NCBI RefSeq assembly: GCF_001011155.1
Contig: NZ_CP011479.1
Coordinates: 638,501 to 702,500 of the forward strand
DNA length: 64,000 nt
Direction: 5' to 3'
Origin: Hoeflea sp. IMCC20628
Lineage (GTDB): Bacteria; Pseudomonadota; Alphaproteobacteria; Rhizobiales; Rhizobiaceae
Part shown: piece by piece, positions 1 to 64,000 of the stretch
How the letters are laid out: each line of letters opens with the position of its first letter
Numbering within the stretch: the first letter of the stretch is position 1
Made by a program: the position numbers and the translations under genes
Notes under the pieces: generated by a model
Databases searched by the model: none
Seen by the model: only the letters and a program-made list of their open reading frames with translations
Told to the model about the DNA's origin: nothing

Positions 1-696
1 GCCTCCACCGTGGTGCGCGGCAACTGCAGTTTCGGCATGTTCTCCAATTACCCTGAGAATGTCGACGATGCGCTCAGGCAACGCGCCGGCGCGCGCTGGC
101 TGGTCGACGGACCGCAATCGCTTGATGATTACATCGACATTTTCGCGCTTCTGGCGGGCAAGAACCACTCGATTCCACTGGGATCGCATGATCTGTTCGC
201 CAGCCAGGAAATCAAGCAGGCTGTGGCGCGCTCCTATGACGGCCACGACAAGCCGCAGGAAGAGGGGCTGCTCTCTGTCTGGGAACGCTTCGAGAAAGAG
301 AATGGCAAGGTCAAGACCATTGCCGACATCGGCGACTATCTGCACCGGATCAAGCTGGCCGAGCCGCGCTTTACCGGCCGGGCGATCAAGAACATCACTG
401 ACGCGATCAAGATGCGGGCGATGGACATCGATTTGCCGGACGAATGGTTCGAGACCGCCGAGGCTTTCATGCACAAGCCCTATGACGACAAGATTGCGAT
501 GGTTTCGGAACTGCGCAAGCCTTTCACCATCGACATGGTGCTGCAGGAGATCAACCGCTACGCTGATTCCGAATTCCGTTACACCGACCGCTCGGACGCG
601 ACTGCCGTCGATGACATCATTCGCCGCGAACGGCAGCGCGAACGGGCGATCCGGGAGATCGAGACGATGAAGCGGGACGGGCGTTGGCAACAATGA
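1..696 (+). CDS. AAA-family ATPase, C-terminal part (5' end outside window)
   Basis: The frame is open from the first base, so the gene starts to the left of the window; the GTG codons at 10 and 13 are internal. The visible start holds a sensor-1/arginine-finger-like stretch (FSNYPENVDDALRQR), followed by a helical lid region and a charged C-terminus rich in Arg and Glu. Walker A and B would lie outside the window. The end overlaps the next gene (DUF6638) by 13 bp, and that one overlaps DUF2333, so the three are translationally coupled. In rhizobia this trio is conserved, and its function is not established. I infer an ATPase working with the two downstream proteins at the membrane. Confidence 0.7.
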   Translation, partial: ASTVVRGNCSFGMFSNYPENVDDALRQRAGARWLVDGPQSLDDYIDIFALLAGKNHSIPLGSHDLFASQEIKQAVARSYDGHDKPQEEGLLSVWERFEKENGKVKTIADIGDYLHRIKLAEPRFTGRAIKNITDAIKMRAMDIDLPDEWFETAEAFMHKPYDDKIAMVSELRKPFTIDMVLQEINRYADSEFRYTDRSDATAVDDIIRRERQRERAIREIETMKRDGRWQQ

Positions 697-1994
697 AGCG
701 GCTGGTCGACAACGAACTGATCTATGGCCGGTTGCTGCCGATTGACGAGCCACATCTGGTGGCGCGCTATAACAAGGCGCTGCTGGCTTTCGGCTTGAAG
801 CCAACCATGCTTGAGAGCTTCCGCATCGACATGACCGGTTTCTCGCCCGAAATTGCCGAAGAACTTGGCGATGTTCAGTATCTCGATCCAAATGGCGTCA
901 ACCGCCGGTTTATCATTCTGACACCGGAGCAGGAGAACCTGCCGGTGGTTCACACCCAGTTTTCAAACACCGCCGGGCTGATGCATCAGTTCTTTGACGG
1001 CAATCGTCGCGCTGTTCATGCGGTGACGATCAAGGACGCGTTGTTTGGCGAGATCGAAGAGCCGATCGATGTGGTGACCGGGGTCGAGGACCTGCTGTCG
1101 ATCAGTGAAATCCGCTTCCGGGTGATGTCGGCTGAAAACATGCTGGGAAAAGCCACGGAACTGCGCGGGCTGGTCGACCAGCTCAAATCCTCCAGGAACG
1201 GCTGGCGTGATGACGTCATGCTCAACCGGATGGTCGAGCTTGCGCGGGAGACTGGCGACATCCGGCAAAACGCGCTTGTGCCGGACAAGCTTGTCTTTCC
1301 GCACAATTCGTTTTGGGCCAATCATTTCGGTGGCGTGTTCATCTTCCGTGATGACCGGACCACGACAGTGATTTGCGACAGCCATGCGCCGGGCTTCAGG
1401 CGATCTCGTCCCTGGGAAGTCAGCTACATAGATATTGCCGACCACGCGCGGATTTTTGACTATCTGTCTAAGACCGGACGGCTGCAATTGCCGCGCGCTT
1501 CATGGGTTGAGCCGTCCGGTTTCTTCGCTCACCGGGCAGAAATGGCAGTCGACGACCTCATTCGCCGGATCGATCCTTCCGTTGATCTTGCCGGAACCGA
1601 CAGGATCTGGCTGCAGACGTGGATGCACAACAATTCCGCGCTGATTGCCGAGGAGGGAGTTTATCCTTTTTTGCAGGAAGCGATGCGCGAGGTGGCTTCC
1701 ACCGGACAGATCAAAATGCGAGAGGTGCGGGCCGATCGTCGGTTGATGCTTTGTCGTGCGATGCCGGATCATCCCGATCAATGGCTGATAAACCGGCTTC
1801 TGGCACGATTGGCGCCGTTTGACTTTGTCAGTCGCTTCGTCTTTGACAAGCACGGGTTTTATGAAGCCTATGAAGGCTATTCCGAGAGCTACCGCGCTCA
1901 TGTTGTGGATGTGCTTGGGACAACCTATCTGAATAACAAGGCGGCGCTCAGGTCGCGGCTTTACGGACTGGAAGGATACCAAAACGATGTTTGA
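684..1994 (+). CDS. DUF6638 family protein
   Basis: 436 aa cytoplasmic protein without signal peptide or membrane segment. I recognise it as the DUF6638-type protein that sits between an AAA ATPase and a DUF2333 protein in many rhizobial genomes; the function is unknown. The start ATG at 684 lies inside the 3' end of the ATPase gene (13-bp overlap) and its stop overlaps the DUF2333 start by 8 bp, which indicates one operon with coupled translation. Composition is like the neighbours, so this looks like core genome. The family name comes from memory of the gene order and protein start and should be verified by profile search. Confidence 0.65.
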   Translation: MATMKRLVDNELIYGRLLPIDEPHLVARYNKALLAFGLKPTMLESFRIDMTGFSPEIAEELGDVQYLDPNGVNRRFIILTPEQENLPVVHTQFSNTAGLMHQFFDGNRRAVHAVTIKDALFGEIEEPIDVVTGVEDLLSISEIRFRVMSAENMLGKATELRGLVDQLKSSRNGWRDDVMLNRMVELARETGDIRQNALVPDKLVFPHNSFWANHFGGVFIFRDDRTTTVICDSHAPGFRRSRPWEVSYIDIADHARIFDYLSKTGRLQLPRASWVEPSGFFAHRAEMAVDDLIRRIDPSVDLAGTDRIWLQTWMHNNSALIAEEGVYPFLQEAMREVASTGQIKMREVRADRRLMLCRAMPDHPDQWLINRLLARLAPFDFVSRFVFDKHGFYEAYEGYSESYRAHVVDVLGTTYLNNKAALRSRLYGLEGYQNDV

Positions 1995-3084
1995 CCCGGT
2001 GATTGAATTTTTCGAGCGTATTTTCAACGCGATCGGCCGGGCCGTCGGGGTGGTCATCTCGGTAATCTTGTGGCCGTTTGTCACCGTGGCGGGATGGTAC
2101 CGGCGCCGCGGCTTCATACTCAAGGCCGTCGTTGGCGGAATTCTTGTCGTCTTCGTCGGGCTGTACGGTTATTTTTTCTGGCAAACCCAGGTCTGGACCG
2201 GCTTTGATCCGGAATATCCTGGCAAGCGCGAAAGCTTCGCATCGACGCCTGGCGTCAAGATTGCTGACGGAACCTGTGCGCCTTCGGCGATGGTGTCGGT
2301 GACGTCGGACCTGATCGATTTCAACGTCAACCAGAATGCCTGGATCTCATCGATGATCCTGTACAAGTCCGGCCTGTTTGGGGTGGATTGGGATCACACG
2401 CCGTATTTTGACAACAAGGCCGCGTTTCAACGTGGCGTGAATCAGGCGATCCGCCGCACAACGGTCGAGTTTGTCGACACACTCGGGCGGGTGCGTGGCA
2501 CCAGCCAGGTTGATGGCGACCTGCAGGATGCCCGCGGTGCCATGCAGTTTGACGAATACACCTGGTATTTCGGCGTTAGCCCGTTTGGGCCGAAGACACC
2601 GACGCCCTCATTCTATCGCACAGCGATTGATTACATGCAGGCGTTCAATGCCCGGCTTGCCTCATGCGATGCCATCTTTGACGCGCGCACCGACAATCTC
2701 GTCCAGTTTCTCGACCGCATAGCCTCCGATGTTGGCTCGACATCGGCAATTCTAAGGGATCGTTCGGAGAACTACAATGGCGGCTGGTTCGACACCCGTG
2801 CCGATGACCGCTTCTGGTTCTCCTATGGCCAGCTCTATGGCTATTACGGGATCCTGAAAGCCACCCGTGAGGATTTCCGCGATGTGGTTGTTCAGCGCAA
2901 CCTTGGCCAGCTTTGGGATGATATGGATGAGCAATTGTCTGCGGCGCTGAAAATTCAGCCGTTCATCATTTCCAATGGCAACGAAAGTGGATGGATCATG
3001 CCGACGCATCTGGCGACCATGGGATTTTATGTGCTCAGGTTCCGTTCGAACCTGGTCGAGATCCGCGGCATCCTGGACCGCTGA
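1987..3084 (+). CDS. DUF2333 family membrane-anchored protein
   Basis: 365 aa. The N-terminal 60 residues contain amphipathic/hydrophobic stretches, with a clear membrane segment around residues 38-60 (the AVVGGILVVFVGLYGYFF region), followed by a soluble domain that would face the periplasm. This matches the DUF2333 layout. The start ATG overlaps the end of DUF6638 by 8 bp. The family has no known activity. The operon context (ATPase, cytoplasmic partner, membrane-anchored partner) suggests a three-part envelope-associated complex, which is inference. Confidence 0.75.
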   Translation: MFDPVIEFFERIFNAIGRAVGVVISVILWPFVTVAGWYRRRGFILKAVVGGILVVFVGLYGYFFWQTQVWTGFDPEYPGKRESFASTPGVKIADGTCAPSAMVSVTSDLIDFNVNQNAWISSMILYKSGLFGVDWDHTPYFDNKAAFQRGVNQAIRRTTVEFVDTLGRVRGTSQVDGDLQDARGAMQFDEYTWYFGVSPFGPKTPTPSFYRTAIDYMQAFNARLASCDAIFDARTDNLVQFLDRIASDVGSTSAILRDRSENYNGGWFDTRADDRFWFSYGQLYGYYGILKATREDFRDVVVQRNLGQLWDDMDEQLSAALKIQPFIISNGNESGWIMPTHLATMGFYVLRFRSNLVEIRGILDR

Positions 3085-3148
3085 GCGAGAAAGCTGCTTT
3101 CGGCTCCGCGACCTTCACCCTGGGCACTTCGTGGCCAGGGCGGATGCT

Positions 3149-3610
3149 TTAACCAGTGGATGGCTTGGTCATGATGCCAACCGTTCGGACGTGGTCGAAA
3201 ACCTCCTCGACCATGCCGTAAAGCTCTTCGCGGCCATCGTCGGCGATGCGAAAACGACCGACTGTGCGGACAAATTTGTGACCGCCCTGGTCGTTCTTGA
3301 GCCGTAAAACATAATGAAATCCGGTTTTGTCCACAGCCAGGCGTTCGAACAGTTCCAGCATATAGGGCAGGTCGTCGGGATGGACCGTTGCATTGGCCAA
3401 GGGCAAGTCGACAGGTCCCTTGGTAAAGGGCAGGCCAAAAATCGTGAAGATGTCGCTCGACCAGAACACATGACCTGTCTCCAGATCCGCGCGCCAGTAT
3501 CCCACCGTGTGCTGGCACGACATGAGGCCGACGATTTCCGCGTCGCTAACCCGGATATGCTCCATATCCTGTGCCGGAGTTTCCTCATCCGTGAATTCGA
3601 ACCTGACCAC
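3149..3610 (-). CDS. Stand-alone PAS domain protein
   Basis: 153 aa from the GTG at 3610, which is preceded by a strong ribosome site (GGGGAAGG, 5 nt away). A longer reading to 3808 overlaps the upstream luxR gene and is not supported. The protein is a single PAS/PAC fold (around residues 25-130, with YWRADLETG, FWSSDIFTIFGLP, HPDD and FRIADDGREELYG) and carries no kinase, GGDEF or DNA-binding output domain. It lies 38 bp downstream of the LuxR-type regulator on the same strand, so the two are probably co-transcribed and may form a sensor-regulator pair. The ligand cannot be read from the sequence. Confidence 0.75.
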   Translation of the reverse strand: MVRFEFTDEETPAQDMEHIRVSDAEIVGLMSCQHTVGYWRADLETGHVFWSSDIFTIFGLPFTKGPVDLPLANATVHPDDLPYMLELFERLAVDKTGFHYVLRLKNDQGGHKFVRTVGRFRIADDGREELYGMVEEVFDHVRTVGIMTKPSTG

Positions 3611-3648
3611 AATGACCTTCCCCGACAGGGTTGCCGAACTGAAGCGTT

Positions 3649-4383
3649 CTAGCTGATAAGGCGCAACCGAAGCGCCTTGGCGACGAGTTGCGTCCTGTTG
3701 ACACAATCGAGTTTGCGCATGGCGCTGTTCATGTAGGCGTTGACCGTGTGATCGGACAGCGAGATGATTGCAGCAATCTCGGCCGAAGTTTTTCCATGTG
3801 CCGCCCAATGCAGAACTTCAAGCTCACGCGCCGTCAGCACACTGCTGACGCTTAGCGTTTTGCTCTTCAGATTGGAAAATGTGTCATAGGCGTGCATGAC
3901 AAATATGCCCAGTTCTCCCATTTCCGCGTGGGTCAGTTCTGATCTGTCGCCAAGGAAACCAATGGCGGCGCGATCGCCGGAGAAACCGTGCACGGGGAAA
4001 TACACCCCAAAATTCATTTTGTGACGAACAAACAACTGCAGCGCAATCTCAGTTTCGTGCAGTGGCCTGTGTCCGCCATCCGTCTCCGCACACCAGGAAA
4101 GAGGAGCGGTCGAGCGGCGGAGAGATGCAAAAATCGGCGAGTTTTTCAAAAGGCCAATGGAGTCGTAGGCCTCGATAAATCCGGCTGGCAGATCCGACAG
4201 CACAATCCTCGGTGTCAATTGATCCTCGACCGCCGTGGGGATGTCCACGACCAGAAACCCCTTGTAATCAAACTTGGCAGCGAGCGTGCGCAGAAATCCG
4301 GCAAGTTCAATTTCGGTCTTGACTGCGCCCAAGCTGCGGAAAAGAGCTTCATGACCTTTCATCGATAGTAAGCCGTCATTCAA
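3649..4383 (-). CDS. LuxR-family transcriptional regulator (autoinducer-binding fold, solo)
   Basis: 244 aa. Residues ~15-165 match the autoinducer-binding domain and ~175-244 are a LuxR helix-turn-helix (LTARELEVLHWAAHGKTSAEIAAI...HTVNAYMNSAMRKL). The TTG start at 4383 has GGAG 7 nt upstream; the alternative ATG at 4362 has none. No LuxI-type synthase is nearby. In the ligand pocket the usual Trp-x3-Tyr is FIEAY, and the usual Asp-Pro is Ser-Pro (KNSPIF), so the residue that normally binds the acyl-homoserine lactone amide appears missing. The ligand may therefore be different or absent. A PAS protein follows in the same transcription unit. Confidence 0.8.
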   Translation of the reverse strand: MNDGLLSMKGHEALFRSLGAVKTEIELAGFLRTLAAKFDYKGFLVVDIPTAVEDQLTPRIVLSDLPAGFIEAYDSIGLLKNSPIFASLRRSTAPLSWCAETDGGHRPLHETEIALQLFVRHKMNFGVYFPVHGFSGDRAAIGFLGDRSELTHAEMGELGIFVMHAYDTFSNLKSKTLSVSSVLTARELEVLHWAAHGKTSAEIAAIISLSDHTVNAYMNSAMRKLDCVNRTQLVAKALRLRLIS

Positions 4384-4506
4384 TACATATCTCCGCGTTC
4401 CTTGATATGATATTACGATTATTCGTCAACCGATACCACTGCTGAGGTAGTCGGATACCCGTTTAATTTGTGATATCAAATCTGGTAAGGGGCATGGGAA
4501 TGCACC

Positions 4507-4968
4507 TCAAACCGGTATTTTGTCGGTGTTCTTGACTTCTTCCATCACCGGGTAAGTGTGCGTTTCGCGTACACCTGGCAATGATAGAATTACGTCGGAA
4601 AGAAACGCCCGATATGCTTCCATACCTTTGACGCGAGCCTTGACCAGATAGTCAAACCCTCCCGCCACCATGTGGCACTCCATCACATCGTCCGATTTTC
4701 GAACAGCTTGTGCAAATGCGTCGAATACATCCGGCGTCGTCCGGTCGAGTTTGACTTCAACGAATACGAGCATGCCGCGGTCGAGCTTCTGGGGAGATAG
4801 TCGGGCGGCATAGCCTTTTATGAAGCCATCGCGACTCAGCCGTTTGAGGCGTTCGGCAGTCGCCGTGGGAGAGAGGCTGATTTTGTCGGCCAGCTCCAGG
4901 TTGGTGAGCCTGCCGTCATCCTGCATGGCACGAAGGATCTTTCGGTCAATACGGTCGATTTCCCTCAT
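4507..4968 (-). CDS. putR: Lrp/AsnC-family regulator, probable activator of putA
   Basis: 153 aa from ATG 4968, with GGGGA 5-6 nt upstream; an upstream TTG at 4989 is less likely. Residues 1-60 form the AsnC-type winged HTH (IDRKILRAMQDDGRLTNLELADKISLSPTATAERLKRL) and the rest the RAM ligand-binding domain (GGFDYLVKARV). It is transcribed divergently from putA across a 112-bp gap, the arrangement known for Agrobacterium PutR, which activates putA in response to proline. Here putA has no DNA-binding domain of its own, so an external regulator is needed. The gene symbol rests on this synteny. Confidence 0.8.
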   Translation of the reverse strand: MREIDRIDRKILRAMQDDGRLTNLELADKISLSPTATAERLKRLSRDGFIKGYAARLSPQKLDRGMLVFVEVKLDRTTPDVFDAFAQAVRKSDDVMECHMVAGGFDYLVKARVKGMEAYRAFLSDVILSLPGVRETHTYPVMEEVKNTDKIPV

Positions 4969-5080
4969 GGAATCCCCATAATAGTGCAAAATCGTAGTGA
5001 AATGTTCGGTTAGAATAAAACAATATGGCGAAAATGTCTACAGATCAAGATGTATGTTGGCTCATTCACGGGAGATTGTC
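4969..5080. promoter_or_regulatory. Divergent putR-putA control region
   Basis: The 112 bp between the two divergent starts is AT-rich compared with both genes and must hold both promoters and the Lrp-type operator. The putA ribosome site GGGAGA (about 5069-5075) lies just before ATG 5081. I could not single out a convincing -35/-10 pair by eye. Confidence 0.5.
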
Positions 5081-8000
5081 ATGACCAGCACAACCACGCC
5101 AAACCTGCCAGCTTTTCACGCGCCGCATGCGGCAGACGACGACCGGTTGATTCATGATCTCAGCACGGACCTTGTGTTCAGCGGTGCGCAGGACCGGGCA
5201 ATTGATACCCGCACCACCAAGTTGATTCAGGCGATCCGTTCGGAGTCGGGCCAGATGGGCGGCGTCGAGGATTTCTTGCGCGAATACGGCCTGTCGACGC
5301 GGGAGGGACTGGCGTTGATGGTTCTGGCCGAAGCGCTGCTGCGGGTTCCCGATGCGCTGACCCAGGACCGGCTGATCGAGGACAAGCTCAAAGAGGGTGG
5401 CTGGAGCGAACACGAAAGTCATGGCGACACCTGGTTTGTTGCAGCCTCAGCCTGGGCGCTTGGACTGTCGGCCCGGGTGATCAAGCCGGGCGAGACGCCC
5501 GAAGGGGTGATGCGCGGACTGGTCAAGCGCATGGGCATGCCCTCGGTCAGAACGGCAACTCGGCAGGCGATGCGGTTTCTCGGGCATCATTTTGTGCTGG
5601 GCGAGACCATCAAGGACGCGTTGGGCCGCGCCGCGAAGAACGAGACGCGCGGCTATCGTCATTCCTACGACATGCTCGGCGAAGGCGCCCGAACTCACGC
5701 AGACGCCAAACGCTATTTCAAATCCTATGCCGATGCGATCGCGGCCATCGGCAAAGCCGCCAACAAGAGTTCGACCGGCCGCAAGCTGCCCGACCGTCCC
5801 GGCATCTCGGTCAAGCTCTCGGCGCTGCATCCGCGCTACGTTGCCACCCACCGCGAGCAGGTGCTCGAGGAACTGGTGCCTGATCTGATTGCCCTTGCGC
5901 AGATGGCAAAGGCGCATGATCTCAATTTCACCGTCGATGCAGAGGAAGTCGACCGGCTGGAACTGTCGCTGGATGTGATCGACCGTGCCTTCGCCGACAA
6001 GTCGCTTGCGGACTGGGATGGTTTCGGACTGGCTATCCAGGCCTATCAGAAGCGGGCGCCGCAGGTGATCGACCACATTGCCGGTCTGTGCCGCAAGCAT
6101 GGCCGCCGGATGATGGTGCGGCTGGTCAAGGGCGCTTACTGGGACACCGAGATCAAGCGCGCCCAGGAACGTGGCCTCGACGGCTACGCGGTGTTCACCC
6201 GCAAGGCAGCGACCGATCTGTCCTATCTTGCCTGTTCGCGTAAACTGCTGGATTTGCGCGATGTCATCTATCCGCAGTTTGCCACCCACAATGCGCTGAC
6301 GGTCGCCACCATCATCGAGATGGCCGAGGATCGCAGCGGCTTCGAATTCCAGCGCCTGCATGGCATGGGCGAGGTGGTTTATGACTGCCTGAGCAAGAGC
6401 AATGACCGCGTGCCGTGCCGCATTTATGCGCCGGTCGGCGGTTATCGCGATCTTCTCGCCTATCTGGTGCGCAGATTGCTGGAAAACGGCGCCAACTCTT
6501 CCTTCGTGGCGGTGGCTGGTGACAAGAAAATCCCGATTGCCTCGCTGCTGGAACGCCCGGACGCCAAGCTTGGACTGGCCAGGGGGCAGTCGGCCCGCAA
6601 CAGCCAGATTCCGCTGCCGCTGGCGATCTATCCCGACCGGGTCAATTCGCGCGGCATCGAATTCGGTGACCGGTTTCAGCTTGCCTCACTGCTGGAAGGC
6701 ATGCAGCGCTCCGGCGCAACAGTCGATGCTTGTCCTTTGGCGCCCGGGCTGAAGGGCGGTGCGGCGCAGGAGGTGAGATCTCCCTCCGTCCCGGCAAAGA
6801 TTGTCGGCACGGTGCGGTTCACCGACCCGAAGGATGTCGACAAGGCGGTTGGCATCGCCATGCAGGGCTTCAAGACCTGGTCGCGGACCGACGCCGGCAT
6901 CCGTGCTGCGGCGCTCGACCGGGCTGCCGATCTGCTCGAGGAGCGGCGCGACCGATTCATGGCGCTGCTGGCGGCCGAGTCCGGCAAGACGCTCGATGAC
7001 GGCATCGCAGAAATCCGCGAAGCCGTGGATTTCCTACGCTATTACGCCGACCGATCGCGCGAAATGTTTGCCAAATTGCAGCCGATGCCAGGCCCCACCG
7101 GCGAGGAAAACCGGATGGGCTGGCGCGGACGCGGCGTGTTCGTCTGCATTTCGCCGTGGAACTTTCCGCTGGCCATTTTCCTTGGCCAGCTCACCGCGGG
7201 GCTGGCTGCCGGCAATGCGGTGATCGCCAAGCCTGCGGAACAGACACCCTTGGTCGCCCATGAAGCGATTGCGCTGATGCATGAAGCCGGTGTGCCGAAA
7301 GATGTGCTGTTGTGCCTGCCGGGCGCTGGCGATGTCGGCGCGGCGCTGACCTCGCATCCGAAGATCGGCGGGGTGGCCTTTACCGGATCGACCGAGACCG
7401 CGCGCGCCATCAACCGGACGCTGGCCGCCAAGGACGGACCGATTGTGCCGTTCATCGCCGAGACCGGCGGGCTCAACGCCATGATCGTCGACGCCACGGC
7501 ACTGGCAGAACAGGTGGCCGATGATGTGGTGATGTCGGCGTTCCGCTCCGCCGGTCAGCGCTGCTCGGCGCTCAGGCTGTTGTTCGTGCAGGAAGACGTT
7601 GCCGATCAGATGCTGGAGATGATCGAAGGGGCTGCGCGCGAACTCAAGCTCGGCGATCCGTCAAAGCCCTCGACCGATATCGGGCCCGTCATCGATGAAG
7701 CGCAGCGCGACATGCTGGCAGCCCATATCGCAACCATCTCCAAGACCCAGAAACTGACCTATGCCGGAGATGTGCCGAATGAGGGGTTGTTCTTCGCCCC
7801 GCATATCGTTGAACTGAAAGACGCCAGCGCGCTTGACCGGGAGATTTTCGGCCCGGTGCTGCATGTGGTTCGCTACAAGGCCAAGAAGCTCGATGCGGTG
7901 CTTGACGCCATCGACGCCACCGGTTTTGGCCTGACGCTCGGCGTGCAAAGCCGCATTGAATCGACGGTGCGCAAGGTGATCGACCGGCTCGACACCGGCA

Positions 8001-8194
8001 ATGTCTATGTCAACCGAAACATCATCGGCGCCGTGGTCGGCACCCAGCCATTCGGCGGCTCGGGCCTGTCGGGCACTGGCTTCAAGGCCGGTGGCCCGCA
8101 CTACCTCATGCGCTTTGCGGTCGAGCAGGTGGTGTCGGTCAACACCGCGGCTGCCGGCGGCAATGCCGGGCTGATTGCCATGGCGGACGGGTGA
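5081..8194 (+). CDS. putA: Bifunctional proline dehydrogenase / L-glutamate gamma-semialdehyde dehydrogenase
   Basis: 1037 aa from ATG 5081 (GGGAGA upstream; an in-frame start at 4997 would invade the regulatory region). The enzyme oxidises proline to glutamate in two steps. The FAD-dependent PRODH barrel spans about residues 140-500 (RLVKGAYWD near 347, LLENGANSSFV near 466). The P5C dehydrogenase spans about 550-1010, with catalytic Glu794 (ETGGLNAM) and Cys828 (GQRCSALR). Unlike E. coli PutA it has no N-terminal ribbon-helix-helix domain, which fits control by the divergent Lrp regulator. The last 42 bp of the gene are duplicated at 9252-9293 beyond an AT-rich insert. Confidence 0.97.
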   Translation: MTSTTTPNLPAFHAPHAADDDRLIHDLSTDLVFSGAQDRAIDTRTTKLIQAIRSESGQMGGVEDFLREYGLSTREGLALMVLAEALLRVPDALTQDRLIEDKLKEGGWSEHESHGDTWFVAASAWALGLSARVIKPGETPEGVMRGLVKRMGMPSVRTATRQAMRFLGHHFVLGETIKDALGRAAKNETRGYRHSYDMLGEGARTHADAKRYFKSYADAIAAIGKAANKSSTGRKLPDRPGISVKLSALHPRYVATHREQVLEELVPDLIALAQMAKAHDLNFTVDAEEVDRLELSLDVIDRAFADKSLADWDGFGLAIQAYQKRAPQVIDHIAGLCRKHGRRMMVRLVKGAYWDTEIKRAQERGLDGYAVFTRKAATDLSYLACSRKLLDLRDVIYPQFATHNALTVATIIEMAEDRSGFEFQRLHGMGEVVYDCLSKSNDRVPCRIYAPVGGYRDLLAYLVRRLLENGANSSFVAVAGDKKIPIASLLERPDAKLGLARGQSARNSQIPLPLAIYPDRVNSRGIEFGDRFQLASLLEGMQRSGATVDACPLAPGLKGGAAQEVRSPSVPAKIVGTVRFTDPKDVDKAVGIAMQGFKTWSRTDAGIRAAALDRAADLLEERRDRFMALLAAESGKTLDDGIAEIREAVDFLRYYADRSREMFAKLQPMPGPTGEENRMGWRGRGVFVCISPWNFPLAIFLGQLTAGLAAGNAVIAKPAEQTPLVAHEAIALMHEAGVPKDVLLCLPGAGDVGAALTSHPKIGGVAFTGSTETARAINRTLAAKDGPIVPFIAETGGLNAMIVDATALAEQVADDVVMSAFRSAGQRCSALRLLFVQEDVADQMLEMIEGAARELKLGDPSKPSTDIGPVIDEAQRDMLAAHIATISKTQKLTYAGDVPNEGLFFAPHIVELKDASALDREIFGPVLHVVRYKAKKLDAVLDAIDATGFGLTLGVQSRIESTVRKVIDRLDTGNVYVNRNIIGAVVGTQPFGGSGLSGTGFKAGGPHYLMRFAVEQVVSVNTAAAGGNAGLIAMADG
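8153..8194 (+). repeat. 42-bp direct repeat, copy 1 (inside the putA 3' end)
   Basis: The last 42 bases of putA, from GCCGGCGGCAATG to the stop codon TGA, recur at 9252-9293 with a single mismatch (41/42). The two copies are in the same orientation and bound an AT-rich 1.06 kb insert. This copy keeps the putA reading frame and stop. Confidence 0.9.
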
Positions 8195-8248
8195 ACCTAT
8201 CTCCTTAACACAACAAGTTCGCGACGATGTTGTACAACATGTAAATCA

Positions 8249-9049
8249 CTATTTTTGTTGCTTAAGCCATTGTGAGAAAACGGCGCCGCCTTCTTTCATG
8301 ATTTTGGCATTTGGTCGGTAGCCACCAAGCTCATTTGTTGAATTCGACAGTGTCAAATTCATCATAAGATCATTCGGTGTTCCATTCCGATTAAATAGAA
8401 CAGCAGGGTCGTGTATACTTAATCCTGTCCCATTGGTCCATTTGGCTGATATTTCATCGGGGCAGTTACATGAATTGCATTGGTCGCGGGTTGGATTGCC
8501 CGTTTTAGGTTTTCTGCAGTAGTTTCTGTTTTTAACCAGTTGATGAGCCTTTAGCCCGCATGAATTGTACCAGCCGTTTTTGACTTTGGAGGAGCCTTGC
8601 GTGTCGCACCAAGGCAGGTAACGTTCAGCAAGCTTCAGGAAACTCCGGTTTTTAGCTCTCGCGTAAAACCATCGAAATTTTGCACTGATTGACCATTTTG
8701 GATGTACAAACACTGAATGGCCATTGTTGATTGGTTCGTTGGCTCTCATTCCTCGATTGTCGTGCGCACCGTTATTGCCTTTGGAGATGTCTGTCCCTTC
8801 CCAACCGGCTCTTGTGGGCTGCCATAGGCAACCATAATTATTGAGCTTTATACATAGGGGGACTTTCTTTGGTTTCGCGCAATCGATCGGTTTTCGTGAT
8901 CCGGTGGGTGTCAGGTATCGCTTTGCATTTTCACACCAGTTGGGTGCATCGGCTGGTACGGGGTATAAATCAGCCCGTGCGCTCAAAGATAGCGAAAAAA
9001 AAGCCGTGAAAAGTAAAGGCAGAATCTTTGTAATAAAAATTCTTGACAT
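8249..9049 (-). CDS. Secreted Cys-rich protein of unknown function (islet cargo)
   Basis: 266 aa from ATG 9049 (GAGG about 9 nt upstream; the longer reading to 9112 adds a non-signal-like extension). It begins with a signal peptide (KILPLLFTAFFSLSLSARA, cut after ARA), so it is exported. The mature part has at least 10 Cys, many in pairs (WCENAK/IDCAKP, PLCIK/GCLWQ, DQCNSCNCP), suggesting disulfides. The middle (HSVFVHPKWSISAKFRWFYAR, then SFLKLAERYLPWCD) loosely resembles the arrangement of phage P5-like muralytic proteins, but I do not claim that. The low GC and the flanking repeat mark it as horizontally acquired. No family recognised. Confidence 0.7.
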   Translation of the reverse strand: MSRIFITKILPLLFTAFFSLSLSARADLYPVPADAPNWCENAKRYLTPTGSRKPIDCAKPKKVPLCIKLNNYGCLWQPTRAGWEGTDISKGNNGAHDNRGMRANEPINNGHSVFVHPKWSISAKFRWFYARAKNRSFLKLAERYLPWCDTQGSSKVKNGWYNSCGLKAHQLVKNRNYCRKPKTGNPTRDQCNSCNCPDEISAKWTNGTGLSIHDPAVLFNRNGTPNDLMMNLTLSNSTNELGGYRPNAKIMKEGGAVFSQWLKQQK

Positions 9050-9251
9050 CTCAGTTTGCCTCTTCAATAGTCGATTTGTGCACATGTTATAGATAGATAT
9101 CGCTAATATCAACTATTTATATTGTCAACGGATAAGTGCAACTTAAGAATTTTCTATTGGTTGCTTCCCTTTCGCCATAGTGTCGTAATCGCGCATTGAG
9201 CGCCCTCATCATGCAAGAATCCGCTCTGCTTCGCTTTGGTCTCTATCCTCA

Positions 9252-9293
9252 GCCGGCGGCAATGCCGGGCTGATTGCGATGGCGGACGGGTGA
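9252..9293 (+). repeat. 42-bp direct repeat, copy 2 (displaced putA 3' end)
   Basis: This copy matches 8153-8194 at 41 of 42 positions, including the putA stop codon, but has no open putA frame upstream. It marks the far edge of the AT-rich islet; normal GC-rich sequence resumes at once after it. Confidence 0.9.
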
Positions 9294-9350
9294 TCCCTGC
9301 GCCGGGAGCAGTGCTGGCCGGGTGCAAAAACCCGGCTTGCCGGTCCGGCA

Positions 9351-10460
9351 TCAGCGCTGGTAATCCGGCCTCGGTTCGGGCGAGAACTCTATCGAGGCGC
9401 TGACGCCCTGGGCCGTGATCTTGAGGTCAAGCTCGCATCTGAGCTCCATGCAGGCGATCTCGGCAATCTTCATTCCGAGCCCGCCGGACTGCGAATTGAT
9501 GTCCGGCGGCATGCCGGCGCCATTGTCGGAGCAGGTGACCCTGACGCTGTCTGGCGTCGGGTTGGAGAGCTCGATCCGGACCACGCCCTCGCGCTGATCG
9601 GGGAATGCATGCTTGAACGAGTTGGCCACAAACTCATTGACCAGCGTGCCGACAGATACTGCCTGCTGTGAACCGATTTCAACCGACACCGGCACATATT
9701 CCATGGTGACATGGGGCGGCGTGGTTTCTGCCAGGTAATCGACGATGTTCTTGAGATAGATGCCGAGATCGACATTGGATCCGGCATCGGTCTTGTAGAG
9801 ATATTCATGCAGCGTCGAGACCGCGTCGATCCGGGTCATGATTTTTGAAACGGCCTGTTTGGCCTCGTCCGATTGCAGCCGCCGTTCCTGAATGCGGGCA
9901 AAGGCGGACAGTGACTGCAGCGAATTCTTGACCCGGTGATCGACTTCCTGGCGCATGGTGGCGGCTGATGCGATCGCCTTGCGCAATTCGAGCTGCACCA
10001 TCACCTGGCGGGCGAGCACCTTGATCGCATCCCGCTGCAACGGGGTCAGGGTGCGGGGCTGATGGTCGAGCACGCACAGGGTTCCGATCGGCAGGCCGTC
10101 CGGCGTTTTCAGTAGCGCGCCAGCATAAAAGCGCAGACCCGGATCGCCGCAGCACAGCGGATTGTCGACCATGCGCGGATCGTTCAGCGTGTCCTCGATC
10201 TCCATGAACTCGTCTTCGAGAATGGCATGCGAGCACAACGCCGTCTCGATCGGGGTTTCGCTCATCTCCAGCCCGACCGAGGCCTTGAACCATTGCCGGT
10301 CCGCATCCACCAGACTGATTAGCGATACCGATGTGCCGCAAATCGACGACGCCAGTTGCACGATGTCGTCGAAATCCTTTTCGCGGTCGGTGTCGAGCGT
10401 CTCGTAGGAGTACAGCGCCGTGAGTCTTTCGCTCTGGCGGGGATGCAGCGCAGCCTTCAT
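9351..10460 (-). CDS. GAF domain sensor histidine kinase (HisKA_2 type)
   Basis: 369 aa, no membrane segment. The N-terminal GAF domain covers about residues 20-160. It is followed by a HisKA_2 dimerisation region with the phospho-accepting His (QEVDHRVKNSLQSLSAF) and an HATPase domain with N box (LVNEFVANSFKHAFP), DNGAGMP and GGLGMKI boxes. This cytoplasmic sensor class often acts in general stress or light signalling in Alphaproteobacteria. No cognate response regulator is adjacent, so partner and signal are unknown. It is transcribed divergently from fhs over a 449-bp gap. Confidence 0.88.
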   Translation of the reverse strand: MKAALHPRQSERLTALYSYETLDTDREKDFDDIVQLASSICGTSVSLISLVDADRQWFKASVGLEMSETPIETALCSHAILEDEFMEIEDTLNDPRMVDNPLCCGDPGLRFYAGALLKTPDGLPIGTLCVLDHQPRTLTPLQRDAIKVLARQVMVQLELRKAIASAATMRQEVDHRVKNSLQSLSAFARIQERRLQSDEAKQAVSKIMTRIDAVSTLHEYLYKTDAGSNVDLGIYLKNIVDYLAETTPPHVTMEYVPVSVEIGSQQAVSVGTLVNEFVANSFKHAFPDQREGVVRIELSNPTPDSVRVTCSDNGAGMPPDINSQSGGLGMKIAEIACMELRCELDLKITAQGVSASIEFSPEPRPDYQR

Positions 10461-10909
10461 GTGTTCTACCCTCTGAAAAATACATCTTGCGTCAAGTGAT
10501 CAGCCTGCCGGCGGCGGTTGGATCATCGCGCGGTGCGGGAAGGCGCCTGCGTGGCGGTAGCGCTGTCTTCACCGGGTTACATTGCTGCAATCGGTACAGC
10601 TTCGAGCGGAGGCGGTCTTTAACCTGTCTTGCATTTTGTGGATTAATCCAGCCAGTTGCGCTGCCGGATCGGGCTTTATTGACCCCTTATAATGATGTGC
10701 GTGTTGCACGCAACACACGGCGCTGCCAGAAAGGCAGCAGGTAACATCGCATCGCAATGCAAGCGCAGTTCAGTGCGCGGTCCCCGCATGTCGCAATTGG
10801 CGCATTGGGCGTCCCGTTTCATGCAAGCATGGATTGGGCTTTCGGGCTCTATTCATTGGCTAGGGTCGCGCGGGGGATGCGGACCGGTGGGGAAGAGGAA
10901 AACAACACC
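10461..10909 (+). promoter_or_regulatory. Long fhs leader with TATAAT, perfect palindrome and hairpin
   Basis: This is a 449-bp gene-free stretch between the histidine kinase and fhs. TATAAT lies at 10688-10693, but I see no good -35 at 16-18 bp. Directly downstream is a perfect palindrome GTGTTGC-AC-GCAACAC (10701-10716), placed where a transcription start or operator would be. It is followed by a hairpin GCTGCC-AGAAA-GGCAGC (10722-10738). The fhs ribosome site GGAAGAGGA is at 10891-10899. A regulated promoter with a roughly 200-nt leader is plausible; no known riboswitch class was recognised. Confidence 0.45.
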
Positions 10910-12589
10910 ATGGCTGAGTACAAATCCGATATCGAGATTGCCCGGGGGGCAACCAAGAAGCCGATCATGGAGATTGGCGAGAAGCTGGGCATCCCGCAAC
11001 TGGACCTGGTTCCTTACGGTCATGACAAGGCCAAGGTTTCGGCCGATTTCATTGCGCGGCAAAAGGACAAGCCCAACGGCAAGCTGATCCTGGTCACCGC
11101 GATCAATCCGACGCCTGCGGGTGAAGGCAAGACCACCACCACGGTGGGCCTGGGAGATGGGCTCAACCGCATCGGCAAGAAGGCGATGATCTGCATCCGC
11201 GAAGCTTCGCTCGGGCCGAATTTCGGCATGAAGGGCGGCGCTGCGGGTGGCGGCATGGCGCAAGTGGTGCCGATGGAGGAAATGAACCTGCATTTCACCG
11301 GCGACTTCCACGCCATCACCAGCGCCCACAATCTGCTTTCGGCGATGATCGACAACCACATCTACTGGGGCAACGAGCTTGAAATCGATGCGCGCCGGAT
11401 TGTCTGGCGCCGGGTGATGGACATGAACGACCGGGCGCTGCGCGACATCGTGGTCAATCTCGGTGGCGTGGCCAACGGATTTCCGCGCCAGACCGGCTTT
11501 GACATCACCGTAGCCTCGGAAGTCATGGCGATCCTGTGCCTGGCCAAGGATCTGAAGGACTTGCAAGAGCGGCTGGGCGCCATCGTTGTCGCCTATCGCC
11601 GCGACAAGACCCCGATCCACTGCCGCGACATCAAGGCCGATGGCGCCATGACGGTTCTGCTCAAGGACGCGATGCAGCCAAACCTGGTGCAGACGCTGGA
11701 AAACAATCCCGCCTTCGTGCATGGCGGGCCATTCGCCAATATCGCGCATGGCTGCAACTCGGTGGTGGCCACCACGACGGCGCTGAAGCTGGCCGATTAC
11801 GTCGTCACCGAAGCAGGCTTCGGGGCCGATCTGGGTGCGGAAAAATTCTTCGACATCAAGTGCCGCAAGGCCGGGCTGAAGCCTGATGCCGCCGTGATCG
11901 TCGCCACCGTGCGGGCGATGAAGATGAATGGCGGCGTCAAAAAGGACGACCTTGGAACCGAAAACGTCGCCGCCGTCGAGAAGGGCTGCGCCAATCTCGG
12001 CCGGCATGTGCAGAACGTGAAGAAATTCGGCGTGCCGGTGGTGGTTGCGATCAATCACTTTGTTTCCGACACCGAGGCTGAAGTTCAGGCGGTGAAGGAC
12101 TATGTCGCGACACTCGGCGCCGAGGCGATCCTGTGCAAGCACTGGGCGCTGGGCTCGGCGGGAATCGAGGATCTGGCTCACAAGGTGGTGGAGATGGCCG
12201 AGTCCGGCCAGGCACAGTTCGCGCCACTCTATCCCGACGAGATGCCGCTGTTTGAAAAGATCGAGACCATCGCCAAGTCGATCTATCACGCAGGCGAGGT
12301 GATTGCGGAGAAATCCGTGCGCGAGCAGCTCAGGCAGTGGGAAGAGCAGGGCTATGGCAATCTGCCGATCTGCATGGCCAAGACGCAGTATTCATTCTCC
12401 ACCGACCCGAACCTGCGCGGCGCACCAACCGATCACACTGTTCCGGTACGCGAGGTGCGATTGTCTGCCGGTGCGGGCTTTATTGTCGTCATCACCGGCG
12501 AGATCATGACCATGCCGGGCCTGCCCAGAACGCCGTCTTCGGAAAAGATCTATCTCAATGACAAGGGGCAAATCGAAGGGTTGTTCTAA
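10910..12589 (+). CDS. fhs: Formate--tetrahydrofolate ligase
   Basis: 559 aa from ATG 10910 (GGAAGAGGA upstream), the usual length of the family; an open frame back to 10757 is leader. It makes 10-formyl-THF from formate, THF and ATP in the one-carbon cycle. The ATP-binding loop is [15 protein letters not shown] (around residues 65-78), and the family signature [11 protein letters not shown] is present. Typical alphaproteobacterial gene, complete, no oddities. It is separated from the convergent downstream gene by a short hairpin. Confidence 0.97.
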
Positions 12590-12616
12590 CGCAACATGCA
12601 TCAATTCAACCAGTTA

Positions 12617-12650
12617 CAGCGCCCCGCATTCAATTGGATGCGCGGCGCTG
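12617..12650. terminator. Hairpin between convergent genes
   Basis: CAGCGCC (12617-12623) pairs with GGCGCTG (12644-12650), with an inner GCAT/ATGC step. It lies between the stop of fhs and the stop of the convergent gene. There is no T-run on either side, so if it is a terminator it is not a canonical intrinsic one. Confidence 0.4.
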
Positions 12651-12679
12651 AAATGGGCTGGGGCGTCGTCTGAAGCTGA

Positions 12680-14542
12680 TTATCGAGGGCAACGCCAGTG
12701 TTCCATTTCTGTACGTTGCACCATGTGATCAAATCTTAGTCGGGAGTTTTCCTCGCTTTCTGCGTTCTCGTAGGAAAGCTGGTTGTTTCTGAATTTTCGC
12801 CACAACTGTTCGGGATCCGCGCCCATCCGGATCAGGCTGTGAACCATCAGTTTATCTTGTAGAAGAAAACTTTGATTCTGCACCAGATCCATCAATGGAG
12901 CCAATGCGGTTGGTGCGGTTTCTCCCGCCAAACAAAGACCGTACAAACCGGTTTTGTAGATTGATATCAGCTCGCGTCTTTCATTGTCATTTTCAGCCTT
13001 TTCCAAGCGTCGATAGACCAGGTCAAGCAGTGTCGGGACCGCACGATCTCCAAAAAAGTGCAGTTTCGCGATGACCTCGCCGGCATGACGTTGCATGTCC
13101 GGATTGGCAGCGATTTCTGTAAGTTCATCGTAGTAGGGCACCATGTAGTCAGCAGGGATTCGGGTAAATCCGGAGCTAATCCGGCGAATTGCCGTCCCCC
13201 AATCGACAGGAAGGTCATTCGACCAAGTCTGCCCAGCCTTTAGATTGTTGAGCAATATCGCAACCCAGTTGCTCATCTCCTGGCGGTCGCCGCCATTGAT
13301 CACCTTTTGAGTAACGGCATGCAGTACGGAAGGAGGAGGGTAGTCGGGCCGATCAAGAATGCGAAGCACAAGGTTTCCGTCTACGATACTTATTCCCGGC
13401 TTCTTCCAGGTGTCGAGTTGGTCAAAAAAGGCGTCGATCATTATGATGTCGGATGCTTTTGGCGGATTGCTGCTTTCAAGCAAGGTCTCGATAAGCGCAC
13501 GGTATTTTTGATTCCTGTCGCCCGCATTCAACTCCAAATCCAGACCAAGGGTCTCAGTCAGAAAGTGGACCCAGTCGGAAGTCTGGACTCCCTTGCGGCG
13601 GGCTGTCAGGCTTTTCTTGGTTCTGAGCCACCCTGGTTTAACGTGAAGCTGTCCAGAGCTCACAAATGTCGGGATCAAGGGTGCAAACAGGGGCCTGTAT
13701 TGGCCCGTCGTGCTTCTGAAAACCGGTTCAAACTCACCCTTGGCGTTTCGTGCGTGGGCGGTAATCCTTTGAACTGAAAATGTATCTGCTGTCAGCGAGT
13801 ACGAGTAGATTTTCCTGGTATCTGCACTGTGGAATTGTCCCCGTGACAGAATCATGTCGGCATCAGACAGCTTAGCTTTTTCTTCAATAAGGCATTGACC
13901 TTCGCTAATCCGAAGCCTGGCCTCTTCTGCAGCATTTGGCTGTTTTCGACTGTCGCCCGGTTTTCTTGGCAATGAAAATTGAGAGGAATTCGAGCTGATA
14001 TTGATGAGGGGACAGCTGTCCCGCTTTTCAAATCGGTAACTCAGCAATTCCATTTCCGGATCGATATCAGCAAATGGGCGTGTGGTGGGCAACATCAAAA
14101 TTCTATCCGCGGCGCCTGTCAAAAGCGCATGCAAACAAAACCCGTCGCATTTGCTTTCCTTGACCGGATAAATTCCCACGTCCTGGCGAACCGCAATTGT
14201 GGTTGCAATCATCGGGCGCGCGATGTCGCTGAAATCGCCTGAAATGTATTCTGAGTTTGCTGATAGTTTTGCTAGCAAATTTATCGTGGCTGGCAATATC
14301 CACAGAATGGATATCGCAGAAACTACAGATAGAATTACCTTCTTGGTGCGTTCTGCTTTTATCAGTACGGAAATCCAAAGAGACAGTATGGTGTATAAAG
14401 ATATTGTAGGGGCTGCAATAATCAGAAAAGATATCGGTATTCCGACGCCGGTGAACAATAGATATATGATAATCTCAGGATTCAAAAATCCTATAATCGA
14501 CGCCGGTATGGTGATTGATAAAATTATCGCGACCCACTTCAC
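12680..14542 (-). CDS. Unknown membrane protein, AT-rich
   Basis: 620 aa from GTG 14542, which has GGAG 6 nt upstream; the open frame extends to 14917, but that part overlaps the extensin-like gene on the same strand and has no ribosome site. The N-terminal ~100 residues contain three hydrophobic segments (VAIILSITIPASIIGF, IIIYLLFTGVGIPISFLII through LSLWISVL, and VILSVVSAISILWILPA), followed by a large, presumably periplasmic domain. The last ~150 residues look like short helical repeats (HFFGDRAVPTLLDLVYRRLEKAEN, APTALAPLMDLVQ), HEAT-like by eye. GC is lower than in neighbours, suggesting transfer. No family recognised. Confidence 0.65.
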   Translation of the reverse strand: MKWVAIILSITIPASIIGFLNPEIIIYLLFTGVGIPISFLIIAAPTISLYTILSLWISVLIKAERTKKVILSVVSAISILWILPATINLLAKLSANSEYISGDFSDIARPMIATTIAVRQDVGIYPVKESKCDGFCLHALLTGAADRILMLPTTRPFADIDPEMELLSYRFEKRDSCPLINISSNSSQFSLPRKPGDSRKQPNAAEEARLRISEGQCLIEEKAKLSDADMILSRGQFHSADTRKIYSYSLTADTFSVQRITAHARNAKGEFEPVFRSTTGQYRPLFAPLIPTFVSSGQLHVKPGWLRTKKSLTARRKGVQTSDWVHFLTETLGLDLELNAGDRNQKYRALIETLLESSNPPKASDIIMIDAFFDQLDTWKKPGISIVDGNLVLRILDRPDYPPPSVLHAVTQKVINGGDRQEMSNWVAILLNNLKAGQTWSNDLPVDWGTAIRRISSGFTRIPADYMVPYYDELTEIAANPDMQRHAGEVIAKLHFFGDRAVPTLLDLVYRRLEKAENDNERRELISIYKTGLYGLCLAGETAPTALAPLMDLVQNQSFLLQDKLMVHSLIRMGADPEQLWRKFRNNQLSYENAESEENSRLRFDHMVQRTEMEHWRCPR

Positions 14543-14720
14543 GGCGATCTCCGATTGCGCGGTTTGATGTGGGCGCAGCCTATGTCGCAACCGTTTCGAA
14601 ATCGCTACCTGAGCGTGTGCAATTTTCAGCGTCGGGGATTTTGTCTCAATTACATTGGCGAGATCGAAAGCCTGCTTTGAACGGAAGACTTGGCAATCAA
14701 TCCACCCCATTGGCCTGCCG

Positions 14721-15485
14721 TCACTGGCACAGTCGATAGCCGCGGTTGCGCTTGGCGATGTCGAGGTGGAGATGGTCGTCATGGCTGGCATTGGCGCCGG
14801 GGCCAAGGACGGTTGTGAAATGAAGACATGCGCCGGCGCGAACCGCGCGCTGGAAAGCTTCATCCATATTGCCGTCACCGCTGCGTGGTGAAATGCCGAT
14901 CGGCTTTCGCCCTTCAAATTCGAAATTCACAACGTCGACGGCATTGCCGATCGAATGCTCCGACATCTTGCCGGTTGGCAGATTGTTGCGCCGCCGGCAG
15001 ACATAGGTCGAGCCGTGATTGATGGCCTTGAGGTGAACCTCGTCCGGAAAAGCTGATGTTGCGGGAAGGACGACTGCCCCGATCCAGCGCGCGAGTGCGA
15101 CAGCAGTCTTGCAGCGCAATTGGGTTGCAGGTCTTAGCGCCACGCCCTTGGCTATTTCGGTTATCGCATAGGGTGCGTTGATGCCGCAGCCATTCTCCCC
15201 GATGACCGGATCAAGTTTTTCAAATGTCACGCCAAGAGTGTTGAGTTCGGTTTCGCAAATGGCCAGAGCAGCGTCGGTCTCTTCAGGCGCGATGACGCCG
15301 GGCAAGGACGGAGGCTTTTTGTCTGCGGATGACACATCCGGCGTTGCTTCTTGTGCGGAAGTTGGCGCTTTTTCTGCGGGGACGGTTGACTGCAGAGGTT
15401 TGTCGACCGGGACCGGCCCCTGGAGAGGGAGATCAAACCCAGCCAGAGTGACAAAAATGGCGGGGATCAGATAAATCCGGCGCAT
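14721..15485 (-). CDS. Extensin-like family protein (secreted LAS/DD-peptidase-like fold)
   Basis: 254 aa. A hydrophobic N-terminus (residues ~3-18) is followed by a Pro/Ala/Lys-rich linker, then the extensin-like C-terminal domain (about residues 85-254). The metal-site style motifs SEHSIGNAVDV and HDDHLHLDI are present, as in the LAS-type peptidase superfamily. Four or more Cys (ICETEL, NGCGIN, LRCKTA, YVCRRR, GACLHF, YRLCQ) suggest disulfides. A role in cell-wall peptide or glycan cleavage is plausible but unproven for this family. It is 12 bp downstream of the pyruvate-kinase-like gene on the same strand, so the two may be co-transcribed. Confidence 0.85.
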   Translation of the reverse strand: MRRIYLIPAIFVTLAGFDLPLQGPVPVDKPLQSTVPAEKAPTSAQEATPDVSSADKKPPSLPGVIAPEETDAALAICETELNTLGVTFEKLDPVIGENGCGINAPYAITEIAKGVALRPATQLRCKTAVALARWIGAVVLPATSAFPDEVHLKAINHGSTYVCRRRNNLPTGKMSEHSIGNAVDVVNFEFEGRKPIGISPRSGDGNMDEAFQRAVRAGACLHFTTVLGPGANASHDDHLHLDIAKRNRGYRLCQ

Positions 15486-15497
15486 CGGTCTATCCCG

Positions 15498-17018
15498 TTA
15501 GAGTGGTTGCGGACCGCGCCAGGAGGTCAGTGCCGAAAGGCGAGCCGTCTTCTTGAACTGATGACGATCCATACGACGCAAAATGCCTGCAAGAAAGCGA
15601 ATAGTTTCTGCAATATAGGGCCCCTTGTTGAGCATGATGCATTCGGCGCGCTGACCCATGGCGGCATCGGTCACCTCAGCGCGCGACGGTGCACCGGTTT
15701 TCAAGAGTGTTTCGAGCACCTGGGTGGCCCAGACCACCGGGATGTGGGCAGCCTCGCAGAGCCAGAGGATTTCTTCCTGAACCTCCGACAAGCGTTCGGT
15801 TCCGATTTCCATCGCCAGATCGCCGCGAGCTATCATGACGGCGACCGGTTGATGCGAGCCTGCCTGAACAATCAGCCGCGGCAGGTTGCGCACCGCGAGC
15901 CCGGTTTCAATTTTCAGGAGCAGCGGTTGCGGTGGTTTTTCGCCGCGGTGCTTGCCGAGTTCAGCCATCAGACCGCGAATATCTTCCGGGCGCTGCACAA
16001 AGGAACAGCCGATAATGTCGGCATGGGCTGCGACAAAAGGAAGAATGGCCAGATCGGTAACGGTCAGGTGTTCGATATCGAGATCGATGGCCGGGAAATT
16101 GATACCCTTTTCGAGCTTCAGTTTCTTGCCCTTGTCGGCCACAACGGTGACTTCCAGCACGGCCCCATCGTCAGTGAGTTCGACAACGCGCGCGCCGATC
16201 TTGCCATCATCGATCCAGATCTGGAGTCCGGGTTGCAGCTTGGTGACGATGTCTGGAAAGGTGATGGTGATGGACGGCAGCCGTTTGCTCTTTTTGGCTG
16301 GTTTTGCCAGCAGCCTGAAACGATCGCCACGAAACAGCCGGGTGGATTTGCCCGGACTGATGCTTTCGATCCGGCATTTCGGTCCGGCAATGTCCATCAG
16401 CACAGGGCACAGCCTGCCTGCCTTTTGGGCGGCGGCGCGAATGTTCCCGATCATCGCCGCCCAGGCCTCGGGGCCGTCATGGGCGCAATTGATACGGAAG
16501 CAACTGGCGCCGGCCTCGACCAGTTGATCAACAAAGCCAGGGTCGGTGGCGCCCTGCGGCGGCATGGTCACCATGATGCGGGTGTTGCGCTTGTCGGGGT
16601 AATCTCCAAAGAAACGTGCCTGATCGCGCGTGATCTGCGCCAGTCCTGCGTCAAGCGCTGAGGGCTCGGGCCAGTTTGCCGGCAGACCGGACAGGCCGTC
16701 GAGCGTGGCGCTGACGGCGGCGAGCGATTGGCGCAGATGCGATTCGGCTCGTCCCAGAGAGGACAGGCCGAGCACCGAGAGGCTCGATTGAAGGCCGGTC
16801 AGATCATGGTGACGGGCGGCCAGATAGAAGGCGAGGTTGCGTGCACCGGTGCAAAACTCCGGACGCTCGATTTCCATCTGCCAGTCGGCAAAGAGCGCGT
16901 TGCTGTCGGACTCGATCCTGGCACTATAGTCATTGAGCAGACTGCGGCACGCCGCGATCTGCTGTGGGGTTGTGACGCAAGGCGATGGGTCTGAAACGGT
17001 ACTGGTGTCTTCGCTCAC
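15498..17018 (-). CDS. Divergent pyruvate kinase with N-terminal extension and no C-terminal domain
   Basis: 506 aa from GTG 17018 (GGAAGGA 5 nt upstream). Residues ~1-140 are a helical extension not found in standard PykA/PykF. From ~145 the pyruvate kinase barrel can be followed: a TRIMVTMPP start, FRINCAHDGPEAW for the usual R-x-N-x-S-H-G, MDIAGPKCRIE, a B domain, LLKIETGLAVRN, MIARGDLAMEIG and TQVLETLLKTGAPSRAEVTDA. The protein stops about 40 residues after this, so the C-terminal allosteric domain is missing. Ala-His replaces Ser-His. Activity as a pyruvate kinase is likely but regulation must differ. Confidence 0.8.
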   Translation of the reverse strand: MSEDTSTVSDPSPCVTTPQQIAACRSLLNDYSARIESDSNALFADWQMEIERPEFCTGARNLAFYLAARHHDLTGLQSSLSVLGLSSLGRAESHLRQSLAAVSATLDGLSGLPANWPEPSALDAGLAQITRDQARFFGDYPDKRNTRIMVTMPPQGATDPGFVDQLVEAGASCFRINCAHDGPEAWAAMIGNIRAAAQKAGRLCPVLMDIAGPKCRIESISPGKSTRLFRGDRFRLLAKPAKKSKRLPSITITFPDIVTKLQPGLQIWIDDGKIGARVVELTDDGAVLEVTVVADKGKKLKLEKGINFPAIDLDIEHLTVTDLAILPFVAAHADIIGCSFVQRPEDIRGLMAELGKHRGEKPPQPLLLKIETGLAVRNLPRLIVQAGSHQPVAVMIARGDLAMEIGTERLSEVQEEILWLCEAAHIPVVWATQVLETLLKTGAPSRAEVTDAAMGQRAECIMLNKGPYIAETIRFLAGILRRMDRHQFKKTARLSALTSWRGPQPL

Positions 17019-17146
17019 AATGATCCTTCCGGGCGTAGGCTAACCATCGCGCCTCGCGCCGCACAGCCCATCAGCCAACATTGATGCCTATCGGCTGCGG
17101 GGCACATGCTGATGACAGAGGAGCCGCCTCACATACGGCCGTTTGC

Positions 17147-17605
17147 CTATGGTTTTGCTTTGCCGGCTGGCTTTGTCTTGGGTGAGGATTTCGCCTTGCC
17201 GGTCGCCTTCGCCTTGGCTGCGGTTTTTTTCGGGGCTGCGGCTTTGCGGGAAGTAGCTTTGGGCTTTGGAGCAGGCTCAACGTCCGGAGCGTCGGGCTGG
17301 CTTTGCGCCAGGTTGTCATCTGCTTCGTCAACTTCGCGGACAACTTCCACCTTGACCTTGGTGACAAATGCCGCGATGGCGCCGAGGATGGCCAGCCATG
17401 GGGCTGCAAGCGCCACGGCGCCGCCAGCGACCACACCAAAGGTCAATGGCGTTTCCAGCACGATGTCGCCGTCGGAGGTCTTGATGCGCAGTTGCCGGAC
17501 ATTGCCTTGCTTCAGCAGATCCTTGACCTGCTCAATGAGCTGACTGCCCATGACTTCGATTTCTTCGGTGAAAGTCTTCCTTGCCTTGCCGTCCTGATCA
17601 TTCAT
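17147..17605 (-). CDS. DUF4342 domain protein with Lys/Ala/Pro-rich tail
   Basis: 152 aa from ATG 17605 (AGGAG 8 nt upstream). The N-terminal ~85 residues form the DUF4342 domain: FTEEIEVMGSQLIEQVKDLLKQGNVRQLRIK, then a hydrophobic stretch AGGAVALAAPWLAILGAIAAF. After residue ~105 the protein is a low-complexity basic tail of KA/KP repeats, like histone H1-type or AlgP-type tails, which may bind nucleic acid or acidic polymers. The function of DUF4342 is unknown. Confidence 0.8.
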   Translation of the reverse strand: MNDQDGKARKTFTEEIEVMGSQLIEQVKDLLKQGNVRQLRIKTSDGDIVLETPLTFGVVAGGAVALAAPWLAILGAIAAFVTKVKVEVVREVDEADDNLAQSQPDAPDVEPAPKPKATSRKAAAPKKTAAKAKATGKAKSSPKTKPAGKAKP

Positions 17606-17779
17606 TGGATTTCTCCTTGCCTGATGGTGAACATGAGTGTGGTCGATCATTCATAGGCCCAGCAGGCCTTCGTATCCTTGATGAGGATCAACCGTTCTCA
17701 CCTTCACATGGGGTCGGCAAAGGCAAACAGCAACGTGTCCGGACCGCGGCAGGCAATCCGGACACGGGGCGCGTTCGGG

Positions 17780-18556
17780 TCAGGGCCTGCCGAAATCGCG
17801 GCTGACCTTGCCCCAGGCGCAATGCGGGAAATAGGGATAGCTGTCGGTGACAAAATAGACGAATTCCCCGTTCAGCTTGCCTCCATTGCACCGGTCGAGC
17901 TTGCCCGATCCGCCGGTAAACTGCCAATCCTGCACATAGGTGCCGTCATGCTTGCCGCCGGGCCCGCCCTTGCGTTTGCCGGGTTTGAGCGTGTAGCCGG
18001 ATTTGGCTTTCGAGCCGGCATAGTGGATTTCAAAACCGTCAGCGGCGAAGCCGACCAGAGTGGCGTTTTTGCCTTTGAGAAATCCGGTCGGCTTGGCGTG
18101 GTAATGGTAGAGACCGCGGTTGTCGACATGGGCATTGTTCTTGTCCAGCCCAAGCATCGAGCCTGCGCCCTTGCCGTCGAGCAGCCAGCCTGAGGAGCGG
18201 TTGCGGCTGAACCCTCGTGGCGAGGATGGATCGTAGTAATCCGCCGTGCCGGGGCGGATCATGACGCCATTGAGCGCAAAGCCGGTGGAGCCGCGCAATT
18301 GGGTGGCGTGAGACGTCTTGACCGGGTTTTCCGGCACGCAGACCTCGATGAATTGCGCCGAAATCCTGTTCGGATTTCCGGCATTTGGAAATTTGCCGGT
18401 GGAGTGATCGGGCAATCCGTTCGATGTCATGCAGATATTGCCGCGGCTCTTGGTGATCGCTACCGATCCCGATGCAGCCTCGGCCGCAAGTGCGCTTGCA
18501 GCAATGCCGGCAATGGTGACGCCGGCGATGAGAAGATATGAGAGTGGGCGGTCCAT
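17780..18556 (-). CDS. Secreted YHYH-domain protein
   Basis: 258 aa from ATG 18556 (AAGGGGAA 5 nt upstream). A signal peptide (LLIAGVTIAGIAASALAAEAA) precedes the mature protein. The name-giving motif appears as DNRGLYHYHAKPTGF around the middle, with FAADGFEIHY and a Gly-rich PGKRKGGPGGKHDGTYVQDW segment typical of this family. YHYH proteins are secreted and of unclear function. The final FPHCAWGKVSRDF has one of the few Cys. Single-gene unit, divergent from the PAP2 gene. Confidence 0.85.
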   Translation of the reverse strand: MDRPLSYLLIAGVTIAGIAASALAAEAASGSVAITKSRGNICMTSNGLPDHSTGKFPNAGNPNRISAQFIEVCVPENPVKTSHATQLRGSTGFALNGVMIRPGTADYYDPSSPRGFSRNRSSGWLLDGKGAGSMLGLDKNNAHVDNRGLYHYHAKPTGFLKGKNATLVGFAADGFEIHYAGSKAKSGYTLKPGKRKGGPGGKHDGTYVQDWQFTGGSGKLDRCNGGKLNGEFVYFVTDSYPYFPHCAWGKVSRDFGRP

Positions 18557-18741
18557 GAGGTTCCCCTTGGCGGTTGATTGTTTGCGTCTGGACCTGATCA
18601 CGATGACGTTTGCCACCTTTCCGGGGAGTGACCGGTAGATTAAGCATTTGTCATGATTGGCGCCGGTGTGAGCGGATTGTGTGGAACGAAGCGGCGCCGA
18701 GCGGGTTTATATCTGCAATACCGAGAGGGGCCGGGCATCGC

Positions 18742-19488
18742 ATGACGACATTTTTGAAATCAAACCGTGTCACGGAATGGCTTGTCCGCGGCATCCGCAA
18801 CGGCAACGCGCACCGGCTGCCGGTCGTGCTTTTCGCGATCCTGACACTGGGTGTCTATGCATTCATCGAAATCGCCGAGGAAATGGCCGAAGGCGAAATC
18901 CGCAAATTCGACGAGATGCTGTTCCTGAGCTTGCGGGTACCTGGAGACCCCTCCACCCCTCTGGGGCCGGCCTGGCTTCAGGAAACCGCCGTCGAAGTCA
19001 CCTCCATTGGCGGTTTTCCGCTCATTATCCTGACGCTTGCGGCGGTCGCCGGGTTCTTCATCGTCACCCGGCGATATGGTGCTGCGCTCTATGCGGTGCT
19101 GGCTGTCGGGTCGGGCGCGTTGCTCAGCCAGACGCTGAAGCAGTATTACGGGCGCCCAAGACCCGATCTGGTTGATCACCTTGATACAGTTCACACACTG
19201 AGCTTTCCGAGCGGGCACGCCATGGTGACAACAGTCGCCTATCTGACGCTTGCTTCGCTGGTGATAGGGTTTCTCACCGATCGTCGGGCGCGGATCTACG
19301 TGCTGGCGGTGGCGGTGTTCGTGGCCGTCATTGTCGGTGTCAGCCGGGTTTACCTCGGCGTTCACTGGCCAAGCGATGTTGCCGCAGGCTGGGCGCTGGG
19401 TGCTGCCTGGGCGAGTTTATCCTGGCTGATCCTGCATTTTCTCAAACATCACAGCCGGGTCCAGATCGAATCCGGAGACAAGCCATGA
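18742..19488 (+). CDS. PAP2-family phosphatase (membrane)
   Basis: 248 aa from ATG 18742; the longer frame to 18610 has no support. Five to six membrane segments. The acid-phosphatase motifs are complete: KQYYGRPRP, SFPSGHAM and SRVYLGVHWPSDV. It probably dephosphorylates an isoprenoid or phospholipid phosphate at the outer face of the inner membrane; the substrate is not evident. Its stop overlaps the DUF1206 start (ATGA), so the two are coupled. Confidence 0.9.
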   Translation: MTTFLKSNRVTEWLVRGIRNGNAHRLPVVLFAILTLGVYAFIEIAEEMAEGEIRKFDEMLFLSLRVPGDPSTPLGPAWLQETAVEVTSIGGFPLIILTLAAVAGFFIVTRRYGAALYAVLAVGSGALLSQTLKQYYGRPRPDLVDHLDTVHTLSFPSGHAMVTTVAYLTLASLVIGFLTDRRARIYVLAVAVFVAVIVGVSRVYLGVHWPSDVAAGWALGAAWASLSWLILHFLKHHSRVQIESGDKP

Positions 19489-20294
19489 GCATTGCAACGG
19501 CGAAACCGACAAACTGGCATGACTGGTTCAAACCGTTTGCGCGGCTTGGCTATGGCGCACGTGGCGTGGTTTATCTGGTGCTGGCCTTCTTCATCATCAG
19601 CGCGGCGCTGACCACTGGCAGCGGCGGCGATTCCAAGGATGCGGTTCGCTTCATCACCCAATCCACGGCAAGCGCCGTTCTGGCGCCACTGCTGATCTTC
19701 AGCCTTGCCGGTTACTGTAGCTGGCGTCTGGTTCAGGCAGTGTTTGACACTGATCAACACGGGTTCAAACCGAGGGGCCTGGCGGTGCGTGCCGGGCTAG
19801 TCGGATCGGCTGCGAGTTACGGATTTCTGATGGTCTACACATTCTCGCTGTGGTGGGGCGGTACGGTATCGTCGGACGGTTCCGGCGACGGCTTCGCCCG
19901 CACCGCCGCAGCCTTTATCGGCGCCGGGCCGGTGTCGGTCATTTTAAGTTCGATCTTCGCCATTGTTGGCGTCGCGCATATCTGGAAAGCTATCCGTCGC
20001 AAATATCGCGATCACATCGAGGCGCCTGAAACGGTGATGCGATGGATCGACATGGCGGCGATCGGCGGACTGTGCGCGCGCGGAGTGATATTTCTCGTCA
20101 TCGCCTTTCTGTTGTTCCGGCATGGCCTTGCGGGTGAAGAGGGCAGGGCGAGCCTTGCCGATGCGCTCGGCTTCATTGCCGGCCTGCCGCTGGGCGCCTG
20201 GCTGCTCGGTGCAACCGGGGCAGGGTTCTTCCTGTTTTCGGCCTATTCACTGTCGGAGGCGATCTGGCGGCGTATCAATGTCGAAAATGCCTGA
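19485..20294 (+). CDS. DUF1206 membrane protein
   Basis: 269 aa with six hydrophobic segments arranged as three similar two-helix units (ARLGYGARGVVYLVLAFF, then AASYGFLMVYTFSLWW, then IGGLCARGVIFLVIAFLLFRHG), the internal triplication typical of DUF1206. The start overlaps the PAP2 stop by 4 bp. Function unknown. A strong intrinsic terminator follows at 20313. Confidence 0.88.
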   Translation: MSIATAKPTNWHDWFKPFARLGYGARGVVYLVLAFFIISAALTTGSGGDSKDAVRFITQSTASAVLAPLLIFSLAGYCSWRLVQAVFDTDQHGFKPRGLAVRAGLVGSAASYGFLMVYTFSLWWGGTVSSDGSGDGFARTAAAFIGAGPVSVILSSIFAIVGVAHIWKAIRRKYRDHIEAPETVMRWIDMAAIGGLCARGVIFLVIAFLLFRHGLAGEEGRASLADALGFIAGLPLGAWLLGATGAGFFLFSAYSLSEAIWRRINVENA

Positions 20295-20312
20295 CCGCAA
20301 AACCCGTTTGAA

Positions 20313-20350
20313 GCCGCCGGCAGCCGTTGGGCCGGCGGCCCTTTCTGTTT
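20313..20350 (+). terminator. Intrinsic terminator after PAP2-DUF1206
   Basis: A 9-bp perfect stem GCCGCCGGC (20313-20321) / GCCGGCGGC (20331-20339) is followed by CCTTTCTGTTT. Placed 18 bp after the DUF1206 stop. Confidence 0.75.
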
Positions 20351-20395
20351 GCTTCGCGTTGTGCTGGAATGCCTTGTTCCGACCTCATGCGGCCT

Positions 20396-20866
20396 TCAGC
20401 GGCTGAGCGCGGCATCGTGAACCAGCCGAAGCGAGGGGCGAGCGAGTTCCTTGTTCAAGCGTTCCCGCCGCGCGGCTTCTGGCTGGAACTGGACTGAAAC
20501 CACAACAAGGCGCTCGGGTGCTTCGCCAAACTGACCGGGCAATGAAAACTCCACTGCTTCCGGCAACCCGAGCAGTGCCATTCCGCGCGCCGTTTCCAAT
20601 GACAGGCTTTGGCCCACCACCCCGTGCATTGGGCTTTGGGTGATGATCGCGGTTTGCGGCTGCCGGTCGCTGACGCGGAAGCGTACACGACTGTTGAGTG
20701 TGATGATGTTGCCGTCGATATCGTCAGTGAACACCACAGTCGTGTGGTCGAGCTTTTGTTTGAGCAATAGACGAACGCAATCGGTCAGCGTGTGCCGACG
20801 GTCATACATGGTCTCAAGGATGGTGAAGTCCTTGCTCGTCAAAATGCAGGCTTGGTTTTTCCACAT
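20396..20866 (-). CDS. GreA/Rnk-like protein (transcription elongation factor C-terminal fold)
   Basis: 156 aa from ATG 20866 (GGAGATCCGCC before it). The C-terminal half carries the GreA/Rnk FKBP-like fold (VVFTDDIDGNIITLNSRVRFRVSD ... GVVGQSLSLETARGMALLGLPEAVEFSLPG), and the N-terminal half is a short helical region. It is a diverged relative of the Rnk protein encoded just downstream on the plus-coordinate side (21016-21423), in the same orientation. It probably binds RNA polymerase near the secondary channel; the target process is unknown. Confidence 0.75.
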   Translation of the reverse strand: MWKNQACILTSKDFTILETMYDRRHTLTDCVRLLLKQKLDHTTVVFTDDIDGNIITLNSRVRFRVSDRQPQTAIITQSPMHGVVGQSLSLETARGMALLGLPEAVEFSLPGQFGEAPERLVVVSVQFQPEAARRERLNKELARPSLRLVHDAALSR

Positions 20867-21015
20867 GGCGGATCTCCGATCGCGCCGATGGTACTGCCGG
20901 CGCTATTTAAGGTCAGGGACTTCCGTCTCCCCTGCATCGGACAGGACCCGATGCAGGGGATGTGACCCTGTCAGAAGAAAAATTCCGAGTGGGTGTGAAA
21001 AGCCGGTCATGGTGA

Positions 21016-21423
21016 TCATTCAGCCTTTGCGAGCTGGGTGACCTCGGTGACTGTCAGATCGTGGATCTGGCCGTTGCGCGCTGCAAAATTGATCGATTGC
21101 CCTGCCTTCAGGCCAATCAAAGCGGTGCCAACCGGTGTGGTGATCGAGACGCGACCTTCCTCGATGTTGGCGTTGGCTGGATAAACCAGAACAATCTTTT
21201 TGCCGTGATCGCCATCGATCACATAGGTTACCTCCGAACCCATGCGAACAACGGCGTCAGAGATGGTTTTGTCACTGACAATGCGGGCGCGGTCGAGTTC
21301 TTCTGCCAGGCTTGTCGCAATCTCGAGGCCACGCTTTTCATGAGCGGTCACCAGATTGCTGAGCCGTTCATAATCACCTTCGCTGATCGTAATTCTGGGC
21401 TTGCGCCGGTTTTTCTGCAGCAT
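21016..21423 (-). CDS. rnk: Nucleoside diphosphate kinase regulator (Rnk-type)
   Basis: 135 aa from ATG 21423 (an in-frame GTG at 21435 is the alternative). It starts with RRKPRITISEGDYERLSNLV, the typical Rnk N-terminal helix pair, and continues with the GreA-like domain (MGSEVTYVIDGDHGKKIVLVYPANANIEEGRVSITTPVGTALIGL). Rnk proteins bind RNA polymerase and affect nucleotide pools. It lies 149 bp upstream of the second GreA/Rnk-like gene, so the two paralogues could be co-expressed. Confidence 0.88.
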   Translation of the reverse strand: MLQKNRRKPRITISEGDYERLSNLVTAHEKRGLEIATSLAEELDRARIVSDKTISDAVVRMGSEVTYVIDGDHGKKIVLVYPANANIEEGRVSITTPVGTALIGLKAGQSINFAARNGQIHDLTVTEVTQLAKAE

Positions 21424-21435
21424 TGAACTGTCCAC

Positions 21436-21826
21436 GCATTCAGGTTGGCCCGGTCGAGGCGACTCGGGTGTGGGTTTCTGGAGATTTTATGAACTGTTAC
21501 GCCGTATGCGGTGTGTGCGAAGTCTGTCAGACAGGTCCGGATATCCGCAAATCATACCCCCGCGGTTCGGGGGCGCAGGTCACCGAACCGAGGGTAAGAT
21601 TTCCGCGATGGGAAAAGCCCTGAACAAACGAGCACTATGGGTCCGATACAACTTCATCGCTAAAATGTGGTGTATGCCGGGGGTGATGTCAAGCCTTCTG
21701 TCGATGCAGCTCACCGCGATAATGATGTGCCGCGCAGACGACGATTTCGCAGCCTGGTCATTGTGGGTCGCGTCCCCACATCCTGCCGCGCACGGAAGCG
21801 ATGATAGCTGAAACATGCATATCCAC
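21436..21826. other. Gene-free stretch before the trp leader
   Basis: Nearly 400 bp with no convincing gene. Open frames of 60-130 codons exist on both strands, but they lack ribosome sites and family features. A 7-bp hairpin GGTTCGG / CCGAACC (21564-21570 and 21583-21589, 12-nt loop) is visible. An unannotated small RNA is possible. Confidence 0.35.
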
Positions 21827-21854
21827 TTGAAGCATTTCCCGGGCTGCGCTAAGA
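21827..21854 (+). promoter_or_regulatory. Probable trp promoter
   Basis: TTGAAG (21827-21832), a 16-bp spacer and CTAAGA (21849-21854) resemble the rhizobial sigma-70 pattern. The start of transcription would fall at about 21861-21863, on or next to the ATG of trpL, as for the leaderless trpL described in Sinorhizobium meliloti. Confidence 0.5.
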
Positions 21855-21862
21855 GCTTTGTC

Positions 21863-21910
21863 ATGACGATGCACGTGGCACAGAACAATTGGTGGTGGGT
21901 TCGCTTCTAG
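21863..21910 (+). CDS. trpL: trp operon leader peptide
   Basis: A 15-codon reading frame, MTMHVAQNNWWWVRF, or 13 codons if the second ATG at 21869 is used. Three consecutive Trp codons (21890-21898) sit shortly before the stop, as in the S. meliloti peptide. Ribosome stalling at these codons when Trp-tRNA is short should prevent the terminator at 21948 and allow trpE(G) transcription. In S. meliloti the released peptide and the attenuated leader RNA also act in trans; whether this holds here is inference. Confidence 0.9.
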   Translation: MTMHVAQNNWWWVRF

Positions 21911-21947
21911 GCGGCCTTGACCACGCATGCGCGTTAGAGATCAACAA

Positions 21948-21980
21948 GCCGCCCGGGACCTCAAGGTCCGGCGGCTTTTT
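21948..21980 (+). terminator. trp attenuator (intrinsic terminator)
   Basis: GCCGCC-CG-GGACC (21948-21960) pairs with GGTCC-GGCGGC (21965-21975) across a TCAA loop, with a two-base bulge, followed by TTTTT. It lies 37 nt after the trpL stop and 51 nt before the trpE(G) start, as expected for transcription attenuation. Confidence 0.9.
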
Positions 21981-22031
21981 GTTTGACCCGCCGGCGCCAA
22001 TTATCCGGACCGGTTCAAACGGAGTTTGACT

Positions 22032-24221
22032 ATGGGCACGACGGTACTTTCAGACAGCGCAGCGCAGTATCAGACGCGTGGCGGTGTGCAGGTGACGCGG
22101 CGGCGCCGTGAAACGCCTTATGCGGATGCGATTTCGGATTACATCGATGCGCTCGACAGCCGGCGCGGCGCGGTGTTTTCATCCAACTACGAATATCCGG
22201 GCCGTTACACCCGCTGGGATACGGCGATTGTCGATCCACCGCTTGGTATCTCGTCGCAAGGGCGCAAGCTCACCATTGAAGCCTATAATGGCCGCGGCGA
22301 AGCCCTGCTATCAATCCTTGCGGGCCGGCTTGAGGGGCATGCGGAATTTGCGATTTCAGAACGCGACCCTCAATGCATCAAAATTGATGTCGCGGAACCC
22401 GATCGGGTGTTTTCAGAGGAAGAGCGCTCTCGTGCGCCAACGGTGTTTTCGGTGCTGCGGGTCATTATCGACCTGTTTCATTCGGCCGAAGACGGCAATA
22501 TCGGGTTCTATGGCGCCTTTGGCTATGATCTGGCGTTTCAGTTCGACTCGGTGCCGCAAAAGCTGACCCGGGACGAGGAGCAGCGCGATCTGCTGCTTTT
22601 CCTTCCAGATGAAATCCTTGTGGTCGACCACCATGCGGCAAAAGCCTGGATCGACCGCTACGACTTTGCGCTCGACGGGGTGACCACCGAGGGACGGGAC
22701 GCGACAATCGTGCCGGAGCCGTTCAAACCGGCTGACAGCATTCCGGCGCGCGGCGACCATACGCCGGGTGAATATGCCGAACTGGTCAAGCGCGCCAAGG
22801 AAAGCTTCAAGCGCGGTGACCTGTTCGAGGTTGTGCCGGGGCAGACTTTCTTCGAGCGCTGCGAAGCACGTCCGTCGGAAATCAGCCGGCGGCTGAAGAC
22901 CATCAACCCGTCGCCCTATTCGTTCTTCATCAATCTCGGCAACCAGGAATATCTCGTCGGTGCATCGCCGGAGATGTTCGTCCGGGTTAATGGCCGCCGG
23001 ATCGAGACCTGCCCGATTTCGGGAACCATCAAGCGCGGCGATGACGCGATCTCGGATTCCGAGCAAATTCTCAAACTGCTCAATTCGAAAAAAGACGAAT
23101 CCGAACTGACCATGTGCTCGGATGTTGACCGCAACGACAAGAGCCGGGTCTGCGAGCCGGGGTCGGTCAAGGTGATCGGCCGCCGTCAGATCGAGATGTA
23201 TTCGCGGCTTATTCACACCGTCGATCACATCGAAGGCCGTCTGCGCGACGGCATGGATGCATTTGACGGGTTTCTGAGCCACGCCTGGGCGGTGACGGTG
23301 ACCGGCGCGCCGAAACTCTGGGCGATGCGGTTTCTTGAAAACAACGAGAAGAGCCCGCGGGCCTGGTATGGTGGTGCGGTCGGCATGGTCAGTTTCAATG
23401 GCGACATGAACACCGGACTGACGCTTCGGACCATCCGCATCAAGGATGGCATTGCCGAAGTTCGGGCCGGAGCCACCTTGCTGTTTGATTCCAATCCTGA
23501 GGAAGAGGAAGCCGAGACCGAGCTGAAGGCATCTGCGATGCTGTCGGCGATCCGCGATGCGCGACTGGGCAATGCCGGTTCTGCTGGCCGGGAAACCGCC
23601 AAGGTGGGCGAGGGGGTCTCGATCCTGCTCGTCGATCACGAGGATTCCTTTGTCCACACGCTGGCCAATTATTTCCGCCAGACCGGCGCCAAGGTTACCA
23701 CCGTGCGCGCTCCGGTCGATGATGCGGTGCTCGACCGTGTCTCGCCCGACCTGGTGGTGTTGTCTCCCGGCCCGGGACGGCCCAAGGATTTCGATTGCGC
23801 CGCAACCATCAAGAAAATCCTCGCCCGCGAGCTTCCGGTGTTTGGCGTTTGTCTGGGCCTGCAGGCGCTGACCGAGAGTTTCGGCGGATCCTTGCGCGAA
23901 CTGGCGGTGCCGGTTCACGGCAAACCGTCGCGGATCCGGGTCGTGCCCGACGGGATCATCTTTTCCGGTCTGGCAAAGGAAGTCACGGTCGGACGCTATC
24001 ACTCGATTTTTGCCGATTATGCCACAATGCCAAAGGAATTCCGTGTTACCGCGGAAACCGATGACGGGGTGATCATGGCGATCGAGCATGAGAGCCTGCC
24101 GATTGCGGCCGTGCAGTTCCATCCGGAATCGATCATGACACTGGGGCAGGATGCCGGCATGCGGATGATCGAAAATGTGGTGGCGCATCTGGCGCGCAGG
24201 AACAAGGTGGAAGCGGCATGA
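22032..24221 (+). CDS. trpE(G): Anthranilate synthase, fused TrpE-TrpG
   Basis: 729 aa from ATG 22032 (GGAG 7 nt upstream). It converts chorismate and glutamine to anthranilate, the first committed step to tryptophan. Residues ~1-520 are the TrpE part ([32 protein letters not shown] and [20 protein letters not shown] are recognisable). Residues ~535-729 are the glutamine amidotransferase TrpG, with catalytic Cys607 (GVCLGLQ) and His697/Glu699 (QFHPES). The fusion and length are those of rhizobial TrpE(G). Expression is controlled by the trpL attenuator; the stop overlaps the downstream cytochrome gene (ATGA). Confidence 0.97.
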
Positions 24222-24577
24222 CCAAGATCCTCGGACTCGGCAGGAACTTTTTCCCGGCCATTTTCGTCACTCTGGCACTGTGCCTCTCCGTGGGCTTTGG
24301 CCCTGCATCGGCCCAAGAGCCCGCGGAGATTGACCAGGGCCGGGAATTGGTCGAAACCAATTGCGGCAAATGCCATGCTGTTGGCGCAGCCGACGCCAGC
24401 TCGCACAAGGATGCGCCGCTTTTCCGCCAATTGTCCGACAGCTTTCCAATGGATGCGCTGGAAGAGGCCTTTGCCGATGGCCGGATCTATTCGGGTCATC
24501 CCGACATGCCGGAATTCATTGCAACGCCGGAGCAGGTTGACGCGATTGTCGCCTATATCGCTTCGCTTCAGGAATAG
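24218..24577 (+). CDS. Small secreted c-type cytochrome
   Basis: 119 aa. Signal peptide to about residue 32 ([18 protein letters not shown]). One haem site NCGKCHAVG (C-G-K-C-H) and a distal Met in GHPDMPEF, so this is a class I monohaem cytochrome c of the periplasm. The start overlaps the trpE(G) stop by 4 bp, an odd partner for a tryptophan gene, so co-transcription may be incidental. Redox partner not evident. Confidence 0.88.
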
Positions 24578-24582
24578 TCCGG

Positions 24583-25482
24583 ATGCCGCAGGCCTCAAAG
24601 ACCATTCGCCATCTGGCGTTCTGGTCCATTCCCCTGGCTTTCGGGGTGATGGGACTGAAATTTGTCGCCTGGCACCTGACCGGCTCGATCGCGCTTTATT
24701 CCGATGCGCTGGAATCCATCGTCAATGTGATCGCGGCTCTGGCGGCCTTCTTCGCCATTGGCTACGCGCAGAAACCGGCTGATATCGGTCACCCTTACGG
24801 ACACCACAAGGCCGAGTATTTTTCCGCCGTTCTGGAAGGCGTGCTGATTGTGGTGGCGGCGTTGCTGATCGTGAATGAGGCGGTGGGCGGGCTGATGGCG
24901 CCCAAGCGTATTGAGGCACCGATGCTGGGCCTTGCGGTCAATGGCAGCGCGGCGATCATCAATGGCGTCTGGGCATTTGTGCTGTTGCGCATCGGCCGTC
25001 GGCATCGGTCACCGGCGCTTCAGGCCGACGGACATCATATTCTTTCGGATGTTGTTACCTCGGTGGGGGTGATTGTCGGCCTTGGTCTGGCGCTAGCCTT
25101 TGATCAGCCACGACTGGATCCGCTGCTGGCGCTGATCGTGGCGTTCAATGTGCTGTGGCAGGGCTGGAAGGTGATTGCGTCCTCTGTTGACGGGTTGATG
25201 GACCGGGCGATTGATCCCGTTGATGAGTTGCGCATCCATGAGATCATCAAGGCTGAAGCCGATGGCGCCATAGAGGCCCATGATATCCGCACCCGGATGG
25301 CGGGCCGGATCTCATTCGTTGAATTCCACTTGGTGGTAGATGGCGAGATGACGGTCGAGCACTCGCATGAAATTTGCGACCGACTGGAAACAGCGCTCAA
25401 ACAGGCAGTGGAAGGCGTTCAGGTCATCATTCACGTCGAGCCCGGCCACAAGGCCAAGGATGAAGGCGTCCTGCTGGGCTGA
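24583..25482 (+). CDS. Cation diffusion facilitator family transporter
   Basis: 299 aa with six membrane segments and a C-terminal cytoplasmic ferredoxin-like domain (from ~205: HEIIKAEADGAIEAHDIRTRMAGRISFVEFHLVVDGEMTVEHSHEICDRLE). Metal-site motifs are SDALESIVN in helix 2, HPYGHHKAEY before helix 3 and ADGHHILSDV (H-x3-D) in helix 5. It exports a divalent metal in exchange for protons; the helix-2 site is D-x3-S rather than D-x3-D, so the metal cannot be assigned by analogy with YiiP. It starts 5 bp after the cytochrome gene, so likely the same transcript. Confidence 0.9.
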   Translation: MPQASKTIRHLAFWSIPLAFGVMGLKFVAWHLTGSIALYSDALESIVNVIAALAAFFAIGYAQKPADIGHPYGHHKAEYFSAVLEGVLIVVAALLIVNEAVGGLMAPKRIEAPMLGLAVNGSAAIINGVWAFVLLRIGRRHRSPALQADGHHILSDVVTSVGVIVGLGLALAFDQPRLDPLLALIVAFNVLWQGWKVIASSVDGLMDRAIDPVDELRIHEIIKAEADGAIEAHDIRTRMAGRISFVEFHLVVDGEMTVEHSHEICDRLETALKQAVEGVQVIIHVEPGHKAKDEGVLLG

Positions 25483-25506
25483 GCGCCGCTCTCAGAGGTG
25501 AAGCCG

Positions 25507-26481
25507 TCAGCCGCCAAATCTGTCCAATGCCATGCGAAACACAGCCGTATCGACATTGCCGCCGGAAATCGTGACGATCACGTCCTCGCCTTCGATTTCG
25601 TCGGGGTGGAAAAGAGCTGCGGCCAACGCGACCGCACCGCCGGGTTCAGCGACAAGCTTGAGCCGGGAGAAAGCAACTGCCATGGCGTGAAGCGCTTCGT
25701 CCTCGGTTACCACCAAGCCCGGGCCGGCAAGCCGCGACACGATCGGAAAGGTCAGGTTTCCCGGCTGCGGGGTGATGATCGCATCGCAAAGGGAGCCGGA
25801 GAGGCGGCTGTTGCGCTCGATGTGGCCTGACGCCAGGCTGCGGGCCATGTCGTCGAAGTCTTCTGGTTCCACCGGGCGTGCCCGCAGTTCCGGGGCATCT
25901 GCCTCGAGCGCCAGCGCGACTCCGGAAGTAAAGCCGCCGCCGCCGCAGCAAACCAGGACATCCGCCTTGGTGATGCCCTCCGCTGCGGCCTGTTCGGCGA
26001 TTTCCAGCCCGCAGGTTCCCTGGCCTGCAATCACCAGGGGATTGTCATAGGGCACGATCAGGGTGAGGCCCTGCTCTTCCGACAGCCGGGCGCAAATCGC
26101 GTTCCTGTCGTCCTTCGCGCGGTCAAAAAGAACCACCTCGGCGCCCATAGCCCGCGTGTTGTCGATTTTCATCTGTGGTGCATCCGAAGGCATGACGATG
26201 ATCGCCCGCACACCATGGCGCTGTGCCGCCAGCGCCACGCCCTGTGCGTGATTGCCGCTGGAAAAGGCTATGACGCCGCGCGCCCGGGCATCAGGATCCA
26301 GCCCCGATACCGCTGACCAGCCGCCGCGAAACTTGAAACTGCCGGTGTGTTGCAGGCACTCAGGTTTGATCCAGACGCGCCGGCCTGCCATCTCGTCAAG
26401 GAATGGAGAGCTGAGCAAAGGCGTGCGCCGGACATGGCCTTCCAGCCGGGCCTGCGCAGCGCGGATCATCTCGATGTTCAT
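25507..26481 (-). CDS. Threonine/serine dehydratase-like PLP enzyme
   Basis: 324 aa from ATG 26481 (GAGG 8 nt upstream); the open frame to 26628 overlaps the region of the divergent gene start and is unsupported. Fold type II PLP enzyme with the cofactor lysine in HTGSFKFRGG, AFSSGNHAQG and the phosphate-binding loop VCCGGGGFTSG. No C-terminal ACT domain, so it is of the short, catabolic type rather than IlvA. Substrate could be threonine, serine or a related amino acid. It is divergent from an EamA exporter. Confidence 0.88.
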   Translation of the reverse strand: MNIEMIRAAQARLEGHVRRTPLLSSPFLDEMAGRRVWIKPECLQHTGSFKFRGGWSAVSGLDPDARARGVIAFSSGNHAQGVALAAQRHGVRAIIVMPSDAPQMKIDNTRAMGAEVVLFDRAKDDRNAICARLSEEQGLTLIVPYDNPLVIAGQGTCGLEIAEQAAAEGITKADVLVCCGGGGFTSGVALALEADAPELRARPVEPEDFDDMARSLASGHIERNSRLSGSLCDAIITPQPGNLTFPIVSRLAGPGLVVTEDEALHAMAVAFSRLKLVAEPGGAVALAAALFHPDEIEGEDVIVTISGGNVDTAVFRMALDRFGG

Positions 26482-26633
26482 CCGATTTTCCTCATGTGAA
26501 TCGTTTGTCGTGATGCTATCGGCAGCAAGGGCGGTTCTCCAAGCCTTTTCGCGGCGTTCAGTCTTTGGCGGTGCTGCCTGCGCCTCGTTCGAGGCGGATT
26601 GCCCGCTGCAATGCTGACTGATACTCACACGAC

Positions 26634-27563
26634 ATGAGCGCAGAGCATATCGACCACCCGCATCTCATTGGCTCCGGACTTGCAACGCTCGCCGTGATCG
26701 CGGCTTCGGTAGGCTTTGGTCTCGTTCCCTATTTCGCACGCAGTTTGACAGCTGAAGGCATGGCGCCGCACTCCATCGCCTTTTACCGCTATGCCTTTGC
26801 GGCAACCGTGCTTCTGCCTTTCGTATGGCGGGCCAGGGCTCGATGGACTGCACTTTTGTGGGGTATCGTCGCCGGTGTCAGCATGGGGGTTGGCTGGATC
26901 GGCTATGTTCGTGCTGTCGAAATTGCGCCGGTGTCGACCGTCGGTGTTCTCTACATGACCTATCCGGTTTTCACATTGATGATTGCCTGGCTGGTGTTCG
27001 GCGACACACCGTCTCGGCGGGCCATTCTGGCGTCCCTTATGATTGTCGCGGCGGCTGCGCTCGCCACGTCGCCCGGTGCGATCACCCCTGATCAGGTTCC
27101 GGCGCTTGTTTTGTCGTTGGCTGCTCCGCTGGGGTTCGGGTTCGGTATCAATGTGCTGGTGCACAAGCTAACGGTGCTCAAACCGGTGGTGCGCATCGCC
27201 TGCGTCAGCCTTGGCTCGGTGCTCGGGCTCTTGCCGCTGATGGTGGCGACGCCGGTTGCTGCACTGTTGCCGGTTACTGTGTCAGGCTGGTGGTTGGTGG
27301 CCGGCATCGCCTTCGGCTCGGCGCTTGTGCCGCAATTGCTCTATACCGTGGCAGCACCTGTCATCGGCACAGCCAGGACGGCAATAGCCGGCAGTTTCGA
27401 ACTGCCTACCATGTTTCTGGTTGGCTGGTTCGCCTTTGGTGAACCCGTCGGCGGCGCCCAGTGGATCGCCTGTGTCATCGTTATCTCGGCGATTGCCCTG
27501 ACGCCCGGAAAGTCCATTCGCAGTGTTGCCGCCAACATCGCAGTTGAGCGGAAAGAGCCTTAA
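26634..27563 (+). CDS. EamA/DMT-family transporter
   Basis: 309 aa with ten predicted membrane segments in two EamA repeats (repeat one up to LALATSPGAI, repeat two up to the end). Members export amino acids or other metabolites. Its divergent neighbour is a threonine/serine dehydratase-like enzyme, so an amino-acid link is possible but unproven. It is followed by a 319-bp gap. Confidence 0.85.
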   Translation: MSAEHIDHPHLIGSGLATLAVIAASVGFGLVPYFARSLTAEGMAPHSIAFYRYAFAATVLLPFVWRARARWTALLWGIVAGVSMGVGWIGYVRAVEIAPVSTVGVLYMTYPVFTLMIAWLVFGDTPSRRAILASLMIVAAAALATSPGAITPDQVPALVLSLAAPLGFGFGINVLVHKLTVLKPVVRIACVSLGSVLGLLPLMVATPVAALLPVTVSGWWLVAGIAFGSALVPQLLYTVAAPVIGTARTAIAGSFELPTMFLVGWFAFGEPVGGAQWIACVIVISAIALTPGKSIRSVAANIAVERKEP

Positions 27564-27882
27564 AAACGTTAGGCAAGTTTGCTGCGGCGCAGCAGAAACC
27601 TCTCTGCGCGCCTTGACATGGCCGCAATTGTCAGGCCTAAGGACGCAACTGGATAGGGGCCCATTCGGCCGCTGCACGCGTCTTCGTTGATTAGCGTGTT
27701 CTGACTTCCCCTAACATCCACCTTTAAATTTTCGCGTCGGCCAGCGGCGATGCGCCCAACCCGAACTCCTCCGATTGCGGTTTTCCCGTAGCCGGCGGAT
27801 ATTTTGTGATCGGGCATGGTCCGCGAATTGCAGCGCTCAAGCGCATGCACAGACGTATGCCCAAAAATCTGAAAGTTATTAC
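27564..27882 (+). other. Gene-free leader of the DEAD-box helicase
   Basis: 319 bp without a supported gene. An open frame runs through part of it into the helicase gene but has no start signals. Long untranslated leaders are common for cold-responsive RNA helicases; I see no clear structural motif here. Confidence 0.4.
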
Positions 27883-29325
27883 ATGTTGTTTTCCGAACTC
27901 GGTCTTTCCAAGACCATTCTCGACACGCTTGATGGCCTGCGCCTGACAACGCCGACACCGATCCAGGTGCAGGCGATACCGTTGGTGCTCGAGGGCCGCG
28001 ACGTGATCGGCCTGGCACAGACCGGCACCGGCAAGACCGCAGCCTTTGCGCTGCCGATCCTGCACCGTCTGGCACCAGGCAAGCCTGCCGCGCCGAAGAA
28101 AGCCCGCGCGCTGATCCTGTCGCCAACCCGCGAGCTCTCGGCCCAGATCGCCCGCAGCGTCAAGGACTACAGCCGCAAGCTCAATATGACCTCGACCGTT
28201 GTGGTTGGCGGTGTGTCGGTTCGCCCGCAGATCAAGGCGCTGGCCAGCGGCGTTGACATTCTTATCGCCACCCCGGGCCGTTTGATGGATCTCATCGAGC
28301 AGCGTGCCGTGTCGCTCAACGAAATCGAAGTGGTGGTGCTTGATGAGGCCGACCAGATGCTCGACATCGGCTTCATGCCGGCAATCAAGCGCATCCTCGC
28401 CATGACACCGGCTGCGCGGCAGACATTGCTGTTTTCGGCAACCATGCCCAAGGAAATCCGCGAGCTGTCCTCGCGTCACTTGAAGAACCCGACTGAAGTG
28501 TCGGTGATCCCGGCCAAGAAGACGGCCGACCGGGTTGAGCATTCGGTGATGCACATGCCGACAGCTGCCAAGATTGGTGCACTGGCATCGCTGATCCGTG
28601 ACCGCAAGGGCGAACGCGTCATCGTCTTCACCCGCACCAAGCGCGGCGCCGACAAGGCCGTCAAGCGGCTTGAAGCCGACGGCATCAACGGTGCTGCCAT
28701 TCACGGCAACAAGTCGCAGGGCCAGCGCGAACGTGCGCTTGCAGGCTTCCGTGCCGGCACCGTGCCTGTGCTGATTGCCACAGACATTGCCGCTCGCGGT
28801 ATTGACGTTCCCGGCGTCAGCCTGGTGATCAATTACGAACTGCCGAATGTGCCGGAAGTCTATGTTCACCGTATCGGCCGCACCGCGCGCGCCGGCGCCG
28901 AGGGCACGGCCGTGACCTTCTGTGCACCGGACGAACGCTCGCTGCTGCGTGATATCGAAAAGCTGCTCAAGGTAGCCATCAACGTCGAAAAGGCGCCGGA
29001 AGGCACCTATGTCGATGCGCTGGCTGATCCCGATGGCGATTTTGCACCGCTCAACCGCACCCAGCGTCCGCGCCAGGATGCACGGCCGCAGGGCGCCAAG
29101 CCACAAGGCCAGGGCCGTCGTCCCGGTCAGAACCAGGGCGCAGGCAAGCCGCAGGGCCGCAAGCCCGCCAATGGCCAGCAAGCCGGTGCCCCTGCAGCCA
29201 ACCGGCATCAGCCGGCAACCGGCGCCAACCAGAATGGCGACCAGCCGGCCAAGTCGCGGCGTCGCCGCAACGACCGTCGTCCGCGGCCTGAACAGGCTGG
29301 CGACAAGGCCGTGGCACGCGGCTGA
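27883..29325 (+). CDS. DEAD-box ATP-dependent RNA helicase (RhlE-like)
   Basis: 480 aa from ATG 27883; no strong ribosome site is visible upstream (AAAGTTATTAC), so initiation may be regulated. All helicase motifs are present: TPIQVQAIP (Q motif), AQTGTGKTA, PTRELSAQI, LDEADQML, FSATMP, ATDIAARGID and HRIGRTARAG. From about residue 385 the tail is basic and low-complexity, rich in PQGxKPQG/GQ and ending in RRRRNDRR-type stretches, which likely provides nonspecific RNA binding. Role in ribosome assembly or RNA decay is inferred from the family. Confidence 0.93.
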   Translation: MLFSELGLSKTILDTLDGLRLTTPTPIQVQAIPLVLEGRDVIGLAQTGTGKTAAFALPILHRLAPGKPAAPKKARALILSPTRELSAQIARSVKDYSRKLNMTSTVVVGGVSVRPQIKALASGVDILIATPGRLMDLIEQRAVSLNEIEVVVLDEADQMLDIGFMPAIKRILAMTPAARQTLLFSATMPKEIRELSSRHLKNPTEVSVIPAKKTADRVEHSVMHMPTAAKIGALASLIRDRKGERVIVFTRTKRGADKAVKRLEADGINGAAIHGNKSQGQRERALAGFRAGTVPVLIATDIAARGIDVPGVSLVINYELPNVPEVYVHRIGRTARAGAEGTAVTFCAPDERSLLRDIEKLLKVAINVEKAPEGTYVDALADPDGDFAPLNRTQRPRQDARPQGAKPQGQGRRPGQNQGAGKPQGRKPANGQQAGAPAANRHQPATGANQNGDQPAKSRRRRNDRRPRPEQAGDKAVARG

Positions 29326-29341
29326 CACCCGGCCAAATGGT

Positions 29342-29426
29342 ACCTGCAGGAGCTGATCCAAGCTCCGCAGGTGACAATGAATTTCCAAACGGCGCAGCGT
29401 TTTCACGTTGCGCCGTTTGCTCGTTT
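29342..29426 (+). terminator. Two hairpins after the helicase gene
   Basis: First hairpin: ACCTGC-A-GGAGCT (29342-29354) / AGCTCCGCAGGT (29361-29372). Second: AACGGCGCA (29388-29396) / TGCGCCGTT (29409-29417), followed by TGCTCGTTT. The second looks like the intrinsic terminator; the first may stabilise the mRNA 3' end. Confidence 0.65.
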
Positions 29427-29497
29427 GAGAATGCGCCATTGTTTCGCGCGCCGTATCGTACTATCTGCGAAGCATGCAATCACACGGAGACTGGCTT

Positions 29498-30076
29498 ATG
29501 AGCGACGAAGACGAAAAGACGACAGAACTGCCGTTGGGCAAGGAAGCGGAAGCCAACCTGTTCAAATCGCGTTCGATCTTCATCTATGGCGGCATCACCC
29601 AGGAGTTGGCGCACAAGGTCTGCGCGCAATTGGCTGCATTGGCTGCCGCCAGCGACGATGACATCCGGATTTTCGTCAACTCACCGGGCGGCCATGTTGA
29701 ATCGGGCGATTCGATCCATGACATGATCGGCTTCATCAAGCCAAAAGTCTGGATCATCGGCACTGGCTGGGTTGCTTCCGCTGGTGCACTGATCTATGTG
29801 TCCGTTCCCAAGGAGCAGCGCCTCTGCCTGCCCAACACCCGTTTCCTGCTGCATCAGCCATCGGGCGGCACCCGCGGGATGGTCTCGGATATCGAGATCC
29901 AGGCGCGCGAGATCATCAAGATGAATGCGCGGCTCAATGCCATTTTCGCCAAGGCCACCGGCCAGACGGTGGAAAAGATCGCCGCCGACACCGACCGCGA
30001 TTACTGGCTCTCGGCCGAAGACGCCAAGGAATATGGTCTGGTGGGCAAGATCATCACCAGCCAGAGCGAAATCTGA
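29498..30076 (+). CDS. ClpP-like serine protease (noncanonical paralogue)
   Basis: 192 aa from ATG 29498 (GGAGA 7 nt upstream). The catalytic triad can be read: Ser94 (GWVASAGAL), His119 (FLLHQPSGG) and Asp168 (DTDRDYWL). The spacing and the [18 protein letters not shown] end fit ClpP, but the Ser motif (VASAG for the usual AASMG) and the acidic N-terminus differ from housekeeping ClpP. No clpX or other unfoldase is adjacent, unlike the main clpP locus, so this is probably a second ClpP working with shared Clp ATPases or alone. Confidence 0.88.
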
Positions 30077-30105
30077 TCCGGTTTTCGATCTGACCTGAAT
30101 GCGAC

Positions 30106-30137
30106 CCCGCTGGCGAGAGCCTGCGGGATCTTTTTTT
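30106..30137 (+). terminator. Intrinsic terminator of the clpP-like gene
   Basis: CCCGC-T-GGC / GCC-T-GCGGG (30106-30127) with a GAGA loop and one T-T mismatch, followed by ATC and seven T (30131-30137). It lies between convergent genes. Confidence 0.8.
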
Positions 30138-30139
30138 AC

Positions 30140-31216
30140 CTATTTGGATTTGTGCTTCTTGGCCTGCTTGATCATCTTGCCAAACGCCTTGTCCTTGGAG
30201 CGTCTCTGGGCAAGGCTTGCGGTATTGTGCTGGTCTTCGGCGACCAGCTTGCGCCAGCGCGCCAGCCGCGCTTCGTCAATCGTGCCGCTCTTGAGCGCCG
30301 CCTGCACCGCGCAGCCGGGTTCGCTGACATGGGTGCAATTGTTGAAGCGGCATTGCAGCGACAGGGCATCGAGATCGGAAAACACTTCGGCGACGCCGGC
30401 TTCGGCCTCGGTGAGCTGAAGCTCGCGCACGCCGGGCGTATCGAGCACGGCGCAGCCATCGGGCAGGATGTGAAGCTGGCGGTGCGAGGTGGTGTGGCGG
30501 CCCTTGGCATCATCGTCGCGGATGGATTGCGTCGCGGCGGATTCGGTTCCCGACAACGCATTGGTTAGTGTTGACTTACCGACGCCGGAAGACCCAAGGA
30601 ATGCGACCGTCTGTCCCGGCTTGCACCAGGGCGCCAGTTTCAATTTCGGCTCGTCGCTCTTGGCGTTGAGCGTCAGCACCGCGACATCGTCGGAAATGGT
30701 CTCGGCATCCTCGACATATGCGCGGGGGTCTTCGCACAGATCCGACTTGGTCAGCAGGATCACCGGGGTCACGCCGGCATCGAAGGCGAGCGCGACGTAA
30801 CGTTCCAGCCGGGCGACGTTGAAATCGAGATTGCAGGAGGTGACGATGAATGCGGTGTCGATATTGGCGGCGATCAGCTGAATGGAGCGGTCATGGCCGG
30901 CAGCGCGGCGCTTGATCAGGCTCTTGCGCTCCAGCAACCGGCTTGCGCTTGGCAGTTCATGATTGAGCAGCAGCCAGTCTCCCACGGTGGCGTCGACACG
31001 TGGCGGCACCACCATGTCGATGTTGTCTCCGAGCACGCGCAAACCGCTGCGGTGCACCTCGGTGACCCGGACCGGGGGAGTTTCGGTCATCTCGTCAATG
31101 CTGATCTGCTGGGCGAAGAAGGGCTGCCAGCCAAGGCTTTGCAGGGCTGATACCGGTGGCTTCGGGGTCTCGCCCTTGGCTGTTGACGGCAGGAACGCTG
31201 AATAATCACGCGTCAT
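30140..31216 (-). CDS. rsgA: Ribosome small-subunit GTPase A
   Basis: 358 aa. Circularly permuted GTPase order G4-G5-G1-G3: LTKSDLC, then GSSGVGKSTLTNAL (P-loop) and LDTPGVREL (G3). An N-terminal OB-fold (about residues 45-110) precedes it, and a zinc knuckle CRFNNCTHVSEPGC follows. This is the late 30S maturation factor RsgA/YjeQ. Convergent with the clpP-like gene. Confidence 0.93.
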   Translation of the reverse strand: MTRDYSAFLPSTAKGETPKPPVSALQSLGWQPFFAQQISIDEMTETPPVRVTEVHRSGLRVLGDNIDMVVPPRVDATVGDWLLLNHELPSASRLLERKSLIKRRAAGHDRSIQLIAANIDTAFIVTSCNLDFNVARLERYVALAFDAGVTPVILLTKSDLCEDPRAYVEDAETISDDVAVLTLNAKSDEPKLKLAPWCKPGQTVAFLGSSGVGKSTLTNALSGTESAATQSIRDDDAKGRHTTSHRQLHILPDGCAVLDTPGVRELQLTEAEAGVAEVFSDLDALSLQCRFNNCTHVSEPGCAVQAALKSGTIDEARLARWRKLVAEDQHNTASLAQRRSKDKAFGKMIKQAKKHKSK

Positions 31217-31403
31217 CGATTGTGGCTTTCATGCTCCGGGACCCTAAAAGCTGCATTGGCAGATATCAGTCGCTGTACGGATACTGCCCTGCAAGGGATG
31301 TCATGGGTTCAATACAGCGTTATAGGGTAGCATTCTATGGCATGGGTGGGGAAAAACGATTCTGTTTTGCATCCGCTGCCGCAAAATTTGTGAGACCAGC
31401 CCC

Positions 31404-31901
31404 TTGATACCAACACTTGAAACCGACCGACTGCTGCTCAGGCCACAGACCATGGAGGACTGGCCGGCCTATGCGGGCCTGATGATGTCCGATCACGCGG
31501 TGTTCATGGAGGGGCCGCATACTCTGGCGGACGCCTGGGGGATGTTCTGTCATGATCTGGCGCAATGGTATCTGCTGGGTGTGGGTGCGCTGATGATCGA
31601 AGACCGGAAGAGCGGGCAATGTCTCGGTCAGGTCGGTATCAATCACGGACCGCTGTTTCCCGAGCATGAACTCGGCTGGCTGGTTTACCCGGCATCCCAG
31701 GGCAAGGGTTACGCGTCGGAAGCAGCGCTGGCCTTGCGCAATTGGGGCTTCAATGTTCGGGGTCTGAAGACGCTGGTCAGCCATATTGATCCTGAAAATC
31801 ACCGCTCGCGCAAACTGGCCGAGCGGCTGGGCGCTGTGCTGGAATTCGATGCGGAGCGTCCCGGCCCGGAGGTGTTGGTCTACAGGCACAGGGCGCCTTA
31901 A
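31404..31901 (+). CDS. GNAT N-acetyltransferase (RimJ/RimL type)
   Basis: 165 aa from a TTG at 31404, the only start that keeps the conserved opening IPTLETDRLLLRPQTMEDW. The acetyl-CoA region is recognisable (GWLVYPASQGKGYASEAALALRNWGF ... HIDPENHRSRKLAERLGA). Acceptor unknown; relatives modify amino termini, antibiotics or small metabolites. Weak ribosome site, so the start is the least certain part. Confidence 0.82.
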   Translation: MIPTLETDRLLLRPQTMEDWPAYAGLMMSDHAVFMEGPHTLADAWGMFCHDLAQWYLLGVGALMIEDRKSGQCLGQVGINHGPLFPEHELGWLVYPASQGKGYASEAALALRNWGFNVRGLKTLVSHIDPENHRSRKLAERLGAVLEFDAERPGPEVLVYRHRAP

Positions 31902-31934
31902 GCGACCGACGACCGGAGAGCCCCTGGCGAGGTC

Positions 31935-32687
31935 TTACGCCGCCAGGCTGTCGAATATCACCTGATTGCGACCGCTGGCCTTTGCCGAGTAAAGACACTC
32001 GTCGGCAATTCGGAACAGATCGTCATAATTGGCATTTCGACCAAAAGCCGCGCCCCCTACACTGACGGAAAGGGTGTGCGATCTGGCATTCGGCGGAAAC
32101 TCGGCCTCGCTGATTTGCAGACGAATACGTTCGGCTACTGTGAGGGCCTGCGCGATGCCGGTTTTTGGCAGGAAAACGCCGAATTCCTCGCCGCCGATCC
32201 GCCCGACGATGTCGCCTTGCCTGAGTGAGTCCTGGATGGTTTGGGCAATGATCTTCAACGCGACATCACCCTTCTGGTGACCAAAGCGGTCATTGATCCC
32301 TTTGAAATGGTCAGCATCGATGACCAGGAACGCTCCGGCGTTGTGTGCCGGTTGCCGCATCGCCTGCTGGAGATAGGCGTCGACCAGCATCTTGAAGGCG
32401 CCGCGATTGAGCACTGCTGTCAGGCTGTCTGTCGAGGCGATGATGCTGATTTCGCGGTGGGCCATCGCCAATTGCCGCATCTTGTAGAGCAGCATGAAGA
32501 GTGCCGGTGCTGCAAGTCCCATCGGCAGGAAGGTGTTGACCATCATCGAGTAGCGAAATCGCGCTTCAGACATTTCGTGAAACCTGAAGGAGGCAATAAA
32601 CATCGCCGCGCCAATGCAGAAAATTGTGCCGCCAAGAACCCCGGCCACGACCCTGGCCCAGCCGGTGGCTGAAAAATCAAGCTTCAC
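31935..32687 (-). CDS. Diguanylate cyclase, membrane-anchored (copy 1 of tandem pair)
   Basis: 250 aa from GTG 32687 (GGGG 7-8 nt upstream; a TTG at 32720 would add 11 residues). Two membrane helices (about residues 11-33 and 48-68) are followed directly by a GGDEF domain with active site GGEEF at 165-169 and the inhibitory I-site RQGD five residues before it, so it should make c-di-GMP with product feedback. No sensory domain between membrane and cyclase. A near-identical copy lies upstream at 32966-33718. Confidence 0.92.
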   Translation of the reverse strand: MKLDFSATGWARVVAGVLGGTIFCIGAAMFIASFRFHEMSEARFRYSMMVNTFLPMGLAAPALFMLLYKMRQLAMAHREISIIASTDSLTAVLNRGAFKMLVDAYLQQAMRQPAHNAGAFLVIDADHFKGINDRFGHQKGDVALKIIAQTIQDSLRQGDIVGRIGGEEFGVFLPKTGIAQALTVAERIRLQISEAEFPPNARSHTLSVSVGGAAFGRNANYDDLFRIADECLYSAKASGRNQVIFDSLAA

Positions 32688-32965
32688 TCTTGCACCCCGC
32701 AAGTTTCGATCTGGCCGCAATGACCAGCAATCGCAATAAGGCCCGGAAACATATGCGTTAGCTTTAATGTCTCGACGTCAGTTATGGGGGGTGTGTTCTT
32801 TGGTGCCCGGCATCCGCCGCAGACGCTGCGCGCGCATAAAAAGGCCTTGGTCAGCGCAATGGAGCTAACAGCCATGCGACATTGAAACCGGGATTGCAGC
32901 AGGTAAAGATGCAGGTTGTATCGATGCTGGCGGTGCCTCCGGTTTAGGGGCCCTCTGTTGAGGTT

Positions 32966-33718
32966 TTAAGCCACCAGTCGCTCGAATATGACCTGATTAC
33001 GACCGCCGGCCTTTGCCGAGTAAAGGCACTTGTCGGCGACACGGAACAGATCATCATAATCGGCATTTCGCCCGAATGCCGCGCCCCCCACGCTGACGGA
33101 AAGGCTGTGCGACATGGTGTCGGGTGGAAATTCGACTTCGCCGATTTGCATCCGAATGCGTTCGGCGACATGAAGTGCCTGCTCGAGACCGGTTTTTGGC
33201 AGGAAAACCCCGAATTCCTCGCCGCCGATCCGTCCGACGATATCGCCTTGCCTGAGTGAACCCTGGATGGTTTGGGCAATGATCTTCAACGCGACATCAC
33301 CCTTCTGGTGACCAAAGCGGTCATTGATCGATTTGAAATGGTCGGCATCGATGACCAGGAATGCTCCGGCGTTCTGTGCTGGCTGCCGCATCGCCTGCTG
33401 GAGATAGGCGTCGACCAGCATCTTGAAGGCGCCGCGATTGAGAACCGCTGTCAGGCTGTCTGTCGAGGCGATGATGCTGATCTCGTGGTGGGCGATCGCC
33501 AATTGCCGCATCTTGTAGAGCAGCAGGAACAACAGCGGTGCTGCCAGTCCGGTGGGCAACAAGGTGTTGACCATCAGCGAATAGCGGAATTGAGAATCCG
33601 TCATGCTGTGGAAATTGAAGGAATCGACGAAGAATGCCATGGCGATGCAGAAGGCCGTGCCGAACACGGTCCCGGCGATGACCTTGGCCCAGCCGGCGGC
33701 TGAAAAATCAAGCTTCAC
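32966..33718 (-). CDS. Diguanylate cyclase, membrane-anchored (copy 2 of tandem pair)
   Basis: 250 aa from GTG 33718. Same architecture as the neighbour: two membrane helices, then GGDEF with GGEEF and I-site RQGD. The catalytic domain differs from copy 1 at few positions, while the segment between the helices (DSFNFHSMTDSQFRYSLMV versus ASFRFHEMSEARFRYSMMV) differs more, as if the periplasmic part were under different selection. Each copy keeps its own upstream region, so they are probably expressed separately. Confidence 0.92.
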   Translation of the reverse strand: MKLDFSAAGWAKVIAGTVFGTAFCIAMAFFVDSFNFHSMTDSQFRYSLMVNTLLPTGLAAPLLFLLLYKMRQLAIAHHEISIIASTDSLTAVLNRGAFKMLVDAYLQQAMRQPAQNAGAFLVIDADHFKSINDRFGHQKGDVALKIIAQTIQGSLRQGDIVGRIGGEEFGVFLPKTGLEQALHVAERIRMQIGEVEFPPDTMSHSLSVSVGGAAFGRNADYDDLFRVADKCLYSAKAGGRNQVIFERLVA

Positions 33719-33853
33719 TCTGCAACCCCGCAGGTTTCGGTTTGGTCGCAACGACCAGAAATCGTGATAAAGCCCTGAAACATATGCATTGGCTTTAATG
33801 TCTTACCGTCAGATATGGGGGGTATTTTCATGCCGTCGGCAGCTGCGTTGCAT

Positions 33854-33887
33854 AAAAAAGCCCCCGCCGGATTTACCAGCGGGGGCT
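33854..33887 (-). terminator. Intrinsic terminator of the polyamine operon
   Basis: On the minus strand AGCCCCCGC (33887-33879) pairs with GCGGGGGCT (33867-33859) and is followed by TTTTTT. It lies 35 bp after the stop of the carboxynorspermidine synthase gene. Confidence 0.9.
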
Positions 33888-33921
33888 CGATGTTTACTCA
33901 CTCATGGTCGGCCTCAGACCG

Positions 33922-35163
33922 TCAGGAAAAGTCCAGCGCGCGGTCGCCGTCGGCGTCCTTGATGCGGGTTGGCAGGCCGTTGTGGTTGAGGATGTTGAGG
34001 AACGGCTTGGGGTCGAGTTCCTCGACATTGGCCATCTTCTTGACATCCCACTGCCCGGTAGCGACCAGCATGGCGGCGGCGACCGGCGGCACGCCAGCGG
34101 TGTAGGAAATGCCTTGCGAGCCCACTTCATTGTAGGCGTCCTTGTGGTCGGCGACGTTGTAGATGAAGACTTCGCGTTCCTGACCGTTCTTGGTTCCCTT
34201 GACGAAATCACCGATGCAGGTCTTGCCGGTGTATTCGGGAGCGAGAGATGCCGGGTCGGGAAGGCAGGCCTTGACCACTTTCAGCGGCACGACTTCATCA
34301 CCATTGGCGAGCTTGACCGGCTGTTCCGACAACAGGCCGATGTTCTTCAGCACCGTGAAGACGTTGATGTAGTGATCGCCAAAGCCCATCCAGAAGCGCA
34401 CATCGGCGCCGTCCATGTTCTTGGCCAGCGAGTGGACTTCGTCATGGCCGCAGAGATAGGCCTTTGACGGGCCGACGACGGGCAGGTCGTAGGTCTTGCC
34501 GATCTCGAACATCTGGTTGGTCTGCCATTCGCCCTTCTGGAACGAATAGACCACGCCGGTGAACTCGCGGAAATTGATTTCCGGGTCGAAATTGGTGGCG
34601 AAATATTTGCCGTGGCTGCCGGCGTTGATGTCGACGATGTCGACATCGGTGACGGTGTCAAAATAGTCGTTCTTGGCCAGCGCGGCATAGGCGTTGACGA
34701 CGCCCGGATCGAAGCCGGCGCCGAGGATGACGGTGACGCCCTTTTCAGCGCATTCGGCAGCATGTTTCCATTCGTAATTGCCGTACCAAGGCGGGGCTTC
34801 GCAGATCTTGCCCGGCTCTTCATGGATGGCGGTGTCGATATAGGCCGCACCGGTGTCGATGCAGGCGCGCATCACCGACATGTTCAAAAACGATGTGCCG
34901 ACATTGATGACGATGTTGGAGCCGGTCGCCTTGATCAGCGCCTTGGTGGCCTCGATGTCCATGGCGTCGAGCGCATGGCCTGCAAGCACGCCGTCGGTCT
35001 TCATGGCATTCTTCTCGCCAATGGAGGCGATGATGGCGTCGCATTTGGCCTTGGTGCGCGAGGCGATGTTGATGTCGCCGAGCACGTCGTTGTTCTGGGC
35101 GCATTTGTGGGCGACGACCTGGGCGACGCCGCCGGCGCCGATGATGAGTACGTTCTTCTTCAT
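33922..35163 (-). CDS. Carboxynorspermidine/carboxyspermidine synthase
   Basis: 413 aa of the saccharopine-dehydrogenase-like family. N-terminal Rossmann motif VLIIGAGGVAQVVAHK. It reductively condenses aspartate semialdehyde with a diamine (putrescine or diaminopropane), using NADPH, to give a carboxy-triamine. The decarboxylase is encoded 38 bp upstream, so together they form the alternative spermidine/norspermidine route that in Agrobacterium replaces the S-adenosylmethionine-dependent one. Which triamine is made here cannot be read from the sequence. A strong terminator follows. Confidence 0.92.
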   Translation of the reverse strand: MKKNVLIIGAGGVAQVVAHKCAQNNDVLGDINIASRTKAKCDAIIASIGEKNAMKTDGVLAGHALDAMDIEATKALIKATGSNIVINVGTSFLNMSVMRACIDTGAAYIDTAIHEEPGKICEAPPWYGNYEWKHAAECAEKGVTVILGAGFDPGVVNAYAALAKNDYFDTVTDVDIVDINAGSHGKYFATNFDPEINFREFTGVVYSFQKGEWQTNQMFEIGKTYDLPVVGPSKAYLCGHDEVHSLAKNMDGADVRFWMGFGDHYINVFTVLKNIGLLSEQPVKLANGDEVVPLKVVKACLPDPASLAPEYTGKTCIGDFVKGTKNGQEREVFIYNVADHKDAYNEVGSQGISYTAGVPPVAAAMLVATGQWDVKKMANVEELDPKPFLNILNHNGLPTRIKDADGDRALDFS

Positions 35164-35201
35164 GATGGGGGACTAACTCCTATGTCCAATCGTCAGATGC
35201 C

Positions 35202-36335
35202 TCAGGAGAGGCTGTGTTCGAAATCCGTGTAATCAAATTCACGGACCGTTCTGATGCTGCCATCCAGCTCGCGGATGGCGATTGACGGCATTTGCACGCC
35301 GTTAAACCAGTTTTTCTTGACCATTGTATATCCGGCGGCGTCCTGGACCGATATCCGGTCGCCGATGGAGAGTTTGGCCGGGAAATTGAACTCGCCGAAG
35401 ATATCGCCGGCGAGGCAGGACTTGCCGCAGATCATGTAACGCTGATCGCCAGTGTTTGGTTCGATCTTGGCGTTTTCGCGGTAGATCAAGAGATCCAGCA
35501 TATGGGCCTCGATTGAGCTGTCGACAATGGCGAGGTTCTTGCCGTTGAACAGCGTGTCGAGCACGGTGACTTCCAGCGTGGTCGATTTGGTGATCGAGGC
35601 TTCGCCGGGTTCGAGATAGACCTGCACGCCATATTCGCCGGAAAAGCGCTTCAGCCGCTCGGCAAATGTATCGAGCGGATAGTCTTCGCCGGTGAAATGG
35701 ATGCCGCCGCCGAGGCTGACCCATTCAGCCTTTTTCAGAAGCGGCCCGAATTTCTGCTCGATATTGCCGAGCATCTGGTCAAACAGCGCGAAATCGCCGT
35801 TTTCGCAATTGTTGTGAATCATGAAGCCGGAGATCATATCCATCACCGGCTCTACCTGCTTGAGATCCCATTCGCCCAGCCGCGAATAGGGCCGTGCCGG
35901 GTCGGCGAGATCAAAGGTGGAGGAACTGACGCCGGGATTGAGCCGCAGACCGCGGGTGATACCGTCGGCCTTTCCGGCAAAGCGGGTGAGCTGGCCGATG
36001 GAATTGAAGATGATCTTGTCGGCGTGGGAGACGACTTCGTCGATCTCGTGATCGGCATAGGCGACCGAATAGGCGTGGGTTTCCTTGCCGAATTTTTCGC
36101 GGCCGAGCCGCACCTCGTTGAGTGACGACGAGGTGGTGCCATCCATATAGTCGGCCATGAAATCAAACACGCCCCAGGTGGCAAAGCATTTGAGTGCCAG
36201 CAGCGCCTTGGCGCCGGACGCCTCACGCAGATGAGCGATCTTGTCCATGTTGATCAGCAGCTTTGACTTGTCGATCAGATAATAGGGGGTCTGGATCACG
36301 GTCTCATCCATCCTGGTCTGGGGCATCCCGGTCAT
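35202..36335 (-). CDS. nspC: Carboxynorspermidine decarboxylase
   Basis: 377 aa from ATG 36335; in-frame ATGs at 36326 and 36311 are alternatives, none with a good ribosome site, and 36311 best matches the usual start (QTPYYLIDKSKLL close to the N-terminus). PLP-dependent alanine-racemase-fold enzyme with the cofactor lysine in ALLALKCFATW and C-terminal domain GKSCLAGDIFGEF. It decarboxylates the carboxy-triamine made by the next gene, forming the last step of the polyamine route. Confidence 0.93.
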   Translation of the reverse strand: MTGMPQTRMDETVIQTPYYLIDKSKLLINMDKIAHLREASGAKALLALKCFATWGVFDFMADYMDGTTSSSLNEVRLGREKFGKETHAYSVAYADHEIDEVVSHADKIIFNSIGQLTRFAGKADGITRGLRLNPGVSSSTFDLADPARPYSRLGEWDLKQVEPVMDMISGFMIHNNCENGDFALFDQMLGNIEQKFGPLLKKAEWVSLGGGIHFTGEDYPLDTFAERLKRFSGEYGVQVYLEPGEASITKSTTLEVTVLDTLFNGKNLAIVDSSIEAHMLDLLIYRENAKIEPNTGDQRYMICGKSCLAGDIFGEFNFPAKLSIGDRISVQDAAGYTMVKKNWFNGVQMPSIAIRELDGSIRTVREFDYTDFEHSLS

Positions 36336-36490
36336 GGGGGGAGGGGTGGCGCATGCTAGCGGTGGGTTCGCGCGGGTCCGGCTCTGCCGGGGATCATGCG
36401 TCAGGGGGAATTAGGAAAATCCGGGGTCATAGGCAAGGGCTGAAGCGGGAATTTGGTGAAAAAGGGGACTGGGCTGCATGTCGCGCTATG

Positions 36491-36558
36491 TCGGGGACAG
36501 TTTACTTTTGGCAATGTGCTTCCTTTTGGGCGCGGTGCCGAAAGTAAACTGTCCCCTG
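36491..36558. repeat. Inverted repeat with 18-bp arms
   Basis: GGGGACAGTTTACTTTTGG (from 36493) is answered by CCGAAAGTAAACTGTCCCC (to 36556), leaving a loop of about 26 nt. Palindromes of this type (GGGGACAGTTTACTTT) recur in many proteobacterial genomes as REP-like elements. No associated transposase lies in the window. Confidence 0.8.
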
Positions 36559-37205
36559 ACTCCACGCCAAATCCCCCGCGGGCGATAATCCGCCGGCGGG
36601 TTTCGATCATCGTAAAGTCCGGAGGGCCGCACGCGGGCTTTGCCTCTGGAAATGTAAAAAACGGTGGCGCACCCCGCGCACGGCCCGATTATCGCCGGAT
36701 GATGTCCGCATCCGACAGACGGCGCCTCGCACTCGCGGGAGTGGCTTATCCACTAGGTTCCCGCCCGGATTGCTCCGGCCGCGATCAGGGCAGACCGTGG
36801 GAGTGGTTCTCGACGTTCCGGCACGGACCCTGACGCGCCGCATCGGGCCCGTCATGTTCGCCACAGGCCCGGACCGGATGTTCCGTTTCCTGCCGCCACT
36901 GTGGCGCGAAAACGGGTGCCGGCCCGGTGGCTGGCTTTGCACGGTCGAACCCGACCGCCCGCCAGCGGAACCCCGATGGCCTCCGCCTCCTCCCGCGACC
37001 TGCCGCACGTTACCGCAGATCCCGAAAGGCCTTCCTCCCGCCTGGTCCGACACGTTCGCGTTCCATCCGGCAGCGGGAGCGGACGAAGTATGGCATGGGG
37101 GCGGAAGGTGGGGATGAAAAGGGGGCGGGTTTTGGCTAAGGGGTTGGGATTGTTGAGGGCGGGGTGCGGCAATGTTCCCGTAATCTGGCGCAGTTTGCGG
37201 CGTCC
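36559..37205. other. Very GC-rich stretch without recognised gene
   Basis: About 650 bp, strongly GC-rich. Overlapping frames of 100-150 codons are open on both strands, all rich in Arg, Pro and Gly, without ribosome sites or known domains; such frames are expected by chance at this GC. Several short stems occur (for instance CGGATG/CATCCG near 36697-36716). It could hold a structured RNA, a decayed gene or simply intergenic DNA. Confidence 0.4.
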
Positions 37206-37331
37206 GATCTCCCCCCTCGCGGGGGAGATGCCCGGCAGGGCAGAGGGGGGTATTGATCCGGCTTCGGTGTTTGCGGCGTCACCCCCCTCTGTCACCTACG
37301 GCGACATCTCCCCCGCAAGGGGGGAGATTGG
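37206..37331. repeat. RIME-like palindromic element, two inverted copies
   Basis: Two inverted versions of a block containing TCTCCCCCCTCGCGGGGGAGA-like palindromes with adjoining CCCCCCTCTG/CAGAGGGGGG ends (about 37206-37251 and 37280-37331). This is the pattern of Rhizobium intergenic mosaic elements, abundant in rhizobial intergenic DNA. Confidence 0.8.
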
Positions 37332-37353
37332 GGAGCGTGGTGGCTTCACATTC

Positions 37354-37491
37354 CGTCATGCCGGACCCCGATCCGGCATCCAGCAGGCGAGCGTCCGCTA
37401 GCCGGAAGACCAATTCTGTTCAGCACGTGGAAGAGTCTCTCACCGCGCGGACGCGCGGTGGCTGGATCCCGGATCAAGTCCGGGATGACGG
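37354..37491. repeat. Dispersed palindromic repeat, copy A
   Basis: About 138 bp, beginning CGTCATGCCGGACCCCGATC and ending GGATCAAGTCCGGGATGACG, with an internal palindrome ACCGCGCGGACGCGCGGTGG. Related copies lie at 37928-38063 and 38190-38308. Confidence 0.8.
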
Positions 37492-37519
37492 GGGGATGGA
37501 GACGACACAAGCCGATAGC

Positions 37520-37813
37520 TCAAAGACCATGGAGAAAGTGGGCAATGTCATCCCAATCCGGGTTCATTGTCTCGATCAGATCGATTTTCCATTGCCGGGG
37601 CCAGTTCTTGATGGCTTTTTCGCGGGCGATTGCGTCGGTCACGAGGTCATGCTCCTCGAACCAGACCAGCGTTTTCACAGCGTATTTCGAGGCAAAGCCC
37701 GGCGTCAGATTGTTCTGGTGCTCATACAGGCGGCCGGGCAAGTCGCTGGTCACGCCGGTGTAGAGCGTGCCATTGCGCCTTGAGGCAAGGATATAGACAT
37801 AGCCCTTCCGCAT
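37520..37813 (-). CDS. GIY-YIG domain protein (UPF0213-like)
   Basis: 97 aa from ATG 37813; the frame is open further to 37933, but that part is repeat-derived. The domain begins KGYVYILASRRNGTLYTGVTSDLPGRLYEHQNN, with the conserved Tyr pairs, Arg and the later Glu (REKAIKNW) of the short GIY-YIG nuclease-like family. Such single-domain proteins are common in rhizobia, often in several copies and often amid repeats, as here (repeat copies lie on both sides). Cellular role unknown. Confidence 0.85.
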   Translation of the reverse strand: MRKGYVYILASRRNGTLYTGVTSDLPGRLYEHQNNLTPGFASKYAVKTLVWFEEHDLVTDAIAREKAIKNWPRQWKIDLIETMNPDWDDIAHFLHGL

Positions 37814-37927
37814 GCCGCCATGATTGCATGACATGCGCCTGCTCGCAAAAGTTTTGAGGGTCGCCACAGTGGGGCTGGTATTTGCCTCATCCGCCGATGC
37901 CTGCCTTTTAGGCGCCCCTCTCTCCTC

Positions 37928-38063
37928 CGTCATCCCGGACTTGAACCGGGATCCAGCAGGCGAGCGTCGGCGAGCCGGACGACGCTATTGTGCATGTCTC
38001 GAAGGAGCCTCTCACCGCGCAGACGCGCGGTGGCTGGACCCCGGATCAAGTCCGGGGTGACGG
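37928..38063. repeat. Dispersed palindromic repeat, copy B
   Basis: About 136 bp, CGTCATCCCGGACTTGAACC to ATCAAGTCCGGGGTGACG, with the same internal ACCGCGC...GCGCGGTGG palindrome and CCAGCAGGCGAGCGTC block as copy A. Confidence 0.8.
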
Positions 38064-38189
38064 GTGGAGGGGATGCCGATGAACGCGGTCATTGGTGGCA
38101 GTTGCCGACCCTATGGTCTGTTGTTCCTAAGGGAGAACCGGACGCATTTTTGATGGGATGGAGGACGGAGTGGACTGTGATTTCCCGGA

Positions 38190-38308
38190 CCTCGTCTTCC
38201 CGGCCTTGAGCCGGGATCCAGCGACGGCGCGTCTGCGCCGTGAATGAGTCATTTGCGATCAAGGACTTGATCGCGCTGGATGCCGGATGGGAGTCCGGCA
38301 TGACGGGA
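38190..38308. repeat. Dispersed palindromic repeat, copy C (diverged)
   Basis: About 120 bp, starting CTCGTCTTCCCGGCCTTGAG and ending GAGTCCGGCATGACGGGA. Outer parts match copies A and B; the interior differs (GACGGCGCGTCTGCGCCGTG palindrome). Confidence 0.7.
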
Positions 38309-38452
38309 GGTGGAGGTATCCGATGAATGTCATTGTCGTCCGCAGCCGAGGCCATACAGTCTGACGCTCGTGACGGAGAATGTGAAGGATTTTGAGGGGA
38401 TGGGGGCAGAGTTGAATCGTCTGTTAGGAAAGTAGATCGATAGTCTTTCAAT

Positions 38453-38595
38453 TCAGCTATAGTCGTCCTTCATGGGTATATCTGTAAAATTCATATCGTC
38501 GAATTTTTCGAGTTCGCCTTCGAACACGCTTTTCATGATGTCCAGAATAGATGGGGTGTTGTTAGTACCTATGTGATTTTTTATGAAACCAAACT
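38453..38595 (-). pseudogene. 3' remnant of an interrupted AT-rich gene at the IS66 edge
   Basis: An open frame of 47 codons runs from the IS66 end (38595) to a TGA at 38453-38455, reading FGFIKNHIGTNNTPSILDI... and ending PMKDDYS. It has no start signal and begins exactly at the element border. Composition matches the AT-rich DUF4238 gene on the other side of the element and it has the same orientation, so it may be the tail of that gene or of a neighbour. The phases do not join in frame, so DNA was lost. Confidence 0.5.
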
Positions 38596-39970
38596 GTAAT
38601 TACCCACCCCTGAATTCGTGATTTCCGGTTCTTCTACCGGCCTATGCCAGGACGGATGCGATGACCTGGAAGGGGTTTGCGCCTTTGAGGCGTGCGGTAT
38701 CGACTGTCGTGCGTATGTTCGCTTCGGCTTGGGCGGCCCACATGGCGCGATATCCGTTTGTCACCTTTCGCTGAATGACCCATGGACGGAGCTTTCGCTC
38801 AGATGTGTTGTTGGTGACATCGACTTCTCCGGGATAGTCGCAAAACGTCAGCAGCTGATCGCGGGCCCGCCCGATCTTGGCCTGGAGCTTTTGGGCCAGG
38901 TCGCATGAAGTCGGGGCGCATAGAAGCCCGGCAAGCTGTTTATCGAATTTGCGCTTCTTGCTTGCGACGGTAGACGCAGCGAATGTGCTTATGGCTCTGG
39001 CGAAATCAAACACACGGCCAAACCAAAGCTGGAAGCGAAGAGGGAGATCATCCTCGCCATGTTCCAGCGCAAAGGCTGTATCACGCGCCAAATGTGCAAG
39101 GCAGGTTTGATGTCGATGGCCGTGAGATTGCTGGGCTGAATACCGATCAGATATCCATACCTCGGGGACATGGCCGCCCATGGTCTCGTGAACGACCCGT
39201 GCTGCACGGGAGTAATCGGGCTGGTGGACAACGGCATCCTTGCAATGAAAAACCCAGTGTTGGGCATTTGTGCCCTCAATACGCACACCGGTTTCGTCGC
39301 TGGCGACAACGCGGGCGGCTCGAAGGCTGGCCTTGGCGGCCTGTGCTGTGGCCTGGAAGCTCGGACGGGAGCGGGCAAACATGTTCATGATCGCGCCCTC
39401 GCTCGCATGGAGGCCGAAGATATCCATGAACACACCGCTCAGGCGTTCGTAAGACAATGCATGGAAACTCTTGAGGTAGATCGCCAGCGCGTGAATGCCT
39501 GGCCCGAACGGCGTTGCGGTTGCCACGGCAGGTGCGGTGGCTTTTGTCGTCGTGCCGCATTGCGGGCAATGACAGGAAAAACGCCGATGCCGGGTGACAT
39601 GAGGACGGATCGCAGGAATATCGATCTCGTCATAGGCCCCGGCCAGCACCATCGTATCATCACCGGAAAACGCATGGCCGCATCTCTTGCAGGCGGTCGG
39701 TTCATGATCGCGAAACATGTCGGCAAAATCCGCCAGCACCCTATTGTGGGGTTCATGCCCGGGCTTGGCTCCACCCGGTCGTGAGTTGACGCGTTTCTCT
39801 TTCTTGTCCGTAGAGGGCGGCTTGGAAGACGTCCGAGAATCCTTGGCAGGCCGTTGGAGCCGAAGCACCATCTCGATCAATTCGTCCTTGCTCAGCTGCT
39901 GCAAATCAGTCCGATCCATATCATCATGGATTCAGACATTGTGGTGCATGGCAAGGGGGTGGGTAATTAC
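38596..39970 (-). mobile_element. IS66-family insertion sequence (single-ORF type)
   Basis: 1375 bp bounded by 15-bp perfect inverted repeats GTAATTACCCACCCC (38596-38610) and its complement (39956-39970); ends starting GTAA are typical of IS66. Only a TnpC-like transposase is encoded and no tnpA/tnpB, as in the ISBst12 group. The flanking octamers ACCAAACT and GATATTTT differ, so no 8-bp target duplication is left, implying a deletion or recombination after insertion. Confidence 0.85.
38642..39919 (-). CDS. IS66-family transposase
   Basis: 425 aa, apparently intact. N-terminal leucine-rich helix (LSKDELIEMVLRLQ), then the KPPSTDKKEKR linker, a zinc-ribbon-like part (CKRCGHAF ... CHCPQCGTTT) and the DDE core (VVASDETGVRIEG, VWISDRYSAQQ, VTNNTSERKLRPWVIQRKVTNGYR). 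The late NNxSER-KLRPW motif is characteristic of IS66 TnpC. Whole gene lies within the inverted repeats. Confidence 0.93.
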   Translation of the reverse strand: MDRTDLQQLSKDELIEMVLRLQRPAKDSRTSSKPPSTDKKEKRVNSRPGGAKPGHEPHNRVLADFADMFRDHEPTACKRCGHAFSGDDTMVLAGAYDEIDIPAIRPHVTRHRRFSCHCPQCGTTTKATAPAVATATPFGPGIHALAIYLKSFHALSYERLSGVFMDIFGLHASEGAIMNMFARSRPSFQATAQAAKASLRAARVVASDETGVRIEGTNAQHWVFHCKDAVVHQPDYSRAARVVHETMGGHVPEVWISDRYSAQQSHGHRHQTCLAHLARDTAFALEHGEDDLPLRFQLWFGRVFDFARAISTFAASTVASKKRKFDKQLAGLLCAPTSCDLAQKLQAKIGRARDQLLTFCDYPGEVDVTNNTSERKLRPWVIQRKVTNGYRAMWAAQAEANIRTTVDTARLKGANPFQVIASVLA

Positions 39971-40674
39971 GATATTTTGTCTTTTGCTGCCAAAAATACT
40001 TTATTCGGGCCGATTGGTAAAACAATATGGCTATGCGCATGGCCAAATACATTCGTGTGAATAATTGGACGATCAGATGTTAGAAGTTCATGCCGAGCGC
40101 TTGAAGTGTCAATAACTTTCCACTCGAATGCGGAGATCGCATCTATGTGGTGCCTGTTGTTCATGATTGAACGCATTTTTAGTATTGAGCGATTTGTGAA
40201 ATTTGCGGCTACTTGATTAACAAGCTCATCAAAATCACGGGTTTCAGATGCTTGCATATATTCATCATAAAAAATTCTGAACTTTGGCAAAATACGTTCA
40301 GCAAGTTGATCTGAGATTAGCTTATATTGACGAATATCAGAGGGCATTCGTGTCATGAGAGTGAAGAGAAATTTTGCCCACGCGCTACGGGGCTTACCTT
40401 CAAGGGTTTCCCCTTTTTCCAATCGCTGAAGAGCCTCTGCTGCTTGATAGTCGACTAGTGAAAAAAACTCAGTTTCAACTTCTTGCGCCAAATCGTCAGG
40501 CAGTCCGCCTATGGAATAGAGACGAAGTTCAAAAGCCGTTGCATTTGGATGGACCGGTTTGCTTTTTAATTCAGGTCCAAACGGTCTGCTGAATTGAATC
40601 AAATTCCCGTCGTGCGCAGCCCAGCGCTCTAGGAAGAACGACGGAACAAAATGGTGCTTGAGAGGAATGCTCAT
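39967..40674 (-). CDS. DUF4238 domain protein, 3'-truncated by IS66
   Basis: 235 aa, AT-rich. It starts with the DUF4238 hallmark IPLKHHFVPSFFLERW and continues to VLPIGPNKVFLAAKDKIS. The stop codon TAA (39967-39969) is supplied by the terminal repeat of the adjacent IS66 element, so the native C-terminus is missing; related proteins are usually longer. DUF4238 proteins are of unknown function and often in accessory regions. Probably a damaged gene; whether the truncated product works is unknown. Confidence 0.75.
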   Translation of the reverse strand: MSIPLKHHFVPSFFLERWAAHDGNLIQFSRPFGPELKSKPVHPNATAFELRLYSIGGLPDDLAQEVETEFFSLVDYQAAEALQRLEKGETLEGKPRSAWAKFLFTLMTRMPSDIRQYKLISDQLAERILPKFRIFYDEYMQASETRDFDELVNQVAANFTNRSILKMRSIMNNRHHIDAISAFEWKVIDTSSARHELLTSDRPIIHTNVFGHAHSHIVLPIGPNKVFLAAKDKIS

Positions 40675-40794
40675 GATTTACACTGCCGGAAAGGTAGTAA
40701 GCGTAACATTTATTCCAATTTATTCTAATCCTTAAGCAAATCGAATGATATCATCCCCCTTGCCAACCCACCCCGCCGCGGCTATCTTTTCCGC

Positions 40795-40914
40795 ATGAAC
40801 CCGAGCACGTGCCCAGTCACATCATCACCAGCCCGCTTCACCGCGGCGGCGGTTTCGTGTGCGCGTCTTGGCGGCCTACTTCTCGCACTTAGCGGCGATC
40901 GTCGGGCTCGTTGA
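40795..40914 (+). CDS. Candidate leu leader peptide
   Basis: A 39-codon frame upstream of leuA, MNPSTCPVTSS... with LGGLLLAL near its end (five Leu in eight codons, including CTA, rare in such a GC-rich genome), then a TGA that overlaps the foot of a long hairpin. Attenuation of leuA by Leu-rich leaders has been predicted for Alphaproteobacteria. No clear ribosome site is seen, so translation of this exact frame needs testing. Confidence 0.5.
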   Translation: MNPSTCPVTSSPARFTAAAVSCARLGGLLLALSGDRRAR

Positions 40915-40974
40915 GGAGCGTCCGGCGGTCGAACCCGCCGGCGACGCTGCTCCTCTCGCGACTTTACATTTTTT
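40913..40974 (+). terminator. Candidate leuA attenuator hairpin
   Basis: GAGGAG-CGTC-CGGCGG (40913-40928) pairs with CCGCCG-GC-GACG-CTG-CTCCTC (40935-40955) with small bulges; the core CGGCGG-TCGAAC-CCGCCG is perfect. Six T follow only after 13 nt (40969-40974), so this is not a textbook intrinsic terminator. It begins at the stop codon of the Leu-rich frame. Confidence 0.5.
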
Positions 40975-41059
40975 CCTGAATGCAACATGACGGCCTAGAG
41001 TGCCTGTGGACGCCGCTTCATTGCGACGCCGGGCCAGGGCCAGGAAACGAGAGACGATC

Positions 41060-42769
41060 ATGACCGCACACACAGTATCCGGACCAAAGGGCATGCCGAC
41101 GGCATCGCAGAAATACCACGCCTATCCGTTGATTGATCTTGCCGACCGGACCTGGCCGTCCAAGCGCATTGAAAAGGCACCGATCTGGTGCTCGGTGGAT
41201 TTGCGCGATGGCAACCAGTCGCTGATCAACCCGATGGGACATGACCGCAAGGCGCGGATGTTCCAGCTGCTGCTCGACATGGGGTTCAAGGAAATCGAGA
41301 TCGGGTTTCCGTCGGCCTCGCAGACGGACTTTGATTTTGCCCGCTGGTGCGTGGAAGAAGGCGGCGTGCCTGATGATGTGTCGCTGCAGGTGCTGGTGCA
41401 GTGCCGGCCGGAGCTGATCACCCGCACATTCGAGGCACTTGAGGGCGCCAACCGGCCGATCATCCATTTCTACAATTCGACATCGGAGCTGCAGCGTCGG
41501 GTGGTGTTTGACAAGGATGTGGCCGGGATCAAGCAGATTGCCGTCGATGCGGCGAAGATGATCAAGGAGATGGCGGAGAAGGCCGGCGGCGATTTCCGCT
41601 TCGAGTATTCGCCGGAAAGCTTTACCGGCACCGAGCTGGAAGTGGCGCTGGAGATTTCCAATGCGGTGATCGACATCATCGCGCCGACGCCAGACAACAA
41701 GCTGATCCTCAATTTGCCGTCGACGGTGGAGATGGCGACGCCGAACATCTATGCCGACCAGATCGAGTGGATGTGCCGCAACATCACCAACCGCGAGAAC
41801 GTGCTGGTGTCGCTGCATCCGCACAATGACCGCGGCACCGGCATTGCCGCCACCGAGCTGGGGCTGATGGCGGGCGCCGACCGGGTCGAGGGCACGCTGT
41901 TCGGCAATGGCGAGCGCACCGGCAATGTCGATGTGGTGGCGCTGGCGCTGAACATGTTCACCCAAGGGGTCGATCCGGAGCTCGATTGCTCGGATATCGA
42001 GCGGATCAAGGATGTGTTTGAATATTCCAACGAGATGAAAATTCCCGAGCGGCATCCCTATGTGGGTGAGCTGGTCTACACGGCGTTTTCCGGCTCGCAC
42101 CAGGATGCGATCAACAAGGGTATCAAGGCGATCCGCAAGGCCAACAAGCCGGAGTGGGAAGTGCCCTATCTGCCGATCGATCCGGCCGATGTGGGGCGTT
42201 CGTATGAGGCGATCATCCGGATCAATTCGCAATCGGGCAAGGGCGGCATCGCCTATATCCTGAAGGAGGATTACGGGCTGGATCTGCCGCGGGCGCTGCA
42301 GGTGGAATTCCGCGAGGAAATCCAGCGGATCACCGATGAGGAGGGCGTCGAGCTGCCGCCGAAGCGGATCCATGAGAGCTTCATGGAGCTCTATGTCAGC
42401 CAGCCCGGCGCGCGGCTTGGCTTTGTCGACCATCACACCCATACCGATCCTGCCAACAAGGGCGTGCGGGTGGTTTCGGCCGAGATCACCGACAATGGCG
42501 AGATAAAGCGCATCGAGGGCCGCGGCACCGGGCCGATCGACGGTTTTGTCAACGCGCTGTGTGCTTATCTCGGCATCGAGCTGACGGTGGCGAATTATTC
42601 CGAGCACTCGATGCAGCACGGTTCGAACGCGGCGGCGATCTGCTACATGCAGATGGAAACGCCGGTCGGCAAACTCTATGGCGCGGGCGTCAACACCAAC
42701 ATCGTCGCGGCATCGCTGGAAGCGGTGGTGTCGGCGGCCAACCGGGTGCTTGACGCATCCAAGGGTTGA
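41060..42769 (+). CDS. leuA: 2-isopropylmalate synthase
   Basis: 569 aa from ATG 41060. First committed enzyme of leucine synthesis: condenses acetyl-CoA with 2-oxoisovalerate. Catalytic barrel with SVDLRDGNQSL (~residue 46-54), HPHNDRGTGIAATELGLMAGADRVEGTLFGNGERTGN and metal-binding His; C-terminal LeuA regulatory domain from about 430, which normally senses leucine. Length and YHAYPLIDLADRTWPSKRIEKAP start match the long LeuA form. A Leu-rich leader lies upstream and a strong terminator downstream. Confidence 0.97.
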   Translation: MTAHTVSGPKGMPTASQKYHAYPLIDLADRTWPSKRIEKAPIWCSVDLRDGNQSLINPMGHDRKARMFQLLLDMGFKEIEIGFPSASQTDFDFARWCVEEGGVPDDVSLQVLVQCRPELITRTFEALEGANRPIIHFYNSTSELQRRVVFDKDVAGIKQIAVDAAKMIKEMAEKAGGDFRFEYSPESFTGTELEVALEISNAVIDIIAPTPDNKLILNLPSTVEMATPNIYADQIEWMCRNITNRENVLVSLHPHNDRGTGIAATELGLMAGADRVEGTLFGNGERTGNVDVVALALNMFTQGVDPELDCSDIERIKDVFEYSNEMKIPERHPYVGELVYTAFSGSHQDAINKGIKAIRKANKPEWEVPYLPIDPADVGRSYEAIIRINSQSGKGGIAYILKEDYGLDLPRALQVEFREEIQRITDEEGVELPPKRIHESFMELYVSQPGARLGFVDHHTHTDPANKGVRVVSAEITDNGEIKRIEGRGTGPIDGFVNALCAYLGIELTVANYSEHSMQHGSNAAAICYMQMETPVGKLYGAGVNTNIVAASLEAVVSAANRVLDASKG

Positions 42770-42784
42770 GATGAACTGACCGGA

Positions 42785-42817
42785 CCGCCGCGCAACAAAA
42801 GCGCGGCGGTTTGCTTT
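42785..42817 (+). terminator. Intrinsic terminator of leuA
   Basis: CCGCCGCGC (42785-42793) / GCGCGGCGG (42801-42809), a perfect 9-bp stem with a 7-nt loop, followed by TTTGCTTTT. Confidence 0.9.
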
Positions 42818-42840
42818 TGTGCATGCACGAGGAGAGAGCC

Positions 42841-43617
42841 GTGACCGGACTTCAGATGGAACTTTCGGGACCCGAGAACGGCACGCCGCTGGTGCTGCTG
42901 CACGGCTTTGGCGGCGATCATTCGGCCTGGGATGCGGTCAAGGCGGCATTGCCGCCAACCACCCGGATCATTGCCGTGGATCTGCCCGGCCATGGCGGCT
43001 CGCTTGATGCCGAGGGGCGTGGTGGCGCCGGGCGGATGGCAAAGGCGATCCTTGCCGGGCTGGATGCGACGGGTGTCGAGAGTTTTCATCTGGCTGGCCA
43101 TTCGATGGGTGGCGCGGTCTCAGCGCTGATCGCCATGCGCGCGCCCGACCGGGTTCAGTCGCTGACGCTGGTGGCACCGGGCGGTATTGCCAAGGCCATC
43201 AATGCCGGGCTGCTTTCGCGCTATGCCAAGGCGACATCCGAGGCGGAGATCCGCGGCTGTCTGGAAGAAATGTCGGCGTCGGGGTTCGTTACCCCGCAGG
43301 CGGTGATTGATCATTTTGTTGCGGCCCGTTCAAGGCCCGGTCAGCTCGAGGCGCTGGACGAGACGCTTCAGGCGATGTTCCCGGACGGGCCGGATCAGGG
43401 GCAGGGGGTGTTGCCGGGCGATGCGCTGGCAGCTCTGGCCATGCCGGTGGCGGTGATCTGGGGCACAGAGGACAATGTGTTGCCCTGTCCGAAGCCGCCG
43501 GCCCTGCCGGCAAGCTTTGCCTTCAGCGTGCTGCCCGGGCTTGGCCACATGCTGCCGGAAGAAGCGCCGGAGGCGATTGTCCGGGTGCTGGAACAGGCGC
43601 TGGCAGACCGGGGCTGA
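42841..43617 (+). CDS. Alpha/beta hydrolase
   Basis: 258 aa from GTG 42841 (GGAG 6 nt upstream; an in-frame start at 42811 lies within the leuA terminator). Catalytic triad Ser in GHSMGGA, Asp in GTEDNVLP and His in GLGHMLPEE, with the oxyanion motif LLHGFGGDHSAW. It resembles the hydrolase part of acetoin dehydrogenase-associated proteins, but substrate is not evident. Confidence 0.85.
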   Translation: MTGLQMELSGPENGTPLVLLHGFGGDHSAWDAVKAALPPTTRIIAVDLPGHGGSLDAEGRGGAGRMAKAILAGLDATGVESFHLAGHSMGGAVSALIAMRAPDRVQSLTLVAPGGIAKAINAGLLSRYAKATSEAEIRGCLEEMSASGFVTPQAVIDHFVAARSRPGQLEALDETLQAMFPDGPDQGQGVLPGDALAALAMPVAVIWGTEDNVLPCPKPPALPASFAFSVLPGLGHMLPEEAPEAIVRVLEQALADRG

Positions 43618-43749
43618 GAGGGCTGGCTGACTGCGCGGAGCCCAGGGCGCGGCATCTTTACCATCCCGGCAATCTCTGCCGCCGCATTGTCGCCATCAAA
43701 GCCGGTCTGTGGTAACGTGTTGTTAACCAATTCTGTCCGGAACAATGCC

Positions 43750-44514
43750 ATGACCGACCGATCCAAACCGCATTCCAACGACCGCCGCCTGGCCGACATC
43801 GTCCGCGAAGTCAAAATCGCCGCTGCCGACCGCACCGATGTGGTGGTCGATATCCGTGACGCCGATCGCGCCCGGCTGGAGCTGCTGGCGCAAGAAGTTC
43901 AGCCGCTGCTTGATGACATTGATCCGGCCGATGACCGGTTTGATTTCGGCATCTCGCCCGGCCTGCAGCCGCGGCTGTGGATCGATTCGGTGGCGCATGT
44001 GCATATGGGCCACGACCGGCGGGTGTTCCGCTTTGTCCGCGACACGCGGCTCGGCCGGGTGATCCTCTCCGACACCAGCGACATGACGGCGACGGCGGAT
44101 TCTGTCGGGCGCTACATCGCCGAACGGGTGATCGAGCGTGAACGCATTCTCGCCGGTGATTTTGAAGCGATGAAGGCGTCAGCCTCGGCAAGCCACGGGA
44201 CATCCGCCTCGGCGGGCGATCATGATCAGCAGCCAACGGCAAAGGCCGATGCTGCCGACGACAAGGCGGCAGCCAGATCTGCAACGGCTCCGGACAAATG
44301 GACATCGCCGCGCGAGGACACCGCGACCGACACGTCAAGACCGATGGCGGCGTCGCTTGCCAGTGTGCCGGAGATTGCCAAAGAGCCCGCGTCCAAGCCC
44401 GGCCGCGGCGCCGGATTCGTGCTGGGAGCGTCTTGGTTCATTCTCGGCTGCGTTGCCGGCTCCGCGGCGCTTGTGATGGCGTTCTGGGACCGGATTTCGG
44501 CACTGATCAACTAA
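43750..44514 (+). CDS. Hypothetical protein with C-terminal membrane anchor
   Basis: 254 aa from ATG 43750. N-terminal part (about 1-140) is a conserved-looking acidic domain (LADIVREVKIAAADRTDVVVDIRDADRARLELL ... FDFGISPGLQPRLWID ... MGHDRRVFRFVRDTRLGRVIL), followed by a low-complexity Ala/Ser/Asp linker and one membrane helix near the end (GFVLGASWFILGCVAGSAALVMAFW), leaving a short tail. Tail-anchored with the domain in the cytoplasm. No family recognised with confidence. Confidence 0.75.
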   Translation: MTDRSKPHSNDRRLADIVREVKIAAADRTDVVVDIRDADRARLELLAQEVQPLLDDIDPADDRFDFGISPGLQPRLWIDSVAHVHMGHDRRVFRFVRDTRLGRVILSDTSDMTATADSVGRYIAERVIERERILAGDFEAMKASASASHGTSASAGDHDQQPTAKADAADDKAAARSATAPDKWTSPREDTATDTSRPMAASLASVPEIAKEPASKPGRGAGFVLGASWFILGCVAGSAALVMAFWDRISALIN

Positions 44515-45412
44515 GTTTTGCGCCGATCAGGCCCTGCTGGGTTTCCTCAAAACCGGATCCCTGATTCGCGATGCGCATGCGGCGATGGACAAGGCTCCAG
44601 TTGCCGGGTTCGCCATCGATCTCGAACAGGTTGAATCCTGCTGCCGGTTTTTTGCCGCCGGGGCCGTTGCTGGCCGAGGCGATGCCCACCACCGGAACCG
44701 GGCCGTCCAGGCCGTTCAAGTGATGCAGCGTGTCGAGATGGGTGTGCCCGTGCAGCACCAGTTCGGCGCCGTGCTTTTTCAGCATCTTGGAAAAACGGCC
44801 GATGCCGCGCAGCCGCTTGTGCCAGGGGGCAGCGCCACGCACCGGCGGATGATGAATCAGGATCACCCGGAACAACCCGTCCTTCTTGGCCTGGTCGAGC
44901 AATTTGCCGGTGGCGCGGGCCTGGCGGCGGGTCAGATCGCCGGTGGCGACGAAGGGCAGCGTGGCGTTGGCCGAGGACATGCCGATCAATGCTACCGGAC
45001 CGCGCTGGCGGTAGCTCGGGAACAGCTCGGCCCCGGGAAGATCGGCGTCGGAGACCAGCCAGGGCCGCCAGGCGGCCTTGATGCGGGACAGGGCGCCCGG
45101 GACATAGGCATCGTGATTGCCGGGCACCACGGTGGCCTTGTCGGGTTCGAACCCGGTCTCCAGCCACAGCCGAGCCGCCTCGATTTCGGTGTTGGTCGCC
45201 AGATTGACCAGATCGCCGGTGATGGCGACATGATCGGGGGCTGCCTCAAGCATTGCGGCCAGCACATTCTCCAGCGTATCGCCAAAAAGCTGCTTGCGGC
45301 GGTTGCGATGCCAGTTCACATAACCAGTGATGCGCTTGGAGGCGAGCTCCTTGAGCGACATTTTTGGCAAGGGACCAAGATGAATATCGGAAATATGGGC
45401 CAATCGAAACAT
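44507..45412 (-). CDS. Metallophosphoesterase
   Basis: 301 aa from ATG 45412; the open frame to 46024 is mostly antisense to the Nudix gene. All calcineurin-type motifs are present: HISDIHLG (D-x-H), TGDLVN, VVPGNHDAY, LIHHPPV and LHGHTHLD. Binuclear-metal phosphodiesterase or phosphatase; relatives include cyclic-nucleotide and UDP-diacylglucosamine hydrolases, but the substrate is not clear. Its start overlaps that of the divergent Nudix gene. Confidence 0.88.
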   Translation of the reverse strand: MFRLAHISDIHLGPLPKMSLKELASKRITGYVNWHRNRRKQLFGDTLENVLAAMLEAAPDHVAITGDLVNLATNTEIEAARLWLETGFEPDKATVVPGNHDAYVPGALSRIKAAWRPWLVSDADLPGAELFPSYRQRGPVALIGMSSANATLPFVATGDLTRRQARATGKLLDQAKKDGLFRVILIHHPPVRGAAPWHKRLRGIGRFSKMLKKHGAELVLHGHTHLDTLHHLNGLDGPVPVVGIASASNGPGGKKPAAGFNLFEIDGEPGNWSLVHRRMRIANQGSGFEETQQGLIGAKLS

Positions 45413-45958
45413 GGTGGCAGCAATAGCGATCCACAGCCCGGCCTGCAACCGGCAGGTTCGGTTGATGACGGCTTTGGTGGCCGCCCGCCGGAACTGCGAT
45501 CGGTTCGCGCGCGGCTGGTGACACGGCTGATCCATGTCTGGTTTGTGCTGACGCGGTCGATGACGCTGGGGGTCCGCGCCGCCTGCTATGACGCTCAAGG
45601 CCGGGTGTTTCTGGTGCGCCATTCCTATGTGCCGGGCTGGCACATGCCCGGCGGCGGCGTCGAACGCGGCGAAACCTTTGGCCAGGCGCTGATCAAGGAA
45701 TTGCGCGAAGAAGGCAATCTCGTGCTCGACGGTGAGGCTGAGCTGTTCGCAGTCTATTTCAACAGCCGCACCAGCCGCCGCGACCATGTCGGTTTTTACC
45801 GTTGCAGCGTGCGCCAGACCGCGCCGAAACTGGCCGACCGCGAGATTCTCGAGGCGGGATTTTTTGCGCTGGATGCGCTGCCTGAAGGCGTGACGGCTGC
45901 GACACGGCGGCGGCTGGCGGAGTTGGCGGGCGAGGTGCCGGTTAGTGAAGTATGGTAA
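45380..45958 (+). CDS. Nudix hydrolase
   Basis: 192 aa from ATG 45380 (AAGGGA before it; ATG 45395 is the alternative). The Nudix box is complete: GGVERGETFGQALIKELREEGNLVL (starting GGVERGE, ending REEGN). The ~60 residues before it include a hydrophobic RLIHVWFVLTRSMTLGVRA typical of a rhizobial subfamily. Substrate unknown. The start lies 33 bp inside the divergent metallophosphoesterase gene, an unusual head-to-head overlap; a later start is not available in frame. Confidence 0.82.
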   Translation: MNIGNMGQSKHGGSNSDPQPGLQPAGSVDDGFGGRPPELRSVRARLVTRLIHVWFVLTRSMTLGVRAACYDAQGRVFLVRHSYVPGWHMPGGGVERGETFGQALIKELREEGNLVLDGEAELFAVYFNSRTSRRDHVGFYRCSVRQTAPKLADREILEAGFFALDALPEGVTAATRRRLAELAGEVPVSEVW

Positions 45959-46029
45959 GGTTGGGGTGGCTTTGGACGGTGATTTTGATATGCTTGGCGT
46001 AGGCTTTATTCGTACCGGCCTCAAGCATG

Positions 46030-47022
46030 TTAATCATTATCAATTTCCATCTCGATTTGGCTCCCCACCTTTGGGAAGGCCACATCGATATTCCTCTTAA
46101 ATGCCTTCCAGTCTTTTGATATCTTCATTACCGGGAGAATCTGGAGAATGTGATCTCGGAGATCTGGCTGACCCACATCATGGGAAAGAAACTGGTGATG
46201 CTTAAATTTTCTTCGTTTTGATTCTTCTTGCGTTGGATTGAGTTCTTGAAGCTTCGGCAATACGCCCTCCGGCAATCGATCATAAACAATGTCATTTGTG
46301 ATGTGGCCAAGGAGGGGTGTCTTGGCTTTGCCGACCGGCCATTTCCAGCCCTTTAGCCGGTAAATCTGTTTGTAAAATTCGTCTGGGAAGCGTTTTGCCC
46401 AGGCAAGCCTCTCTTCGACAAGATAGACAGATAAGAGGCGGTGTAACTCGTCGCGGTCACGTTCTGTCTGAAACCCTGTCGCCTCGTCAACTAGTGCAAC
46501 GATACCGACTTTTGCGAGTGCCCGGACCAGCATCTCACTGCTTTCGGCGATAGTGGCCTGTTGGAGGGTAAGAAGCCCCAAATTCCGAGCCTCTAGGAAA
46601 AGGTCACAGACCTTCGGGAGGAGTTCTGCTTTGAAACCAAGCGCCTTACCTCCTGTTGTGGTTATAAAAGCTATCGGAACCGTCGAGTCTATTATTTCTT
46701 GTGTAATAAGTGGTTTAAGGCTTTTTGTAGCTAAAAATGGGGGCAAGCCGTCGGTTACCTGTTGCGACCTTCCTTTTGGCTTTGTTGATCTCCCAAGGGC
46801 GCCGAGGAACCCGGCTTGTGTAAGAAGCCGTGTGCCATCTGACAATACAGCGCAAGGGATCTCAGCGTCTCCTATTTTTAGCGTTCCCATGTGAGTCGCT
46901 TTGGGCAAATTGGCTGCTTCGGCCCACCTCGCCTTAGCGGCCTGGCTCGCGATATCACTGCGTTCTTCGGAGGTCAGTTTTTCTGCGCGGGCCTTGCCGC
47001 CCTTGCTTTGAGGTGTGCTCAT
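46030..47022 (-). CDS. P63C domain protein
   Basis: 330 aa from ATG 47022 (GGAG 8 nt upstream). The N-terminus STPQSKGGKARAEKLTSEERSDIASQAAKARW is a short basic helix pair seen in plasmid- and phage-type proteins. The C-terminal half contains the P63C domain (FYKQIYRLKGWKWPVGKAKTPLLGHITNDIVYDRLPEGVLPKLQELNP). Function unknown; P63C proteins occur on phages and genomic islands. AT-rich compared with the neighbourhood. An IS630 element ends only about 23 bp before its start codon, so its native promoter is probably displaced. Confidence 0.8.
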   Translation of the reverse strand: MSTPQSKGGKARAEKLTSEERSDIASQAAKARWAEAANLPKATHMGTLKIGDAEIPCAVLSDGTRLLTQAGFLGALGRSTKPKGRSQQVTDGLPPFLATKSLKPLITQEIIDSTVPIAFITTTGGKALGFKAELLPKVCDLFLEARNLGLLTLQQATIAESSEMLVRALAKVGIVALVDEATGFQTERDRDELHRLLSVYLVEERLAWAKRFPDEFYKQIYRLKGWKWPVGKAKTPLLGHITNDIVYDRLPEGVLPKLQELNPTQEESKRRKFKHHQFLSHDVGQPDLRDHILQILPVMKISKDWKAFKRNIDVAFPKVGSQIEMEIDND

Positions 47023-47044
47023 GCGAATCGCTCCATGCTTGCTA

Positions 47045-48095
47045 GAGCATCGTACGTTTAATCCGGCGCATAGCCTGCTGCCTTGAAATAGTTCCAGCAT
47101 TCGGTTCTTTCGAAGAGATGGCAGATAGAGCCAAGTGCGTCTGAAAGCGCGTCGAATGTTCTGGCGGCCGCGGCTCTCAGATGTGCCTTGATCTTCGAGA
47201 AAGCCATTTCGATGGGATTGAGATCTGGGCTGTAGGACGGAAGGAACAGGAACCAGGCTTTGCTTTCCTTCAAGATCTCGGCGGCTTTTTCGCTTTTGTG
47301 AACGGCGAGGTTATCCAGGATGACGACGTCGCCGGGCGATAGGGTCGGGGCGAGTTGTGTCTCGACGTAGGTGTCGAAGGATATGCGGTTCATGGCGTGG
47401 TGAATGATCCACGGAGCGGTCAGGCCATGGCAGCGCAGGGCGGCGATGAAGGTCTGCGTGCCCCAATGACCGAATGGTGCATCCATATGCAGCCGCTCAC
47501 CGCGCGGGCAGCGCCCGCGAAGACGCACCATTTTCGTATTCACCGATGTTTCATCAATGAAGACAAGACGATGCGGTTCGAGCCGCATCCTCGGCTGTCG
47601 CTTGGCGATCCAGACATCACGAGAAAGCCGCACTGGCGCGCGGGCGCGTTCGGATGCCATCAGCGCTTTTTTTATATGTGAACCCTTCCGCCACCAGAAT
47701 GCGCGACAGGGACGATGGCGGAACGCGAACGCAATGCGTCTCGTCAAGCTTGTCGACCAATTCCGGCATCGTGATATCGGGCTTTTTCTCGACTTCGGCA
47801 ATCAGGAAGGAGCGGTAAGCCGCAAGCTTGCCGCCGCCCGGCGGGCGGCCTTGGCGCGGTGGCGACACAGACCCGGTCTTGCGGCGATGCTGCATGACAC
47901 GGATCGCCGTGCTGTCGCCGATGGCGAAACGACGTGCTGCTGCCCGGCAGGAATGCCCGGCCTCAACCATAGCAATGACCCGTGCTCGGATATCTACGGA
48001 ATGCGGTTTGCCCATGAGACACCTCCATTCCCGAAACAACCATGAAACCGAACGAAATGGAATCCCACCTGATTCACGTTTCGTGACCGATGCTG
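47045..48095 (-). mobile_element. IS630-family insertion sequence
   Basis: About 1.05 kb. The ends share AGCATCG (left GAGCATCG after TA at 47043-47044; right CGATGCT before TA at 48096-48097), consistent with insertion at a TA dinucleotide, the IS630 target. The repeats are short and imperfect, so the borders are approximate. Confidence 0.7.
47058..48015 (-). CDS. IS630-family transposase, made by frameshifting
   Basis: Two overlapping frames. The first (ATG 48015 to 47617) encodes the helix-turn-helix part ([33 protein letters not shown]). The second (ends 47058) carries the DDE core: [27 protein letters not shown] and [23 protein letters not shown]. The frames overlap at a run of seven A on the coding strand (complement of 47667-47673), where a ribosomal shift would join them; the homologous protein runs through ...[23 protein letters not shown]. 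Probably active. Confidence 0.85.
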
Positions 48096-48373
48096 TAGGT
48101 TAGCGATACCGTGCTTGCTGAAATATTGCAAGCATACATTTGGAACAAAAGTGAACGTGCTTGCTATTTGGCCGTCTGTTCGCCGAACCTTCTGTGCAAT
48201 TTTTCCGCCATTCTGGCGCCATATTCTTGGCGCGCTTCCGGCCATCCACTTTACCAAGAGCCCTCGCATTTGGGTCTTAACCATCTTCGGGCACGTCGTT
48301 TTCAACCTCGCCTGAAGCGATCTGCACTTTGTGAACAGCGCGGCTGTTGGCGTCGGCGGGGCGCGTCTGTCCT

Positions 48374-48586
48374 TTACATTCGGTTGGCCTCTTGATCCTC
48401 AATATCGGGTGCGGGCTTGCCCTCTGCCTTGAGCTTAGCAGCAAGTTTGCGGAATAGCTGTGGATGGTAATTCACACGGCCTGGCTCATTGCTTACGGTG
48501 TCTCTGAAATCACCGAATAGCAGGTGGATTCTCCGACTGTTGGCGCTGTAATAGACGGAGACATTCATTGCGATCTGCTTTCCCAT
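48374..48586 (-). CDS. Small hypothetical protein
   Basis: 70 aa from ATG 48586, preceded by a perfect AGGAGG 4 nt away, which is the best argument that it is real. Sequence MGKQIAMNVSVYYSANSRRIHLLFGDFRD..., ending KAEGKPAPDIEDQEANRM. Cytoplasmic, no recognised domain. Lies in the accessory stretch between the IS630 element and the ABC exporter. Confidence 0.6.
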   Translation of the reverse strand: MGKQIAMNVSVYYSANSRRIHLLFGDFRDTVSNEPGRVNYHPQLFRKLAAKLKAEGKPAPDIEDQEANRM

Positions 48587-48594
48587 GTAACCTC

Positions 48595-48828
48595 CTATGC
48601 TTTGCAGTAAGCACATATAGGAATTGGCGCCGGGATTTGATACGGCGTAGACCGCCCATTTTCAATTGAGACACTGCTGACACTATTTGGCCGCAGCATA
48701 GGTAATGTGATCACCGATCCCGGCCCTGTGGCGCTTGCGCCCTTGAAAGCCGTCAATTCCGGCTTAAATTCCAGCAACTGCATCCTTGCATTATCGGTCC
48801 GCGTTTGTTGCATTGATTGTGTCTGCAA
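48595..48828 (-). CDS. Possible small protein upstream of the 70-aa gene
   Basis: Up to 77 aa from a TTG at 48828, with ATGs at 48813 and 48783 as alternatives; none has a convincing ribosome site. It stops 9 bp before the next small gene and would contain that gene's AGGAGG in its tail. The sequence ends PAPIPICAYCKA. May be only a transcribed leader. Confidence 0.25.
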   Translation of the reverse strand: MQTQSMQQTRTDNARMQLLEFKPELTAFKGASATGPGSVITLPMLRPNSVSSVSIENGRSTPYQIPAPIPICAYCKA

Positions 48829-48858
48829 CCGAGCGCCCCGCTTTATGAAAAGTAGACC

Positions 48859-49785
48859 ATGTCTCCAATCCTTTCGATCCAGAATCTTTCAAAACAATAT
48901 GACAGCGGCTTTCAGGCGCTGAAGAATGTCAATCTCGATATCGAGGAGGGCGAAATTCTGGCGCTGCTGGGGCCCAATGGCGCTGGCAAGACGACGCTGA
49001 TCTCGATCATCTGCGGGTTGGTCAAGGCCACTTCGGGTACGGCCAAGGTCGGCGGCTTTGATGTTGTCGATGATTATCGGCAGGCGCGGTCGCTGATCGG
49101 GCTGGTGCCGCAGGAAATTGCACTTGAGCCGTTTCAGACCGTCAGCGACGCTCTGCGCTTCACCCGAGGCCTCTTCGGCAAGCGCAAGGATCCCGCACTG
49201 ATCAAGAGCATTTTGGAAAAGCTGTCGCTTGGGGACAAGGCCGACACCAAGACCATGGAACTGTCGGGCGGCATGAAACGCCGGGTGCTGATTGCCAAGG
49301 CGCTGTGCCACGAGCCGCGGGTGCTGTTTCTCGACGAGCCGACGGCGGGCGTCGATGTCGAACTGCGCAAGGAAATGTGGGAGGTGGTGCGCCAGCTCAA
49401 GGATGACGGCGTCACCATCATCCTGACCACCCATTATATCGAAGAGGCGGAAGCGATTGCCGACCGGGTCGGGGTCATCAACAAGGGCGAATTGTTGCTG
49501 GTGGAGAAAAAAGCCACGCTGATGCAGCGGATGGGCAAGCGGCAGATGCGGGTCGAGCTGATGGCTCCGCTCGATGCCATTCCCGAGGCCTTGGGCAAAT
49601 ATAATCTCGATTACAGCGCCGAGGACCAGACGCTGACCTATTCCTATGAAGCCAATGGCGAGCGCACCGGCATTGCCTCGCTGTTTGCCGATCTGAGCAA
49701 GGCCGACCTGATCCTGCGCGATGTGGAAACCAGGCAAAGCTCGCTCGAAGACATCTTTGTCGGACTGGTGGAGGACAAGTCATGA
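48859..49785 (+). CDS. ABC-2 type exporter, ATP-binding subunit
   Basis: 308 aa. Walker [11 protein letters not shown]-loop region [11 protein letters not shown], signature ELSGGMKRR, Walker [13 protein letters not shown] and switch His (TTHYIEE). C-terminal ~80 residues are the extension seen in NodI/YadG-type subunits. Stop overlaps the start of the permease gene (ATGA), so the two form one exporter. Substrate unknown. Confidence 0.95.
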
Positions 49786-50543
49786 ATTTCCAGGCAGTCA
49801 AATCCATCTATTCGTTCGAAATGGCGCGGTTCTTCCGCACCCTGTCGCAGAGCCTGATCTCGCCGGTGCTGTCGACATCGCTGTATTTCATCGTCTTTGG
49901 CGCCGCCATCGGGTCACGGATCCAGGAGGTCGACGGTGTCAGCTATGGCGCCTTCATCATCCCCGGACTGATCATGCTGTCCTTGCTGACCCAGAGCATT
50001 TCCAACGCGTCTTTCGGAATCTATTTCCCGAAATTTTTGGGCTCGATCTATGAGCTGCACACAGCACCGGTGTCATTCATGGAGATCGTGCTTGGCTATG
50101 TCGGGGCGGCGGCGACCAAATCGGCGCTGATCGGGCTGGTGATCCTGGCAACGGCAACGTTCTTCGTGGATTTCGAGATCATGCATCCGCTGGCGATGCT
50201 GGCGTTCATGGTGCTGACCTGCGTCTCGTTCAGCCTGTTCGGCTTCATCATCGGCATCTGGTCGAAGAATTTCGAACAGCTGCAGATGGTGCCGCTCTTG
50301 GTGATCACGCCGCTGGTGTTTCTGGGGGGCAGTTTCTATTCGATCTCGATGCTGCCGCCGATCTGGCAGACCGTGACGCTGTTCAATCCGGTGGTCTATC
50401 TGATCTCCGGCTTCCGCTGGGCCTTCTTCGGCACATCCGACATCAATCTCGGCCTCAGCCTGGGGATGATCGCGCTGTTCATGTTCGCCTGTCTCGGCAT
50501 CATCTGGTGGACCTTCAAGACAGGCTACAAGATCAAGACCTGA
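49782..50543 (+). CDS. ABC-2 type exporter, permease subunit
   Basis: 253 aa with six membrane segments and the ABC-2 signature region ([42 protein letters not shown] ... [23 protein letters not shown] ... [16 protein letters not shown]). Same family as YadH and NodJ, which export saccharides or lipid-linked compounds. Follows the ATPase gene with a 4-bp overlap. Confidence 0.93.
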
Positions 50544-50562
50544 TCCCGCGACGGGTTCAAGC

Positions 50563-50594
50563 AAAAGGCGCGTCCGGGACAGGGCGCGCCTTTT
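50563..50594. terminator. Bidirectional intrinsic terminator
   Basis: AAAAGGCGCG (50563-50572) / CGCGCCTTTT (50585-50594), a perfect 10-bp stem with A and T runs on either side, between the convergent permease and glutathionyl-hydroquinone reductase genes. Confidence 0.88.
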
Positions 50595-50625
50595 GGCATT
50601 TTCAGGGCGTGATCGTCAGCCGGTT

Positions 50626-51615
50626 TCAGGCTGCCTCGCGAATATGGTCGCGGCCATGCGGGGCCTCGAGATCAAGCTCGGGGCCGACCGGGACAATGCC
50701 GGTCGGATTGATGGTTTCATGGCTGCCGTAGTAATGGTTCTTGATGTGATCCATGTTCACCGTCTCGGCAATGCCCGGGATCTGGTAGAGCTCACGCAGG
50801 TAGCCTGACAGGGCCGGGTAGTCGACGATGCGGCGGATGTTGCATTTGAAGTGGCCGACATAGACCGGATCAAACCGCACCAGCGTGGTGAACAGCCGGC
50901 AGTCGGCCTCGGTCAGCGTGTCGCCGGTCAGGTAGCGATTGCCGGTCAGGCGCATTTCGAGCATGTCGAGCGCGTCAAACAGGGCGTGGACGTTTTCCTC
51001 ATAGGCCTCTTGCGTGGTTGCAAAGCCTGATTTGTAAACGCCGTTGTTGACGTTGGTGTAGACGATCTCGTTGATCTCATCGATCTCTGTGCGCAGCGCT
51101 GCCGGATAGTAGTCCGGGGCAGGCTTGGCGATGGCGTCAAAGGCCGAATTGAACATCCGGATGATTTCCGAGGATTCATTGGAGACCACGGTTCCGGTCT
51201 GCTTGTCCCACAGCACCGGCACGGTGACCCGGCCGGAATAGTCGGACTTGGCTGCGACATAGACCTGCCAGAGGAAATCCTTGCCGCCCAGATGATCGGC
51301 GGTGCCGCCATCGCGATCGTGGAACTCCCAGCCGTTCTTGCCCATATAGGGATCGACAATGGAGACCGAAATCGCCTCTTCCAGGGCCTTGAGCTTGCGA
51401 AAGATCAGCGTCCGGTGTGCCCATGGACAGGCGAGAGAGACATAGAGATGGTAGCGTCCGGCTTCGGCCGCAAAGCCGCCCTTGCCCGACGATCCGGCGC
51501 TGCCGTCGGCGGTCACCCAGTTGCGAAACGCCGCTTCCGAGCGCTTGAATTGGCCACCTGTGGATTTCGTATCGTACCAGACGTCTTTCCAGACGCCGTC
51601 AACCAGCATTCCCAT
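50626..51615 (-). CDS. Glutathionyl-hydroquinone reductase
   Basis: 329 aa from ATG 51615, which has AAGGAGA 7 nt upstream (other ATGs at 51621 and 51609 are worse placed). Xi-class glutathione transferase with catalytic Cys in SLACPWAHR and the family segments VDPYMGKNGWEF, LWDKQTGTVVSNESSEIIRMFN and GDTLTEADCRLFTTLVRFDPVY. It removes glutathione from glutathionyl-hydroquinones, helping recycle quinones from aromatic compounds. Same family as YqjG and PcpF. Confidence 0.94.
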   Translation of the reverse strand: MGMLVDGVWKDVWYDTKSTGGQFKRSEAAFRNWVTADGSAGSSGKGGFAAEAGRYHLYVSLACPWAHRTLIFRKLKALEEAISVSIVDPYMGKNGWEFHDRDGGTADHLGGKDFLWQVYVAAKSDYSGRVTVPVLWDKQTGTVVSNESSEIIRMFNSAFDAIAKPAPDYYPAALRTEIDEINEIVYTNVNNGVYKSGFATTQEAYEENVHALFDALDMLEMRLTGNRYLTGDTLTEADCRLFTTLVRFDPVYVGHFKCNIRRIVDYPALSGYLRELYQIPGIAETVNMDHIKNHYYGSHETINPTGIVPVGPELDLEAPHGRDHIREAA

Positions 51616-51845
51616 GATCATTCTCCTTTGACCCAAGACATAAGCCTGAAACTGAAAAAAGCGAAGGTTTTGGGGGTGAACGGTGCGTTTTGCATTGGAC
51701 GACAGCCACGGGCTTTGCTATTGGCGAAAGACAAGAAGGAAACACCGGATGCCCGCCACGGCCTTGCGACGACGCTGAACAGACTGCCAACGTGCTTTTT
51801 TGCGCGTGCCGTGTCACGTCTCGTTGCTCAATCCGGAAACACTCC

Positions 51846-52373
51846 ATGCCCTGCCAGGATATTGTCTTTCTCACCGAAGACGCGTCTCATGACGCGGCCA
51901 TCAATCTGATCAATGAAGAAGCCTTCGGGCCCGGCCGTTTCGTCCGGTCGTCGGAGCGCGTGCGTGAACAGGGGCCGCATGACCGCAGCCTGTCCTTCAT
52001 TGCCGCAGACCGGGGCGAGACCATTGCCTCGGTGCGGCTGACACCGGTTTTCGCGGGGAATGTTGCCGGACATTTGCTGGGTCCACTGGCGGTGCGGCCT
52101 TCGCACAAGAATCGCGGCATTGGCCGCGAACTGGTGCGCATCGCACTGGCCGCGGCGCAAACTGGCGGAAGTCAGGCGGTGCTGCTTGTTGGTGATCCGC
52201 CCTATTATGCACCGCTGGGATTTGCCCGGACAAAGCCGGGCGCGCTCACAATGCCCGGCCCGTTCGATCCGCACCGGCTGCTGGCAGCTTGTTTTGGTGA
52301 TGCCGATGCGATGTCGCTTGAAGGCGAAATCCATCATCGCGACCGGGGGCAAGCTGCCCTCGGCGTTGGGTGA
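51846..52373 (+). CDS. GNAT N-acetyltransferase
   Basis: 175 aa from ATG 51846; the upstream open frame is not supported. Acetyl-CoA loop in LGPLAVRPSHKNRGIGRELVRIALAAAQ and the typical VLLVGDPPYYAPLGFA found in the YhbS-like subfamily. The acceptor is unknown. Not clearly linked to neighbours. Confidence 0.85.
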   Translation: MPCQDIVFLTEDASHDAAINLINEEAFGPGRFVRSSERVREQGPHDRSLSFIAADRGETIASVRLTPVFAGNVAGHLLGPLAVRPSHKNRGIGRELVRIALAAAQTGGSQAVLLVGDPPYYAPLGFARTKPGALTMPGPFDPHRLLAACFGDADAMSLEGEIHHRDRGQAALGVG

Positions 52374-52501
52374 AGGCGGTTCAAACCGGGCAATTGGGGA
52401 TGTCCCAAAACCGACGCCGGACTGCGTTTCTGATGGTTTTCGGCTGCCCTGCAGCCGGTATTTGGTTGCACTGCAGCACAATCGGCACTACATAGAGCCA
52501 T

Positions 52502-53629
52502 ATGATTTATTCAGGCACACAAGCCAACGACTTCTCTGCTTCACCCGTTTCATACACCAAAGTCTGCGTTATCGGTGCAGGCGCATGGGGGACTGCACTT
52601 GCTTCCGTGGCGCGACGCGCCGGCCGGGAGACTGCAATCTGGGGACGGGATCAGGCAACAGTCGAGGCCATAAACACCCGTCGCGAAAATCCGAAATACC
52701 TTCCGGGTATCGAGTTGCCGGACGGGATCCATGCAGCCACGGATATGGCCGAGGCGCTTGACGGCGCGGAAGCCGTGCTGCTGGTCACGCCGTCGCGGAC
52801 GCTGCGCGATATCTGTGTTCAGATGCGCCCGCATCTGGGCAAGGATGTTCCGATCGCGCTGTGCGCCAAGGGGATCGAGGCCGGTACCGGCTATCTGCTG
52901 AGCGAAGTCGCGGCGCAGATCCTTGACGGGCATCAGATCGGTGCGCTGTCGGGGCCGACATTCGCTACTGAGACCGCGCTTGGTCATCTCACTGCCGCCA
53001 CTGTCGCGTTTCAGTTTTCCTATTCCGACAGGCTTGATACCGCCTCGAGCCCGGCGACGCGGCTGGCGCTGTCACTCGGCTCCGAGTTTTTCCGGCCCTA
53101 TATCACCGATGATCTGGTCGGCGTCGAAGTCAGCGGCGCCATCAAGAACGTGATTGCCATTGCCTGCGGGATGATCACCGGGGCCGGCTATGCCGAAAAC
53201 ACCCGCGCGGCGCTGATCGTACGCGGCATGGACGAAATGAAAACGCTGGCCGACGTGCTTGGCGGGCGCCGCGAAACGGTGACCGGCCTGGCCGGCGCGG
53301 GCGATCTGATCCTGACATGCTCATCGCAGACCTCGCGCAACATGTCGCTCGGCGTTCAGCTCGGCAAGGGCATGGCGCGGGACCAGTGTTTTGACGGCAA
53401 GCCGGTGGTTGTCGAGGGCGAAGTCAATTCGATCTCGGTGATGGACCTTGCCCGCCGGATGAACATCAAATTGCCGATTTGCGAGAGTGTATTCCGGATC
53501 CTGCACCAGGGCGCCGATGTCCGGGAGACCTTTGCAGATGTCTGGTCGCAGCCGATCGAAGGCGAACGCCGCGGTCTGGCTATCTCCATTGATCACCCCG
53601 TCGCCATTGCAGCAGAGGCCCTCCAATGA
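52502..53629 (+). CDS. gpsA: NAD(P)-dependent glycerol-3-phosphate dehydrogenase
   Basis: 375 aa; the first ~19 residues before KVCVIGAGAWGTALA are an extension and no later start is available. Rossmann motif GAGAWGTA, SGPTFA, and the active-site region VSGAIKNVIAIACG with the catalytic Lys. It makes sn-glycerol-3-phosphate from dihydroxyacetone phosphate. It is the first gene of a coupled operon with the phosphatase and GgpS, so it likely supplies acceptor for glucosylglycerol synthesis. The housekeeping gpsA of rhizobia usually sits beside tsaD, so this may be a dedicated second copy. It has a short insertion after SGPTFATETALGHLTA. Confidence 0.9.
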   Translation: MIYSGTQANDFSASPVSYTKVCVIGAGAWGTALASVARRAGRETAIWGRDQATVEAINTRRENPKYLPGIELPDGIHAATDMAEALDGAEAVLLVTPSRTLRDICVQMRPHLGKDVPIALCAKGIEAGTGYLLSEVAAQILDGHQIGALSGPTFATETALGHLTAATVAFQFSYSDRLDTASSPATRLALSLGSEFFRPYITDDLVGVEVSGAIKNVIAIACGMITGAGYAENTRAALIVRGMDEMKTLADVLGGRRETVTGLAGAGDLILTCSSQTSRNMSLGVQLGKGMARDQCFDGKPVVVEGEVNSISVMDLARRMNIKLPICESVFRILHQGADVRETFADVWSQPIEGERRGLAISIDHPVAIAAEALQ

Positions 53630-54408
53630 CCCTAGCCCCGACACAACCCGACGGCTTGCACACCCGCAAATTCGTCCTTGCCACCGATCTCGATGGCACC
53701 TTTCTGGGCGGCAGCGACGCGGACCGGTCGCGTCTGTATGGCTGGATAGAAGCCAACCGCGACACGGTCGGGCTGATCTTCGTTACTGGCCGGGACCCGA
53801 AATTCATCGGCGATCTGTGCCGCGACCGAGGCGTGCCGTGGCCCGACTATGCCGTCGGCGATGTCGGCACAACCATCGCCACGGTATCGCCGGAAACGGG
53901 TGTGGCGCCGATCGAACATCTCGAAACCGAAATTGCCGCGCAATGGGGCGATGCCGGCGACATCGTGCGCGCCAGGCTTGACGGCCATCCCGGACTGACG
54001 CTGCAACCCACCGATTTCCGCTATCGGGTCAGTTATGATATTGATGCCGACAGTTTTGATGCTTCGGCCTGGGATATCGTGCTGGAAATGGGATTTCAGC
54101 CGCTGATCTCGGACAACAAGTTCTTTGATGTCCTGCCGGATGGCATCAGCAAGGGCCCCTCCTTGCGCCGGCTTGTCGAGCACCTGGCGATTGCGCCGGA
54201 ACGCGTGTTATGCGCCGGCGACACACTCAACGATCTGTCGATGCTGGAATGCGGTCTGCCCGCAGTCGCCGTCGGCAATTCGGAACCGGAACTGGTCAAG
54301 CGCGTTGCTCATCTTGAGCACCTGCACATGGCGCAAGCCCATGGCGCGGCAGGCATCTTGGAGGCAATCCGTGCCTTCAACATGCATGACCTACCAGAAG
54401 GATATTGA
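53626..54408 (+). CDS. HAD-IIB phosphatase, predicted glucosylglycerol-phosphate phosphatase
   Basis: 260 aa of the sucrose-phosphatase-like HAD family. Motif I LATDLDGTFLGG (nucleophile Asp in DLDGT), motif II FVTGRD, motif III Lys in ISKGPSLRRL, and motif IV CAGDTLNDLSML. A cap domain lies between. Start overlaps the gpsA stop (ATGA) and ggpS follows after 3 bp, so it should remove the phosphate from glucosylglycerol 3-phosphate. In Pseudomonas a HAD domain is fused to GgpS; here it is a separate protein. The substrate is inferred from context. Confidence 0.82.
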   Translation: MTLAPTQPDGLHTRKFVLATDLDGTFLGGSDADRSRLYGWIEANRDTVGLIFVTGRDPKFIGDLCRDRGVPWPDYAVGDVGTTIATVSPETGVAPIEHLETEIAAQWGDAGDIVRARLDGHPGLTLQPTDFRYRVSYDIDADSFDASAWDIVLEMGFQPLISDNKFFDVLPDGISKGPSLRRLVEHLAIAPERVLCAGDTLNDLSMLECGLPAVAVGNSEPELVKRVAHLEHLHMAQAHGAAGILEAIRAFNMHDLPEGY

Positions 54409-54411
54409 TTC

Positions 54412-55905
54412 ATGGCCAGCGACCTCGTTATTGTTTATCACCGTCAACCCTATGAAGAGGTTGAAGAAAACGGCAAGATCGTTTTCCGGGAAAACAAGAG
54501 CCCGAACGGGATCGTGCCGACACTGAAAGGCTTTTTCGGTCGCGTCGACAAGGGCGCATGGATCGCCTGGAAGCTTGCCGAAGACGCCGCCAATCCGGAT
54601 TTCGAGCGGGTCATCGAGATCGAGGACAGCTATGGCAAATACTCGGTCACGCGGCTGCCGCTGACGCCTGACCAGGTGTCGAGCTTTTATCACATCACCT
54701 CGAAGGAAGCCTTCTGGCCGATCCTGCATTCCTTCAAGGAACGCTACAATTACGACCCCGTCGACTGGCCGACATTCCGCGAAGTCAACTGGGCCTTTGC
54801 CGAAGCCGCCGCGGCTGAAGCCGCACCGGGCGCGGTGGTCTGGGTGCATGACTACAATCTGTGGCTGGTGCCGGGTTACCTGCGCAAGCTGCGGCCTGAT
54901 GTGAAGATCTCGTTCTTCCATCACACGCCGTTTCCGGCGGCCGACATGTTCAACGTGCTGCCGTGGCGGCGCGAGATCGTCAACAGCCTGCTGGCTTGCG
55001 ACGTGGTCGGTTTTCACATTCCGCGCTATGCGGTGAATTTCGTCCATGTGGCGCAGAGCCTGCTCGAGGTCGGCAATGTCGTGCGCAAGGACGTCAATCC
55101 CGATTTCGTCTGGGAAGGCACCGCGCTGTCGGACCGCCGGGTGCCGGAATCGGTTCAGTATGAGGGACGCACGATCCGCATTTCCAGTGCGCCGGTGGGC
55201 ATTGACTGGGACTTTATCCAGGAACGCGCCGCATCGGAGGAAACCCGCGAAAATGCCGCGGCAATCCGGGCGGAACTGGGCGATTGCAAGCTGATCCTGT
55301 CGGTCGGCCGCACCGATTACACCAAGGGCGGCGTCCAGCAGCTGGAAAGCTATGAACGTCTGCTGCAGGCGCATCCGGAAATGCACGGCAATGTGCGGCT
55401 GATGCATGTCTCGGTCGGCGCCAATCGCAGCATGGCGGCTTACGAGGAAATCCAGGGCGAAATCGAACAGGTGGCCGGCCGCATCAACGGCACGTTCGGC
55501 TCGTTCGAATGGCAACCGGTGGCGCTGATTTCATCGGCGGTGCCGTTCAAGGATCTGATTGCCTATTACCAGCTGGCCGATGTCTGCTGGATCACGCCGC
55601 TGGCCGATGGCATGAACCTGGTCTGCAAGGAATATGCCGCAGCGCGCACCGATGGTGACGGCGTTCTGGTGCTGTCCGAATTTGCCGGTGCGTCGGTGGA
55701 ACTGTCGTCTGCGGTGATCACCAATCCGTTCTCGCACCGGTCGATGGACACGGCAATCGAGCAGGCGCTGGCGATGCCCGAAGAAGAGCGCCGCCACCGG
55801 ATGGCGATGTTGCGCAATACGGTCAAACGCTATGGCATCAAGGCCTGGGCCGAAGACCAGATGAGCTATTTCGGTGACGAGGAAGTGCTGTCCAAAGCCA
55901 GCTAA
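54412..55905 (+). CDS. ggpS: Glucosylglycerol-phosphate synthase
   Basis: 497 aa GT20-family enzyme, the length of cyanobacterial GgpS. It begins LVIVYHRQPYEEVEENGKIVFRENKSPNGIVPTLKGFF, which matches GgpS rather than trehalose-phosphate synthase (OtsA). Other conserved parts: VWVHDYNLWLVP, FFHHTPFPAADMFNVLPWR, SVGRTDYTKGG, ITPLADGMNLVCKEYAA. It joins ADP-glucose and glycerol-3-phosphate; with GpsA and the HAD phosphatase the operon can make glucosylglycerol, a salt-stress osmolyte. An OtsA activity cannot be fully excluded. Confidence 0.88.
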   Translation: MASDLVIVYHRQPYEEVEENGKIVFRENKSPNGIVPTLKGFFGRVDKGAWIAWKLAEDAANPDFERVIEIEDSYGKYSVTRLPLTPDQVSSFYHITSKEAFWPILHSFKERYNYDPVDWPTFREVNWAFAEAAAAEAAPGAVVWVHDYNLWLVPGYLRKLRPDVKISFFHHTPFPAADMFNVLPWRREIVNSLLACDVVGFHIPRYAVNFVHVAQSLLEVGNVVRKDVNPDFVWEGTALSDRRVPESVQYEGRTIRISSAPVGIDWDFIQERAASEETRENAAAIRAELGDCKLILSVGRTDYTKGGVQQLESYERLLQAHPEMHGNVRLMHVSVGANRSMAAYEEIQGEIEQVAGRINGTFGSFEWQPVALISSAVPFKDLIAYYQLADVCWITPLADGMNLVCKEYAAARTDGDGVLVLSEFAGASVELSSAVITNPFSHRSMDTAIEQALAMPEEERRHRMAMLRNTVKRYGIKAWAEDQMSYFGDEEVLSKAS

Positions 55906-55924
55906 GCCGAGGCTTTGCACAGTA

Positions 55925-55949
55925 GCGAGGGCCTGTTAGCGGCCCTCGC
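55925..55949. terminator. Hairpin between ggpS and the convergent gene
   Basis: GCGAGGGCC (55925-55933) / GGCCCTCGC (55941-55949), a perfect 9-bp stem with a 7-nt loop; no T-run. It overlaps the last codons of the convergent gene. Confidence 0.5.
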
Positions 55950-57996
55950 GGAACCATGTGGCGCCCAGCGCCAGGATCATCAGGGCAAGGCCCAGAAAGC
56001 CACCGAACAGCGGCAGTGATCGCACGCCCTTGAGCACGCTCTCATTGCTGGCGCGCAAGCCCATTCGGCTGCCGGCATTGACGGTGGCTGCCCGGGTCGG
56101 CAGGATCTGCGGCAAATTGGAGGCTTCCGCATTGACCCGCGTGGTCAGGCCACCACTGTCGGCCGAGATAGGCGCGATCACATCCGTCGTCGACACTGTG
56201 GCGCGAAATTCGGGCGCATCCACCGCGCCGACATGGGCCAGCGCCCGCAAATCGCCCGAGGTGACTTCCACCAGTCCAGGTTCATCCAGCGTCACTTCCG
56301 TCTTGAACAGGCCATCGCCAGCGGGCGCCAGGGTGATATCGCGCATCTCGCCCGAGGGCAGCTTGATGGTGGCAGGGCCGGTGGTATCGCTCATGGTCTG
56401 GCGCTCGACCATCAGGGTGCGGCCACTGGCAGATGCGCGCAGCGCCTCTTCTTCCAGTGAGGGTTCCTTCATCAGCCAGTGGGCAATGCGCCGGTAGAGC
56501 GCCACATGCGGTCCGCCGCCTTCAAAGCCGCGGGCCCAGAGCCAGCCGTGATCGGACAAAAGCATGGCGATGCGGCCATCGCCATAGCGGTTGAGCACCA
56601 GAAGCGGCTCGTCATTGGCACCGCTCATCACCACATCACCGACCGTGTCGGTCACGCCGACAGTGCGGAACCAGCGGCCCCATTGCGGCGGCTCGTTCGT
56701 GCCGCCGGGCAAGGCGCGCGTCACCGGGTGACGTTTGCCATCGACAGACAGCCGCGGATAATAGCCGGCCTCGGTGACCTCTCCGGTCGGCAATGCCGGG
56801 AGCGCCGGCGCCAGCGGGGTTTCGGCAATGGATTCAATACCGGCAAGCTCGGGACCGGCGGCAATCAGCAGCGCGCCGCCGTCTTCGACATAGCGGGCGA
56901 TGTAATCATAATAGAGCACCGGCAGAACGCCGCGGTTCTGGTAGCGGTCGAAAATGATCAGATCGAATTCGTCGATCTTCTCGATGAACAGTTCGCGGGT
57001 CGGAAAGGCAATCAGCGACAGTTCCGATATTGGCGTTCCGTCCTGTTTTTCCGGCGGGCGCAGAATGGTGAAATGCACCAGATCCACCGAAGCGTCGGAT
57101 TTGAGCAGATTGCGCCAGGCGCGTTCGCCGGCATGCGGCGCGCCGGACACCAGCAGCACGCGGAGGTTTTCGCGAATGCCCTCGATCAGCGCCACGGCAT
57201 GGTTGTTGGCGGCTGTGACCTCGCCGTCGATCGCCTCGACCGAGAACTCGACAATGTTTTCTCCGCCGCGCGGCAGTTTGAGATTGAAGGAGGTTTCCTG
57301 GCCGGGTAGGGCGGTTTCGGTGGTAATGGTCTTGCCATTGACCCGCACGGTGACCGGCACAGGTCCGGAAACTGCGGCGCCATCTTCGCTGACCCGGTAG
57401 ACGATCTCCTGCTGTTCACCGACGATGCCGAAACGGGGGCTGCGCACCACATCGACCCGCCGGTCGATCTCGTTTTCATCGCCGACGATCAGCCCGTGCA
57501 AAGGTGCGTCGAGGCCGAGCGCTGACAGCGAGCCGGGCACGTCGTGAACCTGCCCGTCGGTGATCATTACAGCACCTGCGAGGCGTGAACTCGGAACATC
57601 GCGAATGCCTGACGCCAGCGCCTCGAACAATTTTGTCGAGGGTGATTGTGCATCGGGATCGGTGACGGCCTCGATGATCCGCAGTTCAAATGCCGGGTAG
57701 CGCGAGATCCGCTCGGTGAGCGCCTTCAGCGCGGCATCGGTGCGCGCGGTGCGGTCGATGCTCATCTGGCTGGGGCTGCGGTCGACGACGACGGCGACGA
57801 TGCCGGTGACCGGCTCTCGGTCTTCGAAATTGGCCACAGGATTGGCCAGCGCCAGCACCAGCGCCGAAAGCGCCAGCGCCCGAAGCGCTGCGCCGCGCAT
57901 GCGCTTGGCAATCGCCCAGCCAACCAGCAGAAGGGCGATCAAGGCCAGTGCAAGGATCAATGGCAGCGGTACAAATGGATCAAAGGCCAGGCTCAT
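55936..57996 (-). CDS. Membrane protein with glutamine-amidotransferase-like fold
   Basis: 686 aa from ATG 57996; the stop of the preceding DUF4159 gene is 1 bp upstream. Two N-terminal membrane helices (PFVPLPLILALALIALLLVGWAI and ALRALALSALVLALANPV), a von Willebrand-like segment (IVAVVVDRSPSQMSID) and a class-I GATase-like domain in the middle (DLIIFDRYQNRGVLPVLYYDYIARYVEDGGALLIAAG), and a C-terminal helix (LPLFGGFLGLALMILALGATWF). Last gene of the MoxR operon. It resembles the accessory membrane subunits encoded beside DUF4159 proteins; role unknown. Confidence 0.78.
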   Translation of the reverse strand: MSLAFDPFVPLPLILALALIALLLVGWAIAKRMRGAALRALALSALVLALANPVANFEDREPVTGIVAVVVDRSPSQMSIDRTARTDAALKALTERISRYPAFELRIIEAVTDPDAQSPSTKLFEALASGIRDVPSSRLAGAVMITDGQVHDVPGSLSALGLDAPLHGLIVGDENEIDRRVDVVRSPRFGIVGEQQEIVYRVSEDGAAVSGPVPVTVRVNGKTITTETALPGQETSFNLKLPRGGENIVEFSVEAIDGEVTAANNHAVALIEGIRENLRVLLVSGAPHAGERAWRNLLKSDASVDLVHFTILRPPEKQDGTPISELSLIAFPTRELFIEKIDEFDLIIFDRYQNRGVLPVLYYDYIARYVEDGGALLIAAGPELAGIESIAETPLAPALPALPTGEVTEAGYYPRLSVDGKRHPVTRALPGGTNEPPQWGRWFRTVGVTDTVGDVVMSGANDEPLLVLNRYGDGRIAMLLSDHGWLWARGFEGGGPHVALYRRIAHWLMKEPSLEEEALRASASGRTLMVERQTMSDTTGPATIKLPSGEMRDITLAPAGDGLFKTEVTLDEPGLVEVTSGDLRALAHVGAVDAPEFRATVSTTDVIAPISADSGGLTTRVNAEASNLPQILPTRAATVNAGSRMGLRASNESVLKGVRSLPLFGGFLGLALMILALGATWFREGR

Positions 57997-57997
57997 A

Positions 57998-60808
57998 TCA
58001 TTGTCCCAACCGTTCAAGCAGTGCCGGAATGTGGACCTGATCGGCTTTGTAATTGCCGGTCAGCATGTACATGACGATGTTGACGCCAGCGCGGTAGGCA
58101 TATTCGCGCTGCCATGGGTCGGCCGGCACTGTCGAAAACATCGGATAGCCGCCGTCGTCGATGGCCCAGGCGGCTGCCATGTCGTTGCCGGTGATCAGGA
58201 TCGACGAAACGCCATCACCGCTGCGGGCCGGGCGTTCCGCAGGATTGTCGGAATCAGGCGTTGCCTCCACCCACAAGGGTCCGTCGGCATAGCGGCCGGG
58301 GAAGGTGTCGAGCAGAAAGAACGATTTGGTCAGAACATGGTCGGAGGGAACCGGCTCGAGCGGTGGAATGTCGAGATTGGCGAGAATCTGCTGCAGTTTC
58401 TGCGTCAACAAGCTCGATCCGCCGCCGAGATCAATGATCCGGTCGCGGGTGTCAAACAGCACCGTGCCGCCGCTCTTCATATAGGCGTCGATGCGGCTGA
58501 TGGCGGCGGGCGTCGGAAGCGCTGCATCCTCGCTCATCGGCCAGTAGATCAGCGGGTAGAGCGCCAGTTGATCAGTCTCGATGTCGACGCCGATGGCGGT
58601 GCCGGGCTCAAGTGCGGTGCGGCTGGAGAGGTAGCGCGACAAGCTGTCGAGACCATAGCGACTTGTGGTGTCGGCCTCTTCGTCACCGGTGATCACATAG
58701 GCAAGACGGGTCTCGTCGAGGCTTTCGAGCAATTGCGCGTCGCCGGGTTGAGCATCCTGGGCGCGGGCGCTGCCGGGGGCTGAGACCAGCAACAAGGAAA
58801 CGCCGACTGCGAACAGAAACGCTGCGGCTGCCTGTGCCGGACGCATACCCTTGCGGCGGAATGCGCCGTTGAGCAGCAACACAATCAGCGTATCGATCAG
58901 CAAGGCCAGCAAGGCGGCGCCAAACAGCCATGGTCTGAAATCAACCGCGCTGTCGCGGCCGAGAGATACGCGGGTAACCGGGACCTCGAATTCAGGAATA
59001 TTTATCGCGGCAAGGGTGTCGTCCTGGCCAAACAGATTGAGCGCCACGAAGCCATCCTCCGCGCCATACAGGCCGGGCGGGTTGTCGCCACTCACTTTGG
59101 CAACGGCACCGGCAGTGAGATCGAGTGGCTTGGCATCGCCGCTTGCCGGTATCAAAGTGCCATTAGCGTCAAGCAGGCGCCAGGGCGGCGGAATGCCCGA
59201 CCCGGTTTCGCCACCACCGGCAACAGCGCGCGACAACTGCACCACGCGGCGCAACATGTCAACGAAATGGCCCGATATCGGCAGGTTGGACCAACCGGCC
59301 TCGGCGGTGACGTGAAACAGCACGATGCGGCCGGCGCCACGCTCGGCGGCGGTGACCAGCGGGGTGCCGTCGGCGAGGCTTGTCCAGGTGCGTGCCGCCA
59401 GATCGGCGGAGGGTTCGGCCAGCACCTGACGGCTGACCGTGACATCGCGCGGCGTCGGCAGCCCGGCAAACGGGGAAGTGGCGGGATAATCGGCCAGCGA
59501 TTGCGGCTCGATCCAGGACAGGGCGCCGCCCAGTTCACGTTCGCCCTTGCGCAACAGCACCGGCGATAGCGGATCATCGGCAGGCGCTGCCGCCAACCGT
59601 GGTCCGGCGAAGCGAATCAGCGTTCCGCCGCTTTCGATCCAGTCATTGAGCGGCTTGCTGACATCGTCGGGAAGCACGCCGATATCGGCCATGACCATGA
59701 CGGCCGGCGCCTGGGCCAGGAGTTTGGGGATCGCCGCGGACATGTCGGCGCTGTCGGCCTCGATCAGGTCGGCATAGGGCGAAAGCGCGCGGTTGATATA
59801 GTAAAGCGGCGAGAGCAGCGGCTGGGCGACGTCTGCGGCTTCGCCCGACACCAGTGCCACCCGGCGGCGGCGGAAACTGTCATCGAGCAGCCGCACCGAT
59901 CCGGCGGTGTCGATGCCGGTCACATCCAGCCGGGCAATGTCATTGCGGATTTCGAACGGGGCGGAGATTGTCGCCGTGGCCTCATTGTCGCCTGCCTCGA
60001 AACTGAGCGTGCCCGAGGAAATCTCCCGGCCCTTGCTGTCGCGGGCGGTCAGCCGGTGATTTTCAGTTGCAGATGGGTCGAGACGGCTGGCCGAGATACT
60101 AAGCGCATCGGCGCCATTGTCTGCATGGGTGAGGGCGAGCGCCTGGGCGTTGTCGGCACCAATAATGCGGATCGCTGCCGGTTCGAGCATGGCAAGCTGA
60201 TTGAGAGCTTCGGTGGCGTCATCGGTGTCGATGCCATCGGTGAGAAAAGCGACGGTGCCGGGGCGGGTCTGGCCAAGGGCTGCGATCAAGGCGGACATCG
60301 CATCACCACGCTCGGGCAGCAACGGCCGGGGCTTGGCGGCGCGCAACTGCTCGCGGGCGCGCTCGAAGGTGCCCGGCGTGGCGTCATGGCGGCGATCGGC
60401 GGTGAAGACGATCGACACCGGGATATCGAGGTCTTCGGCTTCGCTGATCAGGATGTTGGCGGCCTCGGTGCGTGTGTCCCAGTCGGGCGCGCTGGCCCAG
60501 CCATTGTCGATGATCAAGGCCAGCGGACCGTCAACCGACAGCGCCTTGTCGCGCGGATTGAGCACAGGTTCGGCCAGCGCCAGAATCACCAGCGCGGCAA
60601 TCAGCAGTCGGAGTGCGGTGAGCCACCAGGGGCTGCGCGATGGGGTTTCCTCATTCTTGAGCACAAGCGCGAGAATGGCCAGCGGCGCGAAGGGTTCAGC
60701 TTGCGGGCGCGGCGGGGTCAGCCGCAACAGCCACCAGATTACCGGCAAGGCCAAGAGCCCGAGCAGGATTGCCGGCGCGCCAAAGGCGATGGGCAGACCG
60801 GCGATCAT
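57998..60808 (-). CDS. DUF4159 protein with BatA-like N-terminus
   Basis: 936 aa. The N-terminus (GLPIAFGAPAILLGLLALPVIWWLLRLTPPRP) is the BatA/aerotolerance-regulator membrane motif, followed by a second helix and a vWA-like part (LALIIDNGWASAPDWDTR). Two more helices lie at about residues 640-700. The C-terminus (RLAYVITGDEEADTTSRYGLDSLSRYLSSRTALEPG...) is the DUF4159 domain. It is coupled to the DUF58 gene by a 4-bp ATGA overlap. Members are thought to work with MoxR in protein maturation at the envelope; the target is unknown. Confidence 0.85.
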   Translation of the reverse strand: MIAGLPIAFGAPAILLGLLALPVIWWLLRLTPPRPQAEPFAPLAILALVLKNEETPSRSPWWLTALRLLIAALVILALAEPVLNPRDKALSVDGPLALIIDNGWASAPDWDTRTEAANILISEAEDLDIPVSIVFTADRRHDATPGTFERAREQLRAAKPRPLLPERGDAMSALIAALGQTRPGTVAFLTDGIDTDDATEALNQLAMLEPAAIRIIGADNAQALALTHADNGADALSISASRLDPSATENHRLTARDSKGREISSGTLSFEAGDNEATATISAPFEIRNDIARLDVTGIDTAGSVRLLDDSFRRRRVALVSGEAADVAQPLLSPLYYINRALSPYADLIEADSADMSAAIPKLLAQAPAVMVMADIGVLPDDVSKPLNDWIESGGTLIRFAGPRLAAAPADDPLSPVLLRKGERELGGALSWIEPQSLADYPATSPFAGLPTPRDVTVSRQVLAEPSADLAARTWTSLADGTPLVTAAERGAGRIVLFHVTAEAGWSNLPISGHFVDMLRRVVQLSRAVAGGGETGSGIPPPWRLLDANGTLIPASGDAKPLDLTAGAVAKVSGDNPPGLYGAEDGFVALNLFGQDDTLAAINIPEFEVPVTRVSLGRDSAVDFRPWLFGAALLALLIDTLIVLLLNGAFRRKGMRPAQAAAAFLFAVGVSLLLVSAPGSARAQDAQPGDAQLLESLDETRLAYVITGDEEADTTSRYGLDSLSRYLSSRTALEPGTAIGVDIETDQLALYPLIYWPMSEDAALPTPAAISRIDAYMKSGGTVLFDTRDRIIDLGGGSSLLTQKLQQILANLDIPPLEPVPSDHVLTKSFFLLDTFPGRYADGPLWVEATPDSDNPAERPARSGDGVSSILITGNDMAAAWAIDDGGYPMFSTVPADPWQREYAYRAGVNIVMYMLTGNYKADQVHIPALLERLGQ

Positions 60809-61722
60809 GCGGTGATCTTCTTTTGCGCGGTGGGGATGCCGGAGAGATGCACATGCGCAGAGGCGAGCGCTTCAGACGCCAGCCGGTCGGTACTGTGGGC
60901 GAGATAGCTCCAGCCCAAACGCCGAACGCCTTGCGCCAGTGTTTCGCGGCGGGCCAGCCAGGCGCGGCGGTAATCGGCGGCAATGGTCTCGGCACGCCCG
61001 GCGACAAGCTTGGCGCCGGTCTCGGGATCGCGGAATTCGGTGCGACCGGCATAGGGGAAGGTTTCCTCGGCCGGGTCAGAAATCTCGATGGCATGGCCGC
61101 GGATGCCGCGCCGTGCCGCCGGTCCGATGCAGCGGTCAAGTGCTGTGTCGGGATCGAGAAAATCACCGATCAGCACGACATCGCTCATCCGCCCGACCTG
61201 GCTGAGATCAGGCAGGCCTGTTTGCGCCGGCGCATGCGACAAGGCCAGCGCCAGACGCTCGGCGGCGTTGCGCGAGGAGACCGGATCCATGACGCCGGGA
61301 CAGCCAATGCGTTCTCCGGAGCGCGACAGCACTTCGGCCAGCGCCAGCATCAGCACCAGCGCACGGCTTTCCTTGGCGACCGGCGCCGCATCGGACTGGT
61401 AGAGCATGGAGGGCGACTGATCGGCCCACAGCCAGATGGTGTGGGCGGCTTCCCATTCGCGGTCGCGGACATAGAGATGATCGTCGCGGGCTGACCTGCG
61501 CCAATCAATGTTCGACAGCGATTCGCCGTCGACATAGGGGCGGAACTGCCAGAAGGTTTCGCCGATGCCGCGTTTGCGCCGGCCGTGCCAGCCGGCGATC
61601 ACGGTGTTGGCGACGCGCCGGGCTTCGGCCAGACAATCGGGCAGCAGGGCTGCGCGCTGGCGTGCACGAGCCAGCGCATCAAGCCGCAGTGTCGGCTGGG
61701 TCAGGTGGCCGATCGGGGCCAT
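60805..61722 (-). CDS. DUF58 domain protein
   Basis: 305 aa from ATG 61722; the open frame to 61797 overlaps MoxR and is not needed. Signature GRRKRGIGETFWQFRPYVDGESLSNIDWRRSARDDHLYVRDREWE. A vWA-type fold with ADQSPSMLYQS in place of a canonical MIDAS. It sits 4 bp after moxR and overlaps the DUF4159 gene by 4 bp. Known partner of MoxR AAA ATPases. Confidence 0.88.
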   Translation of the reverse strand: MAPIGHLTQPTLRLDALARARQRAALLPDCLAEARRVANTVIAGWHGRRKRGIGETFWQFRPYVDGESLSNIDWRRSARDDHLYVRDREWEAAHTIWLWADQSPSMLYQSDAAPVAKESRALVLMLALAEVLSRSGERIGCPGVMDPVSSRNAAERLALALSHAPAQTGLPDLSQVGRMSDVVLIGDFLDPDTALDRCIGPAARRGIRGHAIEISDPAEETFPYAGRTEFRDPETGAKLVAGRAETIAADYRRAWLARRETLAQGVRRLGWSYLAHSTDRLASEALASAHVHLSGIPTAQKKITA

Positions 61723-61726
61723 CAGA

Positions 61727-62740
61727 TCACCCGGCTTTCGGGGTGACAAGCCCGGCGATGACATCGCGGATGCCGATGCCTTCGGCGCGGGCGGCAAAGG
61801 TCAGCGCCATGCGGTGCTGCAGGATCGGCTCGGCCAGCGCGCGGACATCGTCAATCGATGGCGCCAGCCGGCCATCATAAAGCGCGCGAGCACGGGCACA
61901 AAGCATCAGCGCCTGACCGGCGCGCGGGCCGGGGCCCCAGGACACGGTTTCGTCGACGCGTGCGTTGCCATGACCGGGACGGGCGGCGCGCACGAGTTCG
62001 AGAATGGCGTCGACCACCGATTCGGGCACCGGCATCTGCCGGATCAGCATCTGGATCGCGGCGAGGCGTTCCATGGTTATGGCCGGCCTGGCAATAGATT
62101 CCTCGGCGCCGGTGGTTTCAAGCAGGATCTGCCGTTCCGCCGCCATTTCCGGGTAGGGCACGTCGACCTGCATCAGGAAGCGGTCAAGCTGGGCTTCGGG
62201 AAGCGGGTAGGTGCCTTCCTGTTCCAGCGGGTTCTGGGTGGCCAGCACATGGAAGGGACGCGGCAGATCATGCGGTGCGCCGGCGACGGTGACATGATAT
62301 TCCTGCATCGCCTGCAGCAGCGCCGACTGGGTGCGCGGCGAGGCGCGGTTGATTTCATCGGCCATCAGAAGCTGGGTGAACACCGGGCCCGGCACAAAGC
62401 GGAACGAGCGCCGTCCGGTCTCGTCCTGATCCATGACTTCGGAGCCCAGAATATCCGATGGCATCAGGTCAGGGGTGAACTGGATGCGGTTGGTGCTCAG
62501 CCCCAGCACGGTGCCAAGCGTGGCGACAAGCTTGGTCTTGGCAAGCCCGGGAACACCGACGAGCAGGGCGTGGCCGCCGGACAAAACCGCAAGCAGGGTC
62601 TGTTCGACGACTTTCTCCTGACCAAAGATGACTTTCGACACCGCCTGTCTGACAGCGGAGATATCCGCAAGTGCGTGCTCTGCGGCCGCGATTGCGGCTT
62701 TCGCGTCAATTGGCTGTGTGACAGTGTCGATACGTCCCAT
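61727..62740 (-). CDS. MoxR-family AAA+ ATPase
   Basis: 337 aa from ATG 62740 (GGAG 6 nt upstream). Walker A GVPGLAKTK, MDQDETGRRSFRFVPGPVFTQLLMADEINRASPRTQSALLQAMQE (Walker B), sensor I VLATQNPLEQEGTYPLPEAQLDRF and AAA lid. MoxR ATPases act as chaperones for vWA-domain proteins or metal insertion; this one leads the operon with DUF58, DUF4159 and the GATase-like protein. Confidence 0.92.
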   Translation of the reverse strand: MGRIDTVTQPIDAKAAIAAAEHALADISAVRQAVSKVIFGQEKVVEQTLLAVLSGGHALLVGVPGLAKTKLVATLGTVLGLSTNRIQFTPDLMPSDILGSEVMDQDETGRRSFRFVPGPVFTQLLMADEINRASPRTQSALLQAMQEYHVTVAGAPHDLPRPFHVLATQNPLEQEGTYPLPEAQLDRFLMQVDVPYPEMAAERQILLETTGAEESIARPAITMERLAAIQMLIRQMPVPESVVDAILELVRAARPGHGNARVDETVSWGPGPRAGQALMLCARARALYDGRLAPSIDDVRALAEPILQHRMALTFAARAEGIGIRDVIAGLVTPKAG

Positions 62741-62855
62741 GGAATTCTCCGCGCGTTCCTGTTCGAAGCTGCCAAACAGCTTATTCTACCCTGAAAGGCT
62801 GACAAGAGCAGTTCGGTTGACTATCTGATACCTATACTCATAGCTGGACAGGACA

Positions 62856-63476
62856 ATGGCAAAAACAAGGACTACCGAGAAAACAGATGCCGCCGGTCTG
62901 GCGGCGCTGATTTCGCGCGCCCAGGGCGACCGCAATGCCGGCAAGGATGGCTTGCCGCCGGTTGAGCACTGGAATCCGCCCTATTGCGGCGATATCGACA
63001 TGGAAATCCGTGCTGACGGCACCTGGTTCTATATGGGGACACCCATCGGTCGACCGGCGCTGGTACGGCTTTTTTCCACGGTTTTGCGCGGTGACGAGGA
63101 CGGCAAGATCTATCTGGTCACGCCTGTGGAAAAGATCGGGATCCGTGTCATTGACGCCCCATTCCTGGCCGTCGAGATGACGGTTGCCGAGGAAGAGGAT
63201 GGTCAGGTGCTGATATTCCGCACCAATGTCGGCGATGTGGTGCGTGCCGGGCCGGACAATCCGCTGCGATTCGTCACCACCGGCGATACCGACCAGCTCA
63301 AGCCCTATCTCATGGTGCGCGGCCGGCTTGAAGCCCTGGTCAACCGGGCTGTGACCTACGACCTTCTGGCGCTCGGCGAGGAAGCCGTGATTGACGGTGA
63401 AAACATGTTCGTCATCCGCTCGGCCGGTGCGGTGTTCCCGGTGATGCCGATGGCAAAGCTAGAGGCGCAGCTTTGA
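62856..63476 (+). CDS. DUF1285 family protein
   Basis: 206 aa. Recognisable DUF1285 features: PPVEHWNPPYCGDIDMEIRADGTWFYMGTPIGRPALVRLFSTVLR and EKIGIRVIDAPFLAVEM. Small cytoplasmic protein of unknown function. It precedes a Nudix CoA pyrophosphatase with overlapping codons (TTGA), as seen in many rhizobia, where the pair often continues to a tRNA nucleotidyltransferase gene. It is divergent from moxR. Confidence 0.88.
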   Translation: MAKTRTTEKTDAAGLAALISRAQGDRNAGKDGLPPVEHWNPPYCGDIDMEIRADGTWFYMGTPIGRPALVRLFSTVLRGDEDGKIYLVTPVEKIGIRVIDAPFLAVEMTVAEEEDGQVLIFRTNVGDVVRAGPDNPLRFVTTGDTDQLKPYLMVRGRLEALVNRAVTYDLLALGEEAVIDGENMFVIRSAGAVFPVMPMAKLEAQL

Positions 63477-64000
63477 CCGGTGCGACTTCCGACTTTCCGT
63501 TGAGGTTTGATGCGCAAGATTTTCGCCGGCGTGCCCATGGTCACGATCCGGAGCGGGCTTTCGGGCTCGAGCCGGCGCATCTCGGCCATGGTGATCACGT
63601 GCTGAATCCGACACTGGTCTCCAGTCTCGCCGGCGTCAAACTGCGCGATGCGGCAGTGTTGGTTCCTGTGACCGATGCCGGAACTCTCTCCCAGGTGATC
63701 CTGACGCGGCGCACGACGACGATGCGCAAGCATTCGGGCCAGGTGGCGTTCCCCGGCGGCGCCATTGATCCCGAGGACGGCAGCCCAGAAATTGCCGCCA
63801 TGCGCGAGGCTGAAGAGGAAATCGGGCTTGATCGGCAATTCGTTGAACCGATCGGGCGGCTTCCGGTTTACATGACCACAACCGGATTCCGGATTACGCC
63901 GGTGCTGGCAGTGGTGCGGCCCGGTTATACCATCACCCCGAACCCGGACGAAGTTGATGCGGTGTTTGAAACGCCGCTGTCCTTCCTGATGGATCCTGCC
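63473..64000 (+). CDS. CoA pyrophosphatase (Nudix), 3' end outside window
   Basis: Open from TTG 63473, overlapping the DUF1285 stop (TTGA), to the last base of the window (176 codons). The CoA/Nudix signatures are clear: LTRRTTTMRKHSGQVAFPGGAIDPEDGSPEIAAMREAEEEIGLD, with the PROSITE UPF0035-type H-x-G-Q-V-x-F-P-G-G. It probably cleaves CoA or related diphosphates to phosphopantetheine and 3',5'-ADP. TTG is inferred from the overlap and lack of any closer ATG. Confidence 0.9.
   Translation, partial: MTGATSDFPLRFDAQDFRRRAHGHDPERAFGLEPAHLGHGDHVLNPTLVSSLAGVKLRDAAVLVPVTDAGTLSQVILTRRTTTMRKHSGQVAFPGGAIDPEDGSPEIAAMREAEEEIGLDRQFVEPIGRLPVYMTTTGFRITPVLAVVRPGYTITPNPDEVDAVFETPLSFLMDPA

Follow-up and report, generated by a model that had tools for sequence, protein, structure and literature searches.

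A putA–fhs interval in Hoeflea that probably gained a congener's allele beside its own

A CIME, or an integrative element at the 3′ end of a gene, is seen as a direct repeat of the gene end around cargo that carries no recombinase. Partial duplications of a gene end have also been described as products of recombination between a DNA fragment and a resident locus. In the E. coli conjugation experiments described in PMC3240628, 56 of 60 clones were positive in a PCR diagnostic for a partial duplication, which measured 109–950 bp in the 14 clones sequenced; as set out there, recircularised fragments integrate by a single crossing-over and leave such duplications behind, and the homology threshold of RecA is cited as about 30 bp. 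Four of the 60 clones were attributed in the same report to homology-facilitated illegitimate recombination (HFIR), three of these four without homology at the joint. HFIR is described in that source as acting on linear DNA, with 3–10 bp of micro-homology in most cases and with a resident-DNA deletion of similar size that is general, not obligatory (PMC3240628). A mechanism akin to HFIR has been proposed, not shown, for the type VI secretion (T6SS) effector–immunity arrays of V. cholerae, according to the account in PMC5361080. Short variable segments are reported as common in E. coli and other species, with 10–18% of them repeat-flanked, and the authors of that report think illegitimate recombination likely (PMC2884548). 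Among the open-licence PMC papers listed, we found none on the putA locus, which is weak evidence that none exists, and in PMC11476347 the terms putA and proline dehydrogenase have 0 occurrences.

In the window, by which we mean the whole 64,000-nucleotide stretch of Hoeflea sp. IMCC20628 DNA analysed here, the end of putA is present twice (Table 1). A repeat search gave a 45-bp direct repeat with 43 of 45 positions identical and a start-to-start distance of 1,099 bp. The 42 bp of it that form the putA end, stop codon included, agree at 41 of 42 positions, and their sole mismatch (GCC/GCG) falls at a synonymous third codon position. At up to three mismatches, the putA-tail pattern occurs at just two places in the strain's own genome (5,119,813 bases in three contigs), and the reversed pattern at the same threshold gave 0 matches there. 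A 200-bp putA-tail HMM, built on 14 other genus members and scanned against the window, likewise matches 7995–8193 (E = 2e-63) and 9248–9293 (E = 4.4e-8), the next match having E = 0.15. About 1.06 kb of DNA separates the two tails, with 41–47% GC in 300-bp windows, compared with 55–67% in the flanks. The open reading frames (ORFs) of at least 80 aa in this islet are gene X (8249–9112 as an ORF, minus strand), with a signal-peptide-like N-terminus and ten cysteines by eye, and an 83-aa plus-strand ORF nested inside it. An earlier note, made from the letters of the DNA alone, had described much of this, and its description stands: the putA-end repeat with one mismatch, the AT-rich islet, the single exported Cys-rich gene on the opposite strand, an insertion adjoining a conserved gene end (the intact putA 3′ end lies at the left of the islet) and the lack of an integrase or transposase, none being seen among the main ORFs of the islet. 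The 64-kb window contains no tRNA.

Table 1. Features of the putA–fhs region, in window coordinates
Feature	Position	Strand	Basis
putA, bifunctional proline dehydrogenase / aldehyde dehydrogenase; probable left homology anchor	4997..8194	+	Pfam Pro_dh, Aldedh
putA tail copy 1, 3′ end of the intact gene itself (42 bp up to the stop + 3 bp)	8153..8197	+	repeat search
AT-rich islet between the tails; probable putA–fhs interval of the donor	8195..9251	.	composition, genome comparison
Gene X, exported Cys-rich protein, 266 aa	8249..9049	-	ATG at 9049; ORF opens at 9112
Displaced, diverged fhs leader copy at the right end of the islet	9180..9251	+	leader HMM E 1.8e-8; blastn; alignment
GCCGGCGG, candidate microhomology at the illegitimate joint	9252..9259	+	sequence
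putA tail copy 2, probable remnant of the resident putA end, then native downstream DNA	9252..9296	+	repeat search, alignment
GAF/HisKA_2 sensor kinase, resident gene of the putA–fhs interval	9351..10460	-	Pfam
Native fhs leader	10788..10859	+	leader HMM
fhs, formate-THF ligase	10910..12589	+	Pfam FTHFS; ORF opens 10757

The start of fhs in Table 1 was placed at 10910 from conservation and start-codon spacing. Three further repeats or palindromes were recorded in the window. A perfect 14-bp palindrome, ATGTTGTACAACAT, lies at 8227–8240 between putA and X; it is the only one in the window and a possible regulator site. Far downstream, 37370–38071 holds two repeat pairs (41 nt at 88% and 67 nt at 91%) that are near-register, 572–573 bp apart, palindromic and REP-like by eye, and 31921–33251 holds a direct repeat of 300 nt with 83% identity and a spacing of 1031.

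The right end of the islet bears on its origin. Its last 72 bases align with DNA upstream of fhs in relatives. A 72-bp leader HMM, made from 15 other genus genomes with this strain left out, finds only two matches at E ≤ 10 in the 64-kb window, both on the same strand: 10789–10857 (5.7e-21), at the native leader, and the islet copy, whose hit end at 9251 is partly fixed by the length of the HMM, the finer boundary coming from blastn and alignment. By blastn, the leader of a congener, G005, matches window positions 9168–9258 with 78% identity (E = 1.7e-12), a match that includes the first seven bases of putA tail copy 2, and the islet copy is diverged, with 74–89% identity to the genus leaders over ungapped columns. 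Leader likeness ends at 9251–9258, against putA position −42, where the second putA tail starts and where there is a GC-rich microhomology; in the alignment, past this joint the sequence tracks putA and no longer the leader. At the corresponding place the leader end of G005 reads GGCCGGCG, so a joint at GCCGGCGG via microhomology is likely, judged from the letters of G005 and not from those of the donor itself. The order putA tail, X, fhs leader therefore suggests that the islet is the putA–fhs interval of a relative with X in the place of the kinase.

The leader itself was found in 16 of 18 genus genomes and in 0 of 43 from other genera, and it lies 117–123 bp upstream of the fhs start in 14 of the 16 genomes, those with a start recognised. 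In the strain's own genome, no further significant copy of the native leader turned up. As a conserved element of about 70 bp (10788–10859) upstream of fhs, restricted to the genus and without an Rfam match, it may be a previously undescribed cis-regulatory element for the formate-THF ligase gene. A search of Rfam with positions 8000–13000 gave three matches, all far below gathering scores and none at the leader, and RNAalifold on the 16 leaders gave only −6.6 kcal/mol; we claim no RNA structure.

The putA region in the strain's own genome was compared with those of 16 other genus members and of three other genera, using a genome set with one representative per species; the genus sample thus comprises 17 of 18 genomes including this strain, and G007 (75% complete) gave no usable putA locus. 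Empty sites with a single copy, as the earlier note had predicted, are present in G009, G013 and G016, in which putA with its one tail stands directly before the kinase gene, followed by fhs. The DNA of this strain from copy 2 on can be aligned with these three genomes and with G010. The fhs leader region begins about 55 bp past putA in G006 and G012, and a mechanical ORF listing shows different ORFs filling the putA–fhs interval in the remaining genus members; interval ORFs were checked against Pfam in G010 and G008 only. In the kinase-less G001, G005 and G017, the ORFs between putA and the leader are divergent from fhs, like X. Six of 17 genus genomes have the kinase at the locus (G000, which is this strain, G002, G009, G010, G013 and G016). 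Among the matches listed, the other 60 genomes hold none of the islet except for the leader part in G005 (window 9168–9258), in a search that scored few candidate places per genome (at most four) and in which copy counts rest on individual loci; blastn of the islet on 20 fetched loci agrees. Across the family, the putA-tail pattern matched 27 of 394 genomes and only this one twice, although the pattern is too strict for decayed copies and sets no frequency, with eight genus members listed and neither G010 nor G008 among them. G002 shows a repeat of another sort, a palindromic sequence downstream of fhs that recurs upstream of the kinase gene (L037:3269-3329 and 6634-6689); this is either a mobile palindrome or another scar, and we do not count it as a scar.

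We read the islet as an allele of the homologous locus from a donor of the same genus, added beside the resident interval by one homologous and one illegitimate joint, and give this reading a probability of roughly three in four. The donor would be an unsampled genus member with putA, X in the opposite orientation, and then the leader and fhs, with no kinase between. A fragment of this locus would have entered an ancestor of the strain; on one side homologous recombination would have occurred within putA, and on the other the leader end of the donor would have been joined illegitimately at the GCCGGCGG microhomology, 42 bp before the stop of the resident putA. This would leave putA intact, add X and most of the donor leader, and strand, ahead of the kinase, a stub made of the final 42 bp of the resident putA. 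Either the fragment could have been circularised by end joining and then integrated by one RecA-dependent crossover within the putA tail, or a linear fragment could have been taken up by HFIR. That no resident DNA was lost leans to the circle, whereas the shortness of the 42-bp homology, which is not far above the RecA threshold (about 30 bp), speaks rather for HFIR with a longer putA anchor.

The homologous joint is visible as an intact putA with its own tail on the left and a putA tail remnant on the right, and a foreign allele is suggested by the genus-specific leader inside the insert and by the allelic divergence in G010 described below. The identity of the donor, the direction and route of transfer and the joining reaction are what we infer from this footprint. 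No donor with X in its putA–fhs interval was found, the other 17 genus genomes having no X at all. Copy 1 ends Met-Ala-Asp-Gly, as do copy 2 and both copies in G010 but 0 of the 15 other genus members shown, so that the donor putA would come from this sub-lineage or the crossover would lie in about the last 10 bp.

Set beside the described systems, the islet resembles the crossover of recircularised fragments in PMC3240628 in its partial duplication of a gene end with one homologous and one end-joined junction, but the cases described there involve laboratory plasmids and 109–950 bp, whereas here the duplication is 42 bp (about 45 and 183 bp in relatives) and the event is reconstructed from natural genomes. 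HFIR, as presented in the same source, shares the pairing of a homologous with an illegitimate joint, an insert size near 1 kb and, in most reported cases, a short micro-homology at the joint, but it generally comes with a deletion of resident DNA, and there is none at the putA locus (PMC3240628). Strict HFIR was considered and set aside: the kinase, leader and fhs all occupy the positions they have in G009, G010, G013 and G016, with no deletion. The V. cholerae T6SS arrays, in the description given in PMC5361080, also have a module added beside an anchor, older content downstream and cargo that varies among strains, but they keep whole immunity genes, whereas the remnant here is the stub of a housekeeping gene.

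An identical arrangement, joint included, could also come from the mirror image of this event, in which putA–X–leader–fhs was resident and a block of putA tail, kinase, leader and fhs was imported from a kinase-bearing relative, through homology at fhs and an illegitimate joint between the resident leader and the donor putA tail. In the sister genome G010, however, the kinase occupies the corresponding place, and of the five other kinases at the locus it is the most similar (90% versus 80–85% protein identity); the kinase therefore most likely predates the split from G010, and the mirror event, which requires that the kinase be lost and regained, is improbable.

Two congeners carry further cases, and they are the other cargo between two putA tails that the earlier note had foreseen. 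In G010, putA is followed by a gene for an NAD-dependent epimerase (Pfam Epimerase, 2.3e-24), then by a putA tail of about 183 bp (putA-tail HMM, E = 1.3e-54) and then by the kinase. G008 has AraC-family and short-chain dehydrogenase (SDR) genes after putA; next comes a tail, decayed and about 45 bp long, which immediately precedes the fhs leader region. The putA-tail HMM reaches only E = 0.19 on the G008 stub; in a shuffle test run after the stretch was noticed, its local alignment with the tail of G008 itself scored 47, shuffling the 155-bp stretch gave 18.2 ± 2.8 with 0 of 1,000 shuffles reaching 47, and alignments with five other tails scored 37–52 (0 of 1,000 shuffles each). As controls, 12 stretches that precede the leader in other genomes were scored against the tail of this strain; all gave 12–20 with shuffle means of 14–18, the lowest count being 23 of 300 (G013). 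Thus 3 of the 17 genus genomes examined have cargo flanked by an intact putA on one side and a stub of it on the other.

G010 is the sister of this strain (support 100/99, in a tree with 4 of 15 inner branches well supported), but because the stub starts and the cargo differ, the two insertions would be separate events. The two tails of G010 differ at 11 of 178 positions and, with codon positions assigned by hand, 11 of 11 differences are at third positions, which has a probability of about 6e-6 if codon position did not matter. A stub that decays after the event is expected to change at all codon positions, and the G008 stub, also read by hand, does so and has a two-base gap. Because all differences in G010 are at third positions, its tails would have diverged in two lineages, each as part of a working gene, before being brought together. 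Both have A at position −67, where this strain and 14 other aligned genus members have G, and the donor in G010 would therefore have been close to G010 itself. Derived changes in the G010 tails are mostly in copy 2 upstream and in copy 1 downstream, the distribution expected from a single crossover; the pattern involves about ten sites and we claim no significance for it. The epimerase insert was present only in G010 among 21 genomes searched. Over the last 900 bp of putA, this strain and G010 are 92–98% identical at positions 300–780 and 88–90% in the last 120 bp, and a mosaic test of putA pointed to no relative as a clear donor of that stretch.

These tails also bear on a simpler history, in which slippage or template switching duplicated the strain's own putA tail locally and foreign DNA was then inserted, with no second putA allele involved. 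The two tails of this strain, which differ by a single coding base, are compatible with such a history, that difference being uninformative in itself, but the fhs-leader piece at the joint would be left unexplained and the tails of G010, 11 of 11 at third positions, diverged like functional alleles. We consider self-duplication very improbable.

The earlier note had instead likened the islet to an integrative element, perhaps mobilised in trans. In such a CIME-like element the 42 bp would be an att core at the putA 3′ end, and the kept gene end, the direct repeat, the foreign composition, the empty sites, the other cargo in G010 and G008, the nearly identical boundaries in this strain and G008, and the plasmid relatives of X next to or near mobilisation or recombinase genes would all be in keeping with it. 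But the repeats are 42, about 183 and about 45 bp long, so no att core is constant across the insertions, although a short one common to all three is conceivable; no recombinase was seen among the main ORFs of the three inserts; the genome has just two such tails; and the right end of the islet is fhs-leader DNA of the same locus, as in a congener, which is unexpected in an element's own end. Like a CIME, the islet has a direct repeat of a gene end and cargo without a recombinase; unlike one, it has no constant repeat length and no recombinase in sight, and it holds leader DNA of its own locus. We therefore regard an integrase-type origin as unlikely, and the comparison does not support the 42 bp as an att core. 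Of the suggestion that the site had been used repeatedly, the different cargo in three genomes upholds the recurrence, but recombination is a more likely agent than an integrase.

The insert boundaries in this strain and G008 nearly coincide, which may be chance with two cases only. They would also fit a reading in which the putA 3′ end of the genus is a preferred capture site, its hairpin-forming GCCGGCGGCAATGCCGG end promoting breakage or joining and so the uptake of kilobase-sized cargo without a recombinase; we hold this possibility to be doubtful, and return to an added allele as the preferred account of the islet.

As for the cargo, X has no Pfam, PHROG or NCBIfam match, is absent from the other 17 genus genomes (1 of 18 including this strain) and was not found in viral contigs and phages. 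A relative with 63% identity, the only one found in the genome contigs searched, is in the Hyphomicrobiales MAG NORP22, where it adjoins ORFs that by eye resemble transposases and a serine recombinase; a Roseibium plasmid carries a relative (37%) beside a MobA/MobL gene, and a Cupriavidus plasmid another (31%) beside an integrase gene. X may have moved on mobile DNA at some time before it reached the putA–fhs interval of the donor. A four-row profile matches 13 of 397 genomes of the order, three of them nearly full length (this strain, G208 and G324), and the G208 protein is identical in letters to that of NORP22. The three relatives (L055:5974-6771; L069:5764-6612; L070:3926-4705), two of them plasmid-borne, form an exported, Cys-rich and rare family with the conserved motifs LNNY/MNNY-x-C and PWCDT-x-GS. 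Five relatives match phrog_873, annotated 'endolysin' (5.2e-9, 1.7e-7, 3e-5, 0.0013 and 0.16). We did not adopt a phage endolysin as the identity of X, which itself has no PHROG match, only distant relatives matching phrog_873; a secreted cell-wall-active protein is our guess. Against the PDB, X had no match at E ≤ 1 and a profile of four relatives matched only cytochrome c3, at E of at least 0.067, and an AlphaFold model of X from sequence alone was unusable (mean pLDDT 34.5).

The footprint at putA is real, and it is better explained by recombination between alleles of a variable interval than by an integrative element. The event is a well-resolved new example of an essentially known kind and adds no new mobile element. 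A gene-end repeat around foreign DNA does not on its own speak for an att site; the anchor-gene stub serves to orient the event. With three cases at one locus in one genus, the putA–fhs interval points to an integrase-free route to footprints that look like those of integrative elements, by which an interval between core genes can gain genes without a mobile element, the allele of a neighbour being added next to its own.
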